In this document: in pieces, positions 1 to 64,000 of the stretch | Layout: the number at the start of each line of letters is the position of its first letter | Numbering within the stretch: the first letter of the stretch is position 1 | DNA from: Eximiradius sp. | GTDB lineage: Bacteria > Bacteroidota > Ignavibacteria > Kapaibacteriales > UBA2268 | Length of the DNA: 64,000 nucleotides | Assembly: GCA_937127445.1 (NCBI GenBank) | Contig: CAKZLY010000006.1 | Coordinates: 1-64,000 of the forward strand | Reading direction: 5' to 3' | Notes under the pieces: model-generated | What the model saw: only the letters and a program-made list of their open reading frames with translations | What the model was told of the DNA's origin: nothing | Database searches by the model: none | Position numbers and translations under genes: made by a program

Positions 1-3000
1 ATCGTAAATGTCCCATTGCCTACATTCGTACCATTTATCGTTGCCGGCGATGCCGTGATACTCGTTACCACAGGAACGGTATTATCTATTGTGAATAGCG
101 GAGAAATACCGTTAGCCGTAGGATTTAATTGATTAAGGGCATAATCAGTAATTGTGGTATTATTTACAGTTATTCCAATAGTACCATCACCAGTAATAAT
201 TGAAGAGCTGCCAAGAGTAACAGTATAATTAGATGGAGTATTTTGAGTAACCGAAATGCTTGGAGTATTAACTGTTCCAGTAGTATTTAAGGTTACTTTT
301 GTATTATCAAATCCAATAACAGGTTCACTGAAAACAACTGTAAATGAAACTGTGTCGTCATTTGTAATAAAGTTGCTGCCATTTGTTACCGTATTGCGAG
401 TAATAGACTGAACTTCTGGAGCAACATTATCAACAGTGAAAGCATTAGTTAATGATGCATTCCCAGTAAAATTCATATTATCAGTAGCTGAAACAGCAAT
501 ATTCATTACAGTATTACCAGAACCAACAGTGTAGGTATAAGTATATAAATATGGATTTGAATTTGTTCCGCTTCCGGAAACACTTTGATAGGTAGGATAA
601 TATGAATTAGACGATTGGTCGGTAAGAACAACATCAGGATTGCCTTGAATACCGCTTACCTCAACAATATTGAATGTAATAGTAACAATGTCGCCTTGCT
701 TCTTCCAAATTTGACCATTTGAAACACCATTAACAGCAATATTTGAAATAGTTGGGGCGCTACGGTCAGGGAGTGTCTTGGCAGAAGTGGATTGATTGAA
801 GGCATCATTCCCAGCAATATCAAAAACTTCGTTATTCTTAAGAGAAATAGATATTGTTTCAACACCTTTCGGAGTTACATTGGTAGTAAAGAATGCTCTG
901 GCTTGGGTAGCTCCAGCAAGCAGCGGGCTAGCAAAAGCAGGGTTGGAATTGTTTGGTTGTGTTACGTGTGTAATAGTTGCAGAAGTTACTGCACCATCGC
1001 TCCCAGTAACAATTATTGGAGTTTCGAAATCAGAAACTGTCAAAGCACCTGTACCGTCAGAGTTTGTATATACACCTTCATTAAATGTAATGTCGACAAA
1101 AAATCTATTAGTAGCACCAGAACCAACAGTAACGTTGCCCGATGCAGTAATTGAAGGCTTAACGCGGTCCACCACAACAAGGGTGCCAGAGCTTAAAGTA
1201 GTATATGTTGGTCCAGGATTGCTTGCTTCATCTGTATAGCTGGAAACATTTATACCAGCAGAGCCATCAGAAGCAGGAACGGTTTCTGTAATCGTTAATG
1301 TTGCGGTATAATTTGTAGTAGGAGCACCACCAGACACATTTGCCGAAGCCCCACCAATAGTAACAGTTGGCTGAGTGATTGGTTTTGATGCTTGCAGAGT
1401 TAGGGTTATAACCTCGCCAATTTTAGCGTATTTAGTTCCACTAACTTCATTCCCATTTGAAGTAATCGTACGTGTTGGAATTGATGGAGCAGATACATCA
1501 TAAATTCGAGTTAATGTATTGGAAGCTGTATTTAGATTTCCAGGACAGTCATTTGCAACATTTTCAGGAATATCAAGGATTATTGAACCTTCTGTGGATG
1601 GAGTGACTGTAAATGTCCAGGTAATATTATCAGAGGTCGTAAAATTAGAGATTGAAGCTGTTGCTGTGCCTGTTTTAACAATATCAGAAACCTCAAAACC
1701 ATCAACCTGTTCACTAAATGCAACGGTAACGCTAAATGGAGCATTAACATACGCGGTTGATGCAGAAGATAGAGTAACAGAAGGTCTAACATTGTCAACA
1801 GTAATGGAAGTAATACCAGTTGCAGATTGATTCAGATTACCTGCAAGATCTGTTGCAGAAATACTAATATTACAAATAAGTGCGTTAAGGTTATCGCTTG
1901 GGATATTCCATATATAAGTCCAAACTTTGTTGGTTGACTTGGTCATAGAAACATTTGTAATATTACTACCACTTCCAGCACCGTTGGTAATTGTAATTTT
2001 AGGAGGAATAGTTTCATTAATAGTATTGGCTTCGGTAAATGTTGCGGTAATAGTAAGAGTTCCGTCTGAATTGCGGACACAATTTGTATTCGAGAGGTTA
2101 TTGGATAATTCAACTGTTGGTTGTATATTATCAACGATGTAGGAAGTAACCCCAGTTGGAGTTTGATTGTCATTGCCAGCGACATCTTCAGCTGAAATAC
2201 TTACACTGCAAGTAAAGTCACCACTTGGGACAGTCCAGTCGTAATACCATTCTGAATTTGAGGTCTTGCTCATAGTAACATTTGAAATATCGTTCCCGCT
2301 GCCATTGCCATTAGTAATAGTAATTGTTGGTTCAGGAGATTCAGAAATAGGCGAAACATCAGTAAATGTTGCTATAATTCTGACGACTGTGCCTTGTTTT
2401 ACTTCTTGTCTATTAGAAATATTATTAGAAAGCACAACTGAAGGCCCAGTATTATCGATAGTAAATGTACTACTCTCCTGAGATGATGTATTACCGGCGT
2501 TATCCACAGCTGTCAATTTAATTTTTGCAGCATTAGTATTAATATTTGGGACATTCCAAGAGAATGGACTTGTATTTGCAATATTGCTTTGAATTGTATT
2601 CCAATTATTTCCATCAAAATACTCAAGAGTGATTGGGCTTGATGCGAGGCCACTACCACCATCAGTAATATTAACAACGGTCCACTCAATATTATGTGAA
2701 CCGGTTGCCCAAATTGTAGAGCTATTTGGAGTCGTAATAGTTCCAGAAGAAATGGAAGGAGGAGTTTTGTCGAATACAATTTGCAAAGAACCACCTGTTA
2801 GATCAGAATGAGTGAATGTGGCATTATTACCAGCTCGATCGATTACACTTATAGATAAAGCCATTGCTCCTTCTGTTTCTGAACCATCAGTTGTATAAGT
2901 AAGTGTATATGTCGAGTTAAAACCAGAATTTGGGTCAGCAGTCAAAGTTTTGCCGCCGATTGTTGCAGTATTAACAGCAACTGGCTCATTTGTTGCTAAG

Positions 3001-6000
3001 TTCACAGTAATTTGTTCACCAGAGCGAGCCCAGCGATCATTGCCAAATTCGGTAGTATTTGTAAGAGTTGTTACAGTTGGAGGAGCTTTATCAACAAGGA
3101 CGGACGAAGCATCGGTTGTTGACGAAACTGCTGATGTATTTCCAGCAATGTCTGTTGCAGTTAAGTTGAAAGCAACTGTTCCATCCACATCGCTTGAAGC
3201 AACTGTATAAGCAATTTCCCAGGTATTGCCGCTTGGATTTGTTATTGAAGGAGAATTTGTAATAGCGTTTCCACCACTTGTTATAGAATTAGCATTCACT
3301 CCTGAGAGAGTTTCATCGGAAACAAGAGTGATTTTTATCTGATCACCCGATTTTGCTTTATCAGTTTGGGTTGCGTTATTGGACACAATAGAAACAGGAG
3401 AAATAACAGGCGCTTTGGTGTCGGTATAGACGGCTGTGTTGCCGTGAGTAGTAGGAGCTACGTTATTTGCTTCGTTGCCGGCTTCATCTATTCCATAAAT
3501 AGTGATAGTTTCGGGTGTCGTACCGATCGCAGCAGCATCATAAACAATAGTACGAGTATATCTATAAGTGTTGCCAGAGACTAAAATAGTAAGTGCTGAT
3601 GAAACATCGTTTGCTGTACCTTCGGAGTTAATTGTGATAGCAGGAGCAGAGGCAAGTGGTTCATTAGCCACAATTTTAATGTAGTAAGTACCAGCTTTCA
3701 AACGAGGATTTGTTCCAAGCGAAGCGGTTAAACTCAAATCTGAGAAATATTCAACGGTAAATGAAGGAGCCGAACAATCAATGTATCCAAGTTTTGCAGT
3801 AGTTGTCCCAGAAGTAATGTAGCTTGAAATATCAGGGTTACCTGTTTCGGGATTATCCAATTCACCTAATTGTGCGGTAACATTGTTTCCTGCAAGGTCT
3901 GTTGCTATAATTGTAATACGTTCTCGTTTAGTTCCATCTGTATTTGGATCATTGACAAAAATGCGGTTAATTCTAAAATTATTTCCACCGGCAGCAGTCG
4001 CGGTTACGTTATTGACGTCGTTTGAAGTACCCTGAGAATTTATTGTTACTATTGGTGCAGAAGCGAGAGGTTTTGAAGATGTTATTCTTAAATATGCAGC
4101 ATTACTTGTGCTAAATTTTGCATTGTCTGGATATGAGACTGTAAGAGCAGTATTGTAGAAATATTGTAATGCAAAGGTTGGTTTTACACCATCAATCACA
4201 ATAGCTTTTTGACCTGAGATAGAATTAGCCCCACCAACATCTGGAAGAGTAAGCACAGTAACAGGATTGCCATCAATATCAGTAATAGAAGCTGTTCCAG
4301 TTAATGACAAGGAACTTGTTGTTACATAATCCAAATCTGAATTATAGTCATTTTCCTGAACTACATAAACTAAATCGATATAGTTTTTACCGTCTGCAAT
4401 AGTTTGAGAAGTATTGGTTGTTGCGTATCTATCAGTAGTTCCTGTTTCAAGTAAAAGTTGAAGATTGCCATCACCTGGATTGAAGGCTATTACTTTGCTG
4501 AAAGTAACTCTCACACTAATATTTGAACCAATTCCGTAGGTACCATTTGAGTTTGTAACTGTTACATTTTGTACGGTAGCAGCATTAGCGTTTTTGGTTT
4601 CTGTATCTTGGCCTGATGTAGATAAGTTACCAGCAGTATCGCGAAGAGTTACAGTGGATGTTATAGTTCCATCGTTTAGAGACGAAAGATTTAATCCGCT
4701 GATAGTTACAGGCGAAGCAGAAATAGTTTGATTAGTTTGGCTTATAGAATTTGTGCCATCGCTAATCGAATAATCGTAAGTAGCAATATCACCGCCACCG
4801 TGAGTGAAACTTAATGAAACATTAGTAACATTTGTTGCATTTATTATATTGCCATTATTCAAAGTAACAACAGGAGCATCTGGTGCAACAATATCAACGG
4901 CAAGAGGAGTAGCAAAAGTGCTACCTATTGTAGTATTTCCGGCAATATCAGTAAGAACAACCCGGAAATCTACACTTACGCCTGATGCCCAGCCGTTGAG
5001 TTCTTCTAAATCAGTATTTGCAGAACCAGAACGATTAACAGTTAATACCTTTGTATTGTTTATTTCGGAATTTAATATTGTATTAGTTAATGCCCCGACA
5101 TTTACAAATTCATTTGTACCAACACGTGCTTGCAAAATTGCATTACCACCTTCAAGAGTCGCATCATTAGGAATATTAACAGTAACATCAACGCCAGTAT
5201 TAGTATTATTGAAATAACCTGATACAATAGTTCCACCAGTAGCAGTACGTGAAGCAATATTTGCAGAAGCAGGCGAAGTTTGGTCAACAGTAATAGTGGT
5301 TGCTGCAGCAGTACCGGCAGTCTGATTTCCAGCTTTATCAGTGAGAACTGCACGGAATTCAAATACATCACCGTCAGCAAAGCTCGAAAGCGCTTCGAAA
5401 GTTGCATCATTTATTGTCAGAACTTTGTTAGCATTCAAATCAGTACCTTGAATAGTATAAGCAGTGCCGAGATTTAGCGGGGTAGTGAAGTTATCTCGAC
5501 TTGCTTGAAGCTGGATAGAACCATCAATGAGTGAATTATCATTGGGAACAGGTACTGTTAACTCCAATCCTGTGTTAGTTGAATTCCAATATCCAGCAAT
5601 AATTGTTCCACCAGTTGTAATAACTGACGAGATCTGAGAATTTGCAGGAGCGGTATTATCAATTGTAACGCTCGACGAATTTGTAGTAGTAGTAACTTGA
5701 TTACCTGGGTTCCCGTAAATATCTGAATAATCTATAGTAAATGTAATTAAACCATCGTGATCGCTTGCGTGAACAGTAACCGTAGCGGTCCAGCTTGTTG
5801 GACCACCAGAAACATTTACACTGTTTGTTAAAGTTGTGTTGTTACTCTTCAATACTACTGTTGGAGTTTGAATATCAGAAGGAGCAACAATGGATAATGT
5901 AACAACATTCCCCGATTTTGCAAGAGTGTTAACGGTATTAGATGAAACGATTGTAACAGTAGTAAGCGACGGTGCTGTTTCATCACGCTTAATAGAATTG

Positions 6001-9000
6001 GATTCAGTGCCATTTGTTGAATTGCCCGCTGCGTCTGTTGTAACAGCACGGAAACGAATATATTTATCTTCATCAACAAGTGTGGTAAACTGTGCATCTG
6101 TCAATGTCTTATTAATATTAGTGCCTTGCTGCCCGTTTATGATATTATGAGTAGCTATATATGTAACATTTGCCCAGCTTGATGCATTAGAAGTAAATGC
6201 AGCATCATCTGCAGTCTGGTATTGAACTACGAAGTTGCCGCCTACAAGAGATGCATCATTTGCAAGAGGAATTGTAAGTTGCACTCCATCGTTGGTTGAA
6301 TTGTAGCTATTGGCAACTACGGTACCATTCAAAGCAGTAAATTGCACCGCATCCTGCACTGGTGGAGTATTATCAATGCTAAAAGTATTGCTTGTTAGTA
6401 CAAATGGTATTGCGTTATTACCAGCAGCATCAGTTGCTGTTATGCGAATACGAACATTTGGATAATCTCCTGAAGGAACCGTATATGTATATGTATAAGA
6501 ATAAGGCTCACCAAGAGTACCGCTGCCAGTTCTATTTGTGAATGATGCAAAAGAACCACCCGCAATTGCAGAGCCATTGTTTTGCAAGATCTCTACTTGA
6601 GGATTGACCCCAGTTGCAAATCCACCAACTTCGGTAACAAAGAAAGTAATTGTAACAGTTGAATTTTCTTTTACAAAGGTAGCCCCATTATCACTAACAA
6701 GATAAATTAATGGAGGAGTTTGGTCGCGCAGAAGTTTCGAACCGGTTGTTTGAGTTGATTGCATTGCATTAGCAGCATCATCGTATATTGACAAGTTATT
6801 AGCAGGTGTAATGGTAATAGTTTCAACACCGTTTGGTGTTCCAGTAACATTAAAGAAAACGCGAACTGTTGTTTCTCCACCAGAAAGAGCACTTGCCGAT
6901 GCATAATCTGTACTATTTGTTTGTCGGATACCAGCAATTGTTGCCCCTATGGCTGAACCATCTGTACCGGCAGAAAAAGTGATATTGAAATCTGAGACAG
7001 TTAAAGCACCCGTACCATCATTATTTGTAAATACTGGCTCACTGAAAGTAATATCGATATAATCTGTTGCACCATTAGAAGCTGCGCTAACATTAGACGA
7101 AGAAGAAATAGTTGGAAGTGTGATGTCTCGAAGTGTTGAGGACGATTCAGTACCATTAATTGAATTACCTGCAGCATCTGTTGTAACTGCACGAAAACGA
7201 ATATATTTGCCCTCAGCGACTAAATTTTCAAATTCAGATGAAGTAATATCTTTGTCAATAGTAGTATTTGGTTCGCCACTCTGAATAGAATGCGTTGCTA
7301 TTGCAGTAACATCAGTCCAAGAGGATGGATTTGTAGTAAATGCAGCATCATCAGCTGTTTGGAATTGAACTTTGAAGTTTCCTCCAACAAGAGTAGCATC
7401 ATTTGCAAGAGTAACAGAAATTCTAAAGCCAGTGTTCGTTGAATTAAAATAGCTTGATCGGATAGTACCACCCAATGCTGCAACAGTTGGGGCATTTTGT
7501 GTAGGAGGAGTATTATCAAGATAGAATTTATGAGTAGTGGAACCTTCTGCATCAGCGAAGACATTACCAGCGAAGTCAGTAACTCTACGTTCAACGTAGT
7601 AAGTTGCATCGCCCGAAGAAATACTTATCGAATACGACCAGTTTGCCCAATCATCGGAGGTTGTTGCATTAACCCAGGTTTGAGTAGTTGCTGTTGTCCA
7701 ATCATTGCCATCCCAGTAGTAATCACCGCCATCAAACGTTCCACTTAAGTTGTTATCCACCCAAATAGCAGTCTGAACAGATTGGACACCGGAATTTGGT
7801 GTGCCGGGATCACTTGAAGTGCCAGAAATAGCGGTAATAGATTTATGATAAGAGTTATTAGCAGGTGAAGAAATAGTTGCTGATGGGTTAGTATGATCAA
7901 CAATATAGGTTTCACCAGTTGTAAATGAATAGCCAGAGCCAGAAGTATTATTTGCAGCATCAGTAACCGAACCGGTGAAATTGATTTTGATTTCGGCATT
8001 AAGCCCAGTAACATCAGCTGTTATGTCATATAAATCATGCGGATCGGCAACAATTGTCGGTGTTGCACCGGTAATTGAAGCACCAGTAATATCACCAGAA
8101 ACTGATGCCAACTCAAAATCACCATTTGCAACGCTTGAGTTCGCAACAGGTTCGCTAAATTGGACTCGCCAAGTGAGGGAATTAGCATTTGTTTTCTGGG
8201 AAGCGGGTGTTTGCTTTACGATTGAGGAAACAGTCGGGCGAACACCATCTATTACAAGAGCCTTTTGTCCAGCAATAGAAGAAGCGCCACCAACAGCTGG
8301 CAAAGCAAGCACCGCATCATTTCCAGCAGCATCTTTTATTGTTGCATCATTTAGCAAAGTGAAAGCATTTGTTGTTGTATAATCAAGATCAGAAGAAATG
8401 TCCCCTTCTTGCACGGTATAGGTTAAATCAAGAGTAGTAGTGCTTGTCTGAGAAACGTTTGAGGTAGCAAATCTATCAGTAGTTCCTGTTTCAAGTTCTA
8501 TTTGCATACTACCAGAGTTTGGAGTAAATGTGACAGGTTCGCTAAAAGTTACGCGAACATTGATTGAAGATCCTATTCCATAAGTTCCATCAGAAGTTGT
8601 GGAACTAACAGAAGAAATAGTTGCTGTTTGTCTATCAATTGTAAATACATTATTTTCAGTATGAGCAGAAGAAAGTTGAACACCGGCAGCACTAGTAAAA
8701 TCAACAGGTATGGTTACTCCTATATTTGCTGCATATTGAGTAGAAGCTGTCGTTACACTATAAACAGCAGTATAAACGGTATTCGTGGCGTTCCAGTAGC
8801 CATATGAAAAAGTAAGAGTAGGGCTTACATCTGTTGAAAATGTAAGAGTACCAATAGCGGTTGGATCCATTTCTTCGCTGAAAGTAACAGCAACAGAAAA
8901 TGTACTACCATTTTTGTTCAAGACATTTGGAGTAGCAACAACAGTTGTAACAGTAGGTGCAGTAGGAGTAGCTGTCGTAGCAAATTCTACCCAGGACGAT

Positions 9001-9726
9001 GCGGCATTAATTGTATTAGCATTGTATGAGCGGAGTCCCCATTCATATTGAGTGCTTGCAGAAAAGCCCGAGTATTATAAAAGAATTAACATAGCCAATA
9101 TCCAGAAGATCATAATTTGTAAGTATAGCACCATTTTTTATACGAACATCAAGATAATATCCTGAGGCGCCAGTTGCGTGTGTCCACGATATGTTTGCGG
9201 TATTGTTTGTAACAGTACCGTTGGTCAAACCTGATGGAGGAAGTAAATTAACTGTATTGATATAGCGTGGATTTAAAGTTGTTCCTGCTGAAGTCATATA
9301 ATAGGCTGTTGTTCCATAATAATTATATTCAAACACATGGAATGAATAAACGTGCCCAGCAGTAAGTCCAGTAACGGTTAAAGTCCTTGCAGAACTTGTA
9401 AGCAATCCTACAACTTTATAATTCGCAAGGGTAGCATTAACCGAGGGAGCAGCAGAAAAATTAGAATTGGGTGAATATTCAGTATTAAGAGTGCTTAAGT
9501 AAGTTCTGACAGCATCCCAATCTGGTGTACCGTTATCAGTAGTATCACAAGCAACAACAATACGGCGATTTCCATTGCCATTGATCCAGGCAAGTGACAA
9601 TGAAGTGGTTTGTACATTTGTTGTAGCAATATAGCGAGCTTGTGCTGTCGGTAATTGAGCTAAAGAAGGCTGAACGCCGACCAAATACGCCAAAGCACAT
9701 AGTAAAAGGTAAAGAGTCTTTTTCAT
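1..9726 (-). CDS. Giant multi-domain Ig-like/FnIII surface protein (partial, one frameshift)
   Basis: The protein begins with a signal peptide (MKKTLYLLLCALAYLVGVQP then SLAQ), so it is exported. Roughly residues 30-130 and 150-250 look like FnIII domains. The rest is a long string of Ig-like modules of about 90-120 residues, recognisable by repeated 'D.TAP.', 'VTFSEPV', 'TDAAGN' and 'TIDNT.P' phrases, as in bacterial Ig-like adhesin domains. The first 221 codons end in a premature TGA at 9043-9045. The frame read from 9074 down to position 1 holds about 3,020 codons in which I found no stop. Dropping one base from the run at 9062-9065 joins the two frames into a smooth FnIII domain. The start has an AGGAG ribosome site and a good promoter upstream. 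The C-terminus lies outside the window, so a T9SS sorting domain is expected but not seen. The likely role is a cell-surface adhesin or matrix protein; this is inferred. Confidence 0.85.
430..1175 (-). repeat. Module pair C-D, second copy
   Basis: This repeats the C-D order of about 6385-7125. C2 has FVDITFNEGVYTNSDGTGAL and PKGVETISISLKN. D2 has DIVTITFNIVEVSGIQGNPD and YLYTYTYTVGSGN. The conserved order implies block duplication rather than independent module gain. Confidence 0.6.
1800..2465 (-). repeat. Tandem E modules
   Basis: Two adjacent modules have near-parallel sequence. The first has LSNNISNRQEV, TITITNGNGSGNDISNVTMS and VDNIQPTV. The second has LSNNLSNTNCV, KITITNGAGSGSNITNVSMT and VDNVRPSV. 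They lie at about 2150-2465 and 1800-2150. Confidence 0.65.
4184..4580 (-). repeat. Ig-like module A, copy 2
   Basis: This is the second copy of the module encoded at about 8229-8631. It shares GTYGIGS, LETGTTDR, the S.LDY.TT stretch and the GQKA.VIDGV.PT ending. About 4 kb of other modules separates the two copies, so this is not a simple tandem array. Confidence 0.7.
4895..6355 (-). repeat. Further B-type modules
   Basis: Copies related to module B are encoded at about 5980-6355 (close copy), 5280-5640 and 4895-5250 (more diverged). All share a 'G.....YWNSTNTG' opening followed by 'PNDNSL..G' and 'FRAVLTDKAGNQT'. Their divergence suggests older duplications than the close 5980-6355 / 7130-7500 pair. 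Confidence 0.55.
6385..7500 (-). repeat. Module block B-C-D, first copy
   Basis: In protein order this holds module B (about 7130-7500, with TLANDATLVGGNFKVQFQTA and KYIRFRAVTTDAAGNS), module C (about 6720-7125, with SNGATDYIDITFSEPVFTNN and NGVETITITPAN) and module D (about 6385-6720, with VTITFFVTEVGG and YSYTYTYTVPSGDYP). B recurs at about 5980-6355 (LANDASLVGGNFVVQYQTAD). C-D recurs as a pair at about 430-1175. Confidence 0.65.
8229..8631 (-). repeat. Ig-like module A, copy 1
   Basis: This protein-level repeat runs from DGTYGIGSSINVRVTFSEPV to SSIAGQKALVIDGVRPT. It is closely matched by the stretch encoded at about 4184-4580 (NGTYGIGSNISVRVTFSKVI ... NSISGQKAIVIDGVKPT). It resembles SwmB-like adhesin repeats. 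Boundaries are approximate. Confidence 0.7.
9062..9065 (-). other. Apparent +1 frameshift in the giant surface protein
   Basis: On the minus strand the N-terminal frame reads ...SFIILGLFCKHSI-stop, while the neighbouring frame reads ...GFSASTQYEWGLRSYN and stays open to the window edge. Removing one T from the T4 run gives IILGLSASTQYEWGLRSYN, a typical FnIII ending. The long frame has a stop at 9075-9077 and no plausible start nearby, so it is not a separate gene. The cause could be a base-calling or assembly error, a real inactivating mutation, or rarely a programmed shift. Confidence 0.8.
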
Positions 9727-9779
9727 AAGAAGCTCCTGAAAATTTATTAATTATAAAAAAAATTACAATTAAAACGCAA

Positions 9780-9810
9780 AAAATATACCATTATGTAATA
9801 ACTGAACAAA
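9780..9810 (-). promoter_or_regulatory. Candidate promoter of the giant surface protein gene
   Basis: On the minus strand TTTG (9807-9810) is followed after 19 bases by TATATTTT (9780-9787). This is one base off the Bacteroidota TTTG-N19-21-TAnnTTTG consensus. It lies about 55 bases upstream of the start codon, which has its own AGGAG ribosome site. Confidence 0.5.
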
Positions 9811-10124
9811 CTACAAACAATAATTGTATAAATGTATAAAAAATAAAAATATTTTACAAGTTGATTAAATTAATTTGTGTTTTTTTATTATTTTTAATTG
9901 AGCAAATGTAAATAGTTGCTTTTTATGAATAAGCGTTGTAAGTGAACGTTTTTCTAATTGCTGGGTTTTTAATCCTTACTTTTATGGTAATGACATAATT
10001 CAAAAAACAAATAGAATTACAATCTATGTGAAAATAATCAACTTAAAACAAATTGTTAAGTTTGAACATAATAAATTGCTATATTTGTTAAGCGATATTT
10101 TGTAGTTTGAAAAAAAGGTTAATT
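9811..10124. other. AT-rich divergent intergenic region
   Basis: This non-coding stretch separates the giant surface gene (minus) from glmS (plus). It is very AT-rich. On the plus strand it contains TATATTTG at 10080-10087, which matches the TAnnTTTG element, but the upstream TTG or TTTG is at a non-standard distance (24 or 15 bases). No RNA gene or clear glmS-type ribozyme core was recognised. Confidence 0.4.
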
Positions 10125-11957
10125 ATGTGTGGAATAGTTGGATACATTGGAGAACGTCAGGCGGTTGATGTGTTGGTAAATGGATTGAAAAGATTAGAAT
10201 ATCGAGGATATGACAGTGCAGGACTGAGTATTGTTTCAAATAATACTTTAATTACATACAAGAAGCAAGGAAAAGTTGCAGATTTAGAGACATTAATCGA
10301 AGGGAAAAATCATAGAAGCAACATAGGAATTGCCCACACACGTTGGGCTACTCACGGAGCACCAAGTGACATAAACGCCCACCCACATAGTGATAACAGT
10401 AAACGAATTTCTATTGTACACAATGGAATAATTGAAAATTATGGATTGCTGAAAAAAGCATTAATTAAGCGAGGATATTCGTTCCATACGGAAACCGATA
10501 CAGAAGTGCTTGCTGTATTAATTGGTGCATTGTTCGAGCAAACAAACAATTTAGAACTGTCTGTGAGAAAGGCTCTATCGGAAGTAGTCGGGACGTTTGG
10601 TTTGCTTGTATTATCGCTGGATGAACCTGATAAAATCATAGCTGCTCGGCGTGGTAGCCCAATGGTACTCGGGATTGGAGATGGAGAATATATAATTGCA
10701 AGCGACGCCACGGCAATCATTCAATACACAAAGCAAGTAATTTACCTTTCAGACAATGAAATGGCAATAGTTACAAAAGATAATTTTGCTACAAAAACAA
10801 TAGACAATATTGAAACCAACAATCAGATCCACCAGATAGAATTCGACTTGGAAGAACTTGAAAAAGGTGGGTTTGAACACTTTATGTTGAAGGAAATACA
10901 CGAGCAACCCTACACAATTCAGAACGCATACAAAGGACGTTTACTTGCGGACAAAGGGAATGTAAAGCTTGGAGGATTGCGAAATGTTGCCGACAAACTC
11001 AGAAATGCGAAGCGAATAATATTTACAGCGTGTGGAACATCCTGGCATTCTGCATTGGTGGGAGAGTATATGTTGGAACAATTGGCAGGCGTTCCCGTAG
11101 AGGTCGAGTATGCATCGGAATTTCGCTATCGCAATCCAGTGCTATATCCTGATGATATTGTTTTTGCAATTTCGCAAAGCGGTGAAACAGCGGACACGCT
11201 TGCAGCAGTTTATGAAGCGAAGCAAAAGGGCTGCACAGTGCTGGGAATAGTGAATGTAGTTGGGAGTTCAATTGCACGCGAGACAGAGGCTGGGATTTAT
11301 ATTCACGCAGGTCCGGAAATTGGGGTTGCTTCGACCAAGGCATTTACTTCGCAGGTAATGGTACTTGCGCTGGTGGCACTATATCTTGGACGGATGAAAA
11401 ACCTTTCTCAGCTTGATGGCAAGCGTATCGCAAATGAAATTATACAGCTACCTGATAAAATTAATCAAATATTGGGACAGTGCGAAGATATTAAGCAAAT
11501 TGCGAAAAAATATATATATGCCAAAAATATACTTTATTTGGGACGTGGTTATAATTTCCCTGTTGCATTGGAAGGTGCATTGAAGTTAAAGGAAATATCA
11601 TATATTCACGCTGAAGGTTATCCAGCGGCTGAAATGAAGCACGGACCGATAGCATTAATTGACGAGAATATGCCCGTTGTTTTCATTGCGACAAAAGATG
11701 AAATTTATCATAAAATCATATCAAATATTGAAGAAGTGCGGGCTCGAGGTGGGAAAGTTATTGCAATTGCAACAGAAGGCGACACACAAATAAAGCAATT
11801 TGCGAATGATGTGTTCTACATTCCTGAAACTATGCCTATGCTTACCCCAATTCTTTCGGTAGTTCCGTTACAATTGCTTGCATATTTCTTTGCAAAAGAA
11901 TTGAGTCGCCCAATAGACCAACCTCGTAATTTAGCAAAAAGTGTAACAGTTGAATAG
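10125..11957 (+). CDS. glmS: Glutamine--fructose-6-phosphate aminotransferase (isomerizing)
   Basis: GlmS makes glucosamine-6-phosphate from fructose-6-phosphate and glutamine, the first step towards UDP-GlcNAc for peptidoglycan and lipid A. The start is ATG at 10125, because it gives MCGIVGYIG with Cys2 as the N-terminal nucleophile after Met removal; a TTG six codons upstream would bury that cysteine. The 610 residues match the family. Residues 1-220 are the class II glutaminase domain (HTRWATHG, NGIIENY). Two SIS sugar-isomerase domains follow (AISQSGETADT, GVASTKAFTSQ; EGYPAAEMKHGP). The conserved C-terminus PRNLAKSVTVE is intact. An AAGG precedes the start. The nucleoside transporter follows after 9 bases. 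Confidence 0.97.
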   Translation: MCGIVGYIGERQAVDVLVNGLKRLEYRGYDSAGLSIVSNNTLITYKKQGKVADLETLIEGKNHRSNIGIAHTRWATHGAPSDINAHPHSDNSKRISIVHNGIIENYGLLKKALIKRGYSFHTETDTEVLAVLIGALFEQTNNLELSVRKALSEVVGTFGLLVLSLDEPDKIIAARRGSPMVLGIGDGEYIIASDATAIIQYTKQVIYLSDNEMAIVTKDNFATKTIDNIETNNQIHQIEFDLEELEKGGFEHFMLKEIHEQPYTIQNAYKGRLLADKGNVKLGGLRNVADKLRNAKRIIFTACGTSWHSALVGEYMLEQLAGVPVEVEYASEFRYRNPVLYPDDIVFAISQSGETADTLAAVYEAKQKGCTVLGIVNVVGSSIARETEAGIYIHAGPEIGVASTKAFTSQVMVLALVALYLGRMKNLSQLDGKRIANEIIQLPDKINQILGQCEDIKQIAKKYIYAKNILYLGRGYNFPVALEGALKLKEISYIHAEGYPAAEMKHGPIALIDENMPVVFIATKDEIYHKIISNIEEVRARGGKVIAIATEGDTQIKQFANDVFYIPETMPMLTPILSVVPLQLLAYFFAKELSRPIDQPRNLAKSVTVE

Positions 11958-11966
11958 GATTAATTT

Positions 11967-13217
11967 ATGCTATTACAAAAGCTTATAGCTATTTTTGGGA
12001 TGCTACTGATAATGTTCATCGTATGGATAATGAGCGAGAATAAAAAGAAATTTCCCTGGAGAATTGTAATTTGGGGAGTAGCATTACAATTTATAATAGG
12101 CTCAATTGTACTTAATTTCCCTGCGGGTGTAGCTTTTTTCAAATGGTTCGGCGACCAGGTGGCGATATTTCTTGGATACAGCAACAAGGCAGCTGAATTT
12201 CTATTTGGTAATGTAATAAATCCAGATTTTGCAACTACTTTTGGCTTTCAGTTTGCAGTAGTGGTATCAGTTACAATAATATTTTTCTCGTCATTTGTTT
12301 CTTTGCTGTACCATTTTGGAGTGATGCAAAAAATTGTGCAGGGAATGGCTTGGGTAATGATGAAAACAATGGGGACAAGCGGGATAGAATCTTTATCGGG
12401 TTCAGCAAATGTATTTATGGGACAAACCGAAGCACCGCTTTTGATTAGACACTATATTCCGACAGCAACTCGCTCTGAGATTAATTCAATAATGGTATGC
12501 GGATTTGCTACGATAGCTGGCGGAGTGATGGCTGCGTTTGTTCAGATGGGTATTTCGGCAACAATTTTGATAACAGCTTCGTTGATTTCTGTTCCTGGCG
12601 GGTTGTATCTTTCGAAAATAGCAATCCCACCACAACAAGGGACGCAAACGATGGAAGACATCAAAAAAGCAAACATTCCAAAAGCTGAAAGCTCGCTTGT
12701 AGCGATAACAAATGGTGCATCTGATGGTATGAAGTTGGCACTCAACATAATGGCTATGCTCATAGCTTTTATTGCATTGATAGCAGTTATTGATGCTTTT
12801 ATGGGATTTGTAAGTGTTCAGCTTACCCATATAGGAATATCTTGGTTTCCAAGTAGTTTGCGTGAGCTTTTAGGAATAGTTTTTCAGCCATTTGCTTATT
12901 TGGTAGGAATACCAGCAGAAGAAGCAAAAGTGTTCGGAAGTTTAGTAGGAACAAAGGTTAGTATAAATGAGTTCATTGCCTATTCTGACTTATCTGTGCT
13001 GATTCGGAATGGTACAATTAGCGAACGAACAGCAAAGTTGGCTGCTTTTGCATTGTGTGGTTTTGCAAATTTCAGTTCAATTGCAATACAAATAGGCGGG
13101 ATTGGCAGTATGGCTCCCGAACGTAGAAACGAGATAGCTCAGCTTGGGTTACGAGCTATGATAATTGGAGCACTAACAAATATTATGACAACAATAATCG
13201 CAAGTATATTAATTTAG
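11967..13217 (+). CDS. nupC: Concentrative nucleoside transporter (NupC/CNT family)
   Basis: This 416-residue polytopic inner-membrane protein of the CNT family imports nucleosides with Na+ or H+. The family signatures are present: GQTEAPLLIRHYIP in the middle, followed by the MVCGFATIAGGVMAAFVQMG helix, and a C-terminal ALCGFANFSSIAIQIGGIGS. N-terminal hydrophobic helices cover about residues 1-115. Length is normal for bacterial NupC. It sits 9 bases after glmS and is probably co-transcribed with it. Its stop codon abuts the stop of the convergent lipoprotein gene with no spacer. Substrate range cannot be read from the sequence. Confidence 0.92.
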   Translation: MLLQKLIAIFGMLLIMFIVWIMSENKKKFPWRIVIWGVALQFIIGSIVLNFPAGVAFFKWFGDQVAIFLGYSNKAAEFLFGNVINPDFATTFGFQFAVVVSVTIIFFSSFVSLLYHFGVMQKIVQGMAWVMMKTMGTSGIESLSGSANVFMGQTEAPLLIRHYIPTATRSEINSIMVCGFATIAGGVMAAFVQMGISATILITASLISVPGGLYLSKIAIPPQQGTQTMEDIKKANIPKAESSLVAITNGASDGMKLALNIMAMLIAFIALIAVIDAFMGFVSVQLTHIGISWFPSSLRELLGIVFQPFAYLVGIPAEEAKVFGSLVGTKVSINEFIAYSDLSVLIRNGTISERTAKLAAFALCGFANFSSIAIQIGGIGSMAPERRNEIAQLGLRAMIIGALTNIMTTIIASILI

Positions 13218-13778
13218 CTACTTCTTGATAGCATCACAATCGGCAAGTTTTAAATATTTTGATTGTGGGTATTCGCGTCGAAGCTGACTAAACAAACGTT
13301 CAGCTTCTTTTTTTTTGTTTTCAATACAGTAAACTTGTCCAAGACGCACGAGCGCTTTTTCTTTTATATCGTCAAATAACTCATCTGATGAAAGAACGTC
13401 TATCAAAAGTTTTTTCGCTGGTTCGAACATATTTTTAGCGATGTAGCATTCAGAAGAATAGTAAAGAAGTATCTGGTAGTCTTTTGCTTTTTTGTTGGTA
13501 TTGGTAAGAAGTCGAGCAAAAATTTCGCATGCTTCATTGAATTTGCCGTCGTGGTAAAGGTCAATTGCTTGTTTTAGATCATCGTTCATTGCTTGAACGC
13601 TTTTGGTTATTTCCTTTGGTGGTATATAGTTGATGTCAATAAAAGTTGTATCGGAGAAGCGACTTTTGGTTTGGCTTACAACTGACTTACTTTTTGCAGT
13701 GGACTGATTGCGAGCACCAACTGGAGTGCAAGCAGCAAGAATTATTATTGATAGCAAGAAAAAAGTAATATTTTTCAA
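13218..13778 (-). CDS. Small TPR-like lipoprotein
   Basis: I chose the TTG at 13778 as start because it follows GAAGGAGTTACTC and gives a clean lipoprotein signal (MKNITFFLLSIIILAAC, lipid-anchored Cys17). A longer reading to 13847 would put 23 odd residues before the signal. The mature 170-residue part has helical TPR-like pairs from about residue 70 (LYHDGKFNEACEIFARLL, LIDVLSSDELFDDIKEKAL, EAERLFSQLRREYPQSKYLK), like tol-pal/YbgF-type or BamD-like scaffolds. It is probably anchored to the outer membrane facing the periplasm. No specific partner can be named. It shares its 3' boundary with nupC. Confidence 0.75.
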   Translation of the reverse strand: MKNITFFLLSIIILAACTPVGARNQSTAKSKSVVSQTKSRFSDTTFIDINYIPPKEITKSVQAMNDDLKQAIDLYHDGKFNEACEIFARLLTNTNKKAKDYQILLYYSSECYIAKNMFEPAKKLLIDVLSSDELFDDIKEKALVRLGQVYCIENKKKEAERLFSQLRREYPQSKYLKLADCDAIKK

Positions 13779-13946
13779 AGAGTAACTCCTTCTTTGAAAG
13801 AAAAATAATTTTAAATATAGTAAATATATCGAATTAAGCAAAAACAATATTGTAGAGTATTAAATTAATAATTCAAAAACATACAAAATTGTATTTTTGA
13901 AGCGTGGGAAAAAATCTTAATTTGCAAAATAATTTTAAAACATACT

Positions 13947-14789
13947 ATGCAAAAAGATATTTTCGACAAAATCATTGTGTTTTTTGAAGGAATTCGCCAG
14001 CAAACAGGCGAATATCTGTATTTTGAAGAAATGCCACAGCAATCCGAAGGTATTGCTGTGTTGCCCACTCCAAAAACAGAGAGCCAGACAAGCAAGAAGA
14101 TACAAGGAGAGGCAATTCATATAGAGGGAAGAAAAATTGAGAAAGTCAAGCAGACACAGACTGTTATTTCTGCACCGACCTTACTGGACGAAAAAGTTGC
14201 ACCTGACTGGCAAAATGCTAAATCATTAGATGAGTTACTAAATAAAATCAAAGACTGCCAGAAATGCCCGCTTGGAATGATACGCACTAAGTTTGTTTTT
14301 GGCGAAGGCAATCCAAATGCAGATATTATGGTCATCGGCGAAGCTCCTGGTGCAGACGAGGACATACAAGGGCGACCATTTGTCGGAAGAGCTGGGCAGC
14401 TGCTGACAAAGATATTAGAATCGGTTGGTTTCAAAAGAGAGGATGTTTTCATTGGCAACATTAATAAATGTCGTCCCCCTGGAAATCGTGTCCCAGCAAA
14501 AAACGAAGTAGACGCGTGCGAGCCATTTCTTTTGAAGCAAATCGAGCTTATTAAGCCAAAGTTTATATTGGCACTTGGGCTAACAGCTGCAAACACGCTT
14601 CTGAAATCGAATTACAAAATGGGTGATATAAGAGGAAAGCTTTTTAATTATAATGGTATTCAGACACTGGTTACATATCATCCGGCAGCATTATTACGCA
14701 ATCCTAATTGGAAGAAGCCAGTTTGGGAGGATATGAAATTATTAAGAAAATTGTATGATGAATACATAGAAAAATCTAAAAAGGAGTAA
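13947..14789 (+). CDS. Uracil-DNA glycosylase, family 4 (Fe-S)
   Basis: The enzyme removes uracil from DNA. The catalytic core spans residues 95-275: a Cys pair at 104/107 (DCQKCPLG) for the 4Fe-4S cluster, motif [10 protein letters not shown] (131-139), the [12 protein letters not shown] segment, [11 protein letters not shown] and motif [12 protein letters not shown]. The last two cluster ligands are in NINKCRPPG and DACEPF. The 280-residue length exceeds the usual 190-220 because of an N-terminal segment of about 90 charged, low-complexity residues. That segment may be a flexible tail or part of a polymerase-associated form; this is undecided. No strong ribosome site is visible. ddl starts 1 base after the stop, so the two are likely co-transcribed. 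Confidence 0.93.
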
Positions 14790-14790
14790 A

Positions 14791-15810
14791 ATGAGAGTTG
14801 CAGTATTGTTTGGTGGAATTTCTACCGAAAGGAATGTATCAATAAGCGGTGGGCGAGCTGTTGTAGAAGCATTGCGTAGCCTTGGATATGATGTTGTCCC
14901 CGTAGACCCTGCTTTTGGAAAGAACGGACAAATAAAAGCAGAAGAGCACATAAACAACATTAATCATTTTAATACTTTGGAGGAGCTCAGTCAGTTTTCC
15001 CCAAAGTCAATTATCGAGTGCATTAATTCGGAAATATTCGATAATATTGATTGTGCATTTATTGTGCTGCACGGGAAATATGGCGAAGATGGCATAATTC
15101 AGTCATTGCTTGAATTGCGAGGTATTCCATATACGGGCAGTGGAGTGAAAGCGAATGCAATTTCGATTGACAAAGCTACAACAAAAAATTTAATGCTTGT
15201 TGCAGGAATTCCTATACCGTCTGGCACTTTGGTAAGTCCCGAAACGGCAAATGAATTCGAAGTAATAAAAGAAATCAGAAACGAATTTGGGAACGAACTT
15301 GTTATTAAGCCGAATGATCAAGGATCAACAATTGGGCTAACAATTGTGCGAGATGGAAATTTAGATGAGATTTCGTATGGAATTGCTGAAGCAGGGAAAT
15401 ACTGCCGAGATGTGCTTATTGAACAATATATTGATGGACGTGAAATAACCGTTGGAATTGTTGGGGACGAAGCGTTGCCAGTGATTGAAATAGTCCCGGA
15501 AAGCGGATTTTATGATTATGAACATAAATATACAAAAGGCAAAACGCAATATATTTGTCCAGCAGAAATTGATGAAGACGTAGCTGAATTTGCAAAAGGA
15601 TTGGCAATTACAGCACATAATGTGATAGGGTGCAGAGGATTTAGTCGTGTTGATTTCCGATTGACAGATGATGGGCAGCCTTTTTTCTTGGAAATAAATA
15701 CCGTACCAGGATTTACATCAACTTCATTGGTCCCGAAGGCAGCAAAGCAGCTTGGGATAGAATTCCCAGAGCTTTGCGATAGAATAATAAAGCTTGCATT
15801 GGAGAGATAA
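14791..15810 (+). CDS. ddl: D-alanine--D-alanine ligase
   Basis: Ddl joins two D-alanines with ATP for the peptidoglycan stem peptide. The 339-residue ATP-grasp protein shows VLFGGISTERNVSISGG at the N-terminus, the HGKYGEDGIIQ motif, YTGSGVKANAISIDK, ELVIKPNDQGSTIGL (ATP lysine) and the metal-binding FFLEINTVPGFT near the C-terminus. Its ribosome site (AAGGAG) overlaps the end of the uracil-DNA glycosylase gene. Alanine racemase, which supplies D-alanine, is encoded elsewhere in the window at 38039-39145. A hairpin terminator follows. Confidence 0.97.
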   Translation: MRVAVLFGGISTERNVSISGGRAVVEALRSLGYDVVPVDPAFGKNGQIKAEEHINNINHFNTLEELSQFSPKSIIECINSEIFDNIDCAFIVLHGKYGEDGIIQSLLELRGIPYTGSGVKANAISIDKATTKNLMLVAGIPIPSGTLVSPETANEFEVIKEIRNEFGNELVIKPNDQGSTIGLTIVRDGNLDEISYGIAEAGKYCRDVLIEQYIDGREITVGIVGDEALPVIEIVPESGFYDYEHKYTKGKTQYICPAEIDEDVAEFAKGLAITAHNVIGCRGFSRVDFRLTDDGQPFFLEINTVPGFTSTSLVPKAAKQLGIEFPELCDRIIKLALER

Positions 15811-15839
15811 ACAGATAATTTACATTAGAAAAAATATGG

Positions 15840-15876
15840 AGTAGTCTAAACTTAAACGTTCAGACTACTTTTTTTC
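15840..15876 (+). terminator. Rho-independent terminator after ddl
   Basis: The stem AGTAGTCT / AGACTACT (15840-15847 and 15862-15869) has an additional inner AAC/GTT pairing and is followed by seven T. It overlaps the 3' end of hutI on the other strand, so the two genes share this terminal region. Confidence 0.8.
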
Positions 15877-17110
15877 CTTTTACAAAGACATTTTGAATAT
15901 GATTAATTCCAAAATGATAGAATAAATCGGTGTATGAAGAAACGTCTGCAATGAGCAAGTCGGCTTGCTTACCAATTTCTAAACTTCCGACTTGCAAGCT
16001 AAGGCAAAGTGCAGCAGCAGCATTTAAAGTAGCCGCGGTGAGAGCTTCTTCGGCAGTCATTTTCATATTTATAACTGCAAGAGATAAAATCATTTGCATA
16101 TTTTCGGTGAAACAGGACCCCGGATTGCAATCAGTTGCGAGAGCGACAATTGCACCGCTTTCGATTAATTTTCTTGCAGGAGCATACGGCAAACGTGTAA
16201 AATATGCTGTTCCTGGCAATAAAGTTGCAACAGTTCCAGCATTTTTCAAAGCAGAGATACCACTATCGGAAACAAAGAGCAAATGGTCGGCAGAGATTGC
16301 CCCAACTTCGGCAGCAAGTTCAGCAGCGGCAACGTTTGCGAGTTCGTCGGCGTGTGCTTTGATTTTCAGACCTAATTCTTTTGCACGTTTGAAAATTTTT
16401 CGTCCTTGTTCGATGGTATAGTAGCCTTCATCAACAAATGCATCGCAAAACGAAGCAAGCTGCTTTTCCGCCACTATAGGAAGCATTTCATTACAAATTA
16501 AATCCACATAAGCATCGCGATTGTTTGCATATTCGGGTGGGAAATCGTGAGCACCAAGAAATGTAGAAACAACGTTTTGATGAGCAATTTTTTTCAAAAC
16601 AGCAATTGCTTCGAGCTGACGAATTTCGGGATCAAGCGAAAGCCCATAGCCACTTTTGATTTCAACAGTAGTTGTGCCATATCGTAGAGCAGAATTTGCA
16701 AGATTCAACCCATTTTCAATAAGTTCGTTTAAACTAGCTTCGCGAGTTGCTTTCATTGTGGTTAAAATTCCACCACCTTCTTGGGCAATTTGCTGATAAG
16801 TAACTCCTCGAAGTCGTCGTGCAAATTCAAACGAGCGGTTTCCTGCAAAAACAAAGTGGGTATGTGAGTCAACAAATCCCGGTAGAACAGTTTTCCCTAA
16901 AGCATCGATTGTTTCGTTTATCTGAATATGATTATTGTAAATAAAACGTAAAGCATCATCAGTTTTGCCAACGAATAGGATTTTCTCATCGAAAATAATT
17001 GCACCACTTTGAATTTCACCAATATTGTTCATTTCTTCGCCGCGTTTGTAAGGTTTTCCATCGGCGTTGATTGTTACAAGCGATGAGATATTTTTTATTA
17101 AAGTAGCCAT
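15860..17110 (-). CDS. hutI: Imidazolonepropionase
   Basis: HutI hydrolyses 4-imidazolone-5-propionate to N-formimino-glutamate, the third step of histidine breakdown. This 416-residue amidohydrolase has the metal-binding HTHFVFAG motif (His83, His85), RLRGVTYQQIAQEGGGI, TTTVEIKSGYGL, a middle KAHADELANV (metal His), SADHLLFVSD and the late ATDCNPGS (metal Asp). Length and motifs are normal. hutH, hutU and formiminoglutamase genes are not in the window, so the rest of the pathway must be elsewhere or absent. dnaB lies 19 bases upstream on the same strand, so hutI may be transcribed from the dnaB promoter. Confidence 0.95.
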   Translation of the reverse strand: MATLIKNISSLVTINADGKPYKRGEEMNNIGEIQSGAIIFDEKILFVGKTDDALRFIYNNHIQINETIDALGKTVLPGFVDSHTHFVFAGNRSFEFARRLRGVTYQQIAQEGGGILTTMKATREASLNELIENGLNLANSALRYGTTTVEIKSGYGLSLDPEIRQLEAIAVLKKIAHQNVVSTFLGAHDFPPEYANNRDAYVDLICNEMLPIVAEKQLASFCDAFVDEGYYTIEQGRKIFKRAKELGLKIKAHADELANVAAAELAAEVGAISADHLLFVSDSGISALKNAGTVATLLPGTAYFTRLPYAPARKLIESGAIVALATDCNPGSCFTENMQMILSLAVINMKMTAEEALTAATLNAAAALCLSLQVGSLEIGKQADLLIADVSSYTDLFYHFGINHIQNVFVKGKKVV

Positions 17111-17129
17111 CTATAGTTCCTTACAAAAA

Positions 17130-18560
17130 TTAAAAATCAGAAACATCAATATTACTTTGATATGGAGGTTCTTCATATTGATAAGCAAGATTGCCGAATT
17201 GAGCAAAATCTTTAACAAAAGCAAGGCGCTTGATTCCGGTTGGACCATTACGTTGTTTGCCGATAATTATCTCGGCAGTATTTTCTGTTGGCGAACCATC
17301 TTCATATTTCATTATTTTATATACTTCGGGGCGGTTAATGAACATTACGACGTCGGCATCTTGTTCGATTGAACCGGACTCACGAAGATCGCTTAGCATA
17401 GGACGCTTATCGGCACGATTTTCCACTAAACGATTGAGCTGCGCAAGAGCAATAATTGGAATATCGAGTTCCTTTGCCAAATTTTTCAAAGATTGAGAAA
17501 TAATTGAAATTTCACGCTCTCTGCTTTCAGCTTTTGGAGGATGAATAAGTTGCAAATAGTCGACAACGAGCAGTTTAATATTATGTTCATATTTCAAGCG
17601 TCTGGCTTTTGCACGAAGTTCCATTATAGGCAGTCCGGCAGTGTCATCAATAAAGAGTGGAGCATCGGCAAGTTTTCCCAGAGCACTGATAATTTTTGTA
17701 TTTTCTTCGGAGGAAATTCTGCCCGTACGAAGCTTTTGCTGGTTTATTTTAGCTTCTGCGGAAATCAACCTGAGAACGAGCTGTATAGCAGTCATTTCGA
17801 GCGAAAAGAAAGCAACAGGTAATTTCTCATCGACAACAATATTGCGAACCATTGATAGAGCAAAAGCCGTTTTACCCATAGACGGACGAGCAGCAATGAT
17901 AATTAAGTCTGAGTTTTGCAAACCACCAAGCATTTGGTCAAGTTCGATGAATCCGGTAGGCAGTCCGCTAAGTCCATCGCTTGAGCGCTGGGAAATGCGA
18001 ACAATCATCTCGTATGCTTGATGAGCAAGAGTTTTCATAGAAGAATAATTTTTGTGAAGGAGTTTTTCGGCAATCGAAAATATTTGGGCTTCAGCGGAAT
18101 CAATTTCTTCGAGTGCGTCGGTTGCTTCGCTATAAGCATTTTTCAGAATATTGCCGGCAACTTCGATTAATCGTCTTTTAAGATATTTTTCTTGAACAAT
18201 ACGAGTATGGTTATCAATAAGCGCTGCTGTTGGAGTAAGCGAGCTAATTTCGGAAAGATACTGAACGCCGCCAACTTCGTCGAGTACACCACGGCTTTTA
18301 AGGTGCTCTTTTAGCGAAATCAAGTCGCCGTTTAGACCCTTTTCGTTTAAATTAATTAATGCTTCGTAGATAATTTTGTGGCGTGGGTCGTAGAAAGAAT
18401 TAGGTTCAAGCAAAGATTGAGCACGAGAAATAGCTTCGCGGCTTAGCATCATTGCACCTAAAACAGCAATTTCAGCTTCACGAGAATGTGGCGGAATATT
18501 TGCACTTATGAAATTTGGAGCTTCGTCCAATTTCTTTATGTTTTTTCTTTTTGCTTCCAT
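17130..18560 (-). CDS. dnaB: Replicative DNA helicase
   Basis: DnaB unwinds DNA at the replication fork as a hexamer. The 476-residue protein has the N-terminal collar domain (about 28-130, SREAEIAVLGAMMLS), a linker helix, and the RecA-like motor with Walker A AARPSMGKTAF near residue 230, Walker B LLVVDYLQLI, and the SDLRESGSIEQDADVVMFI region. The C-terminal half carries GKQRNGPTG. No intein is present, although DnaB often hosts one. It starts 152 bases from the divergent DUF2279 gene. Confidence 0.97.
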   Translation of the reverse strand: MEAKRKNIKKLDEAPNFISANIPPHSREAEIAVLGAMMLSREAISRAQSLLEPNSFYDPRHKIIYEALINLNEKGLNGDLISLKEHLKSRGVLDEVGGVQYLSEISSLTPTAALIDNHTRIVQEKYLKRRLIEVAGNILKNAYSEATDALEEIDSAEAQIFSIAEKLLHKNYSSMKTLAHQAYEMIVRISQRSSDGLSGLPTGFIELDQMLGGLQNSDLIIIAARPSMGKTAFALSMVRNIVVDEKLPVAFFSLEMTAIQLVLRLISAEAKINQQKLRTGRISSEENTKIISALGKLADAPLFIDDTAGLPIMELRAKARRLKYEHNIKLLVVDYLQLIHPPKAESREREISIISQSLKNLAKELDIPIIALAQLNRLVENRADKRPMLSDLRESGSIEQDADVVMFINRPEVYKIMKYEDGSPTENTAEIIIGKQRNGPTGIKRLAFVKDFAQFGNLAYQYEEPPYQSNIDVSDF

Positions 18561-18668
18561 CTTTTTTTAGTTGATTATTTTCAATAGCAAAAATATTAAT
18601 TATGAATTAATAATTGGGCTTAAAATTATAAAATAATTGTAAACATAGTTTTCCACAACTAAATATTA

Positions 18669-18701
18669 TTTGGAATTAAAGGAAAAATACTTCTAATTTT
18701 G
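18669..18701 (+). promoter_or_regulatory. Bacteroidota-type promoter for the DUF2279 gene
   Basis: TTTG (18669-18672) is followed after 21 bases by TAATTTTG (18694-18701). This is an exact match to the TTTG-N19-21-TAnnTTTG form used by the primary sigma factor of Bacteroidota. The start codon at 18713 is 11 bases downstream, so the leader would be very short. Confidence 0.6.
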
Positions 18702-18712
18702 TTCATAAGATT

Positions 18713-19783
18713 ATGAAAAAAATAACAATTTTATATTTGTTGTTGAATTGCACACTTATTTTTGCTGAAAATTGTAATTGCAATGTTTCGGAATTATTGC
18801 TTTATCCTGAGAACACAACAGACACGGTTCAGACAAGCATTCGTCAAGACTATGAAAGATGGGAGCAAAGTCAATTCACAATTGCTGGCGCGGTACGGCA
18901 TACAATAACGGGAGAATTGCCGTATAGGACGACGCATATTAAACCATTGAACTTTGGAATATTTGTTGGAGTTTTGTCAGCATTTTTATATTGGCAACAT
19001 CAATTTCAGATGGAAACAATCTGGAAGGAGCAAACTGATTTCAAAATACAGGAAGACGGCAAGTATGCAATGTATGCTGATAAAGCCGGGCATATTTACG
19101 GTTGCTATCTTACTTCATACCTAATGACAGAAGGATTTATGCAAAGTGGATTAAGTTGGGAAAGTGCAACTATCGCAGGAACTGCTTTCGGATTATCGTA
19201 TTCTACTTACATTGAAATTCTGGATGGATATGGGAAGCAGTGGGGATTTAGTCCGTCAGATCTCTATGCAGATGTAGCGGGTGCAGCATTGCATATCGGA
19301 CAATTCTATATTCCATATCTTCAAAACTTTACACCAAAATTTATGTATATTCCTGCTGATTGGCACAATGAACGGAAGCGTTATCCACACGAAATGTTTA
19401 ACGATGATTACAGTTCACATACACTGTGGCTTTCAGTTAATTTACGAAATACTTTACCTAAAAGTATTTCGCAACATATTCCAAAATGGCTGGAATTATC
19501 TTTTGGCTATGCAGTGCGGGGTCTTTGCGATACAGTGCAAGCGTCTTTAGGTAAGTGTAAGCCTTGCCGAGGCGATAAATGGGTTGATGGATTTTACTTC
19601 GGCAGTCCAAGATATATCATTGCATTAGATTACAATTTAATACACCTTTTACCAGATGGAGGGTATTTCTGGAATTGGCTTAAACAATCTTTGAACTACT
19701 TTAAATTACCATCACCTGCTATTGAATTTGGAAGGGTTACCAAATTATATTTAGTATATCCACTCCAAATTAAGATAAAATGA
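18713..19783 (+). CDS. DUF2279 (YfiM-like) exported protein
   Basis: The N-terminus MKKITILYLLLNCTLIFAENC is a signal peptide, so the protein is exported. The core matches DUF2279: ADKAGHIYGCYLTSYLMTEG (about residues 122-141), SWESATIAGTAFGLSYSTYIEILDGYGKQWGFSPSDLYADVAGA and a following hydrophobic stretch. The C-terminal half is rich in Trp, Tyr and Pro, with a CKPCRGDKW pair of cysteines. Family members are membrane-associated or periplasmic with unknown function. The gene stands alone, with its own strong promoter and about 100 bases before the next gene. Confidence 0.8.
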   Translation: MKKITILYLLLNCTLIFAENCNCNVSELLLYPENTTDTVQTSIRQDYERWEQSQFTIAGAVRHTITGELPYRTTHIKPLNFGIFVGVLSAFLYWQHQFQMETIWKEQTDFKIQEDGKYAMYADKAGHIYGCYLTSYLMTEGFMQSGLSWESATIAGTAFGLSYSTYIEILDGYGKQWGFSPSDLYADVAGAALHIGQFYIPYLQNFTPKFMYIPADWHNERKRYPHEMFNDDYSSHTLWLSVNLRNTLPKSISQHIPKWLELSFGYAVRGLCDTVQASLGKCKPCRGDKWVDGFYFGSPRYIIALDYNLIHLLPDGGYFWNWLKQSLNYFKLPSPAIEFGRVTKLYLVYPLQIKIK

Positions 19784-19883
19784 TACACTAAAAAATGAAT
19801 TATTCCTTAATTTTTTTTTAAACCTTTTTCATTTTGAAACGTCTTAGTATTGGTTTTAGTAACTTATTCAGCAGGTTTTTCTT

Positions 19884-22295
19884 ATGAAAAAAGTGTTTTA
19901 TTTTGCTCTATTTATTATTACAATAACAGGGATAAATATATTTGGACAACAGCCACAACGTGGTGGAACAATTAAAGGTAAAGTTGTTGATGCAGCGACA
20001 AATGCACCGCTTGCACGTGCTAATGTATCGGTAATCACTTTACCCGACTCATCGGTCGCAACAGGAGCAGTCGCAGACGCATCAGGAAAATTTGAAATCA
20101 ACAATATTCGATTAGGAGCATACATTGTTCGCATAAATTATGTTGGATACGAGACATTCAATTCAGAACCTATAGCGATAACACGGGAAATAAGAACAGT
20201 TGATTTAAACACAGTTGGACTTTTGCAGAGTTCAACACGCACAAACGCAGTCGAGGTTACTGCTGAGCGCCAGATGGTAGAGTATTCGCAGGGGAAAAGA
20301 ATTTTTAATGTCGATAAAAACATTGCTGCAACAGGAGGAACTGCGCTTGACATAATAAAGAACATACCATCTGTAAGCGTTGATATTGATGGGAATGTTA
20401 GCCTTCGCGGAAGTTCTAATTTTCGGCTCCAAATAAACGGCAAGCCCACAAGCATCAACCCAACAATATTTTTTGAGCAGACGCCTGCATCATCGATAGA
20501 AAGCATCGAGATTATTACCAATCCATCTGCTCGATACGATGCTGAAGGAATGACTGGAATAATTAATGTAATTCTGAATCAAAAGAGAGATGACGGATTG
20601 AATGGTTTATTCAGCGTAAATTTAGGGACACGCGATAAGTATTCTTTTTCTATTAATTCAACATATCAATATGGCGATTGGAACTTTTTCTTAAATTATG
20701 ATTACGGTTCACGTCGTATGCAAGGAAACGGTAGTTCATATAGAATAACTCGTTTAAAAGATACAACAGAGTTATTTCAGGATTTCAAGAATCGGAGAAG
20801 TTTTCTAAATCAAGGAATTAGAACTGGTTTTGAATATAATATTTCGAAATTCGACCAACTTTCGATGTCTGCTTCCTATCGGGCATCAGAAGGAACAAGA
20901 AAAAGAAATATTGAATATGAAAATTATCTGAATTTCGCAACAGATCCCAATAGTTTATACAATAGATTATCGAAGGAAGATGACGATAGCCCTTACTGGG
21001 ATTATTCGCTAAATTACAAGCACAATTTCGGCGAACGCGGACACGATTTAACATTTGATGCATACTTTTCTGAATTCGACAGTAAAAATGATGGTGGTTA
21101 CACACAAATCTGGCAAACACCCATTAGTCCGATTTTAGAAGAAGCATCAAAATCGAATGATATTAATCGCAATATTAATATTCAATCTGATTACTCATAT
21201 CCGTTTGGTAATTATAAACTTGAAGCTGGTGCAAAAGTATCATTTCAGAAGCTTGATAATGATTATAAGTTTTTCGAGTATTCGGCATTAGATACAAACA
21301 AAACAAATCACTTTATTTATAATGAAAGAATTTCGGCTGCTTATGCGATTATTAGTGGGAAATTCGATGATTTTTCTGTTCAATTTGGGTTGCGTGCTGA
21401 ACACAGCAAAATAGACACCAAACTTAAAACAACAGGAGAGAAAAACAAGCAGGACTATGCAAATTTCTTTCCATCAGCAAATTTTAGTTATAAATTATCA
21501 AAAACAGACGAATTTCAAATTAATTATTCGCGTAGAATAAATCGTCCTCGCTCGAATTTCCTTAATCCATTTGTAGATTATTCTGACCCATATAACCTTC
21601 GTGGTGGCAATCCGAATTTGAAACCAGAATTTATAAATGCATACGAACTTGCATATATTAAAAATTTCAAGATTTTATCTATCACGCCAACTCTATTTTA
21701 TCGTCAGACGGACGATAAAATTTCCTTTGTTGCTGATGTTGTTTCTGATGGCAAGATTAAGACAACCTTTGAAAATGTAGCGAAGGGAACAAATTACGGC
21801 TTGGAATTGAACATAACATTCGATTATTTTAAATTTATGCGACTATCGGGTGACTTTTCATATTACCGTTCGGAAATAAAGGGCAAAGATAAATCTCTTG
21901 AAATGGATAATAATGATTATAGCTGGTCAATTAGAAGTACGGCAAGCATATTTTTATCTCGAGAGCTCTCTATGCAATTAACAGGCTTTTACACTGGACC
22001 AACAGTTACAGCACAGGGACAGCGATACTCATCCAGTTCGCTCGATTTGGGTGCACGCTACGAAATGTTCGATCGCAAACTTGCCCTAACTTTCCGCATT
22101 TCAGATATTTTAAACGAAATGAAATTTGGTGGATATGCCAAAAATTCGAGTTTTTATAGTCGTTATAATATGAAAAGAGAAACTCGAGTAGCTTATCTTG
22201 GATTTCAGTATAAAATAAATGAAGGACCGAAGCAACGCGAACGCCGCCGCCAAACAGACAATACAGGTGGTGGAATGGATTTCGATGAGTTTTAG
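19884..22295 (+). CDS. Outer-membrane TonB-dependent-receptor-like protein (OMP_b-brl_3 type)
   Basis: This is an 803-residue outer-membrane protein. It has a signal peptide (1-21), a carboxypeptidase-regulatory-like beta-sandwich (about 28-110, GTIKGKVVDAATNAPLARAN), a TonB plug (about 135-235, LDIIKNIPSVSVDIDGNVSL, IESIEIITNPSARYDAEGM) and a C-terminal beta-barrel of alternating aromatic strands ending in GLEL.., RYEMFDRKLALTF and YLGFQYKIN. The tail is an Arg- and Gly-rich GMDFDEF. This architecture is common in Bacteroidota, and the substrate is usually unknown. I cannot assign a ligand. A terminator follows directly. Confidence 0.88.
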   Translation: MKKVFYFALFIITITGINIFGQQPQRGGTIKGKVVDAATNAPLARANVSVITLPDSSVATGAVADASGKFEINNIRLGAYIVRINYVGYETFNSEPIAITREIRTVDLNTVGLLQSSTRTNAVEVTAERQMVEYSQGKRIFNVDKNIAATGGTALDIIKNIPSVSVDIDGNVSLRGSSNFRLQINGKPTSINPTIFFEQTPASSIESIEIITNPSARYDAEGMTGIINVILNQKRDDGLNGLFSVNLGTRDKYSFSINSTYQYGDWNFFLNYDYGSRRMQGNGSSYRITRLKDTTELFQDFKNRRSFLNQGIRTGFEYNISKFDQLSMSASYRASEGTRKRNIEYENYLNFATDPNSLYNRLSKEDDDSPYWDYSLNYKHNFGERGHDLTFDAYFSEFDSKNDGGYTQIWQTPISPILEEASKSNDINRNINIQSDYSYPFGNYKLEAGAKVSFQKLDNDYKFFEYSALDTNKTNHFIYNERISAAYAIISGKFDDFSVQFGLRAEHSKIDTKLKTTGEKNKQDYANFFPSANFSYKLSKTDEFQINYSRRINRPRSNFLNPFVDYSDPYNLRGGNPNLKPEFINAYELAYIKNFKILSITPTLFYRQTDDKISFVADVVSDGKIKTTFENVAKGTNYGLELNITFDYFKFMRLSGDFSYYRSEIKGKDKSLEMDNNDYSWSIRSTASIFLSRELSMQLTGFYTGPTVTAQGQRYSSSSLDLGARYEMFDRKLALTFRISDILNEMKFGGYAKNSSFYSRYNMKRETRVAYLGFQYKINEGPKQRERRRQTDNTGGGMDFDEF

Positions 22296-22323
22296 TTTTT
22301 TTGATATTTCGTACAAAATTAAG

Positions 22324-22357
22324 TGGGTAAATCTAATGCGATTTGCCCATTTTTTTA
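22324..22357 (+). terminator. Terminator after the TonB-receptor-like gene
   Basis: The stem TGGGTAAATC / GATTTGCCCA (22324-22333 and 22340-22349, one G-U pair) has a 6-base loop and is followed by a run of T. Confidence 0.75.
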
Positions 22358-22381
22358 TTACGGATAGTCAAGAATAAAAAC

Positions 22382-22409
22382 AAAAAAGCAGGCATTTTGT
22401 TACCTGCTT
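22382..22409 (-). terminator. Terminator of tRNA-Thr(TGT)
   Basis: On the minus strand AAGCAGG ... CCTGCTT (22386-22409) forms a 7-bp stem followed by TTTTTTG. It begins 5 bases after the tRNA 3' end. Confidence 0.75.
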
Positions 22410-22414
22410 CCCAG

Positions 22415-22487
22415 AGCCACTTGACGGACTCGAACCGCCGACCGGCTGATTACAAATCAGCTGCTCTACCAGCTGAGCTAAAGTGGC
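22415..22487 (-). tRNA. tRNA-Thr (anticodon TGT)
   Basis: This is a 73-base cloverleaf. The acceptor stem is GCCACTT/AAGTGGC, the D-arm is GCTC...GAGC, and the anticodon arm is GCTGA-TTTGTAA-TCAGC with anticodon TGT (reads ACA). The T-arm is GGCGG-TTCGAGT-CCGTC and the discriminator is T. The CCA end is not encoded. It stands alone between convergent units and has its own terminator. Confidence 0.96.
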
Positions 22488-22783
22488 TTTATTTAGAAAG
22501 AACAGCGTCAAATGATGAATACAAAAATAAGAACTTTTCAGATATTGAACAAATTTTTTTTGAAAAAATTCTATATTTTTTACAAAAAATTTATCAAAAA
22601 TTATCACACAATTGAAATTTGTTAGTAAATCAATATATAATTGAAATAAAATTGCAAAAATATGATAATAGGAAGATTAAAAAATAAATTTTTTTTCAAC
22701 ATAATCGTTACTATAAAAGTTAGTATTATATTAATAAAAAATGAATGTGTAAGGGTGATTAATTATAACGTTTGGAGAAAAGT

Positions 22784-23296
22784 ATGTCGAGAACTTTAAA
22801 CAAAGTAATGTTAATTGGAAATGTGGGGAGAGATCCCGAACTAAAATTCACACCGAGCGGAATACCTGTTGCAACATTTAGACTGGCAACATCAGAAACC
22901 TGGAAGGACCGCAACGGGAATTTGCAAGAGCACACAGATTGGCATACAATTGTCGCCTGGCGTGGGCTTGCCGAAGTGTGCCAAAAATTGCTTCGCAAAG
23001 GGACACGCATTTATCTTGAAGGGAAATTGCAGACAAGAACAATTGAAGATAAGAACAACAACACTCGCCGCAACATAGTTGAGGTGATTGCTGAAAATAT
23101 GATTGTTCTTGACGCACGCAAGCAAAAAGAAAATTCGGATAGTTCAGAAGAAAGGATAATTTCTGATTCTTTATATCCTGACACAAGCTTCGATGCTAAT
23201 GATTTTTCTGATTTTGATACAGAATTAACCGATACTTTCGATGAATCATACGATTTTGATGAATCTGACAAAAAAAACGATGATAGTCCTTTCTGA
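22784..23296 (+). CDS. ssb: Single-stranded DNA-binding protein
   Basis: SSB coats single-stranded DNA and recruits repair and replication proteins. Residues 1-110 form the OB fold (MSRTLNKVMLIGNVGRDPEL, HTDWHTIVAWRGLAEVC, GTRIYLEGKLQTR). The acidic, disordered tail ends in DDSPF, close to the usual DDDIPF protein-docking tip. I chose ATG 22784, which follows TTTGGAGAAAAGT, over an upstream in-frame TTG that overlaps this ribosome site. The protein is 170 residues. The MCE gene starts 16 bases after the stop. Confidence 0.95.
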   Translation: MSRTLNKVMLIGNVGRDPELKFTPSGIPVATFRLATSETWKDRNGNLQEHTDWHTIVAWRGLAEVCQKLLRKGTRIYLEGKLQTRTIEDKNNNTRRNIVEVIAENMIVLDARKQKENSDSSEERIISDSLYPDTSFDANDFSDFDTELTDTFDESYDFDESDKKNDDSPF

Positions 23297-23312
23297 TAAT
23301 TGACGAAAAGCG

Positions 23313-24260
23313 ATGAATAAACAAAAAAAAATTGAGATAAAAGTCGGCATTGTATCAGTTCTTGCAATAATAATCTTAATAATTGGACTGTCGCTTGCGA
23401 AAGGTATAAGTATTTCACCTGCTAAAAATTTAGTGCATTTCAGGTTTGACAACTCTGGCGGGATAACAGAAGGCTCGCCGGTGGTTGTCAATGGAGTTCG
23501 GTGCGGTGTGGTAAAGTCTATTACAAATAGCAACGGCTCGGTTCTGATAACCGCAGATATGGAAACCGTAGAAAATTTGAAGACAGATTGTTATGCAAGG
23601 ATAACAATTTTAGAAATTACTGGTGGAAAGAAAATTGAAATTTTTCCTGGCTATTCGGATAGACCTTTCGATAAAAGTCAAGAAATTCCAGGAAGAGCAA
23701 CTGCTGATTTGGCTGATTTAATTGCAACATTGGGAGAAGTGAGTAACGATGCTGCCTCACTTGTTAAAAATCTGGATACACTCACTCAAAATCTCAATTA
23801 TGTGATGAACAACAAGCATTTGCTTAATAATCTTGAGACAATTGCCCATAATACAAGCGAGATAACCGTTAATTTGAACACTTTTATTAAAGAAAATTAC
23901 AATGCACTACAAAATATTGTAATTAATCTGAACAATCTTGTTTCTGATTTGAAGAAAACATATTCTCAAAATGAACCGAAACTAAATAAAATAATCGGTC
24001 AAATAGAAATTGCGTTAACGAATGCAAATGAATTGCTTTCGAAGATGCAAAACACTATCGGTGAAGCTGATAAAACTCTTGCGAATATTAACGATATAAC
24101 CGAGGAAGTTCGTTTTGGGAGCGGTCTTGCAAATCGATTAATTTACGACAAGAAACTTGCGGGCGAACTTGATTCAACATTGAAATCAATCAATATCTTA
24201 CTTAATCAAATTGAGAATCACGGTGTAAATGTAAACGTCAGGTTAGGAACACGCCCATAA
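23313..24260 (+). CDS. MCE/MlaD-domain lipid-transport-like protein
   Basis: This 315-residue membrane-anchored protein has one N-terminal transmembrane helix (about 9-28, VGIVSVLAIIILIIGLSLAK). An MCE domain follows (about 38-118, VHFRFDNSGGITEGSPVVVN ... RITILEITGGKKIEIFPGY), then a long helical, Asn/Leu-rich coiled region (about 140-300). MCE proteins form periplasmic rings or tubes that move lipids between membranes, normally with an ABC permease and ATPase (MlaE/MlaF). Neither partner gene is adjacent here. It lies between ssb and an O-methyltransferase on the same strand. Confidence 0.87.
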   Translation: MNKQKKIEIKVGIVSVLAIIILIIGLSLAKGISISPAKNLVHFRFDNSGGITEGSPVVVNGVRCGVVKSITNSNGSVLITADMETVENLKTDCYARITILEITGGKKIEIFPGYSDRPFDKSQEIPGRATADLADLIATLGEVSNDAASLVKNLDTLTQNLNYVMNNKHLLNNLETIAHNTSEITVNLNTFIKENYNALQNIVINLNNLVSDLKKTYSQNEPKLNKIIGQIEIALTNANELLSKMQNTIGEADKTLANINDITEEVRFGSGLANRLIYDKKLAGELDSTLKSINILLNQIENHGVNVNVRLGTRP

Positions 24261-24278
24261 ACTAATAGGAGAAAAGAA

Positions 24279-24938
24279 ATGTCTGCAAAAACAACAGTTG
24301 TAACAGAAGAACTTGATAGATATTTGCATACTCAGTTTACAGCCGAGGATGAAATTATTCAAAAAGTATTGGAAAATGCACAGCGCAAAGGACTACCGAA
24401 AATCCATATTAGTGGCAATCAAGCGAGATTTATGCAATTTTTGCTTAAAGCAATGAATGCAAAATATGTGCTTGAAATTGGTAGTCTTGCGGGGTATAGT
24501 GCAATTTCAATGGCAAGAGCATTGCCTGAGGATGGGAAGCTTACAGCGGTTGAGCTTAATCCCGAGTATGCAGAAATAATAAAGGAAAATGCAGAAATTG
24601 CGGGAGTCTCAAAAAAGATTGAAGTAATTTGCGATGATGGTCGGCATTTTGTTGAAAGCTGTAAATTTAATTATGAATTAGATTTCGTTTTTGTAGATGC
24701 GGACAAACCCGGATATCACCTTTATTTGAACAAGCTGACACCGTTTATTAGAAAAGGTGGGATATTTGCGGCAGATAACGCTTTTGCTTTTGGATATGTG
24801 CTTGATAGTGCTCCTGAGCGTGATCCAAACGAAGTCAAATCAATAAAAAATTTTAATGAAAAATTCCTTGCTCACGAGAATTATTTTGTAACTCTCGTTC
24901 CTATAGGTGATGGTTTGATAATGGGCTTAAAGAAATAA
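24279..24938 (+). CDS. Class I SAM-dependent O-methyltransferase
   Basis: This is a 219-residue methyltransferase of the caffeoyl-CoA/catechol O-methyltransferase family (PF01596). SAM-binding motifs are present: VLEIGSLAGYSAISMARAL (about 67-85), acidic TAVELNPEYAEI, and DFVFVDADKPGYHLYLNKL, where the metal-binding Asp lies, with the partner AADNAFAFG. The acceptor is unknown; relatives methylate catechols or tRNA. It starts 18 bases after the MCE gene with an AGGAG site. Its stop lies 6 bases from the stop of convergent cheA. Confidence 0.9.
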   Translation: MSAKTTVVTEELDRYLHTQFTAEDEIIQKVLENAQRKGLPKIHISGNQARFMQFLLKAMNAKYVLEIGSLAGYSAISMARALPEDGKLTAVELNPEYAEIIKENAEIAGVSKKIEVICDDGRHFVESCKFNYELDFVFVDADKPGYHLYLNKLTPFIRKGGIFAADNAFAFGYVLDSAPERDPNEVKSIKNFNEKFLAHENYFVTLVPIGDGLIMGLKK

Positions 24939-24944
24939 TTTTTT

Positions 24945-27008
24945 TTACTTTCCGAATTGCATAAATTGATTTTTGTAAATTGATTGTATCAGGTCGGCAA
25001 CGTCAATAATCATAATCACACGTCCGTCGCCTAATATTGTGGAACCAGCCACACCTGTGATACTTCCTAAATATTCACCGAGCGATTTGATTACAATTTC
25101 TTGTTGTCCAAGCAGTTCATCAACAACAAGCCCGATTCGTTGCATTCCCAAGCCAACATTAACAACATAGCGATTATCTAATTCTTCGCGTGGATTTGTA
25201 ACACCCAAAACTTTGTCTAATCTAAGAATTGGGATTACTTCCTGCCGAATACGAATCACTTCCTGATGGCTCACAGTATAGACGCTATCTGTATTTATAG
25301 CAACCACTTCAACAACAGAACTAAGAGGAAGTGCATAAGTTTCGTCTTGCACTTTAACAAGCAAGCCTTGAATAATTGCAAGAGTAAGAGGAAGCTTAAT
25401 AATAAAAGTGGCTCCTTTACCTACTTCGGATTCTATATCTATCATTCCTTTGAGGTTCTGGATATTTGAGCGTACAACGTCCATACCAACGCCACGACCC
25501 GAGACAGCAGTAACTTTGGCAGCAGTGCTAAATCCAGGAGCAAAAATTAGCTGAAAAGCTTCGCGAGCAGACATTTGGGAAGCTTGTTCGGGTGTAATAA
25601 TTCCTTTTTCAATAGCTTTGGCTTTGAGTTTTTCTGGATCCATTCCGCGACCATCGTCGGAAATACGAAGGACAATATTGTTGCCTTCCTGGTCCGCATC
25701 TAATGTAATTGTTCCAAATTCAGGTTTGCCGAGACGAATTCGTTCTTCTGGTGGTTCGATCCCGTGGTCGCAAGAATTACGGATCATATGGACGAGTGGA
25801 TCGTTTAATTCTTCGATAATACCGCGATCAATTTCAGTTTCTTCGCCTTTAACAATTAAATTAATTTTTTTGCCAAATTCTTTACTAAGGTCACGAACGA
25901 TGCGGGGTGCTTTCTGGTAAAGTTTGCCAATGGGCACCATACGCATACGCATTACAGCAGCTTGGATCTCGGAAGTAACAAAATCGATTTGAGCAGTTGT
26001 CTCAATTAAATCGCGAACGTGCTCATTTTTGCCGAATTCTTGTTCGACCATTTCGGTAATTTGAGCTAAGCGGTTTCGCCCAAGTACAAGCTCGCCGGAA
26101 AGATCCATTAGAGCTTCAACACGGTTGACATCAATTCTAATAGTATCAGATGCGAGTGCTTTCCCTGGTGATTTTGATGTTTCTTTATTTGCTGATGGTT
26201 TAGTTTGCTGCTGCGATACAATGATTGGTTGAGATATTGGCTGCTGATTAGTATTTTCAACAGGAGATTCAACAACAGGAATACCGTAAATATGTTCTAT
26301 TGGCTTTTGTTGTTCTGGAACAATAGTTATATTGGAATCTGATGGTTCAGCTTCAACTTGTTCTGCAATTGGATCCATTGTGTTGCTATTTATTGTAACA
26401 CTTGTTTGAGAAATTTCGTCTTTGAATTTGATATTAATTTCCTGAAAAGCGGCATCGATGAGCTTTAATTCTTCATCACTAAAATCACCTGGTTTAGTTG
26501 CAATTTCTGGGTTGGAAAGGACGGCTTCGACAAAGCTTGTTCCTTCGGGTAGAATTTGTTGAGTATCCAAAGTGTTTTGAAGCTCAAGGAACTGGGATTG
26601 CATTTGTGAATCTTTCAAACGCAGAATTTTAGCAATAGTTTCGGAGTAATCAGCAGATGGTTCGTTGCCTTCTTTAATTTGAGCCACCATCATAGTGATC
26701 CAATCCTGAACCTCGAGAAGGACATCAATTATTTCTTGATTAACTTTTATTTCTCCTCGACGAAGTTTATTGAGGATATCTTCTGCGTGGTGAGTAATTT
26801 CAGCGATTGGATTGAAGCCCATAAAGGAAGAAGTCCCTTTGATGGTATGGAAACTACGGAAAATTCTATTGATAAGGTCTAAATCATCTGTTCTTGTTTC
26901 AATTTCAATTAGATCCTGGCTTAAATTTTCGAGAAGTTCTGATGTTTCAATCAAGTAACCTTCAAATAATTCTTGCATTTCAGGATCATTAAAACTCACC
27001 GAAGCCAT
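24945..27008 (-). CDS. cheA: Chemotaxis histidine kinase CheA
   Basis: CheA autophosphorylates and passes phosphate to CheY. The protein is 687 residues from ATG 27008, which follows GGAGTGATT; a GTG two codons upstream overlaps that site. It has an Hpt domain 1-115 with phospho-His54 (RSFHTIKGTSSFMGF), a Gln/Pro/Ser-rich linker about 150-285, a dimerisation helix hairpin about 290-350 (VEALMDLSGELVLGRNRLAQ), an HATPase domain (HMIRNSCDHGIEPPEERIRL, DDGRGMD, GVGMDVV) and a C-terminal CheW-like domain. It is the last gene of the che run, 12 bases after the cheZ-like gene. No CheW, CheB or receptor gene is in the window. Confidence 0.96.
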   Translation of the reverse strand: MASVSFNDPEMQELFEGYLIETSELLENLSQDLIEIETRTDDLDLINRIFRSFHTIKGTSSFMGFNPIAEITHHAEDILNKLRRGEIKVNQEIIDVLLEVQDWITMMVAQIKEGNEPSADYSETIAKILRLKDSQMQSQFLELQNTLDTQQILPEGTSFVEAVLSNPEIATKPGDFSDEELKLIDAAFQEINIKFKDEISQTSVTINSNTMDPIAEQVEAEPSDSNITIVPEQQKPIEHIYGIPVVESPVENTNQQPISQPIIVSQQQTKPSANKETSKSPGKALASDTIRIDVNRVEALMDLSGELVLGRNRLAQITEMVEQEFGKNEHVRDLIETTAQIDFVTSEIQAAVMRMRMVPIGKLYQKAPRIVRDLSKEFGKKINLIVKGEETEIDRGIIEELNDPLVHMIRNSCDHGIEPPEERIRLGKPEFGTITLDADQEGNNIVLRISDDGRGMDPEKLKAKAIEKGIITPEQASQMSAREAFQLIFAPGFSTAAKVTAVSGRGVGMDVVRSNIQNLKGMIDIESEVGKGATFIIKLPLTLAIIQGLLVKVQDETYALPLSSVVEVVAINTDSVYTVSHQEVIRIRQEVIPILRLDKVLGVTNPREELDNRYVVNVGLGMQRIGLVVDELLGQQEIVIKSLGEYLGSITGVAGSTILGDGRVIMIIDVADLIQSIYKNQFMQFGK

Positions 27009-27020
27009 AATCACTCCAAA

Positions 27021-27983
27021 TTATTTGCCGAATAGAGCATCTATATCGTCTTGCGAAAATTGTTCGAACGAATCTTCATCGCTATTTTCATCAACAACTG
27101 GAGTTTTAGTATCACCAGTTGCTTCTGTCGAAGGATTTTGATTAGCAAACATTTTGTCAATTTCGCCCATATCGATTGGCTCGTCTAAATTGCCACTTTC
27201 GACTTGTTCGATAACTTCATCAACTTGTTGTTGGCGGAATTCTTTATTAGCCATAGCTTCGACAGCTTCGGGGTCGAAGGCAATTTTGCGGTGAAGCTGA
27301 GAAACTTGCATTTTATCATCTGGTGATGGCTCTTTATGCATAAGTTCGCTTATTTCAGATTCATTAAAGTGGTGTAGAATTTTTGTTAACTTAGTTTGAA
27401 CAGTTTCGAGCAAATTATTAACAGCTGCTATTTGTTGAGCGGTAATATCCTGTACTTGAAGAGAAATCATAATGGAGTTTGAATCGTTAGTAATGCTGGA
27501 AATTAATTCTTCGGTTTCATTAGAAATTTTATTAATTTCAACATTAGGAATTTTTTTCATTGTGGTAATAATTGTAGCCAGTGCGGGAAGATGTTGTTTG
27601 AGGTCTTCCCCTTTTTCTATTGCCTTATAAAGAGCTTCGAGGAGTGCGATTGGATTTTCTCTTTTCTTTTGAACAATTTCAATAATTCTATTATAATTCT
27701 TTTTGATAATTTCAATTTTATATTGAATACCATCTACAATATCCATTACTTCGGTAATTGCCATTTCGGTAGCTTCGGTAACTTTGCTAAGTTGCTTGGA
27801 AGCAGATGGCATTTTCTTTAGATTTTCTTGAATTGAAGCATTAATTTCGTCCAGAAGTGGCTGAATTTCGCTGACAAAGATAAAAATTTCTTCGAGAAAA
27901 GGGATAACTCTTTGTCCTAATACAAATAGAGCTCTCAACTCATCAGCTTTTTGGAGCAACAGAGTAATATCTTTTTGTTTCAT
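27021..27983 (-). CDS. cheZ: CheZ-like CheY-phosphate phosphatase
   Basis: This is a 320-residue, almost fully helical protein. The segment SLQVQDITAQQIAAVNNLLE (about 174-193) matches the CheZ active site: Asp179 and Gln183 have the same four-residue spacing as E. coli Asp143/Gln147. A long antiparallel helix pair precedes it (about 60-170), and an acidic linker follows (about 235-305). The protein ends in SQDDIDALFGK, which resembles the CheY-binding N-terminal peptide of FliM (SQEEIDALL); a weaker related GEIDKMFANQ lies earlier. In CheZ the C-terminal peptide tethers CheY-P, so this tail probably does the same. It sits between cheY and cheA. It is much longer than E. coli CheZ (214). Confidence 0.85.
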   Translation of the reverse strand: MKQKDITLLLQKADELRALFVLGQRVIPFLEEIFIFVSEIQPLLDEINASIQENLKKMPSASKQLSKVTEATEMAITEVMDIVDGIQYKIEIIKKNYNRIIEIVQKKRENPIALLEALYKAIEKGEDLKQHLPALATIITTMKKIPNVEINKISNETEELISSITNDSNSIMISLQVQDITAQQIAAVNNLLETVQTKLTKILHHFNESEISELMHKEPSPDDKMQVSQLHRKIAFDPEAVEAMANKEFRQQQVDEVIEQVESGNLDEPIDMGEIDKMFANQNPSTEATGDTKTPVVDENSDEDSFEQFSQDDIDALFGK

Positions 27984-27995
27984 AGCCTCTCCAAC

Positions 27996-28373
27996 TTATG
28001 AATTTTGAATAGTTTTAAGAACAGCATCTAATTTTTCCTTTAGCACTTGTGGAGTGAAAGGCTTAACTACATAATTATTAACTCTTGCTTTAAGAGCTTC
28101 AATAATATCTTGTTTTAATCCGCGAGTAGTAACCATAAGAATAGGTAAATTTGATAATTGAGCATCAGAGCGTATAGCTTTTGTAAGGTCAAGGCCGCTC
28201 ATATTAGGCATATTCCAGTCTGTGATAACGAAATCGACTTTGTTCTGGCGTAGCTTTTCGAGGGCTTCCTGTCCGTCGCCAGCTTCAATAACGTCGTTAT
28301 AACCGAAAGTTTTAAGTGCGTTTATCACAATTCTTCTCATAGTTGGAGAATCATCTACAACTAAAAAAATCAT
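27996..28373 (-). CDS. cheY: CheY-type response regulator
   Basis: This is a 125-residue stand-alone receiver domain. The acidic pocket is VVDDSP (Asp7-8), phospho-Asp52 is in ITDWNMPNMSG, the switch Thr is in MVTTRG, and the Lys is in VVKPFTP. The TDWNMP box is typical of true chemotaxis CheY. It lies 12 bases before the cheZ-like gene, so it is the likely main target of CheA and the phosphatase. Confidence 0.93.
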   Translation of the reverse strand: MIFLVVDDSPTMRRIVINALKTFGYNDVIEAGDGQEALEKLRQNKVDFVITDWNMPNMSGLDLTKAIRSDAQLSNLPILMVTTRGLKQDIIEALKARVNNYVVKPFTPQVLKEKLDAVLKTIQNS

Positions 28374-28439
28374 AAAAGAACCTCATAAATTTATTATTCA
28401 ATAATATTATCGATAAAATAAAACAAAACTTTAATAGAA

Positions 28440-28805
28440 TTATCCAATATATTTTGCAACTTCATATTGAATTCGTTTAGTATTGAAAGGTTTGATTAAA
28501 TATGAATTAGCGCCCGCAGCAAGGCCGGCGTTAATATCTTCGTCTTTTGCAAGAGAAGACAGAATAATAATAGGTATATCTTTATATTCAGGGTTTTGAC
28601 GGATAGAGCGAATGAGTTTAAATCCATCGATATTAGGCATATTTAAATCAGTAATAAGCAAATCTATTTTTTCTTTTGGCAGAATTTCGAGAGCTTCCAT
28701 ACCGTCTTGCGCTGAGAGCACGCGATATCCTTTGATTTTAAGGGCAAGCGTTATAAACTTGCGAACTGATGGAGAATCTTCGGCTATTAATATTGTTTTT
28801 GCCAT
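28440..28805 (-). CDS. Second CheY-like single-domain response regulator
   Basis: This is a 121-residue receiver domain: IAEDSP (Glu9, Asp10), phospho-Asp53 in ITDLNMPNIDG, switch Ser in IILSSLAKD, Lys in LIKPFN. It differs from the cheY downstream in the acidic pair (ED rather than DD) and the NLMP-type box, so it is a separate lineage. I prefer ATG 28805 over the TTG two codons upstream. It may act as a phosphate sink or drive a different output. It lies 66 bases upstream of cheY and 24 bases after cheR. Confidence 0.9.
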   Translation of the reverse strand: MAKTILIAEDSPSVRKFITLALKIKGYRVLSAQDGMEALEILPKEKIDLLITDLNMPNIDGFKLIRSIRQNPEYKDIPIIILSSLAKDEDINAGLAAGANSYLIKPFNTKRIQYEVAKYIG

Positions 28806-28829
28806 CTTCAAACCCGAATTAGTACAAAA

Positions 28830-29741
28830 TTATTCCTTTTGATAAGCCATAGCTTTTGGGAAATGAACCAGTTTAAATGCCTTTGAGATACCGTGCAAGG
28901 ATTCAGAATAACCAATAAACAAGTATCCACCCTTGTTTAGCGAATTATAAAGATGAGTAACTACCTGCTGTTTGGATGGCATATCAAAATAAATCAACAC
29001 ATTGCAACAGAAGATAACATCGCAATTAGTAACAGTGCGCATTTGCTGAGCATCATAGAGGTTAATATTCATAAATTTAACCATCTGTTTTATTTCATCG
29101 CTAAGGACATAGTTTGTACCTTGCTGTTTGAAATATTTTTTTAGCAAATGCGGTGGAACATTTCTGATGGAATATTCTTTATAAACTCCCTGCTGAGCTT
29201 GTTCCAGGACCGACTTATTAATATCACTCGCGAGTATCTGGAATTGCACGCGTGGATACATTGGTCTTAGCTTTTCAGCAACTATCATAGCCAAGGTGTA
29301 AGCTTCTTCACCGGTTGATGAGGCTGCACTCCAAATACGGAAGACCGGATTGAACAAATTCTGGCGGGTAGAGAGAATTTCGGGAACGATATGGGTTTCA
29401 AAGGCTTCGAATTGCTGAGGAGCACGGAAAAAATAAGTCTCGTTGATTGTAATAGCATCGAAAAGCTCATTTAGTTCGTTTCTTCCCATTGGGGAACGCA
29501 GCAAGGTTAAATAATCTTCGAATGAAGAAAGTTTGTTGGTAGAAATACGTTTTGCAATTCTTCCTTCGAGCAAATACTTTTTATTATCAGTATAGTATAT
29601 TCCACACTGATCGTATATAAAATTTCTTAACTCATTAAAAGTATTATCATTTAGTTCCATTTTCACCGGCACTGTTTTTTTTACTTCTTTACTTTCTTCT
29701 GTTGGCTTGCCAGCCCCAAACTGAAATAATCGAGCTGCCAT
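28830..29741 (-). CDS. cheR: Chemotaxis protein methyltransferase CheR
   Basis: CheR methylates glutamates of chemoreceptors using SAM. After an extra N-terminal tail of about 30 residues comes the helical CheR N-domain (about 30-90, ELRNFIYDQCGIYYTDNKKY, EGRIAKRI) and then the methyltransferase domain with IWSAASSTGEEAYTLAM (SAM motif), ILASDINKSVLEQA, CDVIFCCNVLIYFD and GYLFIGYSESL. The 303-residue length is slightly long because of the N-terminal tail. It is the first dedicated che gene of the run, 67 bases after the HEAT-repeat gene. No partner receptor or CheB is nearby. Confidence 0.95.
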   Translation of the reverse strand: MAARLFQFGAGKPTEESKEVKKTVPVKMELNDNTFNELRNFIYDQCGIYYTDNKKYLLEGRIAKRISTNKLSSFEDYLTLLRSPMGRNELNELFDAITINETYFFRAPQQFEAFETHIVPEILSTRQNLFNPVFRIWSAASSTGEEAYTLAMIVAEKLRPMYPRVQFQILASDINKSVLEQAQQGVYKEYSIRNVPPHLLKKYFKQQGTNYVLSDEIKQMVKFMNINLYDAQQMRTVTNCDVIFCCNVLIYFDMPSKQQVVTHLYNSLNKGGYLFIGYSESLHGISKAFKLVHFPKAMAYQKE

Positions 29742-29808
29742 TTATTAAACTCATTATTTAATATATTATAACTTAATAAACAATTCATAATAAAAAAATT
29801 AAAAAATT

Positions 29809-31119
29809 CTAACCACTCAGTAAACTTTTCTCAATTCCGGCATTATGCAACAATTCTTCGATAAATTCTTTGTTATTATCATCTGATATTTCGAACAATT
29901 TTTTAATTTTGGCGCTTGATTTCTGACTATCAAGCTTAAACAATAACTCAACAACAGTTGAACATTCAATTGATTTACAAACAATCAAATTATCGAAAAT
30001 CCCATCGATTACAATATATTTGTTGTTTTCGGGAGTTTCGTCCCAGAAATAAGTCAGTAAAGATAGGAAATCTATATCACAACCAATCATTGAGCGATTA
30101 ATAATTTCATTATAGAAAGCTTTGAAAAATTCTTTAATAAGTTCAGGTGAGTTATATTTTAACAACTTTTCTAAAACAAAGCTTTGAGTATCATTATTGC
30201 CTTTGAAAATCTCATTCATTATCGATGGGATATCATCTTTAATAAACACATTTCCTAAGGCAATAAGACCTGCTGCACGTATATCATCATCATCGTCGAA
30301 AAGTGCTTTATAGGCAAGGTATCTCAAATTATCGGGCAAAACAAATTCTTCACCTAATCTAAATGATATAGCTGCAACAGTTTTTAGAATAATAATCTGA
30401 ATTGTTTCGCTAACTTCATCAATTTTTGAGAAAAGTTGGCGAGCTACTTCAATATCATCACAATTAATGGATAAAGCGTCAATAATTTCGGTTTTTAGAA
30501 AATCGTCCTTCTCGTCTGTTAGAGCAAAAATCAGGAAATCAATTGCTTTTCTAGAACCAATTTTCCCGAGTGCTTCGATAACGTTAGGCTTTTGGTCTTC
30601 TTTGGTGTTATAAATTTTAACTAATTTTTCGATAATGGATTCATCTTGGTAATTGCCAAGAGCTTCAATAGCGGCTTGCACAACATTTTCATCTGGATCA
30701 TCGAGCAACGGATATATTTTATGAGCAAGATGGCGAGTATTGATAAGTCCTAGCAAATCGCAAGCAAATTTTCTAACGTCAGGATCTGGATTATCCAGAT
30801 AGCTCGAAAGGAACTCAGCGGAGGCTTCTCCAAGGTGAGCCAGGATATCACCTGCTGTATTACGAAGTTCTACATTTTTGCTCAATATATTTGGTGCAAT
30901 AATTTCGGAAGCAAGGCGAGCAAAATCTCCTTTCAAATCACACAGGGCTCTAACTGCAACATCACGTACACCACTATCGTCATGAGTAATCAACTCGCAA
31001 AGAGATTTCACAACATCTTCGTCGAAATCATTTGTCTGGGCAATAGAAATAATGGTTTCAATAAGTAATGTTGTATCGTCCGCTTCGTTAAGCTCTTTTA
31101 TTAAGAGTGCTTTATCCAT
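29809..31119 (-). CDS. HEAT-repeat protein
   Basis: This is a 436-residue soluble protein built from about 10-12 HEAT/PBS-lyase-type repeats. Clear units include SGVRDVAVRALCDLKGDFAR, ELRNTAGDILAHLGEAS, DPDVRKFACDLLGLI, ENVVQAAIEALGNYQDESII, PNVIEALGKIGSRKAI and DDIRAAGLIALGNVF. No signal peptide or enzyme motif was seen. HEAT solenoids act as protein-binding scaffolds. It lies 84 bases after the sigma-54 regulator and 67 bases before cheR, so an adaptor role in signalling is plausible but only inferred. Confidence 0.85.
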   Translation of the reverse strand: MDKALLIKELNEADDTTLLIETIISIAQTNDFDEDVVKSLCELITHDDSGVRDVAVRALCDLKGDFARLASEIIAPNILSKNVELRNTAGDILAHLGEASAEFLSSYLDNPDPDVRKFACDLLGLINTRHLAHKIYPLLDDPDENVVQAAIEALGNYQDESIIEKLVKIYNTKEDQKPNVIEALGKIGSRKAIDFLIFALTDEKDDFLKTEIIDALSINCDDIEVARQLFSKIDEVSETIQIIILKTVAAISFRLGEEFVLPDNLRYLAYKALFDDDDDIRAAGLIALGNVFIKDDIPSIMNEIFKGNNDTQSFVLEKLLKYNSPELIKEFFKAFYNEIINRSMIGCDIDFLSLLTYFWDETPENNKYIVIDGIFDNLIVCKSIECSTVVELLFKLDSQKSSAKIKKLFEISDDNNKEFIEELLHNAGIEKSLLSG

Positions 31120-31203
31120 AGAATTACAAAAATTAATTTTGTATAATTTAATATAATTAAAATAGTTTTATTATAGATAAATATCAAGTAAAAATATTTT
31201 ATT

Positions 31204-32628
31204 TTATTCAATATTTTTTCCAGTTATATTAATGCCTAACTGTTCAATTCTGTATCGCAATTTAGCACGCGAAATTCCTAAAATTTTAGCTGCCTTTATT
31301 TGATTTCCATTGGTGATTTTCAAAGTCTGGATAATCAAATCACGAACAACATTTCCCATAGGAGCACCAGTTTTGGAAATTTGCAGGAAGTGCTGACCAT
31401 CAGCAAGTTCAATAGTTTGTTTCCCAGGAATTTGCACGCTTGTAGTTGTAGATTTGAGAAAGCTTAGAGATTCTTTTGTGATTAAATCATTAGATTCGAG
31501 AAGAACTACGCGTTCGATTACGTTGCGGAGTTCTCTTACGTTACCTTTCCAATGATAATTATTAATAATTTCAACGGCTTCTGGTGAAAAACCTTTGATA
31601 TTTTTGCCAAATTTAAGGTTGAATTCATTAACGAATGCTGTTGCAATTTTTAGGATATCAGCGCCTCGTTCGCGAAGTGGTGGCAAAAGAATACGGGCAA
31701 CATTCAAACGGTAATAGAGGTCCTCGCGGAAAGAACCTTCTTCGACTAACTTTTCTAAATCTTTATTTGTGGAAGCGATAACCCGCACATCAACGGATAT
31801 TTCTTTTGACCCACCAAGACGGTAGTATTGCCTTTCCTGCAAAACGCGAAGTAATTTCACTTGAAGTTCGAGGCTAAGTTCAGCAATTTCATCGAGCAGA
31901 ATTGTTCCGTGATGAGCCTGTTCGAATTTACCTTGCTTAATTTTTTCTGTGGCACCGGTAAAAGCACCACGTTCATAACCAAAGAGTTCATTTTCGGCAA
32001 GTTCGCGTGGGATTGCACCGCAATTAATAGTAACGAAAGGACCTTTTGCACGTGGTGAGTTTTCGTGAATAAAGCGAGCCATCAATTCTTTTCCTGTGCC
32101 TGATTCGCCAAGAATAAGGACGGTAGTATCATCGGCACGAGCGACAATTTTTGCCATTTCGATGGCTTTCAGCATTGCCTCGGACGAACCTAAAATCTCA
32201 CTTGGTTGGTCTTTTTTCAATTGTTCGGATAGAATATCAACTTGACGTCGTAAATCAAAGTTCTTCAAAGCACGTTCGACGGAAACTTCAAGTTGTTCGA
32301 GGTCGAGTGGCTTTACGATAAAATCTTCTGCCCCGAGTCTCATTGCACGAACTGCCATTTTAATATCGGAGAAGGCAGTCATAATGATTACTGGCATTGA
32401 ATAGCCTTGCTTCCGAAGTTGCTCTAAAATATCAAGTCCGTTGGCGTGCCCCAAAAAGATGTCGAGAAGAATTAAATCAGGCGAAATCATATGGAGTTCG
32501 TCAAGTGCCTGATTTGCATCTGTAAAGGTAACCACTTTTGAGTATTTGCTGGAAAGAATACCTTTTACCGTCTGATTGACTAATGGGTCGTCCTCTATTA
32601 CTACTATTGTGTAATTATTTTTGAACAT
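31204..32628 (-). CDS. NtrC-family sigma-54-dependent response regulator
   Basis: The 474-residue activator has an N-terminal receiver domain (1-120, acidic pair in VVIEDDP, phospho-Asp56 in DLILLDIFLG). The AAA+ domain (about 145-380) has Walker A GESGTGKELMA, the sigma-54 contact loop ERGAFTGATEK, Walker B GTILLDEIAEL and the R-finger region. A Fis-type helix-turn-helix ends the protein (AAKILGISRAKLRYRIEQLG). It works with sigma-54 RNA polymerase, activating genes when phosphorylated. The partner kinase is the gene directly upstream, 28 bases away. I saw no clear -24/-12 promoter in the window, so its targets are unknown. Confidence 0.94.
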   Translation of the reverse strand: MFKNNYTIVVIEDDPLVNQTVKGILSSKYSKVVTFTDANQALDELHMISPDLILLDIFLGHANGLDILEQLRKQGYSMPVIIMTAFSDIKMAVRAMRLGAEDFIVKPLDLEQLEVSVERALKNFDLRRQVDILSEQLKKDQPSEILGSSEAMLKAIEMAKIVARADDTTVLILGESGTGKELMARFIHENSPRAKGPFVTINCGAIPRELAENELFGYERGAFTGATEKIKQGKFEQAHHGTILLDEIAELSLELQVKLLRVLQERQYYRLGGSKEISVDVRVIASTNKDLEKLVEEGSFREDLYYRLNVARILLPPLRERGADILKIATAFVNEFNLKFGKNIKGFSPEAVEIINNYHWKGNVRELRNVIERVVLLESNDLITKESLSFLKSTTTSVQIPGKQTIELADGQHFLQISKTGAPMGNVVRDLIIQTLKITNGNQIKAAKILGISRAKLRYRIEQLGINITGKNIE

Positions 32629-32656
32629 TCTAAACCTTCATTTATTATTACAAAAA

Positions 32657-33760
32657 TCATTCAAATTGTTTTGGGACGGGCAGTTTAACATAAAAAGTAG
32701 TGCCCACACCAACTTTACTTTCGACATCGATAACTCCACCGTGTTGGTGCAAGATTCTTTGAGTGATAGGCAATCCGAGCCCTGTCCCGTCTGGCTTTCG
32801 AGTAAAGAATGGATTGAATATTTTTGACAAATCTTCGGGAGTGATACCGACTCCATTATCAGTAATCGAAACAACAACCATTTCACCTTCATTGTGCTTC
32901 AATCCAGCTTCGACATAAGTTTTAATAATAATATTGCCTTTTGTTTTGATTGCATCGGCAGAATTTGTGATAAGATTAACGAAAACTTGTTGCAATTGCT
33001 TTTCGTCGGCAGCAACAAGAGGCAAATCATCTTGAAGTTGCAATTCAACAGTAATTTCTTTTCGTTTAAGAACAGAAGCAACTAATTCGAGTGTAGTCGG
33101 AATAAGAGAATTTATATTTACTTCTTTAACGTCAGGAATTGTTGGACGCGAGAAATTAAGAGTAACTTCAACAATCCGGGAGATGCGTTCTACACCTTGT
33201 AAAGCAGTATTAACATAGTCGAATTCAGGTGCATTCTCGGATATATTACGTTTAAGAATTTGAAGATTTAAATTTACTGCTGCAAGCGGATTTCTTATTT
33301 CGTGAGCAACACCAGCGGAAAGTTGGCCCAAAAGAACAAGTTTGTCCGCTTGGACAAGTTTATCAGTTAGAGCGTGTTGTTCACTAACATCTCTTGCAAT
33401 TGCCTGAATTAAGTTTTTCCCGTCATATTGAACAAAGCGAGCGCTTACTTCAACCATAAGGCTTTCATCATTATTAGTCTCTAAGGAAAGTTCGCTAAGA
33501 ACCATTGGGGAGCTCGATTTCTGCAGTAATTTAAATATTCGCCGAAATTGAGGGAGAGTTGAGCCGATGAGCTCATCACGAGATATGCCAAGAAGGGTTG
33601 CGGCATATTCGTTTGCATCGAGTATGCACCAAGTTTCAGGTTGTACGATAAAAACGGCATCTGATGCATTATCGAAAAAAGATTTATACCAAGAAAGTTG
33701 TTTTTCCAAACGTTCGACTTTTGCTTTTAATGTTTCTCTTTTTTTTTCGGATTTTGCCAT
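32657..33760 (-). CDS. PAS-domain sensor histidine kinase
   Basis: This is a 367-residue cytoplasmic kinase with no transmembrane helix. A short coiled coil (1-25) precedes a PAS domain (about 25-130, FFDNASDAVFIVQPETWCIL). The HisKA helix carries phospho-His153 (GVAHEIRNPLAAVNLNLQI), and the HATPase domain has the N-box (QQVFVNLITNSADAI), DNGVGIT and GTGLGLPITQR. It resembles NtrB-type kinases and sits directly before the NtrC-type regulator, forming a two-component pair. The start lies 1 base after the stop of the PorW-like gene, so the three are almost surely one operon. The PAS ligand is unknown. Confidence 0.93.
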   Translation of the reverse strand: MAKSEKKRETLKAKVERLEKQLSWYKSFFDNASDAVFIVQPETWCILDANEYAATLLGISRDELIGSTLPQFRRIFKLLQKSSSPMVLSELSLETNNDESLMVEVSARFVQYDGKNLIQAIARDVSEQHALTDKLVQADKLVLLGQLSAGVAHEIRNPLAAVNLNLQILKRNISENAPEFDYVNTALQGVERISRIVEVTLNFSRPTIPDVKEVNINSLIPTTLELVASVLKRKEITVELQLQDDLPLVAADEKQLQQVFVNLITNSADAIKTKGNIIIKTYVEAGLKHNEGEMVVVSITDNGVGITPEDLSKIFNPFFTRKPDGTGLGLPITQRILHQHGGVIDVESKVGVGTTFYVKLPVPKQFE

Positions 33761-33761
33761 A

Positions 33762-35864
33762 TTACTTCTTTTCTTTTTTCACATTAGGATTAATGTTTGT
33801 GCTATCCTGGGTATTCTCATTTTTTTGAAAAGGGACAAGTTCCTCAGGCTTAAGGTTTTTCAATTTATTATATTCTTCTGATGGTTGTTCGATAATTGTT
33901 TCGACAGCTTTTTTCAATAAATTTTCGGGTTTAAGCATATCTTTTAAGTTTTCCTGCTTTGGCAAATTTGGGTTGAAATTGGGGTCGTGAAGTTGTATTT
34001 CCTTTTTCTGGTAGATTGTTTTTTCTCTATCGAGAAGATATTCTGGTATTGGTTCTCCACTGCGAACAGCAAGAAGATATTCAACGCTTAATTTTACATC
34101 TTTTGCATAATCAGAATTTGGATATTTTTCAATTAATATGGAATAATATTTCAAAGCACTATCTGGCATTGATTTCAAACGTTCATATATCCAGCCAATA
34201 TTATATAACGCTCTTGGAGCTAAGAATGAATTTGGATAATCGAGATATACTCTCTGAAATTGTTTTATAGCAAAATTATAATCTCCGAATTTCATTAAAT
34301 CTCTGCCAGAAGAATAAATTTCTTCGACTGTATCTTGAGCAAACGCTCGGGTGTAGCCTAAAATTTTCATTGCTTCTCTGCCGTATTCGGTTTTTGGATA
34401 TTTTTCAACAATTACTTCAAGCAAAGAATCAGATGTTCTCAGATCAGAATTTCTCCAATGGTGTGAAACGACATAGAGATAGCGAGCAGAAGTTGTATCT
34501 CTTTCGGGGGAAACAACCATTGCCAGGTTATAATAGTAAAGCGAACTATCAATGTTCTGAAGTCGAGAGTGGACGCGTCCAAGTTCAAACAGATCATTAG
34601 CTAGAATTTTGCGAGAAGTGTCTTGAAGGGTTTCGCCGCGTTTCAATCTTTCGAGAGCATCTCTTGTTTTAGTTTGATAAGAATCCCAAGCATTTAGGAT
34701 CTGATACATTTCATCAGAGAAATTATTTTGGACATTTCTCGAGGCACGACCGCGAGCGAAGTACATTCGGGCTTTTGTATAGTCATTTTTTAAATAGAAG
34801 TCTATTCCTCTCTCGTATGCGAAAGCAGAAGTAGCAGGATTGACATTATACAATGAATCAGCAGTACGCTCAAATTGAGCGATTTTTTCTTCATCATTAT
34901 GATAACGAGCGATTTGCATTCTTTGAGTATGGACAAAGACACGCCATTCACTAAATTTACCATCATTATCGAGATAGTTGAGGATTTTTTCGGCTTCATC
35001 GGTTTTCCCAAGTCGTATAAGCGAGGCTGCTCTATATAAATTAGCTTCGAAAATTCCTAAATAATCTGGTTTATATTTCAAAACGTTTGCGAATTCAATT
35101 TCAGCACGTTCGAACATACCCATACGGAAAAGAAGCGAGGCAAGTTCGAGTTGCCAGCGGGCTTTCATTTCTTGGTTGTCTGATTGAGCAACAGCCTGCA
35201 AATACGGTTTAAGAGCCGAGGGCAAATCGTTTTCGTAGAGAGCAAGTTCGGCTTCAATTCTGAAAGCATCTGAAAGAATATCGTAACGCTTTTTCTGCCA
35301 GGCAATATCAACTGTTCGGGAAAGGATGATTCGGCCGGCATAAAATTTTTGCTGAACCAATAGATTTAGGGCAAGCAGTAAATGAGCATCGGGCGAGAGC
35401 TTACCATCAGGGAATTTATCGATAAGTTCGCTGCATTTTACTTGGGAAGGTAACCACTCTTCGCGATAAAAATAAGTTTTTGCCATCAAATAAAGTACAT
35501 CTTGGATGTAATCGCTTTTTGGTTTATACGCTAATATTTTTGAACCTTTGATAAGAATCGAATCGAGCTTTGCGTTGACGGGTTGGCGTTTAAATCTATT
35601 TATAATAAATTCCTGCAAAAAATCGGGCATCCCGCTTCTACGGGGAATTTCGATATTCACAGGCTGAACCGGTATTAGAACTCGTGGTAAGATCCGCTTT
35701 TTTTCTTCTTGATATTCAAATTCTTCTTCTGATTCTTTCAGCAGGCGATTTGCGTTGTAGTATGTATTGAAATATGCAGTAAAATTATCATATCTGAAGC
35801 AAGAACTAAGCGATATGAGTAAGAAAACCAGCAATAATTGCTGAATTTTTGCTTTTGAATTCAT
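33762..35864 (-). CDS. PorW/SprE-like TPR lipoprotein (T9SS/gliding-associated)
   Basis: Starting at ATG 35864, the 700-residue protein has a lipoprotein signal ending in LISLSSC (Cys22). It then has FRYDNFTAYFNTYYNANRLL, which resembles the start of SprE/PorW lipoproteins needed for type IX secretion and gliding. From about residue 95 onwards it consists of many TPR-like repeats (PDYLGIFEANLYRAASLIRL, NFAIKQFQRVYLDYPNSFLA, DSALKYYSILIEKYPNSDYA). The C-terminus is charged and Lys-rich. This family belongs to the T9SS trans-envelope machinery, which fits the T9SS-tagged protein at 40027-43812. It leads the operon with the two-component pair. The specific PorW/SprE identity is likely but not certain. 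Confidence 0.75.
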   Translation of the reverse strand: MNSKAKIQQLLLVFLLISLSSCFRYDNFTAYFNTYYNANRLLKESEEEFEYQEEKKRILPRVLIPVQPVNIEIPRRSGMPDFLQEFIINRFKRQPVNAKLDSILIKGSKILAYKPKSDYIQDVLYLMAKTYFYREEWLPSQVKCSELIDKFPDGKLSPDAHLLLALNLLVQQKFYAGRIILSRTVDIAWQKKRYDILSDAFRIEAELALYENDLPSALKPYLQAVAQSDNQEMKARWQLELASLLFRMGMFERAEIEFANVLKYKPDYLGIFEANLYRAASLIRLGKTDEAEKILNYLDNDGKFSEWRVFVHTQRMQIARYHNDEEKIAQFERTADSLYNVNPATSAFAYERGIDFYLKNDYTKARMYFARGRASRNVQNNFSDEMYQILNAWDSYQTKTRDALERLKRGETLQDTSRKILANDLFELGRVHSRLQNIDSSLYYYNLAMVVSPERDTTSARYLYVVSHHWRNSDLRTSDSLLEVIVEKYPKTEYGREAMKILGYTRAFAQDTVEEIYSSGRDLMKFGDYNFAIKQFQRVYLDYPNSFLAPRALYNIGWIYERLKSMPDSALKYYSILIEKYPNSDYAKDVKLSVEYLLAVRSGEPIPEYLLDREKTIYQKKEIQLHDPNFNPNLPKQENLKDMLKPENLLKKAVETIIEQPSEEYNKLKNLKPEELVPFQKNENTQDSTNINPNVKKEKK

Positions 35865-36018
35865 TTTAGAATTTCTCAATAATACAAAAAGTTGTAACTA
35901 TTTTCATATTTACCAATTATTTATAGCAAAAATAACAAAATGGCGAATATTCTACAAACAAATATTTTACGTTTAATTAATTAATATATTTTATTTAATA
36001 ATTATTCGAAATTAAAGT

Positions 36019-37038
36019 TTATTTGGTATTTATTAACTCCTGTAAGTCAAAAAACACTTGTGTTGGAGTAATTTTTCTCATACAATTGAAGTGTTTTTGG
36101 GGGCAATTAGAACGCCCAATATGACTACACGGGCGGCAGTTGAGAGTAATTTGCGAAATTTTATATTGAACTCCGTATGGTGTAAAACCAAGTTCAGGGA
36201 CAGTAGAACCAAATATGGCGACAATGGGTTTTTGGAGAGCTGAGGCAATGTGCATAAGCCCGGTATCATTGGAAATAAAATAGTGGCATTCATTAATTTT
36301 TTGGATTGTATTGGGAAGCGGCAATTTCCCGGTGAAATTTTCAACATTGAGATTATATAAATTGGTGATGAGATTTGAATTATCGACTTCATTTTTATTG
36401 CCGAATAAGTAGAATTTTGCTCCGTAGTGAGAAGAGATGAGTTTCATCAGTTCGGCAAAATTCTCGGGGAGCCATTGCTTAGTAAAGTGTTGAGCACCGT
36501 GAGCAATGCCAAAAATTAATTTGTCGTTTTTTTGTTGGGGTGTATCACTATTTTGAAGAAAAATTTCTGTATTGTAATTCTTATTGACCACATTAAGTTC
36601 AGCGAGTGTCTCGAAATACCTATCGACTACGTGTTTTGGTGAGCGAATAAGTGATTTTAGATAAACAAGAGAAAGTTTATAAAGCCTGTACTTGTTATAG
36701 CTAATTTTTTTCTTGTAAAGTCCGGAAAGAAGGGACTTGCTACGCAGGTTGTTTTGCAAATCTATTGCAATGCTGTATTTTTGAGAATTGTTTGCCAGAA
36801 GGATTTCCTTTTTCAGAAAATTAATTTTGTCTTTTTGGTCAGATTTTTCGAAAACGAACAATTTATCGATAAATGGGTTGCTTTCGAGCAGGCAAGCCAT
36901 TGGTTTTGTAGTTAAATAAGTAATTTTAGTATCAGGAAGTTGCTCTTTGATAGCACGAAGAATCGGAGTGGTGAGGACCACATCGCCAATGGAACTAAAC
37001 CTCGCTATTAATATATTGTTTTTTTCAAATAATTTCAT
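36019..37038 (-). CDS. Glycosyltransferase family 9 (heptosyltransferase-like)
   Basis: The 339-residue GT-B protein begins ILIARFSSIGDVVLTTPILR, the family 9 signature for lipopolysaccharide core heptosyl transfer. The C-terminal donor domain has GIAHGAQHFTKQW, FISNDTGLMHIASALQKPIV, AIFGSTVPELGFTPYG and an unusual Cys-rich stretch (CRPCSHIGRSNCPQKHFNCM), also found in WaaF-like proteins. It probably extends the inner core of LPS. It is monocistronic and divergent from the STAS gene 74 bases away. Confidence 0.9.
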   Translation of the reverse strand: MKLFEKNNILIARFSSIGDVVLTTPILRAIKEQLPDTKITYLTTKPMACLLESNPFIDKLFVFEKSDQKDKINFLKKEILLANNSQKYSIAIDLQNNLRSKSLLSGLYKKKISYNKYRLYKLSLVYLKSLIRSPKHVVDRYFETLAELNVVNKNYNTEIFLQNSDTPQQKNDKLIFGIAHGAQHFTKQWLPENFAELMKLISSHYGAKFYLFGNKNEVDNSNLITNLYNLNVENFTGKLPLPNTIQKINECHYFISNDTGLMHIASALQKPIVAIFGSTVPELGFTPYGVQYKISQITLNCRPCSHIGRSNCPQKHFNCMRKITPTQVFFDLQELINTK

Positions 37039-37112
37039 ATATTAATAAATTGATATTTATACAAATTAATAAAAATACGAATAAGATTTAAATATAAAAT
37101 ATAGGGAAAAAA

Positions 37113-37466
37113 ATGAACTTCACGTTAGAAAACCAGAACAATATTGTGATTTTCCGTTTGAAAAATTCTAATGTTGATGGGCAAGTGGCAGCTCAGCTGA
37201 AAGCAAAGCTCTTGATTGTTGCACAACCCGATATTGAAGCATTAATCATTGATTTATCACCCGTGGAAGCAATAGATAGTTCAGGGCTTGGGGCGTTGTT
37301 ACTTGCACACAGACAGCTCAAAGATTATTCAATTCCCGTAATTCTCACGGGTGTGAAAGATTTTGTTCGGAGCTTGATGAATATCACTCGAATTGACGAG
37401 TTATTTGAATTCTACGATACAGTTGAAGAAGCACTTGAAACTTTTGTAAAAGAAGCAGAAGAATAG
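37113..37466 (+). CDS. STAS-domain anti-sigma-factor antagonist-like protein
   Basis: This 117-residue protein is a single STAS domain. The phospho-acceptor region AIDSSGLGALLLAHRQLK (about 54-71) has the Ser of the SpoIIAA type. Such proteins bind anti-sigma kinases when unphosphorylated. No kinase or PP2C phosphatase lies nearby. It starts an operon with the isochorismatase-like gene (2 bases later) and alr. Confidence 0.88.
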   Translation: MNFTLENQNNIVIFRLKNSNVDGQVAAQLKAKLLIVAQPDIEALIIDLSPVEAIDSSGLGALLLAHRQLKDYSIPVILTGVKDFVRSLMNITRIDELFEFYDTVEEALETFVKEAEE

Positions 37467-37468
37467 AA

Positions 37469-38014
37469 ATGGTTCTCACACCTGATAATTCAATTGTATT
37501 GATAATAGATATTCAATCTAAGTTGTTGCCGCATATATATCAAAATGATGAATTAATCAATAATAATGCAAGATTGATTAGTGGATTAAAGTTATTGGAA
37601 GTACCAATAATTATTACTGAGCAATACCCCAAAGGACTTGGGAAAACATCAGATAGATTGATTGAAGTGCTGGGTGATGATTACAAACCAATCGAAAAGG
37701 ATACATTTAGTTGTTTAAGTTGCGACGAAGTGTTGAATTTGCTGCGCCAATCAAGAAGAAAGAATGTAATAATCACTGGGATCGAGGCTCATATTTGCGT
37801 TATGCAAACGGTTCGAGATTTGATTGCAAATGATTTTAATCCGTTTGTAGTTGTAGATTGTGTATCGTCGCGAAAATTATTTGATAAAGAATATGGTTTG
37901 AAAAGGATGCTAAGAGAAGGTGCTTTCCCAGCAACATATGAATCGGTGCTGATGGAGATAGCAAACACTTCTAAACATCCTAATTTTAAAGAAATATCAA
38001 AAATAATAAAATAA
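37469..38014 (+). CDS. Isochorismatase-family cysteine hydrolase
   Basis: The 181-residue protein has the cysteine-hydrolase triad: Asp14 (LIIDIQSKL), Lys77 (IEKDTFSCL) and Cys110 (GIEAHICVMQTVRDL). This arrangement is that of YcaC/isochorismatase-like hydrolases. The substrate is not known; relatives act on isochorismate, nicotinamide or small amides. The gene starts 2 bases after the STAS gene and ends 24 bases before alr, so it belongs to that operon. No siderophore genes are present, so an isochorismate role is unlikely. Confidence 0.88.
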   Translation: MVLTPDNSIVLIIDIQSKLLPHIYQNDELINNNARLISGLKLLEVPIIITEQYPKGLGKTSDRLIEVLGDDYKPIEKDTFSCLSCDEVLNLLRQSRRKNVIITGIEAHICVMQTVRDLIANDFNPFVVVDCVSSRKLFDKEYGLKRMLREGAFPATYESVLMEIANTSKHPNFKEISKIIK

Positions 38015-38038
38015 AAAACGAGCATAAAGAGGGAATAA

Positions 38039-39145
38039 ATGAGATATACAGTTGCGGAGTTAGACGAAAGCAACCTTCACCATAATATTTCCCAGATAAA
38101 AAAATTTGCACCGAACTCATCAATAGTGGCAATGGTGAAAGCAAATGCTTATGGTCACGGGATAGAGTATTATGCTAAAATTCTGCGCAATGAAGGCATT
38201 GAATATCTTGGATTTGCTTTTGTCGATGAGGCTATTGAGGTGCGAAATTTAGGCGATAGTGGGAAAATGATTGTGCTTGTGTCAGCTCAGGAAGATGAAA
38301 TTGATAAATACCTTGAATTCAACATAGAAACGACTTTTTCGAGTTTCGATATAGCAAGATTATTTTCAGAAAAAGCAAAAGCACAGAGCAAGACTGTCTT
38401 TGCTCATTTATTTGTAGATACGGGGATGCATCGCGATGGAGTTGCCCCCGAGCAAGCATTAAAATTCATTGAAAAAGCAGAAGAATTTGGGAATATTAAA
38501 ATTATTGGGATTTGCTCCCATTTATCTACTGCTGATAGCGATGATTTAGGTTTTGCGCTGGAACAAATGGAACTATTTAACCGAACTATTGAGTATATAG
38601 AAAGCAAAGGATATAAATTTAAATATAAACATCTTTCGAATAGTGCAGGGCTTGTCAATATTCCCTGCAAAGCGTGCAATCTTGTTAGACCAGGTATTTC
38701 ACTGCACGGATTGATGAGTACTCCTGAGCTGGCAAAAAAGATGGATTTGAGACCAGTACTTAGTTGGAAATCAAAAGTTCAATTGATTAAACCGGTAAAA
38801 AAGGGTGAAACAGTTGGGTATTCGCTCAAATATATTGCTGAGAAAGACACAAATGTAGCTGTTGTGCCGATTGGTTATGGCGACGGGCTTCTGCGAAATT
38901 TAAGCAACAGAATGCAATGTTTGATTAATGGAAAAAGGTACAACCAAATTGGTACAATTTGTATGGACGAATGTATGTTCGATATTGGCAATGATAATGT
39001 CGGGGTGTTAGATGAAGTTGTGCTAATTGGGAAACAAGGCAGCGAAGAAATATCCGTTTATGAGATTGCAGAATTAGCAGGAACAATTACATACGAGGTA
39101 ACAACATTAATTACCAAGCGGGTGCCACGCATTATAAAAAAATAA
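38039..39145 (+). CDS. alr: Alanine racemase
   Basis: Alr converts L- to D-alanine for cell-wall synthesis. It has 368 residues. The PLP lysine is Lys34 in VAMVKANAYGHG. SHLSTADSDD, the GISLHG region and the C-terminal GTICMDECMFDIG with catalytic features follow the fold-type III family. PLP-phosphate contacts are likely in the YGDGLLRNLSN segment. Together with ddl at 14791-15810 it supplies D-Ala-D-Ala. It lies in the position upstream of rpmI where infC often sits. Confidence 0.95.
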   Translation: MRYTVAELDESNLHHNISQIKKFAPNSSIVAMVKANAYGHGIEYYAKILRNEGIEYLGFAFVDEAIEVRNLGDSGKMIVLVSAQEDEIDKYLEFNIETTFSSFDIARLFSEKAKAQSKTVFAHLFVDTGMHRDGVAPEQALKFIEKAEEFGNIKIIGICSHLSTADSDDLGFALEQMELFNRTIEYIESKGYKFKYKHLSNSAGLVNIPCKACNLVRPGISLHGLMSTPELAKKMDLRPVLSWKSKVQLIKPVKKGETVGYSLKYIAEKDTNVAVVPIGYGDGLLRNLSNRMQCLINGKRYNQIGTICMDECMFDIGNDNVGVLDEVVLIGKQGSEEISVYEIAELAGTITYEVTTLITKRVPRIIKK

Positions 39146-39177
39146 TTATTTTACTTTTTTTATAATTGAATTAATTG

Positions 39178-39185
39178 TAATTTTG
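39178..39185 (+). promoter_or_regulatory. Candidate -7 element upstream of rpmI
   Basis: TAATTTTG matches TAnnTTTG and lies 37 bases upstream of the L35 start. No good TTTG sits at the expected distance upstream, so support is partial. Confidence 0.3.
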
Positions 39186-39221
39186 TAGTTCGATTTTTAT
39201 CAAAGCTTACGGGTGATTATT

Positions 39222-39416
39222 ATGCCAAAAATGAAAGCAAGCGGTTCTGCAAAGAAACGTTTTGAAATCACAGGGAGCGGCAGGATTAAACGTAAGAGAG
39301 CTTATCACAGCCATATTCTTACGAAGAAATCTCCAAAACGCAAGAGATTACTTCGTACGACTACATTAATTTCGGCAGTTGATGAGCCAAGAGTAAAACG
39401 TTTGCTTGCGCTTTAA
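39222..39416 (+). CDS. rpmI: 50S ribosomal protein L35
   Basis: The 64-residue basic protein starts [20 protein letters not shown], the L35 signature, and has [22 protein letters not shown] 39222 gives the standard N-terminus; the GTG at 39213 would add three residues. L20 follows after 74 bases, the usual L35-L20 order. The usual upstream infC is replaced by alr. Confidence 0.96.
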
Positions 39417-39421
39417 TTTTA

Positions 39422-39466
39422 GGACGAATGGGGTATCGAAGCTCTCCCTAAGTCCATATTTTTTTT
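39422..39466 (+). promoter_or_regulatory. Hairpin with T-run between rpmI and rplT
   Basis: GGAC (39422-39425) pairs with GTCC (39452-39455) and GGGG (39430-39433) with CTCC (39444-39447). A 4x4 internal loop separates the two stems, and a long T-rich run follows. It looks like an attenuator or partial terminator, or a protein-binding leader for L20. Autoregulation by L20 is known in other bacteria, but its use here is inferred. Confidence 0.4.
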
Positions 39467-39490
39467 GTTTAATTATTAAGGATTTTTATT

Positions 39491-39835
39491 ATGCCAAGGT
39501 CAGTCAACAAAGTAGCTTCGCGTGCCAGACGTAAGAAAATGTTAAAGCTCGCCAAAGGTTACTGGGGGCGTCGTAAGAATGTCTGGACAATTGCGAAGAA
39601 TCACATTGAAAAAGGTTTGCTCCACGCATATGTAGGCAGGAAATTGAAGAAACGCGAGTACCGCAGTTTGTGGATTGTTCGCATCAATGCTGCTGCACGA
39701 ATGAATGGGACTACTTATTCTAAATTGATACACGCACTTAAAGAAAAGGGTGTAGTAATCAATCGCAAGGTTTTGGCTTACTATGCAGCTAATAAGCCAG
39801 AAGTTTTTGCTGCTATTGTAAAGCAAGTAATATAG
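39491..39835 (+). CDS. rplT: 50S ribosomal protein L20
   Basis: The 114-residue basic protein begins [20 protein letters not shown] and contains [14 protein letters not shown], the L20 signature that binds 23S rRNA early in 50S assembly. [20 protein letters not shown] and the C-terminal [16 protein letters not shown] match the family. An AAGGA ribosome site lies just upstream. A strong terminator follows. Confidence 0.97.
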
Positions 39836-39867
39836 AGTTTTCTGTTTTATAAGAAGCTGTCTTATAG

Positions 39868-39905
39868 CCTTCGGAAGGATTGAAATCTTCCGAAGGTTTT
39901 TATTT
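39868..39905 (+). terminator. Terminator after rplT
   Basis: A perfect 10-bp stem CCTTCGGAAG / CTTCCGAAGG (39868-39877 and 39887-39896) is followed by TTTTTATTTT. A sister hairpin of the same core sequence lies at 39978-40012. Confidence 0.85.
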
Positions 39906-39977
39906 TAATCATCTCATTTGCATATAAATATCAATGAGGCGAATTCTCTCAAAAGCAAAAAAGAGGTGCTATCTCAT

Positions 39978-40012
39978 AACCTTCGGAAGGTTGCGGAAAC
40001 TTTCCGAAGGTT
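39978..40012. repeat. Second copy of the CCTTCGGAAGG palindrome
   Basis: A 15-bp stem (39978-39992 with 39998-40012, one G-T) has a 5-base loop. It shares its core and its left flank (AGAGGTGCTATCTCATA versus AGAAGCTGTCTTATA) with the rplT terminator. It sits just beyond the stop of the convergent 1,261-residue gene and may end transcription from that side. Confidence 0.6.
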
Positions 40013-40026
40013 TCTCTTTAAAACAT

Positions 40027-43000
40027 TTATCGTAATATCCTCATATTTCTTATATACTTTTGCGTTGGGGTTTCTAGTACATAGTAATACAAGCCCGGTG
40101 CAATATCACCAGCATTCAAAATGACTGAATAGTTGCCTTGATTCCTATATTCTTCGAAAACAATTTTAATTAATTGCCCGGTAAGGTCGTAAATTTTCAA
40201 GCTGGTAAAGCCTTTTTCGAGTAATTCAAAATCAATAGTGGTTGAAATCGAGAAAGGATTAGGCCGATTTTGAGCTAAGCCGAAATTACCGGAAATAGGG
40301 TCGAAAAGTCGAGGACCGCCTTGATTACAGTACCCAGTTAGTTTGAAAGAACCGTCAGAAGTAATGAACTTAACTTTAATATCTTCAAGTGGATAAATAT
40401 TAAAGAGCTTAAGAGCAGTAATAGTATCATTACCTGTTCCGATGTTGAATTTAATTGAGAAATGGTTTTCCGACAGGCGACCGTCGTATGGGATTACAAA
40501 TGTAATTGTTCTATTATACATATCAATTACATCATCGACAAAAGTGCCAATCGGAGCAAGCATAGTAGAATTGAAAGATAAGCTGGCTTTGATATTGTTA
40601 AGTTTCAAAAGTTTGTTATCAGAAAGGTTTGTGATTTTTATTGGTAAATCAACGGATTTGCCACTCGCTCCAGAAATATTTCCAACCTCGATAAGCAAAC
40701 TATCAAGAAGGACACCCGTAGCGTTGCCGAATAAATTAATAAATAGAGGTACTTTGGAACCACTGTGCCTAATAGCAATAACGCCGTTGCTTCTACCTAA
40801 GTTGTAAGGAATATATCTTAAATTCAAATCGAGTGCATGGTTGGCAGAAAGGACAAAAGGAGTTTTTGGGAAAGACAGAATTTTAAAATATCGGTCAGTT
40901 GGACCTGTAAAGAAAATACTATCAATTATAATATCACTTTGAGATAAATTTCGAATAAAATCGGTAAGAGTAGTGTCGCGATAATCATTAATATCAAGAG
41001 TACCAAAATCGACAATATCGCTTAAAGAGGTTAAGCCATAGTCAATGCCACGACCTTTGATTTCAACATAAATAGTATCGCTGGGAATAACAATTTTTGC
41101 ATAAATTCTTTTTTCACCAGGAGTTTTAGGCTCAAATCTAATAGAAATGTTCAGTAGTTCATTTTCTTTAAGAATAAATGGGGTTCTGAACTTATCAATA
41201 ATCTGGAACTCATTTAAATCCGGGCCAAAGAAGGTAAGCTCTTTTATTTGAAACTTAAAATTCTTTGAATTTCTGATAAAACCTTGAGTTTTTACAACAA
41301 CATCATTAAGATAAACATCGCCGAAATCAACGCTAATTGTTTCAATTTTAGCTTTACCAATCGAAATGTAACAATTGATGGTATCCATTTGGAGATCTCG
41401 CTGGTTCAAGTTCCATATTTTAGCAGTAGAATCCCAGCTGGCAGTAAGAAGACGCGAGCCATCGAAATTGAAAACGCTTGTCATTACGGGTTTTGTGTGT
41501 TCGCGGAAAATGTGCAGAGTGTCCTTGCCATCTAATCCTTTAGGAATAGAGCCATCTCGAGCAATCCATCGACGAACAGTATTATCAGTTCCTGCAGAAA
41601 GAAGATATTCTGTATTATCGTCAGGATTATAAAAGAAGGATAAATAATTTATAAAGACACGAGTAGTATCATCAACTTTATGTTGAATTTTGTATCTTAA
41701 GCTTTTATCATTATTATTAATAATAACCGCAGAATTATCTGGATCATTGACAGCAGCAATCAACGAACCATCCGAATTGATAGCACCATTTCTGGAATAA
41801 GAAATAGTTTGCCCTGGGAGTCTTGTATCAATAGTATTAATTTCATTCCCATTTAAATCATAAAATTTAGTTCGCCCGGACTGAGTAGTAATCATAATTC
41901 TGCTACCAGCAACATCAAAAGTAGCATAGAGCGCGTAATCATCGCCGTTATATCCTATTTTTTTGATTAGCCCACCATTCAAATACCAGATAAATAAGCT
42001 CCCATCTTTTGTAGTTGAAACAAATCGTTGATTTAGTGGACAGACTTGAACATTTAGCACTTCAGAATCTTTATTATGCAAGAATATTCCTTCTAATTTT
42101 GAGTTAGAAAGGTTATATTTATATATATAACCGTCTTTAACGGCAACAAGAATAAAATTCCCAGTTTTATCAAAAACAGCATAATTCACTTTATCCGAAA
42201 AAGTAAAAGTAGCTATTTTTTCGCCATTATTAGAGTTCCAAACAACAACAGTTGAATCATCGGAGGCAGTAACCACTTTATCGCAAATAGTATTGAAAAA
42301 AGCTGAATTCACTGAATTTCTATGTTCCAAATTCAACGTTCTACCAACGTTATTGGGCCATAGCTGAACAGCACGAATAAGTAAATTATTAGTTTCCATG
42401 TCTGGGACAACCCATCGATAGCTCAAATTTTCTACATTTTTAGCAAGAGCATGCCAATTTTTACCATCATTTATTGAATATTCGAGCTGAATGATATCTT
42501 TGGGGAGCAATCCATGCCAACGAATATCAATAGTATCGCCAACAACAAGTGTTTCGCCGCATTTTGGATTTACTATTTCAATGGTTTTTACTTTTGGGGG
42601 ACGATTTGGAAAGCCACCAGTGATATAAATTTCATTTCCACTGCAAGCATTTGATTCAATAATTAATCTTGTAAATACAATAGCAGAATCTAATGGAGAG
42701 TATCTTATTGAAATAGTATGAGATTGGTTCTTCGAAAGAACAAATGGATTAGCGACTGCTCCAGCAACAATTGAAAATAATGGGTTTTCAGTTTGAATAG
42801 AATTTATAGTTATATCTGAATTAATAGCCGTAATTGTAATATCCTGTGTAAGCGATTGACCAATTGGAACTGATGAATAGCTCAAATAGGAAGGATTTGA
42901 TTGAATTGTCGGTTTATCCTTATCGATAACATCAAAATTAAATTCATCAAAATAACCACTCGAATTATCAGTAAGTCGAATAGTATGATTTTCCGAACAG

Positions 43001-43812
43001 TCGTAATTACCTATAAAATCAATACTACAAGGTTCGGAGCCACGAACGAGATAGAATAAAGAATTAACAAGAGGAGTAATATCATCAAGGTTTGTAATAT
43101 TATCGAAGCAAACTCCATTGGTGGATTTACATAATTCAATTATTTCAGCAGGAGCTTTTGATCCGAAGTAAATAAAGAATATTGAGATACTATCCCGAAT
43201 AGCAATTTCGGCAATATTATTTACTTGGAAATCGGCAACTCCTTGAGTTGCAATAATTATAGAACGTTTTGAACTACCAAGTTTTGCAATATTGAGCGAG
43301 CCAAGTAAATTATAAATAAACCCTTTATTTATTGATGAACTTGTTGAGGAAGGAATTGCGTTTATTGCACGTGAAAGCGAAGTATAATTATTAGAAAAAT
43401 CATGATTTAAAAAGCTTCGGGTATCAAAAGAAGTAACAGCAATTTCGTTGTCTTTTTCACACATCAAAAAACTTAATGTATCGAAAATTCTTTTAGCAAG
43501 TTTCATATATAATTGGCTGTCGTCACCCAAAGAAAGAGCTTTATCGAGGGAAAGAACAAGAGAGCTTTTAATAATATCAGAGAATTCGCATTTTATGCTA
43601 TTAATATTTAATGCTGCACCATTATCAGATAGTGCATAATTATTTCTATCAGGGTTTACAATTAATTCTCCATCGGCAGAATAAGCAAAAAAACGTAGTT
43701 TCAAAGACGGATAATCGGAATAGGAATAATCTACTATCTTTAAAAAATTCTGGCTCTGCACAAGAGTACTTGATAGTAGAAATAGCAACGAAATAATAAA
43801 AACTCTTCTCAT
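40027..43812 (-). CDS. Large T9SS-exported protein with VWA-like, WD40, Hydin-like and cohesin-like domains
   Basis: The 1,261-residue protein has a signal peptide (MRRVFIISLLFLLSSTLVQS). A VWA-like domain follows (about 55-260; its metal motif is weak, LDKALS), then Hydin/choice-of-anchor-like Ig domains, a beta-sandwich about 415-480 (GDTIDIRWHG), and a WD40 propeller about 495-835 (TASDDSTVVVWN, SAGTDNTVRRW, TASWDSTAKIWN). Further ASPM/Hydin-like domains cover about 850-1060, and a cohesin-like domain about 1065-1190. It ends in a T9SS sorting domain (FGLAQNRPNPFSISTTIDFE ... GLYYYVLETPTQKYIRNMRI). It should be secreted and anchored at the surface by T9SS. The ribosome site is a G-rich GGTTGGGGGG. 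Function is unknown. Confidence 0.85.
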   Translation of the reverse strand: MRRVFIISLLFLLSSTLVQSQNFLKIVDYSYSDYPSLKLRFFAYSADGELIVNPDRNNYALSDNGAALNINSIKCEFSDIIKSSLVLSLDKALSLGDDSQLYMKLAKRIFDTLSFLMCEKDNEIAVTSFDTRSFLNHDFSNNYTSLSRAINAIPSSTSSSINKGFIYNLLGSLNIAKLGSSKRSIIIATQGVADFQVNNIAEIAIRDSISIFFIYFGSKAPAEIIELCKSTNGVCFDNITNLDDITPLVNSLFYLVRGSEPCSIDFIGNYDCSENHTIRLTDNSSGYFDEFNFDVIDKDKPTIQSNPSYLSYSSVPIGQSLTQDITITAINSDITINSIQTENPLFSIVAGAVANPFVLSKNQSHTISIRYSPLDSAIVFTRLIIESNACSGNEIYITGGFPNRPPKVKTIEIVNPKCGETLVVGDTIDIRWHGLLPKDIIQLEYSINDGKNWHALAKNVENLSYRWVVPDMETNNLLIRAVQLWPNNVGRTLNLEHRNSVNSAFFNTICDKVVTASDDSTVVVWNSNNGEKIATFTFSDKVNYAVFDKTGNFILVAVKDGYIYKYNLSNSKLEGIFLHNKDSEVLNVQVCPLNQRFVSTTKDGSLFIWYLNGGLIKKIGYNGDDYALYATFDVAGSRIMITTQSGRTKFYDLNGNEINTIDTRLPGQTISYSRNGAINSDGSLIAAVNDPDNSAVIINNNDKSLRYKIQHKVDDTTRVFINYLSFFYNPDDNTEYLLSAGTDNTVRRWIARDGSIPKGLDGKDTLHIFREHTKPVMTSVFNFDGSRLLTASWDSTAKIWNLNQRDLQMDTINCYISIGKAKIETISVDFGDVYLNDVVVKTQGFIRNSKNFKFQIKELTFFGPDLNEFQIIDKFRTPFILKENELLNISIRFEPKTPGEKRIYAKIVIPSDTIYVEIKGRGIDYGLTSLSDIVDFGTLDINDYRDTTLTDFIRNLSQSDIIIDSIFFTGPTDRYFKILSFPKTPFVLSANHALDLNLRYIPYNLGRSNGVIAIRHSGSKVPLFINLFGNATGVLLDSLLIEVGNISGASGKSVDLPIKITNLSDNKLLKLNNIKASLSFNSTMLAPIGTFVDDVIDMYNRTITFVIPYDGRLSENHFSIKFNIGTGNDTITALKLFNIYPLEDIKVKFITSDGSFKLTGYCNQGGPRLFDPISGNFGLAQNRPNPFSISTTIDFELLEKGFTSLKIYDLTGQLIKIVFEEYRNQGNYSVILNAGDIAPGLYYYVLETPTQKYIRNMRILR

Positions 43813-43987
43813 TTTATCCCCCCCAACCTCAAAATTGGGTCTTATAACTAATTAACATTTCAAATAAATGAGCAATAAATATACCAAAAATAAAAATAAT
43901 TTTACTTTTTTCAAGTTTTTTTTATTGTTATTTATATTTAATTTATGTAAGTTATTCTATTATTATTCTCAATAGTATAGGTAAGTT

Positions 43988-44545
43988 ATGTCAGTAGAAT
44001 TAATTATTATTATTGCTGTCCTTTTATTAATAGTAATTCTATTCAATTCATTAATAGCTAAACGCAATGCTGTAAACAATGCATTTGCTGGAATTGATTC
44101 ATATTTGAAAAAGCGTTACGACTTAATTCCTAATTTAGTCGCTGCAGTACAGAAGTATATGGAACACGAGCGCGGTTTGCTCACCGAGATTACTGAGCTT
44201 CGCTCGCGTGCAATAAGCGGGAATATCTCCGATAGCGAAAGAGTAGAACTTGATAACAAAATAACACATGCTTTGGGTGCAATCAATATAGCAGTCGAGA
44301 ATTATCCTGATTTGAAGGCAAATACAAATTTTCTTCAACTTCAGGCTGCACTCAATGAAGTAGAAGAGCAACTTTCTGCTGCACGCCGTGCATACAATGC
44401 AGCAGTGAATTCCTACAACAATGCAGTTCAAATGTTCCCAACAAACTTAGTTGCAATGATAATGGGCTTCAAATCACGTCCATTTTTCGAAGCAAGCGAA
44501 GCAGAACGCCAAAACGTTAATGTTAAAAACTTATTCAATAGTTAG
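43988..44545 (+). CDS. lemA: LemA family protein
   Basis: The 185-residue protein has one N-terminal membrane helix (about 3-22, VELIIIIAVLLLIVILFNSL) and then the LemA core: NAVNNAFAGIDSYLKKRYDLIPNLVAAVQKYMEHE, ENYPDLKANTNFLQLQAALNEVEEQLSAARRAYN and the C-terminal FPTNLVAMIMGFKSRPFFEA. LemA proteins are membrane-anchored with an unclear role. The DUF3137 gene follows after 11 bases, a pairing seen in many genomes. Confidence 0.95.
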   Translation: MSVELIIIIAVLLLIVILFNSLIAKRNAVNNAFAGIDSYLKKRYDLIPNLVAAVQKYMEHERGLLTEITELRSRAISGNISDSERVELDNKITHALGAINIAVENYPDLKANTNFLQLQAALNEVEEQLSAARRAYNAAVNSYNNAVQMFPTNLVAMIMGFKSRPFFEASEAERQNVNVKNLFNS

Positions 44546-44556
44546 AGGAAATTCTT

Positions 44557-45558
44557 ATGAAAACTATTGAAGAGTTCAAGAATTTCTTCGATACTGTTTT
44601 GCATATCGATTTGAATTTGCTTGAACATAAGCGGCAAAAAACTATAAAACTTATTTTCAAAAACATTCTAATTTACATAATTATTATTGTTTTATTAATT
44701 ATTGTTGGACTGTTTGTAAATAAATTAATATACGGCGATTATTTTAATGAGAAAGAATACAATATACCGATAATCGTTTCGATAGTTTTCTCAATTTCTA
44801 CAATTATTTTGCTTTTTCAAAAAAACGGCAGAGTAATTCAAGAGTTTATTTCTAATTTCAAAAAAGTTGTGATTGGGAAAATAGTTAAATTCATAAATGA
44901 GAATTTGAGCTATTCGCCGACTGAATATATTCCCCCAGAGCAATTCATCAAATCAGATATTTTTAGAGATAAAATTAATAAATATTATGGTGACGACTTG
45001 GTATCTGGTGTCATCGACAAAACAGAGATAAAATTTTCAGAGGTGCACGCTTGGAAAATAGTTGATTCTGGGGAGGACAAAGAAAAAAAGCGACAAATTT
45101 TTGAAGGAATATTCTTCATTGCAGATTTTCATAAAAATTTCAATGGTAAATACTTTATTTTTCCTGATTTTGCTCAAAAAAGATTTGGCGGGCTCGGGAA
45201 ATTTTTCCAGAAAATGAATTTTAGTAGAGGAAAACTTATCGAACTGGAAAATCCCGATTTTGAACGTGAATTTGTAGTCTATGGTTCTGATCAAATTGAA
45301 GCGAGATATTTGCTATCATCGAGTATGATGGAGCGGATACTGAAATTAAAACAAGGTAAATTCCAGTATCTTTTTATTTCTCTTGTGAATAGTTGTCTTT
45401 ATATAGCATTGCCATTTAAAAAGAAATTGTTCGAACCGTCAGTTTTTCGTTCCAACAATGATTACAGAAAAACAGAAGAATTCTTTTCATTAATAAACGA
45501 TACAGTTTCCATTGTCGAGGAATTGAACTTAAACACTCGAATTTGGACAAAGGAGTAG
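44557..45558 (+). CDS. DUF3137 membrane protein
   Basis: The 333-residue protein has a pair of membrane helices (about 29-53, LIFKNILIYIIIIVLLIIVG, and about 68-88). A long cytoplasmic domain follows that matches DUF3137: IKFSEVHAWKIVDSGEDKEK, IFEGIFFIADFHKNFNGKYF, FVVYGSDQIEARYLLSSSMM and LYIALPFKKKLFEPSVF. Its function is unknown. It is co-transcribed with lemA. Its stop codon directly abuts the stop of the convergent HisA-like gene (TAGCTA). Confidence 0.85.
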   Translation: MKTIEEFKNFFDTVLHIDLNLLEHKRQKTIKLIFKNILIYIIIIVLLIIVGLFVNKLIYGDYFNEKEYNIPIIVSIVFSISTIILLFQKNGRVIQEFISNFKKVVIGKIVKFINENLSYSPTEYIPPEQFIKSDIFRDKINKYYGDDLVSGVIDKTEIKFSEVHAWKIVDSGEDKEKKRQIFEGIFFIADFHKNFNGKYFIFPDFAQKRFGGLGKFFQKMNFSRGKLIELENPDFEREFVVYGSDQIEARYLLSSSMMERILKLKQGKFQYLFISLVNSCLYIALPFKKKLFEPSVFRSNNDYRKTEEFFSLINDTVSIVEELNLNTRIWTKE

Positions 45559-46323
45559 CTACTCTTCTAAAAATAGCGATATTTTTTGAGATTCGGCTTC
45601 CCTCCAAATATTCTGGCAAGGGAAAAGATTCTGGTATAGTGGAATTCCAATAATTGTAGAATCAATATATTGCGTTTTTAGATTTTTCAATGCAATTAAT
45701 GATTTAGAATTACTGATACCTTCGTACAATGTAATTTTTATTCCAAAGGTTTTTCCAATTTGTTCGATTAAATTGAAGCTATAATCTTGATTATTCGATA
45801 AACAAGTTTCATCAATTAGAATAATTCTATCACCACCGAAGCTTTTGATTAATTTTAAATAATCGGAAATATTGTAATTCAAATTCGAAACAGGAAAATG
45901 AACCATTCCATCAACTAACTTACATAGAAAAGCAACGCGAGAAGGCGTAAATTCTTCAATTAGCTTACGAACTCCCATCTGGTCAGCAATAGAAAGTTCG
46001 TTAAGCACAATTCTATAAATACCAGAATTGAGAATTACTCTACATTCTTCAACATCAGAGAATTCAGCAGAATACTCGATAGGAATATCGACAGACTCAG
46101 CAATATAGACAGCAGCGGTGGAATTCAAATAATTATTCTTACCTTTGAATGAATCAGCATCGACAATATGAATACATTTTGCATTTTCTTTTCGCCATAA
46201 TTTTACAAGAAGTAGTGGGTCTTCGGAAATTCTGCAATAGTAATCATCAAGTTCGGAAGAACATTGGATTTTGATTGCCCCAACTCCATCGGACAGTTTT
46301 ATGAGTGGCATTACTAGAATCAT
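45559..46323 (-). CDS. Divergent HisA/HisF-family protein, probably not catalytic
   Basis: The 254-residue protein follows the TIM-barrel layout of HisA (MPLIKLSDG near the start, DPLLLVKLWRKENAKCIHIV then DADSFKG, GIYRIVLNE, RIILIDE). However, the usual catalytic Asp (IPAIDLKDG) is replaced by Lys9 (MPLIKLSDG), and the phosphate-binding GGGIR loop is absent (IEYSAEFSDVEE instead). It is therefore unlikely to isomerise ProFAR. It may be a repurposed barrel, or a paralogue of a histidine gene elsewhere. It overlaps ruvA by 4 bases, so the two are translationally coupled. No his operon is in the window. Confidence 0.7.
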   Translation of the reverse strand: MILVMPLIKLSDGVGAIKIQCSSELDDYYCRISEDPLLLVKLWRKENAKCIHIVDADSFKGKNNYLNSTAAVYIAESVDIPIEYSAEFSDVEECRVILNSGIYRIVLNELSIADQMGVRKLIEEFTPSRVAFLCKLVDGMVHFPVSNLNYNISDYLKLIKSFGGDRIILIDETCLSNNQDYSFNLIEQIGKTFGIKITLYEGISNSKSLIALKNLKTQYIDSTIIGIPLYQNLFPCQNIWREAESQKISLFLEE

Positions 46324-46922
46324 TTGATTTCCATCGCAAGTTGAAGAGAAAGCTTAATCAAAGTTTCGATGTTGTTTATTTTACCCGCATTTTCATCATA
46401 GACTTTTTTAACAGCCTTCTCGGCAACTGAACGATTATACCCCAAAGCACACAAGGCAGCAATAGATTCACTTTTTAGCAAAGCATCTTCGCCAAGCAAA
46501 TCTTCCGGAGCAATCGATAATTTAGAGATTTTGTCTTTAAGCTCAATCAAAAGACGTTCGGCAGATTTTTTGCCGATACCTGGCAATTTTTGCAATGCAT
46601 GAAGATTTTCAGTCTGGATATAATTGGCTAATTCAGCAGGACTGGCTGCGGATAAAATTCCGATAGCTGTCTTCGGACCTATGCCTGAAATGCTAATGAG
46701 CGATTTAAAAAGTTCTCTTTCGCTCTCGTCCATGAAGCCAAACAATAGGAATTGGTCTTCGCGTGGTATTAATACAGTGCGAAGCCGGACGGGTTCCCCT
46801 GTTTTGGGAAGTTTCGAGGAAGCAATGACCGAAACCATTAACTCGTAGCCAATCCCGTTGCAATCAACTATAACGGAAGTTGGCTTTTTTTCTAATATTT
46901 GCCCGCTAATTAATGAAATCAT
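46320..46922 (-). CDS. ruvA: Holliday junction DNA helicase subunit RuvA
   Basis: RuvA binds Holliday junctions and loads RuvB. The 200-residue protein has an N-terminal OB-like domain (1-65, MISLISGQILEKKPTSVIVD), two helix-hairpin-helix motifs (ISGIGPKTAIGILSA about 78-92, LPGIGKKSAERLLIEL about 113-128) and the C-terminal domain III (ALCALGYNRSVAEKAVKKVY). Length is normal. ruvB and ruvC are not in the window. It overlaps the HisA-like gene by 4 bases (ATGA). Confidence 0.97.
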   Translation of the reverse strand: MISLISGQILEKKPTSVIVDCNGIGYELMVSVIASSKLPKTGEPVRLRTVLIPREDQFLLFGFMDESERELFKSLISISGIGPKTAIGILSAASPAELANYIQTENLHALQKLPGIGKKSAERLLIELKDKISKLSIAPEDLLGEDALLKSESIAALCALGYNRSVAEKAVKKVYDENAGKINNIETLIKLSLQLAMEIK

Positions 46923-47060
46923 TTAATTATGCAACTTAATTTTTAGCAAATATAATAATCAATTAACAAGAATGAAAATGAAGTTTCACAAATTTACTAT
47001 TTCTTTGTAACTAATGAATGAAATACTACGTTATTATTTTAACAAATAAAGGGAATAGAT

Positions 47061-48908
47061 ATGAAAAAGCATATCGTAATTTATTTAATCGCGTTTTTAC
47101 TCTCCTTTTCAGCATTATTTGCGAGCTTTTATGTAAAAGGAAGAGTGATAAATGACGAACATAAGCCCGTTGCAAAAGCCAAAATTGAATTCAAAGGTTC
47201 GACCAAAACTATTAAAAGTGAAACAAACGCAAAGGGATATTTTTCGTTCGAAACAAGCGACAGCATTGGAATTATTACAATCAAAAGCAAATCATACAGC
47301 ACAAAGCAAATTAAAGTATTTGCATTCAACGATGAAAACTATCTAATTACATTAAGCAAAGAATATAAGATTAGTCATAGAAGCAAAGGATTTTATAGAT
47401 CTGCAGCTTACGGGGGTAGAGCTGAAGCTTTATCTGTTAAAAGCGAAGTCGGAGATATTGCAATGCTGAAAGCATCTTTGGATTTTCACGAACCGCAGCC
47501 AACATTTTCGCAAGATAATATTTCAGCGAAGAAACTCACCGCAGGCGATATAAATGACTTCAAAAAATGGAGAATGTGGAATGATATTTCGGAAAACGAT
47601 TTGTTCGAATATAGAAAAAATTGGTGTTTTAGTCCAATTGATAGATATACGGTTCAGTTAAAAACCACGTCAAACAGTCCTATAGTTGATGCAATAGTTA
47701 TTCTCAAAGACGGAGAGAAAGTTCTATGGCAATCACGAACAGATAATACTGGCAAAGCCGAACTATGGACGAATGCGTTTAACATTTTCGAAAACCATAG
47801 TAGATTAAATGTCGAAATAAATTATAAGAACCGCAGTTATTTCATAGAAAATCCGAAGAAATTTTACGAAGGAATAAACTTTTTAGAGATTGATGAAAAT
47901 TGTAATTACAACAAAAGCTTAGATATTGCTTTTGTAGTCGATGCAACAGGCTCGATGGGCGATGAGATTGAATATTTAAAAGCCGAGCTGACGGATATAA
48001 TTGGACGAGTTAAAGACACAATACCAGAAATGTCGATACGAATTTCGGCGTCCTTCTATCGTGATTTTGGCGATGAATATTTAGTGAAATCTGTTGATTT
48101 CACACAAGATATTACAAAATTGATAGATTTTATTAAAACAAATTATGCTGATGGCGGAGGAGATTTTCCAGAAGCAGTAGATTATGCTCTGGAAGAAGCG
48201 ATTGCGAATTTGAGTTGGAGCGAAGATGCTACCTCAAGAATTATCTTCCTTGTGCTTGATGCTCCCCCCCACTCCCAACCCGAAGTTATTGAACGGCTTC
48301 AAAAACATATAAAGCTTGCTTCGGCAAAAGGGATTCGCATTGTTCCGTTAACTTGTAGCGGAATAGACAAAAGTACAGAATATCTGATGAGAGCATTTGC
48401 AATTCTTACAAATGGAACGTATCTGTTTCTAACCGATGATAGTGGTATTGGTGGGAAACATTTAGAGCCGACAACCGATAATTATTCAGTTCAGTTGCTG
48501 AATTCATTGATTTTGCAAACAATCTATCAGTTTAGCTACCTGCCACCTTGTATTACGAAAACTGTGCTTACAGGCGATACCTTAATTGTAGCTAACCACA
48601 ACAATGAAACGATAAATTCGGTTATGCCATCTGATGAAATGATTACCAACAGCAATAATTTTGAAATTAAATGGAAGTATTACCCGAATCCTTGTCCAGG
48701 GATATTGAATATAGAGCTCAAACAAGATATAAAAGAACTATTCATCGCAGATATTACAGGGAAAATAATCTATCGAATTGAGAATTCAAGCAATAAATTG
48801 ATTAGTATAGACTTAACAAGTTTTCCTAACGGATACTATTTTATTAGATATGAGTATGAACCAGACAAATGGCTTAACGGAAAATTTATTTTGCAGAGTT
48901 CAAATTAA
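47061..48908 (+). CDS. Exported VWA-domain protein with carboxypeptidase-like N-domain and T9SS-like C-terminus
   Basis: The 615-residue protein has a signal peptide (1-22), a carboxypeptidase-regulatory-like fold (about 24-100, VKGRVINDEHKPVAKAKIEF) and a middle domain (about 195-275). The VWA domain (about 288-500) has the metal site DATGSMGDEI at Asp294 and a later VLDAPPHSQPEV. The C-terminal 75 residues resemble a T9SS sorting domain (YYPNPCPGILNIELKQDIKE, IDLTSFPNGYYFIRYEYEPD). It is likely secreted to the surface, with a ligand bound through its VWA metal site. It is monocistronic. Confidence 0.82.
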   Translation: MKKHIVIYLIAFLLSFSALFASFYVKGRVINDEHKPVAKAKIEFKGSTKTIKSETNAKGYFSFETSDSIGIITIKSKSYSTKQIKVFAFNDENYLITLSKEYKISHRSKGFYRSAAYGGRAEALSVKSEVGDIAMLKASLDFHEPQPTFSQDNISAKKLTAGDINDFKKWRMWNDISENDLFEYRKNWCFSPIDRYTVQLKTTSNSPIVDAIVILKDGEKVLWQSRTDNTGKAELWTNAFNIFENHSRLNVEINYKNRSYFIENPKKFYEGINFLEIDENCNYNKSLDIAFVVDATGSMGDEIEYLKAELTDIIGRVKDTIPEMSIRISASFYRDFGDEYLVKSVDFTQDITKLIDFIKTNYADGGGDFPEAVDYALEEAIANLSWSEDATSRIIFLVLDAPPHSQPEVIERLQKHIKLASAKGIRIVPLTCSGIDKSTEYLMRAFAILTNGTYLFLTDDSGIGGKHLEPTTDNYSVQLLNSLILQTIYQFSYLPPCITKTVLTGDTLIVANHNNETINSVMPSDEMITNSNNFEIKWKYYPNPCPGILNIELKQDIKELFIADITGKIIYRIENSSNKLISIDLTSFPNGYYFIRYEYEPDKWLNGKFILQSSN

Positions 48909-48970
48909 TAAAATAAATAGAAAATTCGTATATTGATTTTTTTTAATTGTTTTAATGGAAAATACATAAT

Positions 48971-49732
48971 ATGACTTTGAAAGAGTTTGTTGAGAAGAAC
49001 AATAGATTTATAGCAGCACATCGTGGGGCATCGGGCAATGCACCTGAAAACACATTGGAAGCCTTTCGTCAGGCAATAACGTGTGGAGCAAAGGTAATAG
49101 AAGCGGATGTGCAAATCACAAAAGACAATATCCCAATAGTTTTTCACGATGATGAGTTAGGAAGAACTGTTTCTGGAACAGGGCTTATTGGAGAATATAC
49201 ATACAACGATTTGAAAAATCTTTCAGCTGGAATTTGGTTCAACAAAGAATATGAAAGCGAAAGAATACCACTTTTAGATGAATTAATAGAATTGATAAAG
49301 GGTCAAGCATTTTTAGGACTGGAAATCAAGCCCAATCTTGAAACACTAAAAACAGCAAAAATAATATTGAAGACATTAGAAAAGCACAATTTTATATCAT
49401 CGGCTGCACTGGCTTCTTTTGATTACAGTATTTTGAAAACAATCAAGCAAGAATACCCATTGGCGCATATAGCAGCAATAAAAATCCCTGGTGATAACAT
49501 TTTACCTTCGGAAATAAGAGCACAATTTGCAATAGACGCATACATTTGTGCGGTGGACGAAATAAATGACAGAATTCGAGATGATATAAATAAGCACAGG
49601 ATTATCTGGGGAGTATATAACACAGATAGCGAAGAAGATTTTGAGCTTGCGATAAGGTCAGGAGTTAATGCAATAGGGACGAATTATCCTTGCAAAATGA
49701 ATGAATTGCTTTCAAAAATAAACAATTATTAA
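48971..49732 (+). CDS. Glycerophosphodiester phosphodiesterase
   Basis: This 253-residue GDPD releases glycerol-3-phosphate from phospholipid headgroup diesters. It has the metal- and active-site motif HRGASGNAPENTLEAFRQAI (about 17-36), EADVQITKDNIPIVFHDDEL (second His) and the GLEIKPN metal site. No signal peptide was seen, so it is cytoplasmic. ASFDYSILK and AIGTNYPCKM fit the C-terminal part of the barrel. It is a single gene, 62 bases after the VWA gene. Confidence 0.93.
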   Translation: MTLKEFVEKNNRFIAAHRGASGNAPENTLEAFRQAITCGAKVIEADVQITKDNIPIVFHDDELGRTVSGTGLIGEYTYNDLKNLSAGIWFNKEYESERIPLLDELIELIKGQAFLGLEIKPNLETLKTAKIILKTLEKHNFISSAALASFDYSILKTIKQEYPLAHIAAIKIPGDNILPSEIRAQFAIDAYICAVDEINDRIRDDINKHRIIWGVYNTDSEEDFELAIRSGVNAIGTNYPCKMNELLSKINNY

Positions 49733-50033
49733 TCGTTTTTTCATAGTAGAAACATATTTTTTATGTGATTAAATTTTTGTATATTTGTATATACTTATTA
49801 AAAAGTATAAAAGTATATATGTATAAAATTGATTCATATATAACCAATTATTTCTATTTGAATGGCAAAACAAGCAAAAGTCCATTCGCAGTTCCTGCAT
49901 CACGAGCAGGAAAAATTTTGCGTTTCAAGCACTACTCGACAGACGCTCCCATTTGATTTCACCATCTCAATAATTTGAAATAATTATTAACTTAATAAAT
50001 TAATATACTTTATTAATTAATTGGAGAATTACA
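49733..50033 (+). other. Intergenic region with a hairpin and a possible small ORF
   Basis: This stretch of about 300 bases lies between the phosphodiesterase and rocD. It is AT-rich apart from about 49860-49960, which has a different composition. A 45-codon frame (49819-49956) ends in ASRAGKILRFKHYSTDAPI but has no clear ribosome site. It contains a perfect 7-bp inverted repeat TTCCTGC/GCAGGAA. I recognise no product. It could be a gene remnant or a small RNA. Confidence 0.35.
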
Positions 50034-51236
50034 TTGAAAACACAAGATTACATTGCTATTGAGAATGAATACGGAGCTCACAATTATCATCCGCTGGATG
50101 TAGTTGTCGAAAGAGCCGAAGGTTGCTTCGTATACGATGTAGAAGGGAAAAAGTATTTAGACTGTCTTGCAGCCTATTCAGCAGTTAATCAAGGGCATTG
50201 CCATCCAAAAATCAAAGAAGCGTTTTTGGAGCAAGTAAATAAAGTAACTCTCACCAGCCGTGCATTCCGCAATGATAAATTGCCGATGCTCTATAAGAAA
50301 ATGCACGAGCTGACGGGCTACGATATGTTCCTGCCGATGAACTCAGGTGCCGAAGCAGTAGAAACAGCAATTAAACTTGCTCGTCGTTGGGGTTATGATG
50401 TTAAAGGCGTCGAAAAAGACAAAGCTGAGATTGTTGTAGCAACTGGCAATTTCCACGGAAGAACAACTACAATTGTAGGATTTTCAGACGACCCAGATTC
50501 ATATTATGGATATGGACCTTATTGCAAAGAAGCATTCCCAATGCACGAATATGGTAACATTGAAGATTTGAAATCCAAGATTACAGAAAATACAGTTGGT
50601 ATTCTTATCGAGCCAATTCAAGGCGAAGGCGGAGTGGTAATTCCACCTGAGGGATATTTGAAAGCAGTGGAGCAAATTTGCCGTGAGAAAAATATTCTGT
50701 TTATTTGTGATGAAATTCAAGCGGGACTTGGTCGCGCAGGGAAGCTTTTTGCTCATTATTACGAAGGCGTTCGTCCAGATATAGTAATTGTTGGTAAAGC
50801 ACTTTCAGGTGGGTTCTATCCGGTTTCGGGCGTTTTGGCAGATAAGCATATTATGCTTGTAATCAAGCCAGGACAGCATGGTTCAACTTTTGGGGGAAAT
50901 CCACTTGCAGCAGCAGTAGCAATTCGCGCTCTTGAGGTATTGATAGAAGAAAAGATGATAGAGCGTTCAGCTGAAATGGGTGAATACTTTATCAACAAAC
51001 TTCGCTCAATAAATAATCCCAAAATCAATATGGTTCGCGGTCGTGGCTTGTGGATAGGTCTTGTTCTGAACACCAAAGCACGTCCATACTGCGTAAGATT
51101 GATGGAAGAAGGAATGCTATGCAAAGATACACACGAAACTATAATTAGGATAGCTCCACCTCTTGTAATTACAAAAGAGGAAATAGATTGGGCAGTTGCA
51201 ACAATTGAAAAAGTATTAAATGAAAATTTAGGATAA
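50034..51236 (+). CDS. rocD: Ornithine aminotransferase
   Basis: RocD converts ornithine plus 2-oxoglutarate to glutamate semialdehyde and glutamate. The 400-residue class III PLP enzyme begins at TTG 50034 (GGAG upstream). It shows YDVEGKKYLDCLAAYSAVNQ, NSGAEAVETAIKLARRWGYD, NFHGRTTTIVGFS, ILIEPIQGEGGVVIPPEGYL and DEIQAGLGRAGKLFAHYYEG, with the PLP Lys in IVGKALSGGFYP followed by GQHGSTFGGNPLA. It differs from acetylornithine transaminase in the YSAVNQGHCHPKI region. The next gene starts 36 bases later. Confidence 0.94.
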   Translation: MKTQDYIAIENEYGAHNYHPLDVVVERAEGCFVYDVEGKKYLDCLAAYSAVNQGHCHPKIKEAFLEQVNKVTLTSRAFRNDKLPMLYKKMHELTGYDMFLPMNSGAEAVETAIKLARRWGYDVKGVEKDKAEIVVATGNFHGRTTTIVGFSDDPDSYYGYGPYCKEAFPMHEYGNIEDLKSKITENTVGILIEPIQGEGGVVIPPEGYLKAVEQICREKNILFICDEIQAGLGRAGKLFAHYYEGVRPDIVIVGKALSGGFYPVSGVLADKHIMLVIKPGQHGSTFGGNPLAAAVAIRALEVLIEEKMIERSAEMGEYFINKLRSINNPKINMVRGRGLWIGLVLNTKARPYCVRLMEEGMLCKDTHETIIRIAPPLVITKEEIDWAVATIEKVLNENLG

Positions 51237-51271
51237 TTGTTTAATTATTTCAAAAATAATAAGGAGATATT

Positions 51272-52594
51272 ATGAAAAAACAACGTGTAATCATCATTGG
51301 TGCCGCTGGTCGTGATTTTCACAATTTTAACACAATGTATCGCGACAATGAAATGTATGAAGTCGTTGCCTTTACAGCAGCTCAAATTCCAGATATTGAT
51401 GGACGTAAATATCCTGCATCATTAGCAGGGAAACTCTATCCGAATGGGATTCCAATTTTTGATGAAGCTGATTTAGAAAAATTAATCAAAGAATATAATA
51501 TAGATGAATGTGTATTATCATATAGCGACCTTCCTTATGATAAAGTTATGCACATTGGCTCGCGAGTAATGGCAGCTGGTGCAAAATTCTCAATGATGGG
51601 TTCATATCCAACAATGATAAAATCAACAAAACCTGTTATTTCCATTTGTGCAGTTCGCACAGGTTGTGGGAAAAGCCAAACTACAAGAGAAGTTGTTCGT
51701 CAATTGATAGCAATGGGCAAGAAAGTTGTTTCAGTTCGTCACCCAATGCCTTATGGAGATTTGGAAGCACAGAAAGTTCAGCGTTTTGCTTCTATCGAAG
51801 ATTTAGACAAGCACAACTGCACAATTGAAGAGATGGAAGAATACGAACCGCATATCGCAATGGGTTCGGTAATTTATGCTGGAGTTGATTATGAAGCAAT
51901 TCTACGTGAAGCAGAAAAAGAAGCTGATGTAATAGTATGGGACGGTGGCAATAATGATATGCCATTCTATCAACCAGATTTACATATAGTAGTAGTTGAC
52001 CCATTACGTCCTGGACACGAAATTAGCTACTATCCTGGTGAAGTAAATCTACGTATGGCTGATGTAGTAGTAATAAATAAAGTTGACTCTGCTTATCCAG
52101 AAGATATTGAAGAAGTATTGGATAATGTTCGTGAATACAATCCAAAGGCGCATATTATTCTTGCTGCGTCATCAATTATGGTTGAAAAACCAGAAGTTAT
52201 CAAAGGCAAGAACGTATTGGTAGTTGAAGACGGTCCAACTTTAACACACGGCGAAATGGATCACGGTGCAGGTATGGTAGCAGCTCGTCGCTATGGTGCT
52301 GCTGACTTTGTCGATCCACGTCCTTATGTTGTTGGCAAAATTGCTGAAACATTCGAAATTTATCCAGAAATCGGCATATTGCTTCCAGCAATGGGTTATG
52401 GCAAGCAACAAATGGCTGACCTTGAAGCAACAATCAACAATGTTGAGTGCGATTCGGTTGTAATCGGTACTCCTATTAATCTTGCTCGTTTCATCAAAAT
52501 CAACAAGCCAAATACCCGTGTTTACTATGAATTAACAGAGATTTCTGCACCAAAAATCGCAGATGTTCTTAGAGATATGCCAAAATTAAAGTAA
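51272..52594 (+). CDS. Cyclic 2,3-diphosphoglycerate-synthase-like GTPase
   Basis: The 440-residue protein is of the family often annotated as cyclic 2,3-diphosphoglycerate synthetase, first known from methanogens. The N-terminal Rossmann-like half starts RVIIIGAAGRDFHNFN. The middle carries an ATP/GTP-type P-loop, SICAVRTGCGKSQTTREVVR, followed by VIVWDGGNNDMPF, IVVVDPLRPG and VVINKVD, the last a G4-like NKxD motif. Bacteria of this type are not known to make cyclic 2,3-DPG as a thermoprotectant, so the real substrate is open. Here it is coupled to ornithine aminotransferase 36 bases upstream. A strong terminator follows. Confidence 0.85.
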   Translation: MKKQRVIIIGAAGRDFHNFNTMYRDNEMYEVVAFTAAQIPDIDGRKYPASLAGKLYPNGIPIFDEADLEKLIKEYNIDECVLSYSDLPYDKVMHIGSRVMAAGAKFSMMGSYPTMIKSTKPVISICAVRTGCGKSQTTREVVRQLIAMGKKVVSVRHPMPYGDLEAQKVQRFASIEDLDKHNCTIEEMEEYEPHIAMGSVIYAGVDYEAILREAEKEADVIVWDGGNNDMPFYQPDLHIVVVDPLRPGHEISYYPGEVNLRMADVVVINKVDSAYPEDIEEVLDNVREYNPKAHIILAASSIMVEKPEVIKGKNVLVVEDGPTLTHGEMDHGAGMVAARRYGAADFVDPRPYVVGKIAETFEIYPEIGILLPAMGYGKQQMADLEATINNVECDSVVIGTPINLARFIKINKPNTRVYYELTEISAPKIADVLRDMPKLK

Positions 52595-52612
52595 TTTGAA
52601 TTTTTAATGCTT

Positions 52613-52648
52613 AAAAGAGGTTGCCCGAATGTGGCAACCTCTTTTTTT
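52613..52648 (+). terminator. Terminator after the GTPase gene
   Basis: A perfect 9-bp stem GAGGTTGCC / GGCAACCTC (52617-52625 and 52633-52641) is flanked by AAAA and TTTTTTT. Confidence 0.88.
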
Positions 52649-52761
52649 ATTTAGTCACGATTGTTGGTAGTATTAAGGTTCATATTTGTTCTTTTTTTTA
52701 ACTTTGTTTTTGATTATTTTTATTTTTTATTTTTGTGTATTTTTTATACTTCGGTGTTTAT

Positions 52762-55347
52762 ATGTATAGGAACATTCAACTTATTTTTATTATTTTATCT
52801 TTATTATTTCTAAATGCTTCAATAAATGCGAAAAATATATCTCAAAGTGAAATAAAAACAATTCTTAACTCGGGTACAAGATATATCATTCCTTTGAATG
52901 GACAATGGGAAAAATCCTCTGACGGATTAAACTGGGAAAATGTTCATATACCTTATTCTGATGTCAATTTAGAAAAGATCACATTAATAAGAAAAGTGCG
53001 AATAGAAAAATCCCAACAAGAATCGCTAAGCTGGCAGTTATTCTTTTTGGGATTTAATCATCAAGCAGAGATCTCAATCAATGGACAATTTTTAGGACGA
53101 TTTATCAGTTCGATGGCTCCAATATGGGTTAAAATTCCACCAAAAGTTTTAAATGCAGGCGAGAACGAATTAAGAATAACATTTTTAGTGCCGAACGATG
53201 TCATTAAGACTATTTTTGAACACTATATTTACGCAAGAAAGAGATATAATGGATTAGTTCGTGAAGCTTTTTTAATTGGAAATCCACCTGTATGGATCAG
53301 CGATATAAACACAAATTATTCGTTGTCAAATAATTACTCGCAAGCAAATATAAATGCTACTATTTCTGTTTCCTCAGCTAATTTCGACTTGATTTCAAAA
53401 TTTCAGAGCAGTGTAGGTGAAAATTTAGAATTGAAAAATAAAGCGAATTTCCAGATAGAAACTAAAATTATAAAAATCGGTACGGGTGAGATAGTTGCAA
53501 TCGGGGAACCGCGTCAGATTTCTATCGAAGCAGAACGAACCATAAATGTAAGTGTAAAATTTAATATAACTTCTCCATCGTTATGGTCGCCATCAAATCC
53601 TAATTTATATCAAGTTCAGGCAACGATTGTTCAGGCGGGGAGAACTGTTGACAATTTTGCAACAAATTTTGGGTTACGCGAGATATCTGTGTCGAGGGCA
53701 GAAAAATCTAATTTTACACTTAATGGCTATAAAATTCCGCTAAAAGCCGTAAGTTATATTGATTATCATATTTCTTCTGGGCAAAGTTTATCGATATGGA
53801 GAATGGAAGAAAACATTAGAATGATAAAAACGCTTGGTGCAAATGCAATTCGTTTTCAGTTTAACCCTCCTCATCCATATTTTGCTTATTTGTGTGATAA
53901 ATATGGTTTATTAATGCTTCTTGATTTACCAATATACTCTATTCCTGAAACACTGTTGAGAAGAGACGAAGTTAAAGTATATATAAAAAATCAAAGTAAA
54001 TTATTTACGTATTTTAAGCAAAACTATGCTTCAACATTAGCATTTGGTTTTTCCGATGGAATTTGCGAAGACCATTTTCCTAATGAATTTGCTTCAGAAA
54101 TCAAGCCTATTATTACTTCAAATGGGAACTACTTATTCTACAAGTTTATTAATCCAAATGAAAAAACAATCACTTCGAACATTTTTGATTTTATTGGCAT
54201 CAATTTGAAGAAAGAGACTTCGATATCGCATCAGTATAGTATTTTGAAGGGAATAATACAAAGGAGCAATAATAAACCTTTTGTTACTTGCTTTGGCGTC
54301 CCCATAAACGAAAACAATCATAACGGGTACTCCGACCCATATTCTTATGAACACCAAGCTTTTTATATTAAAAGTCTCTATAATTTATCTTTTCAGAATG
54401 GTTCGTTTGGTGTAGTAATAAATTCTTTCAACGATTATGAGCTTCATCACCCATATTTAGCCACAAACAATTATCATTCATCAATTTTGACAATAGGGAT
54501 TACAAATGCAACTAATAAGCCCCGTTTTTCATATACAATGCTGCAAGCACTTTTCAATGACGAAAAAGAGCCATTGATAAATGCAGGTAGTTATGCAGGC
54601 GAAACGTTAGTTAGTTTCTTAATATTTGGTTTTATATTGTTGGTTGTATTGCTGTTTTTTATAAATCGTTTCAGACGTTTTCGGGAATATCTCACACGTG
54701 CGATGCTGCGTCCATATAATTTTTATTCTGATATTCGAGACCAAAGGATAATACCATCATTTCAAACTGTAATACTTGCACTAATTGTATCGTTTACGAT
54801 AGGAATGTATGTAACCTCTCTCCTATTTTATTATAGGAATTATGATATAACACAATTTTTGATAATGCTTTGTTGTCCATCGAGTTTTTTGCAGGAAATC
54901 ATTTACAAAATGATTTGGATGCCTGAGGTTTCGCTTTTTATTATAGCATTAATTAGTTTTGTTGTATTATTTGCAATTTCAATAATCATAAAAATCTTTG
55001 CTTTCTTTTCACGAGCAAGAATTTATTTTTCAGATTGTTTGATTATTTCGGTTTGGGCAAGTGCGCCATTTGTAGTGCTGCTGCCATTAGCAATTCCATT
55101 AATTCGATTACTTGAAATAAATAATACTATTGCAATTATAGCGGTTATTCTATTTTTGTTAATTAAATTTTGGGTAATTGCACGAATATTAAAAGCATCT
55201 GCTGTTGTCTTTGATAAGCCTTCTGCATTAGTTTATAGTATTGGGATAATCGTAATTTTAGTATTTGCTGCTATTCCGATAGGTTTTTATCAGATTAATT
55301 ATCAATTTTTCTCGTATTTGATGTATTTCTGGTGTACATATCTTTAA
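52762..55347 (+). CDS. GH2-like pseudo-glycosidase fused to a polytopic membrane domain
   Basis: Starting at ATG 52762, the 861-residue protein has a hydrophobic signal segment and then a GH2-like layout. First comes a beta-sandwich sugar-binding domain (WQLFFLGFNHQAEISINGQF), then an Ig-like domain (WSPSNPNLYQVQATIV), then the TIM-barrel part (AVSYIDYHISSGQSLSIWRM, IKTLGANAIRFQFNPPHPYF, LCDKYGLLMLLDLPIY). The acid/base Asn-Glu expected after the PSI..W element is missing (ASTLAFGFSDGI), and the nucleophile Glu site reads NKPFVTCFGVP. About 250 C-terminal residues form several membrane helices, Yip1-like in look. It is probably a membrane-bound, non-catalytic sugar-binding protein. An upstream start at 52735 is possible. 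Confidence 0.72.
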   Translation: MYRNIQLIFIILSLLFLNASINAKNISQSEIKTILNSGTRYIIPLNGQWEKSSDGLNWENVHIPYSDVNLEKITLIRKVRIEKSQQESLSWQLFFLGFNHQAEISINGQFLGRFISSMAPIWVKIPPKVLNAGENELRITFLVPNDVIKTIFEHYIYARKRYNGLVREAFLIGNPPVWISDINTNYSLSNNYSQANINATISVSSANFDLISKFQSSVGENLELKNKANFQIETKIIKIGTGEIVAIGEPRQISIEAERTINVSVKFNITSPSLWSPSNPNLYQVQATIVQAGRTVDNFATNFGLREISVSRAEKSNFTLNGYKIPLKAVSYIDYHISSGQSLSIWRMEENIRMIKTLGANAIRFQFNPPHPYFAYLCDKYGLLMLLDLPIYSIPETLLRRDEVKVYIKNQSKLFTYFKQNYASTLAFGFSDGICEDHFPNEFASEIKPIITSNGNYLFYKFINPNEKTITSNIFDFIGINLKKETSISHQYSILKGIIQRSNNKPFVTCFGVPINENNHNGYSDPYSYEHQAFYIKSLYNLSFQNGSFGVVINSFNDYELHHPYLATNNYHSSILTIGITNATNKPRFSYTMLQALFNDEKEPLINAGSYAGETLVSFLIFGFILLVVLLFFINRFRRFREYLTRAMLRPYNFYSDIRDQRIIPSFQTVILALIVSFTIGMYVTSLLFYYRNYDITQFLIMLCCPSSFLQEIIYKMIWMPEVSLFIIALISFVVLFAISIIIKIFAFFSRARIYFSDCLIISVWASAPFVVLLPLAIPLIRLLEINNTIAIIAVILFLLIKFWVIARILKASAVVFDKPSALVYSIGIIVILVFAAIPIGFYQINYQFFSYLMYFWCTYL

Positions 55348-55376
55348 GTAATTATTATTGAACAGAAAGATAAAAA

Positions 55377-55404
55377 AGCAGGCTATTTTTGCCCGCTTTT
55401 TTTT
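55377..55404 (-). terminator. Terminator of tRNA-Thr(CGT), possibly bidirectional
   Basis: On the minus strand AGCGGGC ... GCCTGCT (55377-55397, one G-U pair) is followed by TTTTTA, 11 bases after the tRNA end. T-rich sequence also lies on the plus side, so it may also stop the membrane GH2-like transcript. Confidence 0.7.
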
Positions 55405-55408
55405 ATTG

Positions 55409-55480
55409 AGCCAATTAGGGGACTTGAACCCCTGACCTGCTCATTACGAGTGAGCTGCTCTACCACTGAGCTAAATTGGC
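55409..55480 (-). tRNA. tRNA-Thr (anticodon CGT)
   Basis: This is a 72-base cloverleaf. The acceptor stem is GCCAATT/AATTGGC, the D-arm is GCTC...GAGC, and the anticodon arm is GCTCA-CTCGTAA-TGAGC with anticodon CGT (reads ACG). The T-arm is AGGGG-TTCAAGT-CCCCT and the discriminator is T. No CCA is encoded. It is the second threonine isoacceptor in the window. Confidence 0.96.
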
Positions 55481-55622
55481 TTAACTACATTACAAAATTA
55501 AGTATTTGAGCTAAAAAAATCAACACTGAAATTTTTTTTAATTTTTCTGAAACGATTAAACCAATCGGGTGTAATTTAGTCAAAAGGTTAAAATTCCTTT
55601 CAACAATATTATGGAGATTATT

Positions 55623-56303
55623 ATGAAAAACAAATTATTCCGCAACATTTATGTAGTTGCAATTTTAGCAGCAGTATTTGGATTATCGTCTTGCCAGAAA
55701 GACAATCCAGTTGAGCCCGTGGACAATGGCTTAGATTATTCAATGGTGCTTGTTTCACCCGAAGCAATGGTGGGCGAACTTTCTCAGCCAAGCTTAACGA
55801 CAGATTTCACACTGCAGAATGTCTATGACAAGATGTTAATGCCACCTTTTGATAACAAAGGAAAAGGTCCAAATGGGGAAATGCCACCAAAGCCTGAACC
55901 AAACAAGCCACCATTCAAAATTGGAGTCCTATTGCGAATGCTCGAACTTGACTCAGCACAAAGAGAGCAGGTAAAGATTTTTGTACAAGAGCTCGAAGAT
56001 TGCATCAAAGAGTATCGCCAAATGTTACGTGAAGCTCAACGCGCAATAATTGAAAATGCGAACGCGCAACGCCGCCAGATTATGGAGCAACTAAAAGCTG
56101 GTGAAATAACGAGGGAGCAAGCAATGCAAGCACTCAAACAGTTGCGTGAAGAAACTCGAATGGCGATGGAATCTAACGAAGACATTGCAACAGCTCGCCA
56201 AGGTTTGAAAGATTGCCACGATGCTTTTCTTGAAAATGTCAAATCAATACTTACAACTAAACAATTGGAAATTTGGAACAAATTCTTTGGAATAAAAGAA
56301 TAA
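55623..56303 (+). CDS. Lipoprotein with helical Spy/CpxP-like region
   Basis: ATG 55623 follows ATGGAGATTATT and gives a lipoprotein signal ending in LSSC (Cys24). The mature protein has a proline-rich linker (about 85-100, GEMPPKPEPNKPPF) and then a long charged helical domain (about 105-220): LDSAQREQVKIFVQELEDCI, REAQRAIIENANAQRRQIME, EQAMQALKQLREETRMAMES and a final LTTKQLEIWNKFFGIKE. LTTKQ echoes the LTxxQ motif of periplasmic Spy/CpxP chaperones, but this is only a resemblance. The gene is single, with its own terminator. Confidence 0.72.
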   Translation: MKNKLFRNIYVVAILAAVFGLSSCQKDNPVEPVDNGLDYSMVLVSPEAMVGELSQPSLTTDFTLQNVYDKMLMPPFDNKGKGPNGEMPPKPEPNKPPFKIGVLLRMLELDSAQREQVKIFVQELEDCIKEYRQMLREAQRAIIENANAQRRQIMEQLKAGEITREQAMQALKQLREETRMAMESNEDIATARQGLKDCHDAFLENVKSILTTKQLEIWNKFFGIKE

Positions 56304-56330
56304 TAATATTCGATTTGGTCATATTGTTTC

Positions 56331-56370
56331 AAAGAGGCTATACTGGAAAGTGTAGCCTCTTTCATTTTGT
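56331..56370 (+). terminator. Terminator after the Spy-like lipoprotein gene
   Basis: A stem of 10 perfect pairs AAAGAGGCTA / TAGCCTCTTT (56331-56340 and 56353-56362), extended to 13 with one G-T, is followed by a T-rich tail. The convergent yigZ stop is 22 bases further. Confidence 0.75.
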
Positions 56371-56391
56371 TATAAAGTCAGAGAAAATGTT

Positions 56392-56997
56392 TCAAAACGA
56401 CAAAACTCCAGCGCGCCCATTAGTCGAAGAGACTACTTTTTTTTCAAATTCCTCTATTTTGGATTGATAAATATTGACAATAAATTCAATAGAATCTTTG
56501 TAGTCTTCGGTTGCAGAAACAGCATATTCGTTAATCAATTTTTTGATAATGGAGACGTCTTCATAGGAACAAAGCACTCTGATGGCAGTAGTAATGTGAA
56601 TGATTTTTTTTTCACATTGAGATAGAGCCAATTCAGCAGTTGAAGAATATGCGCGCGAAAGACCACCAATACCAAGTTTTGTGCCACCAAAATAGCGAGT
56701 AACAACAACGATTATGTCGCTAAAATCGTATTTTTTAATAGAAAATAGGATTGGCTTGCCAGCAGAACCGTTGGGTTCGCCATCGTCAGCGAAACGGACA
56801 TCGAGGCCTTCTGCGCCTAAACGATATGCAAAACAATTATGCGTCGCATCGAAATATTCACTACGGATTTGCTCTAAAAATTGGAGAGCTTCGTCTCGGC
56901 TTGATACGCTCGCGACTGAAGCAATAAATTTCGAGCCTTTAATTTTTTGTTCAGCGCGCAATGGTTTTGAAATTGTATAATAAAATTCTTTGCTCAT
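56392..56997 (-). CDS. yigZ: YigZ/IMPACT family protein
   Basis: The 201-residue protein has the IMPACT N-domain (about 15-125, KIKGSKFIASVASVSSRDEA, DATHNCFAYRLG, FADDGEPNGSAGKPIL, VVVTRYFGGTKLGIGGLSRA) and a C-terminal UPF0029-like domain. Its molecular role in bacteria is unclear; a peptidase inhibitor or translation link has been proposed for relatives. It starts 19 bases from the divergent bshA start. Confidence 0.92.
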   Translation of the reverse strand: MSKEFYYTISKPLRAEQKIKGSKFIASVASVSSRDEALQFLEQIRSEYFDATHNCFAYRLGAEGLDVRFADDGEPNGSAGKPILFSIKKYDFSDIIVVVTRYFGGTKLGIGGLSRAYSSTAELALSQCEKKIIHITTAIRVLCSYEDVSIIKKLINEYAVSATEDYKDSIEFIVNIYQSKIEEFEKKVVSSTNGRAGVLSF

Positions 56998-57016
56998 ATT
57001 ACAAATGGAATAAATT

Positions 57017-58132
57017 ATGAAAATAGGAATGGTTTGTTATCCAACTTATGGAGGAAGCGGGATAGTAGCAACAGAGCTTGGAAAAGTACTTGCAACACGT
57101 GGTTGGGAAGTACATTTTATTAGCTACGCTAATCCAATTCGATTGGATAGATTTAGAGAGAATATCTTTTTTCACGAAGTAGAAATACCGCATTATCCAC
57201 TGTTCGAGTTTCATCTTTACACACTGGCATTGACAGGAAAAATACTGGATGTGCTTAAATACGAAAAACTCGATATAATTCACGTTCATTATGCTATTCC
57301 CCATGCGATAAGTGGAATTCTAAGCAAGCAAATTGCAGAATCAAGCAATGTGAAATTAGTAACGACATTGCACGGAACAGACATTACACTTATCGGACTT
57401 GAACCGGCATTTTCTCCAATTGTTAAGTATTCAATCGAGCAATCAGATGTTGTAACTGCTGTTTCACGATATTTAAAGGACCAAACCATTCAGCAATTCC
57501 AAATCGAAAATGAAATCCACCATATCCCAAATTTTATTGATACAAAAATATATAAAAGAATTGAAAGTTGTAACTTGAAAAAGACATTTGCACCAAACGG
57601 AGAAGCAATTCTGATGCATATATCAAATTTTCGACCTGTCAAACGAGTCCCAGACACGATAAGGGTACTAAAAGAGGTGCTTGAACAAGGGATAGCAGCA
57701 AAATTGGTATTAATTGGAGATGGGCCTGAAAGAAGCGAAGCCGAAAAATTAGCATACGAGCTTGGATTGCAAAATAGTGTGAAATTTCTGGGCAAACAAA
57801 ATGCCATAATTGAGTTACTTTCGTGTGCTGATGTGTTTCTATTGCCAAGTGAGTCGGAAAGTTTTGGGCTATCGGCACTCGAAGCAATGGCATGCGGAGT
57901 TCCTGTGGTTGCTTCAAGTGTAGGTGGAATTCCCGAAGTTGTCAAACACGACGAAAATGGTTATATAGCAGGGTTTGGAGATATATCGAGAATGGCAAGA
58001 TATGTTATTGAATTGATTAAAAATAAGAACAGATGGAAAATCTTTTCAGAAAATGCGATTGAATTCGCCAAAAGAGAATACGAAGCAGAGAAGATAGTAT
58101 CAATGTATGAGAAAGTGTATAGAGAAGCATAA
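57017..58132 (+). CDS. bshA: N-acetyl-alpha-D-glucosaminyl L-malate synthase BshA
   Basis: BshA joins UDP-GlcNAc to L-malate, the first step of bacillithiol synthesis. The 371-residue GT-B (GT4) protein begins MKIGMVCYPTYGGSGIVATE, the BshA signature, with VHYAIPHAIS, TTLHGTDITLIGLEPAFSPI and HIPNFID. The donor site has LPSESESFGLSALEAMACGV. bshB and bshC are not in the window. Only 19 bases separate it from divergent yigZ, so at least one promoter must sit within a coding region. Confidence 0.94.
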   Translation: MKIGMVCYPTYGGSGIVATELGKVLATRGWEVHFISYANPIRLDRFRENIFFHEVEIPHYPLFEFHLYTLALTGKILDVLKYEKLDIIHVHYAIPHAISGILSKQIAESSNVKLVTTLHGTDITLIGLEPAFSPIVKYSIEQSDVVTAVSRYLKDQTIQQFQIENEIHHIPNFIDTKIYKRIESCNLKKTFAPNGEAILMHISNFRPVKRVPDTIRVLKEVLEQGIAAKLVLIGDGPERSEAEKLAYELGLQNSVKFLGKQNAIIELLSCADVFLLPSESESFGLSALEAMACGVPVVASSVGGIPEVVKHDENGYIAGFGDISRMARYVIELIKNKNRWKIFSENAIEFAKREYEAEKIVSMYEKVYREA

Positions 58133-58222
58133 AATTATCGATAAAAACTTCCCGTTTAGCCTCACCTAAATAAAAATTTAATGTAAGTATTTGAAAAATA
58201 GTAATTTTTTTGATTCAAAAAT

Positions 58223-58253
58223 TTTGAAACTCAAACACTTTTTTGTAAATTTC
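58223..58253 (+). promoter_or_regulatory. Promoter of the 2-oxoacid:ferredoxin oxidoreductase operon
   Basis: TTTG (58223-58226) is followed after 19 bases by TAAATTTC (58246-58253), one base off TAnnTTTG. It lies 65 bases before the ferredoxin-subunit start, which has an AAGGA ribosome site. Confidence 0.5.
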
Positions 58254-58317
58254 GCAACTTATAAAACATTGTTTGAAAAAACAGTGGCGTTTTTGACAAC
58301 AAAAAAGGATTAATGAA

Positions 58318-58548
58318 ATGGCAAAAGCACTTGGTGAGATTATCATCGACATTGAAAAATGCAAAGGATGCTCGCTTTGCATTGATGCTTGCCCAGAGGA
58401 GGTTTTGTCGCTAACGAACAAAATCAACAAAAAGGGCTATCAATACATAGTAACAGTAAATAGTAACTGCACGGGCTGCGCAAATTGTGCTTTAATATGT
58501 CCAGATGCAGTAATTACAGTATATAGAAAAATTGAAAAATCCGCCTAA
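58318..58548 (+). CDS. korD: 2-oxoacid:ferredoxin oxidoreductase, delta (ferredoxin) subunit
   Basis: The 76-residue protein has two 4Fe-4S clusters: CKGCSLCIDACPE (about 15-27) and CTGCANCALICPD (about 47-59). It starts MAKALGEIIIDIEKCKGC, typical of KorD/VorD delta subunits, and passes electrons from the TPP enzyme to ferredoxin. It leads the operon, 30 bases before the alpha subunit. Confidence 0.92.
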   Translation: MAKALGEIIIDIEKCKGCSLCIDACPEEVLSLTNKINKKGYQYIVTVNSNCTGCANCALICPDAVITVYRKIEKSA

Positions 58549-58578
58549 TGAATAATTTGGAGGTAAAAAGGAGTTAAA

Positions 58579-59649
58579 ATGGGCGAAATAAAATTAATGA
58601 AAGGCAATGAAGCATTAGCAGAAGCGATGATAAGAGCAGGCTGCGATGCTTATTTTGGTTATCCAATCACCCCGCAATCAGAAGTATTGGAATATTTGTC
58701 GAAAGATGCGACACAAAGAACAGGGATGGTCGTATTGCAAGCAGAAAGTGAAGTGGCAGCAATAAATATGATATACGGAGCTGCTGCTTGTGGTCGTCGA
58801 GTTATGACAACATCATCCAGTCCGGGTATTAGCTTGATGCAAGAAGGTCTATCCTATATAGCAAGCGCCGAACTACCTTGTGTCCTTACAAATGTAGTAC
58901 GTGGAGGACCGGGACTTGGAACGATTCAGCCATCGCAAGCTGATTATTTCCAAGCAGTAAAAGGTGGCGGTCACGGCGACTATAGATTGATTGTACTTGC
59001 ACCTTCGTCAGTACAAGAAATGGTTGATTTTGTAAGATTGTCGTTTGATTTAGCAGAGAAATACCGCAATCCAGTAATGATACTTGCTGATGGAGCAATT
59101 GGTCAGATGATGGAAAAGGTTGAACTATTCGACCAAATGCCACGTAAGACAGAATTCCCAGATTGGGCAACCACAGGGAAACCCAAAGATAAGGAGCGTC
59201 GCTACATCACATCGCTTCACATACAACCTGAAAAAATGGAAGAAATAAACAAGCATCTTCAAGCAAAATATAAGCAAATTGAAAAAGACGAGGTTCGCTA
59301 TGAAGCATTTAATTTAGATGATGCTGAATATATATTGACAGGTTATGGTCTTGGAGCAAGAATTTGCCGCAAGGCGATGGATATTTTAAGAGAAAAAGGA
59401 TATAAGGTAGGATTAATTCGTCCAATTACATTATTCCCATTCCCGAAGAAAGTTTACAAAGAGGTTGCAGATAAGGTAAAAGGAATTTTAGATGTGGAAA
59501 TGAATTCGGGTCAAATGGTAGAAGATGTGAAATTATCAGTATGTGGTAAAACTCGTGTAGAATATTATGGTAGAATGGGAGGAATGATACCTTCTCCAGA
59601 AGAAATAGTAGAGAATTTCGAAAAATTGTTTATAAAAGGAGAAGCATAA
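58579..59649 (+). CDS. korA: 2-oxoacid:ferredoxin oxidoreductase, alpha subunit (VorB/KorA)
   Basis: The 356-residue subunit binds substrate 2-oxoacid (2-oxoglutarate or branched-chain). Family marks: MKGNEALAEAMIRAGCDAYF, GYPITPQSEVLEYL, TSSSPGISLMQEGLSYIASA, RGGPGLGTIQPSQADYFQAV and a C-terminal EMNSGQMVEDVKL. The VorB-type length is normal. The 1-base overlap with the beta gene (taATG) shows coupling. The choice between 2-oxoglutarate and branched-chain acids cannot be settled here. Confidence 0.94.
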   Translation: MGEIKLMKGNEALAEAMIRAGCDAYFGYPITPQSEVLEYLSKDATQRTGMVVLQAESEVAAINMIYGAAACGRRVMTTSSSPGISLMQEGLSYIASAELPCVLTNVVRGGPGLGTIQPSQADYFQAVKGGGHGDYRLIVLAPSSVQEMVDFVRLSFDLAEKYRNPVMILADGAIGQMMEKVELFDQMPRKTEFPDWATTGKPKDKERRYITSLHIQPEKMEEINKHLQAKYKQIEKDEVRYEAFNLDDAEYILTGYGLGARICRKAMDILREKGYKVGLIRPITLFPFPKKVYKEVADKVKGILDVEMNSGQMVEDVKLSVCGKTRVEYYGRMGGMIPSPEEIVENFEKLFIKGEA

Positions 59650-60443
59650 TGAGTAATAATATAGAAACAGCAAAATTCCGCCCAGAAATTTGCACTGATG
59701 AAAATTTAGTATATCGCAAGCCTTCTACTTTACTTCCGGAGCCATTTCACTACTGCCCTGGTTGCGGACATAGCACAGTGCATAAAATTTTTATGGAAGT
59801 AGTAGAAGAAATGGGCATCGAAAATGAAATAATTGGTGTAGCACCCGTTGGATGTTCGGTATTTGCATATCATTATATGGGAGTTGATATGCAACAAGCT
59901 GCTCACGGTCGTGCTTGTGCAGTTGCAACAGGAATAAAACGTGTGCAACCAGATAAATATGTTTTCTCATATCAAGGTGATGGAGACTTAGCTGCTATTG
60001 GAACCGGAGAAACAATCCATGCGGCAAATCGTGGAGAAAACATATTAGTTATTTTTATCAACAACGGTATTTACGGAATGACAAGCGGACAGATGGCTCC
60101 AACTACTTTGGAAGGTATGGTGTCCACAACAAGTCCGCATGGACGTGATGTAAAAACGCAAGGTTATCCATTGAAGATGTCGGAATTCATCGCTCCTCTT
60201 CCGGGAGTTGCGTATGTAACACGTCAATCAGTTCATAAGCCAGCAAATGTCCGCAAAGCAAAGAAAGCATTGCGTCAAGCATTAGAATATCAGAAGCAAG
60301 GATTAGGTTTCTGTCTGGTGGAAATAGTGACGAACTGTCCATCAAATTGGAGAATGACACCAGCACAAGCAAACCAATACATAGAAGAAAAAATGTTAGC
60401 ATTCTATAAATTAGGCGACATAAAAGTCCCGGAGGTGAAGTAA
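59649..60443 (+). CDS. korB: 2-oxoacid:ferredoxin oxidoreductase, beta subunit (TPP)
   Basis: The 264-residue subunit binds thiamine diphosphate. HYCPGCGHSTVHKIFMEVVE holds the cluster- and cofactor-region cysteines. GDGDLAAIGTGETIHAANR followed by NILVIFINNGIYGMT is the GDG...NN TPP motif. NCPSNWRMTP near the C-terminus is typical of KorB. It oxidatively decarboxylates a 2-oxoacid to the acyl-CoA with ferredoxin as acceptor. Confidence 0.95.
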   Translation: MSNNIETAKFRPEICTDENLVYRKPSTLLPEPFHYCPGCGHSTVHKIFMEVVEEMGIENEIIGVAPVGCSVFAYHYMGVDMQQAAHGRACAVATGIKRVQPDKYVFSYQGDGDLAAIGTGETIHAANRGENILVIFINNGIYGMTSGQMAPTTLEGMVSTTSPHGRDVKTQGYPLKMSEFIAPLPGVAYVTRQSVHKPANVRKAKKALRQALEYQKQGLGFCLVEIVTNCPSNWRMTPAQANQYIEEKMLAFYKLGDIKVPEVK

Positions 60444-60444
60444 A

Positions 60445-60978
60445 ATGACACAAGAAGCATTATTTGCGGGATTCGGCGGTCAAGGCGTTCTATCAATGGG
60501 ACAAATCCTTGCTTATGCCGGAATGATTGAAGGAAAAGAAGTTTGCTGGATGCCATCCTATGGTCCAGAGATGCGTGGTGGAACAGCGAATTGCATAACA
60601 ATTGTATCCGATTCGGCAATCAGCTCGCCAATTATTTCAATGTACGATACAGTTGTAGCACTGAACCAACCATCAGTTGATAAATTTGAATCAAGAGTAA
60701 AGAAAGGTGGAAACTTGATTTATGATAGTGCAAATATTCTGAATCCACCGACACGTGACGATATTAACATTATTCCTATTCAAGGGAGTGAAGAAGCAAT
60801 AAAACTTCAGAACACTAAAGTATTGAATATGATTATGCTTGGTGCTTTTTTGAAGACAACAAATTGCGTTTCTGTCGAAAACATTCACAAAGCATTAGAG
60901 ACAGTATTTGAGCGCTATCAGAAATTGATACCTTTGAATATTAAAGCATTGGAAGTAGGAATGAGCTATGTAAAATAG
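60445..60978 (+). CDS. korC: 2-oxoacid:ferredoxin oxidoreductase, gamma subunit
   Basis: The 177-residue gamma subunit has AGFGGQGVLSMGQILAYAGM and WMPSYGPEMRGGTANCITIV, the CoA-binding region of this family. It is the last gene of the operon, starting 1 base after korB. Two hairpins follow. Confidence 0.93.
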   Translation: MTQEALFAGFGGQGVLSMGQILAYAGMIEGKEVCWMPSYGPEMRGGTANCITIVSDSAISSPIISMYDTVVALNQPSVDKFESRVKKGGNLIYDSANILNPPTRDDINIIPIQGSEEAIKLQNTKVLNMIMLGAFLKTTNCVSVENIHKALETVFERYQKLIPLNIKALEVGMSYVK

Positions 60979-61006
60979 CTGCCCAATTTACTTAGAAATA
61001 TGAAAT

Positions 61007-61050
61007 AAATGGCTGTTTCATTAGAGTGAGGCAGCCATTTATTATTAAAA
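61007..61050 (+). terminator. Hairpin after korC
   Basis: A stem of about 14 bases, AAATGGCTGTTTCA / TGAGGCAGCCATTT (61007-61020 and 61027-61040, with G-U pairs), has a 6-base loop. Its T tail is weak (ATTATTA). Confidence 0.6.
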
Positions 61051-61063
61051 GATAATAAAATTA

Positions 61064-61091
61064 AAAAGCATCGAACGAATTCGATGCTTTT
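61064..61091. terminator. Bidirectional terminator between korC and the convergent glycosyltransferase gene
   Basis: A perfect 12-bp stem AAAAGCATCGAA / TTCGATGCTTTT (61064-61075 and 61080-61091) has a CGAA loop. Runs of A and T at the stem base let it work on both strands. Confidence 0.8.
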
Positions 61092-61145
61092 GGTATTTAT
61101 AATAATGACAGTAAGAATCGCCAATTTATATACTAAAATAAAAGT

Positions 61146-63518
61146 TCATTGATTCAAGGTAAGTTTCTGTTTAGCAGAAGCAAGCCCTTTCAGAAGGACA
61201 TCTTCTGAAATATCGATATCGAATGCAGGGCTGCCAAAAGTAAAGTATTTTTCTGATTGGTTAAGCATTTGAAGAGCAGTTTCAAAATAAGGAATTGCTT
61301 CAGCAACACGGTTTAGATTAAGTAGAGCGAAAGCTTTTAAAGTAATGCCATAAATTTGGTTGGGCGATTTTGCCAGCGTTGCATCAGCCCAAAGAAGAGC
61401 TTCGTTGAAATCGCCACGGCGCCCACTTAGCTGAGATAGTGCTGCAGCCGCCGATGAATAAATAGTATTAGATAAATCTCCACATTTTATTGCAAAGCGA
61501 ATGGCTTCTTCAGCTTCCTTAAATAGATGCATTTGAGAAAGAGTCTGACCAAGCTGGAACCAAGCATAGCCATTTAATGGTTCTTCCTGCACGTGAGCAA
61601 TGAGCATTCGGTAATTGCGGCGCACTTTCTCTTCCATTTCTTTTCGTGAAACGTTATATCCGAGATGCATGATTTTCAAATCGGAAATAGCAAAAGTATA
61701 TCCCGCCTCAACCAATGATGGCGAGATCTGTTCGTGAACACGACCAACAAATTTTACTTTTGGGTAGCCCAAATTTCTGAATAAGCGTGGATAACCTCCG
61801 CGGTGAACTTCGGAATTACCATCAAGGTAATTATGGTCGCTTTCAATAGTACAAATCAGAGCACCAACATCAGGCAAAGCTTGACTAATATAGCGTTTTA
61901 TGTTTTTCTGGCTTTCAGGAGTAAGTCGTTCGTCTGCATCAATATATAGCACCCAATCGCAAGAGCAATTCATAAGGGAATTATTTCGAGCGGCGGAAAA
62001 ATCGTCTTTCCATTCCATCTGAAAAACTTTTGCACCGTAGTTTTTTGCAATTTCAATTGTTCTATCAGTCGAGCCAGTATCGGTAATAATTATCTCATCA
62101 GCAACATTTTTGACACTATCGAGGCAAGCAGCAAGCATATCTTCTTCATTTTTTACTATCATACACACAGAAAGAGTTGCTTGCTTGGGGACAGATTGTA
62201 CATTTTCAAAGAGAGTGGGTGCAGCTGATTGTGTATGCTTTTCCCTATCATTTGATTGAAGTATGGTTTGAGAATTTGGGATTTGAGTTTGATTTTGGCT
62301 ATTAATAGCATTTTCAACTCTATTAAGAAAATCATAAATAGCAGTTTGGCTTGGATTTAATTTAAGTGCAAATTCAAGTAATTGTTTTGATTGATCATAC
62401 TTACCAAGCACAAAAGCAATATTGGCTAAGCCGATTAGTCCAAGTTCATTTTTCGGATTAAGTTTATATGCGAGTTCATATTCTTCGCTTGCATTTTTGT
62501 AATCATTCATCAAGAAATAGCATCTGCCAATTTTATAAGCAAGATGGTCAAGCGGAATAAAGTAGTCGCCAGCAAGAATAGCAAAGAAATCTTTTTCTCG
62601 CTGCTCGTGAACTTCTCGCATTTTTAAGTAGTGAGCAAGCGCCTGATGGTAATGTTGTTTTTCGAAATACAATTCAGCAAGTATAAAGTTTGCTAATGAT
62701 TGATTAGGGACAGTTTCGTATGATTCCAAAGCCCAACGGAAAGAAAGTTCTTTATTGCCCATTTTATAGGCATTCATAGCACCATTACCAAGGATGCGAA
62801 TTCTGAGTTTGTTTGTTTTGGGAACAAGCTCCAAGGCTCGTAGATAATCTTGATGAGCATCTTCCTTTCTGCCGAGAGCAACGTAGGTGTGAGCACGTTG
62901 AGTTAAGTTATAAGGATTATTTGGATCTTTTTCAAGAGCGATATTGAGTAGTTCAAGATTTCGAAGCTGCTTTAACCGGATTTTCTCTGGGTCTAAATCA
63001 TATCCAAGATGAAGAAGTTGAACGGAGCAATTTTTGATTTTATAATTTTGCTTTAATATCGAGTAAAGAACTTGTTCGTGGATGACGCCTTCGAAATAGA
63101 AGTTTGGGTTGTTTCGGAAAAGTCGCAAAACGTAAGAAATGTGAGACTGAGTGATACTCGACCTAACATCGACAGTAGAGAGCAATTCAACAAGCCAGCC
63201 ACCATCATTCGGCTCGGCACTACGAACAGTATCGAGAAGCGTTTCGGAATTTTGGAGACGTTCGTCGGCATCAATCACCAAAATGAAATCGCCCGTTGCC
63301 TCTTTGAGCGACAAATTGCGTGAGAAAGAGAAATCATTTTGCCATTGCGAGCGAACAACTTTAGCACCTTTTGATAGTGCTAATTTTACAGTATCATCAA
63401 TAGAACCAGTATCAACAACAATAATTTCGTATGCAATTGGACGAACAGAATCAAGGCAATCGCCCAACATTTTTTCTTCATTTTTTGCAATTATGCAAAC
63501 TGAAATTTTGGGTTCCAT
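61146..63518 (-). CDS. Double family-2 glycosyltransferase with TPR repeats
   Basis: The 790-residue protein carries two GT2 domains: residues about 1-220 (ISVCIIAKNEEKMLGDCLDS, IVVDTGSIDDTVKLAL, DFILVIDADERLQ) and about 447-670 (LSVCMIVKNEEDMLAACLDS, DTGSTDRTIEIA, WVLYIDADERL). Each keeps the DADERL metal site. TPR repeats fill about 200-415 and 670-790 (KDPNNPYNLTQRAHTYVALG, KRDYEN-like, NRVAEAIPYFETALQ). A signal peptide or membrane helix is absent. It sits next to the UDP-glucose dehydrogenase gene, so surface polysaccharide or protein glycosylation is likely. Confidence 0.88.
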   Translation of the reverse strand: MEPKISVCIIAKNEEKMLGDCLDSVRPIAYEIIVVDTGSIDDTVKLALSKGAKVVRSQWQNDFSFSRNLSLKEATGDFILVIDADERLQNSETLLDTVRSAEPNDGGWLVELLSTVDVRSSITQSHISYVLRLFRNNPNFYFEGVIHEQVLYSILKQNYKIKNCSVQLLHLGYDLDPEKIRLKQLRNLELLNIALEKDPNNPYNLTQRAHTYVALGRKEDAHQDYLRALELVPKTNKLRIRILGNGAMNAYKMGNKELSFRWALESYETVPNQSLANFILAELYFEKQHYHQALAHYLKMREVHEQREKDFFAILAGDYFIPLDHLAYKIGRCYFLMNDYKNASEEYELAYKLNPKNELGLIGLANIAFVLGKYDQSKQLLEFALKLNPSQTAIYDFLNRVENAINSQNQTQIPNSQTILQSNDREKHTQSAAPTLFENVQSVPKQATLSVCMIVKNEEDMLAACLDSVKNVADEIIITDTGSTDRTIEIAKNYGAKVFQMEWKDDFSAARNNSLMNCSCDWVLYIDADERLTPESQKNIKRYISQALPDVGALICTIESDHNYLDGNSEVHRGGYPRLFRNLGYPKVKFVGRVHEQISPSLVEAGYTFAISDLKIMHLGYNVSRKEMEEKVRRNYRMLIAHVQEEPLNGYAWFQLGQTLSQMHLFKEAEEAIRFAIKCGDLSNTIYSSAAAALSQLSGRRGDFNEALLWADATLAKSPNQIYGITLKAFALLNLNRVAEAIPYFETALQMLNQSEKYFTFGSPAFDIDISEDVLLKGLASAKQKLTLNQ

Positions 63519-63529
63519 AACAATTTCTC

Positions 63530-64000
63530 TTAACGAATATCTTTGCGACCGATACTATAATATTCAAACCCTAATTCGGACATATTATCGAGTGAATACA
63601 GGTTGCGACCATCGAAGATAATTTTATTCTTTAATTTCGAGGCAATTAAGTTAAAATCAGGCGTTCTGAATTGATTCCATTCAGTAACAACAATAAGAGC
63701 ATCGCAATTGTCGATAGCATCATACATTTTATTGAAATAGTTAAGTTTATCGCCGAAGTGGCGGCGAGTGTTTTCTAATGCTTCGGGGTCGTGGGCATTG
63801 ACAGAGGCACCTTCGGCGAGTAACATATCGATTAATTTAAATGCTGGCGCTTCGCGAACATCATCAGTATTAGGTTTGAAGGCAAGTCCCCAAATTGCAA
63901 ATTTGAGAGAAGACAAATCGCCAAATCTATTTTTAATTTTACCAAAGAAGCGTTTAATTTGAGATTCATTAACTTCCATAGTTGCTTTGACAATTCTAAG
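63530..64000 (-). CDS. UDP-glucose 6-dehydrogenase, C-terminal part (partial at right edge)
   Basis: The open frame continues to the window edge (LRIVKATMEVNESQIKRFFG), so an internal Met at 63979 is not the start. The visible 156 residues include KFAIWGLAFKPNTDDVREAP, VNAHDPEALENTRRHF and IFDGRNLYSLDNM, which are the C-terminal UDP-binding domain of UDP-glucose dehydrogenase. It makes UDP-glucuronate for surface polysaccharides. It is followed after 11 bases by the double GT2 gene and is probably in one operon. Confidence 0.9.
   Translation of the reverse strand, partial: LRIVKATMEVNESQIKRFFGKIKNRFGDLSSLKFAIWGLAFKPNTDDVREAPAFKLIDMLLAEGASVNAHDPEALENTRRHFGDKLNYFNKMYDAIDNCDALIVVTEWNQFRTPDFNLIASKLKNKIIFDGRNLYSLDNMSELGFEYYSIGRKDIR

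What the first reader, a model, noticed from the sequence alone, without database searches (positions are those of the whole stretch)
52762..55347. GH2-like protein with both catalytic glutamate sites lost, fused to a membrane module
The sugar-binding, Ig-like and TIM-barrel parts follow the GH2 plan (including the LCDKYG motif). Where GH2 enzymes carry the acid/base Asn-Glu this protein has FSDG, and where the nucleophile Glu is expected it has NKPFVTCFG. About 250 C-terminal residues form several membrane helices, an unusual attachment. It may be a sensor or binding protein rather than an enzyme.
Basis: partly seen in the sequence, partly recalled or inferred. Interest (0 to 1): 0.65.

Follow-up and report, generated by a model that had tools for sequence, protein, structure and literature searches.

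The report
Conserved dead GH2–Yip1 membrane protein
An ancient single-copy bacterial protein keeps the complete shape of a sugar-cutting enzyme but has lost its cutting residues, and that dead enzyme is welded to a Yip1 membrane module; nearly all relatives in its bacterial class keep it, often directly in front of the chromosome-organising gene smc, so it is probably a housekeeping envelope receptor or scaffold for which I found no description.

Summary
The ORF (861 aa, window 52762-55347, +) has a signal-peptide-like start, a full GH2 core (jelly roll, Ig, TIM barrel; Z 35 to GH2 beta-galacturonidase 6ncx) and a Yip1-like six-helix membrane module. With 22 ordinary GH2s as positive control (acid/base Asn-Glu in 22/22, nucleophile Glu in 21/21 readable), 0 of 135 orthologues keep both catalytic Glu: 112 have neither, 19 only the nucleophile, 4 only the Asn-Glu. 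In the window they are D432-G433 and C510. Orthologues with the same fusion occur in nearly all sampled genomes of the order (98/100 match), most of the class, and three families of other classes. The tree follows the taxonomy, and dN/dS is 0.03-0.13 in every domain. Outside Kapaibacteriales the gene lies directly upstream of smc (31 of 33 loci, median gap 9 bp). The most conserved stretch is a cytosolic motif after TM1 (RRFREY..R..RPYNFY.DIRDQR), and one family keeps only the Yip1 half, still before smc. Best reading: an inner-membrane protein with a non-catalytic periplasmic pseudo-GH2 ectodomain, acting as receptor or scaffold. The ligand and exact role are not shown.

The parts
52762..52830 (+). 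Signal-peptide-like N-terminus (residues 1-23)
   Evidence: Hydrophobic stretch 4-22 conserved in the family; helix 2-16 in the model. Cleavage after A23 is inferred; no signal-peptide predictor was run.
52879..53331 (+). GH2 N-terminal sugar-binding jelly roll (about residues 40-190)
   Evidence: Pfam GH2_N 0.0011 (below cut-off), GH2_N2 0.0028; structure match from residue 26.
53332..53697 (+). GH2 Ig-like domain (about residues 191-312)
   Evidence: Pfam Glyco_hydro_2 1.4e-14.
53698..54573 (+). GH2 TIM barrel without catalytic residues (about residues 313-604)
   Evidence: Pfam GH2_C 3.7e-8 for the first part; eight strands in the model; VIA-align Z 35.0, rmsd 2.6 A, 524 residues with 6ncx.
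54055..54060 (+). Acid/base position: D432-G433 where GH2 enzymes have Asn-Glu
   Evidence: N-E in 22/22 ordinary GH2s; both together in 4/135 family members.
54289..54291 (+). Nucleophile position: C510 where GH2 enzymes have Glu
   Evidence: E in 21/21 readable ordinary GH2s; E in 19/135 family members, never together with Asn-Glu.
54295..54357 (+). Family-specific conserved loop after strand 7 (G512...NHNGYSDPxSxExQ532)
   Evidence: N519 126/135, G522 134/135, D525 120/135, S528 133/135, Q532 129/135; most conserved cleft-side loop.
54607..54669 (+). First transmembrane helix (residues 616-636)
   Evidence: Hydropathy, helix 617-636 in the model.
54670..54759 (+). Predicted cytosolic motif RRFREYLTRAMLRPYNFYSDIRDQR (within residues 637-666)
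   Evidence: Most conserved stretch of the protein: mean JS 0.617, 18 of 30 positions in the top decile; 8 K/R; kept in Yip1-only proteins.
54760..55302 (+). Yip1-like membrane module, five further helices (residues 667-847)
   Evidence: Pfam Yip1; model of residues 606-861 has pLDDT 93.5.
52613..52645 (+). Terminator-like hairpin upstream, separating the gene from its upstream neighbour

Best explanation
It is an inner-membrane protein with a large periplasmic ectodomain descended from a GH2 beta-glycosidase (beta-galacturonidase/glucuronidase-like) that no longer hydrolyses sugar. The ectodomain (residues about 24-612) works as a binding or docking module. TM1 carries the chain into the membrane, where a conserved positively charged cytosolic segment and a five-helix Yip1 module form the functional core. 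Most likely it is a housekeeping envelope receptor or scaffold: the ectodomain holds an envelope ligand (a glycan or an envelope protein) and the Yip1/cytosolic part acts on a membrane or cytosolic partner. Shown by computation: architecture, loss of the catalytic residues, purifying selection, vertical inheritance, smc linkage. Inferred: topology. Proposed: binding and coupling.
For: GH2 fold with Z 35 and pLDDT 90.7. 0/135 members keep both catalytic Glu, against 21/21 ordinary GH2s readable at both sites. dN/dS 0.03-0.13 in each domain between congeners, dS about 0.7-1.7. 98/100 relatives match, as do most of the class and three families of other classes. Gene tree: order and other-class groups are each one side of a branch. 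Only GH2_C in its genome. The cytosolic motif is the most conserved stretch, and one family keeps only the Yip1 half before smc. The positive-inside pattern fits N-out, motif-in.
Against: No ligand, partner or phenotype was tested. Cleft-side loops of the barrel are not more conserved overall than the opposite side, which argues against a conserved glycan pocket; the control for that test was itself uninformative. The smc linkage may only reflect an ancestral housekeeping operon, so it is weak evidence of function. 19 orthologues keep the nucleophile Glu.
Confidence: 0.55

Rival explanations
1. Protein-binding scaffold only: the GH2 fold is a rigid ectodomain that stabilises or targets a membrane partner (as rBAT/4F2hc do for SLC7 transporters) and has no sugar ligand.
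For: Cleft loops as a whole are not specially conserved; several active-site residues are gone; the Yip1/cytosolic side is the most conserved part; Yip1-only versions exist.
Against: One cleft loop (512-532) is almost invariant, so something probably still binds near the old active site; that something could itself be a protein.
Confidence: 0.3
2. Still an enzyme using different chemistry: one remaining acid plus other residues (D558, E530, D476, or E334 where present) catalyse hydrolysis or transfer.
For: D558 132/135 and E334 110/135 are conserved; 19 members keep the nucleophile Glu and 4 the Asn-Glu.
Against: D558 is also conserved in ordinary GH2s (21/21) and so looks structural; E334 is Asp in this protein; neither catalytic position is fixed in the family.
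Confidence: 0.08
3. A decaying GH2 gene part hitchhiking on a useful Yip1 domain.
For: Catalytic residues drift freely; one family has only the Yip1 half.
Against: dN/dS 0.03-0.13 in the GH2 domains too; full-length retention in nearly all members; GH2 core residues W275, Y283, D297, G359, G382, G579 invariant.
Confidence: 0.05

Closest known systems
GH2 beta-galacturonidase / beta-glucuronidase (6ncx, 5z1a, 6xxw, 8dhe)
   Same: Jelly roll, Ig-like and TIM-barrel domains in the same order; 16-20% identity, rmsd mostly 2.3-2.8 A over about 520 residues.
   Different: Both catalytic Glu, the HxD/HED His, the SHxP His and the strand-8 Trp are lost here; fused to a Yip1 membrane module.
Yip1 domain family, PF04893 (YIPF proteins; bacterial Yip1-family proteins)
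   Same: Profile match over nearly the whole model (4-170 of 173) and a polytopic alpha-helical module.
   Different: Borderline score; an extra TM with the RRFREY..RPYNFY.DIRDQR motif; a 600-residue GH2-fold ectodomain. [quoted passage not shown]
rBAT/4F2hc (SLC3) heavy chains
   Same: Catalytically doubtful glycosidase-fold ectodomain attached to a membrane protein ('fake or orphan alpha-glucosidases', PMC8537225). Analogy only.
   Different: Alpha-amylase-family (GH13) fold, one TM, separate SLC7 partner; here GH2 fold and a multi-helix module in one chain; no homology claimed.
Klotho proteins (from my own knowledge)
   Same: Pseudo-glycosidase ectodomain on a membrane anchor serving as co-receptor. 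Analogy only.
   Different: GH1 fold, animal, single TM.

Membership tests
Glycoside hydrolase family 2 | Jelly roll + Ig + TIM-barrel fold | tested here: met
Glycoside hydrolase family 2 | Acid/base Asn-Glu | tested here: not met
   D432-G433; 22/22 control GH2s have N-E
Glycoside hydrolase family 2 | Nucleophile Glu | tested here: not met
   C510; 21/21 readable controls have E
Glycoside hydrolase family 2 | Hydrolysis of a beta-glycoside | not testable with these tools
   needs an assay
Yip1 domain (PF04893) | Sequence profile match | tested here: met
   Borderline: 26.6, 28.2 and 29.0 bits in three searches, cut-off 28.6; 46/89 family members at E<=1e-3
Yip1 domain (PF04893) | Fold like a solved Yip1 structure | tested here: inconclusive
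   No significant PDB match (Foldseek best E 2.0; VIA best Z 5.8)
Yip1 domain (PF04893) | Membrane-traffic or transport function | not testable with these tools
   No function reported for prokaryotic members (PMC6682643)

The most novel reading that the evidence does not exclude
A clade-wide housekeeping protein that links the periplasm to the cytosolic face of the membrane and, through its probably co-transcribed partner smc, ties envelope growth or division to chromosome organisation; it would also give a prokaryotic Yip1 protein its first defined role.
Probability: 0.07. Interest if true: 0.85.

Novelty: new variant of a known kind. Interest (0 to 1): 0.55.

Why it matters
Pseudo-glycosidases on membrane anchors are well known in animals (Klotho, rBAT/4F2hc), but I found no description of a bacterial one that is single-copy, vertically inherited and nearly universal in a class. 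Annotation by GH2 profile would list it as a glycosidase in hundreds of genomes; this genome has no other GH2. It also offers a way into an open question, what prokaryotic Yip1 proteins do, because the orthologue occurs in the cultured Melioribacter roseus directly upstream of smc.

Tried and rejected
Chimeric or frameshifted ORF: rejected, the same architecture recurs in other genera and families. Recent pseudogene: rejected by dN/dS and retention. Horizontal transfer of a CAZyme: rejected, the gene tree follows the taxonomy. Hidden catalytic pair at other positions: no convincing pair by sequence; D558 is also conserved in ordinary GH2s. Cleft versus bottom-loop conservation as a sign of ligand binding: inconclusive, because the control set does not separate the two classes. 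PDB search with the Yip1 module: no significant match, which says nothing about relatedness. Literature searches for GH2/Yip1 pseudoenzymes found nothing on this family.

Full report
WHAT IS THERE. The ORF at 52762-55347 (+) encodes 861 aa. Pfam finds GH2 Ig (1.4e-14), the start of the GH2 TIM barrel (3.7e-8), weak GH2 N-terminal domains and a borderline Yip1 domain at 648-836. AlphaFold2 with 81 aligned sequences gives pLDDT 90.7. The model's residues 26-612 are a complete GH2 core: VIA-align Z 35.0, rmsd 2.6 A over 524 residues with the Eisenbergiella tayi beta-galacturonidase 6ncx, then beta-glucuronidases; Foldseek E 7e-35 with 3cmg.

CATALYTIC RESIDUES. The profile of the family aligned to solved GH2s puts acid/base Asn-Glu opposite D432-G433 and the nucleophile opposite C510. 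As a positive control I aligned 22 ordinary GH2 proteins from related genomes by the same procedure: Asn-Glu in 22/22, nucleophile Glu in 21/21 readable, His333 in 21/22, His367 in 22/22, Trp554 in 21/21. Among 135 family members none has both catalytic Glu: 112 have neither, 19 only the nucleophile, 4 only the Asn-Glu. Of six active-site residues 54 members keep none and no member keeps more than three. Several members from other classes keep a 'TEYG'-like nucleophile motif (L109, L110, L113, L114) but lack Asn-Glu, so the acid/base site is lost almost throughout and the nucleophile drifts by lineage. This is a pseudoenzyme family, not a single mutated gene.

CONSERVATION AND DESCENT. 98 of 100 relatives match, nearly all with one full-length match. 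In a class-wide sample 140 of 149 genomes match, some of them (family f19, genus g55) only through the Yip1 half. Ten genomes of families f30, f33 and f48 in other classes match over most of the protein including the Yip1 part, while many other members of the phylum only give ordinary GH2 hits and family f35 gives none. Named loci are mostly Kapaibacteria/Ignavibacteria MAGs. The gene tree puts the order and the other-class rows each on one side of a branch. dN/dS between congeners is 0.03-0.13 in every domain, GH2 parts included. In this genome it is the only GH2_C protein and the only clear Yip1.

CONTEXT. In 31 of 33 loci outside Kapaibacteriales, smc lies immediately downstream on the same strand, median gap 9 bp, commonly followed further on by lpxB and lpxK. 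The two Yip1-only loci examined also precede smc. In Kapaibacteriales the gene has moved: next to purC and rodA/ftsW in some, next to a SprA-like gene and hrcA/grpE in others (these names are my reading of the sequences). In the window it stands alone, with terminator-like hairpins on either side (the downstream one is called on the minus strand) and a tRNA-Thr behind; smc is on another contig.

MEMBRANE PART. Hydropathy gives TM helices near 616-634, 670-688, 725-743, 762-780, 789-807 and 824-842; charges fit a periplasmic GH2 part and a cytosolic 637-666. That segment is the most conserved in the protein and is kept in the Yip1-only proteins. The module alone folds with pLDDT 93.5 and has no significant PDB match. 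A review states that no function is reported for prokaryotic Yip1 proteins (PMC6682643).

MECHANISM. Loss of both catalytic Glu together with strong purifying selection means that the GH2 fold is kept for something other than GH2 hydrolysis. The strongest constraint is on the cytosolic/membrane side. One loop beside the old nucleophile (NHNGYSDPxSxExQ) is almost invariant in the family, so a docking site near the old cleft is likely. I therefore propose a membrane-anchored, non-catalytic ectodomain that binds an envelope ligand or partner and couples it to the Yip1 module. Whether the ligand is a glycan or a protein is open. A functional link to SMC is only a possibility: smc sits in what looks like an old housekeeping operon.

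MEMBERSHIP. By fold it descends from GH2; by the defining catalytic residues, which were tested and not met, it should not be called a GH2 enzyme. It may work like, but is not related to, rBAT/4F2hc and Klotho.

Noticed in passing
L106:8929-9705 and L128:9352-10209: In family f19 (genus g55) the gene before smc encodes only the Yip1 half (258-285 aa); other f19 genera have neither half by these searches.
   Followed up: partly
window 47061-48908: Secreted von Willebrand factor A protein with a type IX secretion sorting tail (Pfam Por_Secre_tail 2.2e-9).
   Followed up: no
window 55611-56303: Small lipoprotein-like protein with a charged helical C-terminal part; no Pfam match.
   Followed up: no
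window 51272-52594: Predicted nucleotide-binding protein with weak CobW similarity, next to a class III aminotransferase; by memory like cyclic 2,3-diphosphoglycerate synthetase, not tested.
   Followed up: no
G055:C1:1992554-1994919 and G050:C60:3793-6400: In two relatives the orthologue appears in two or three pieces, possibly frameshifts or decay.
   Followed up: no
window 55408-55480: tRNA-Thr (CGT) on the minus strand directly behind the gene.
   Followed up: no
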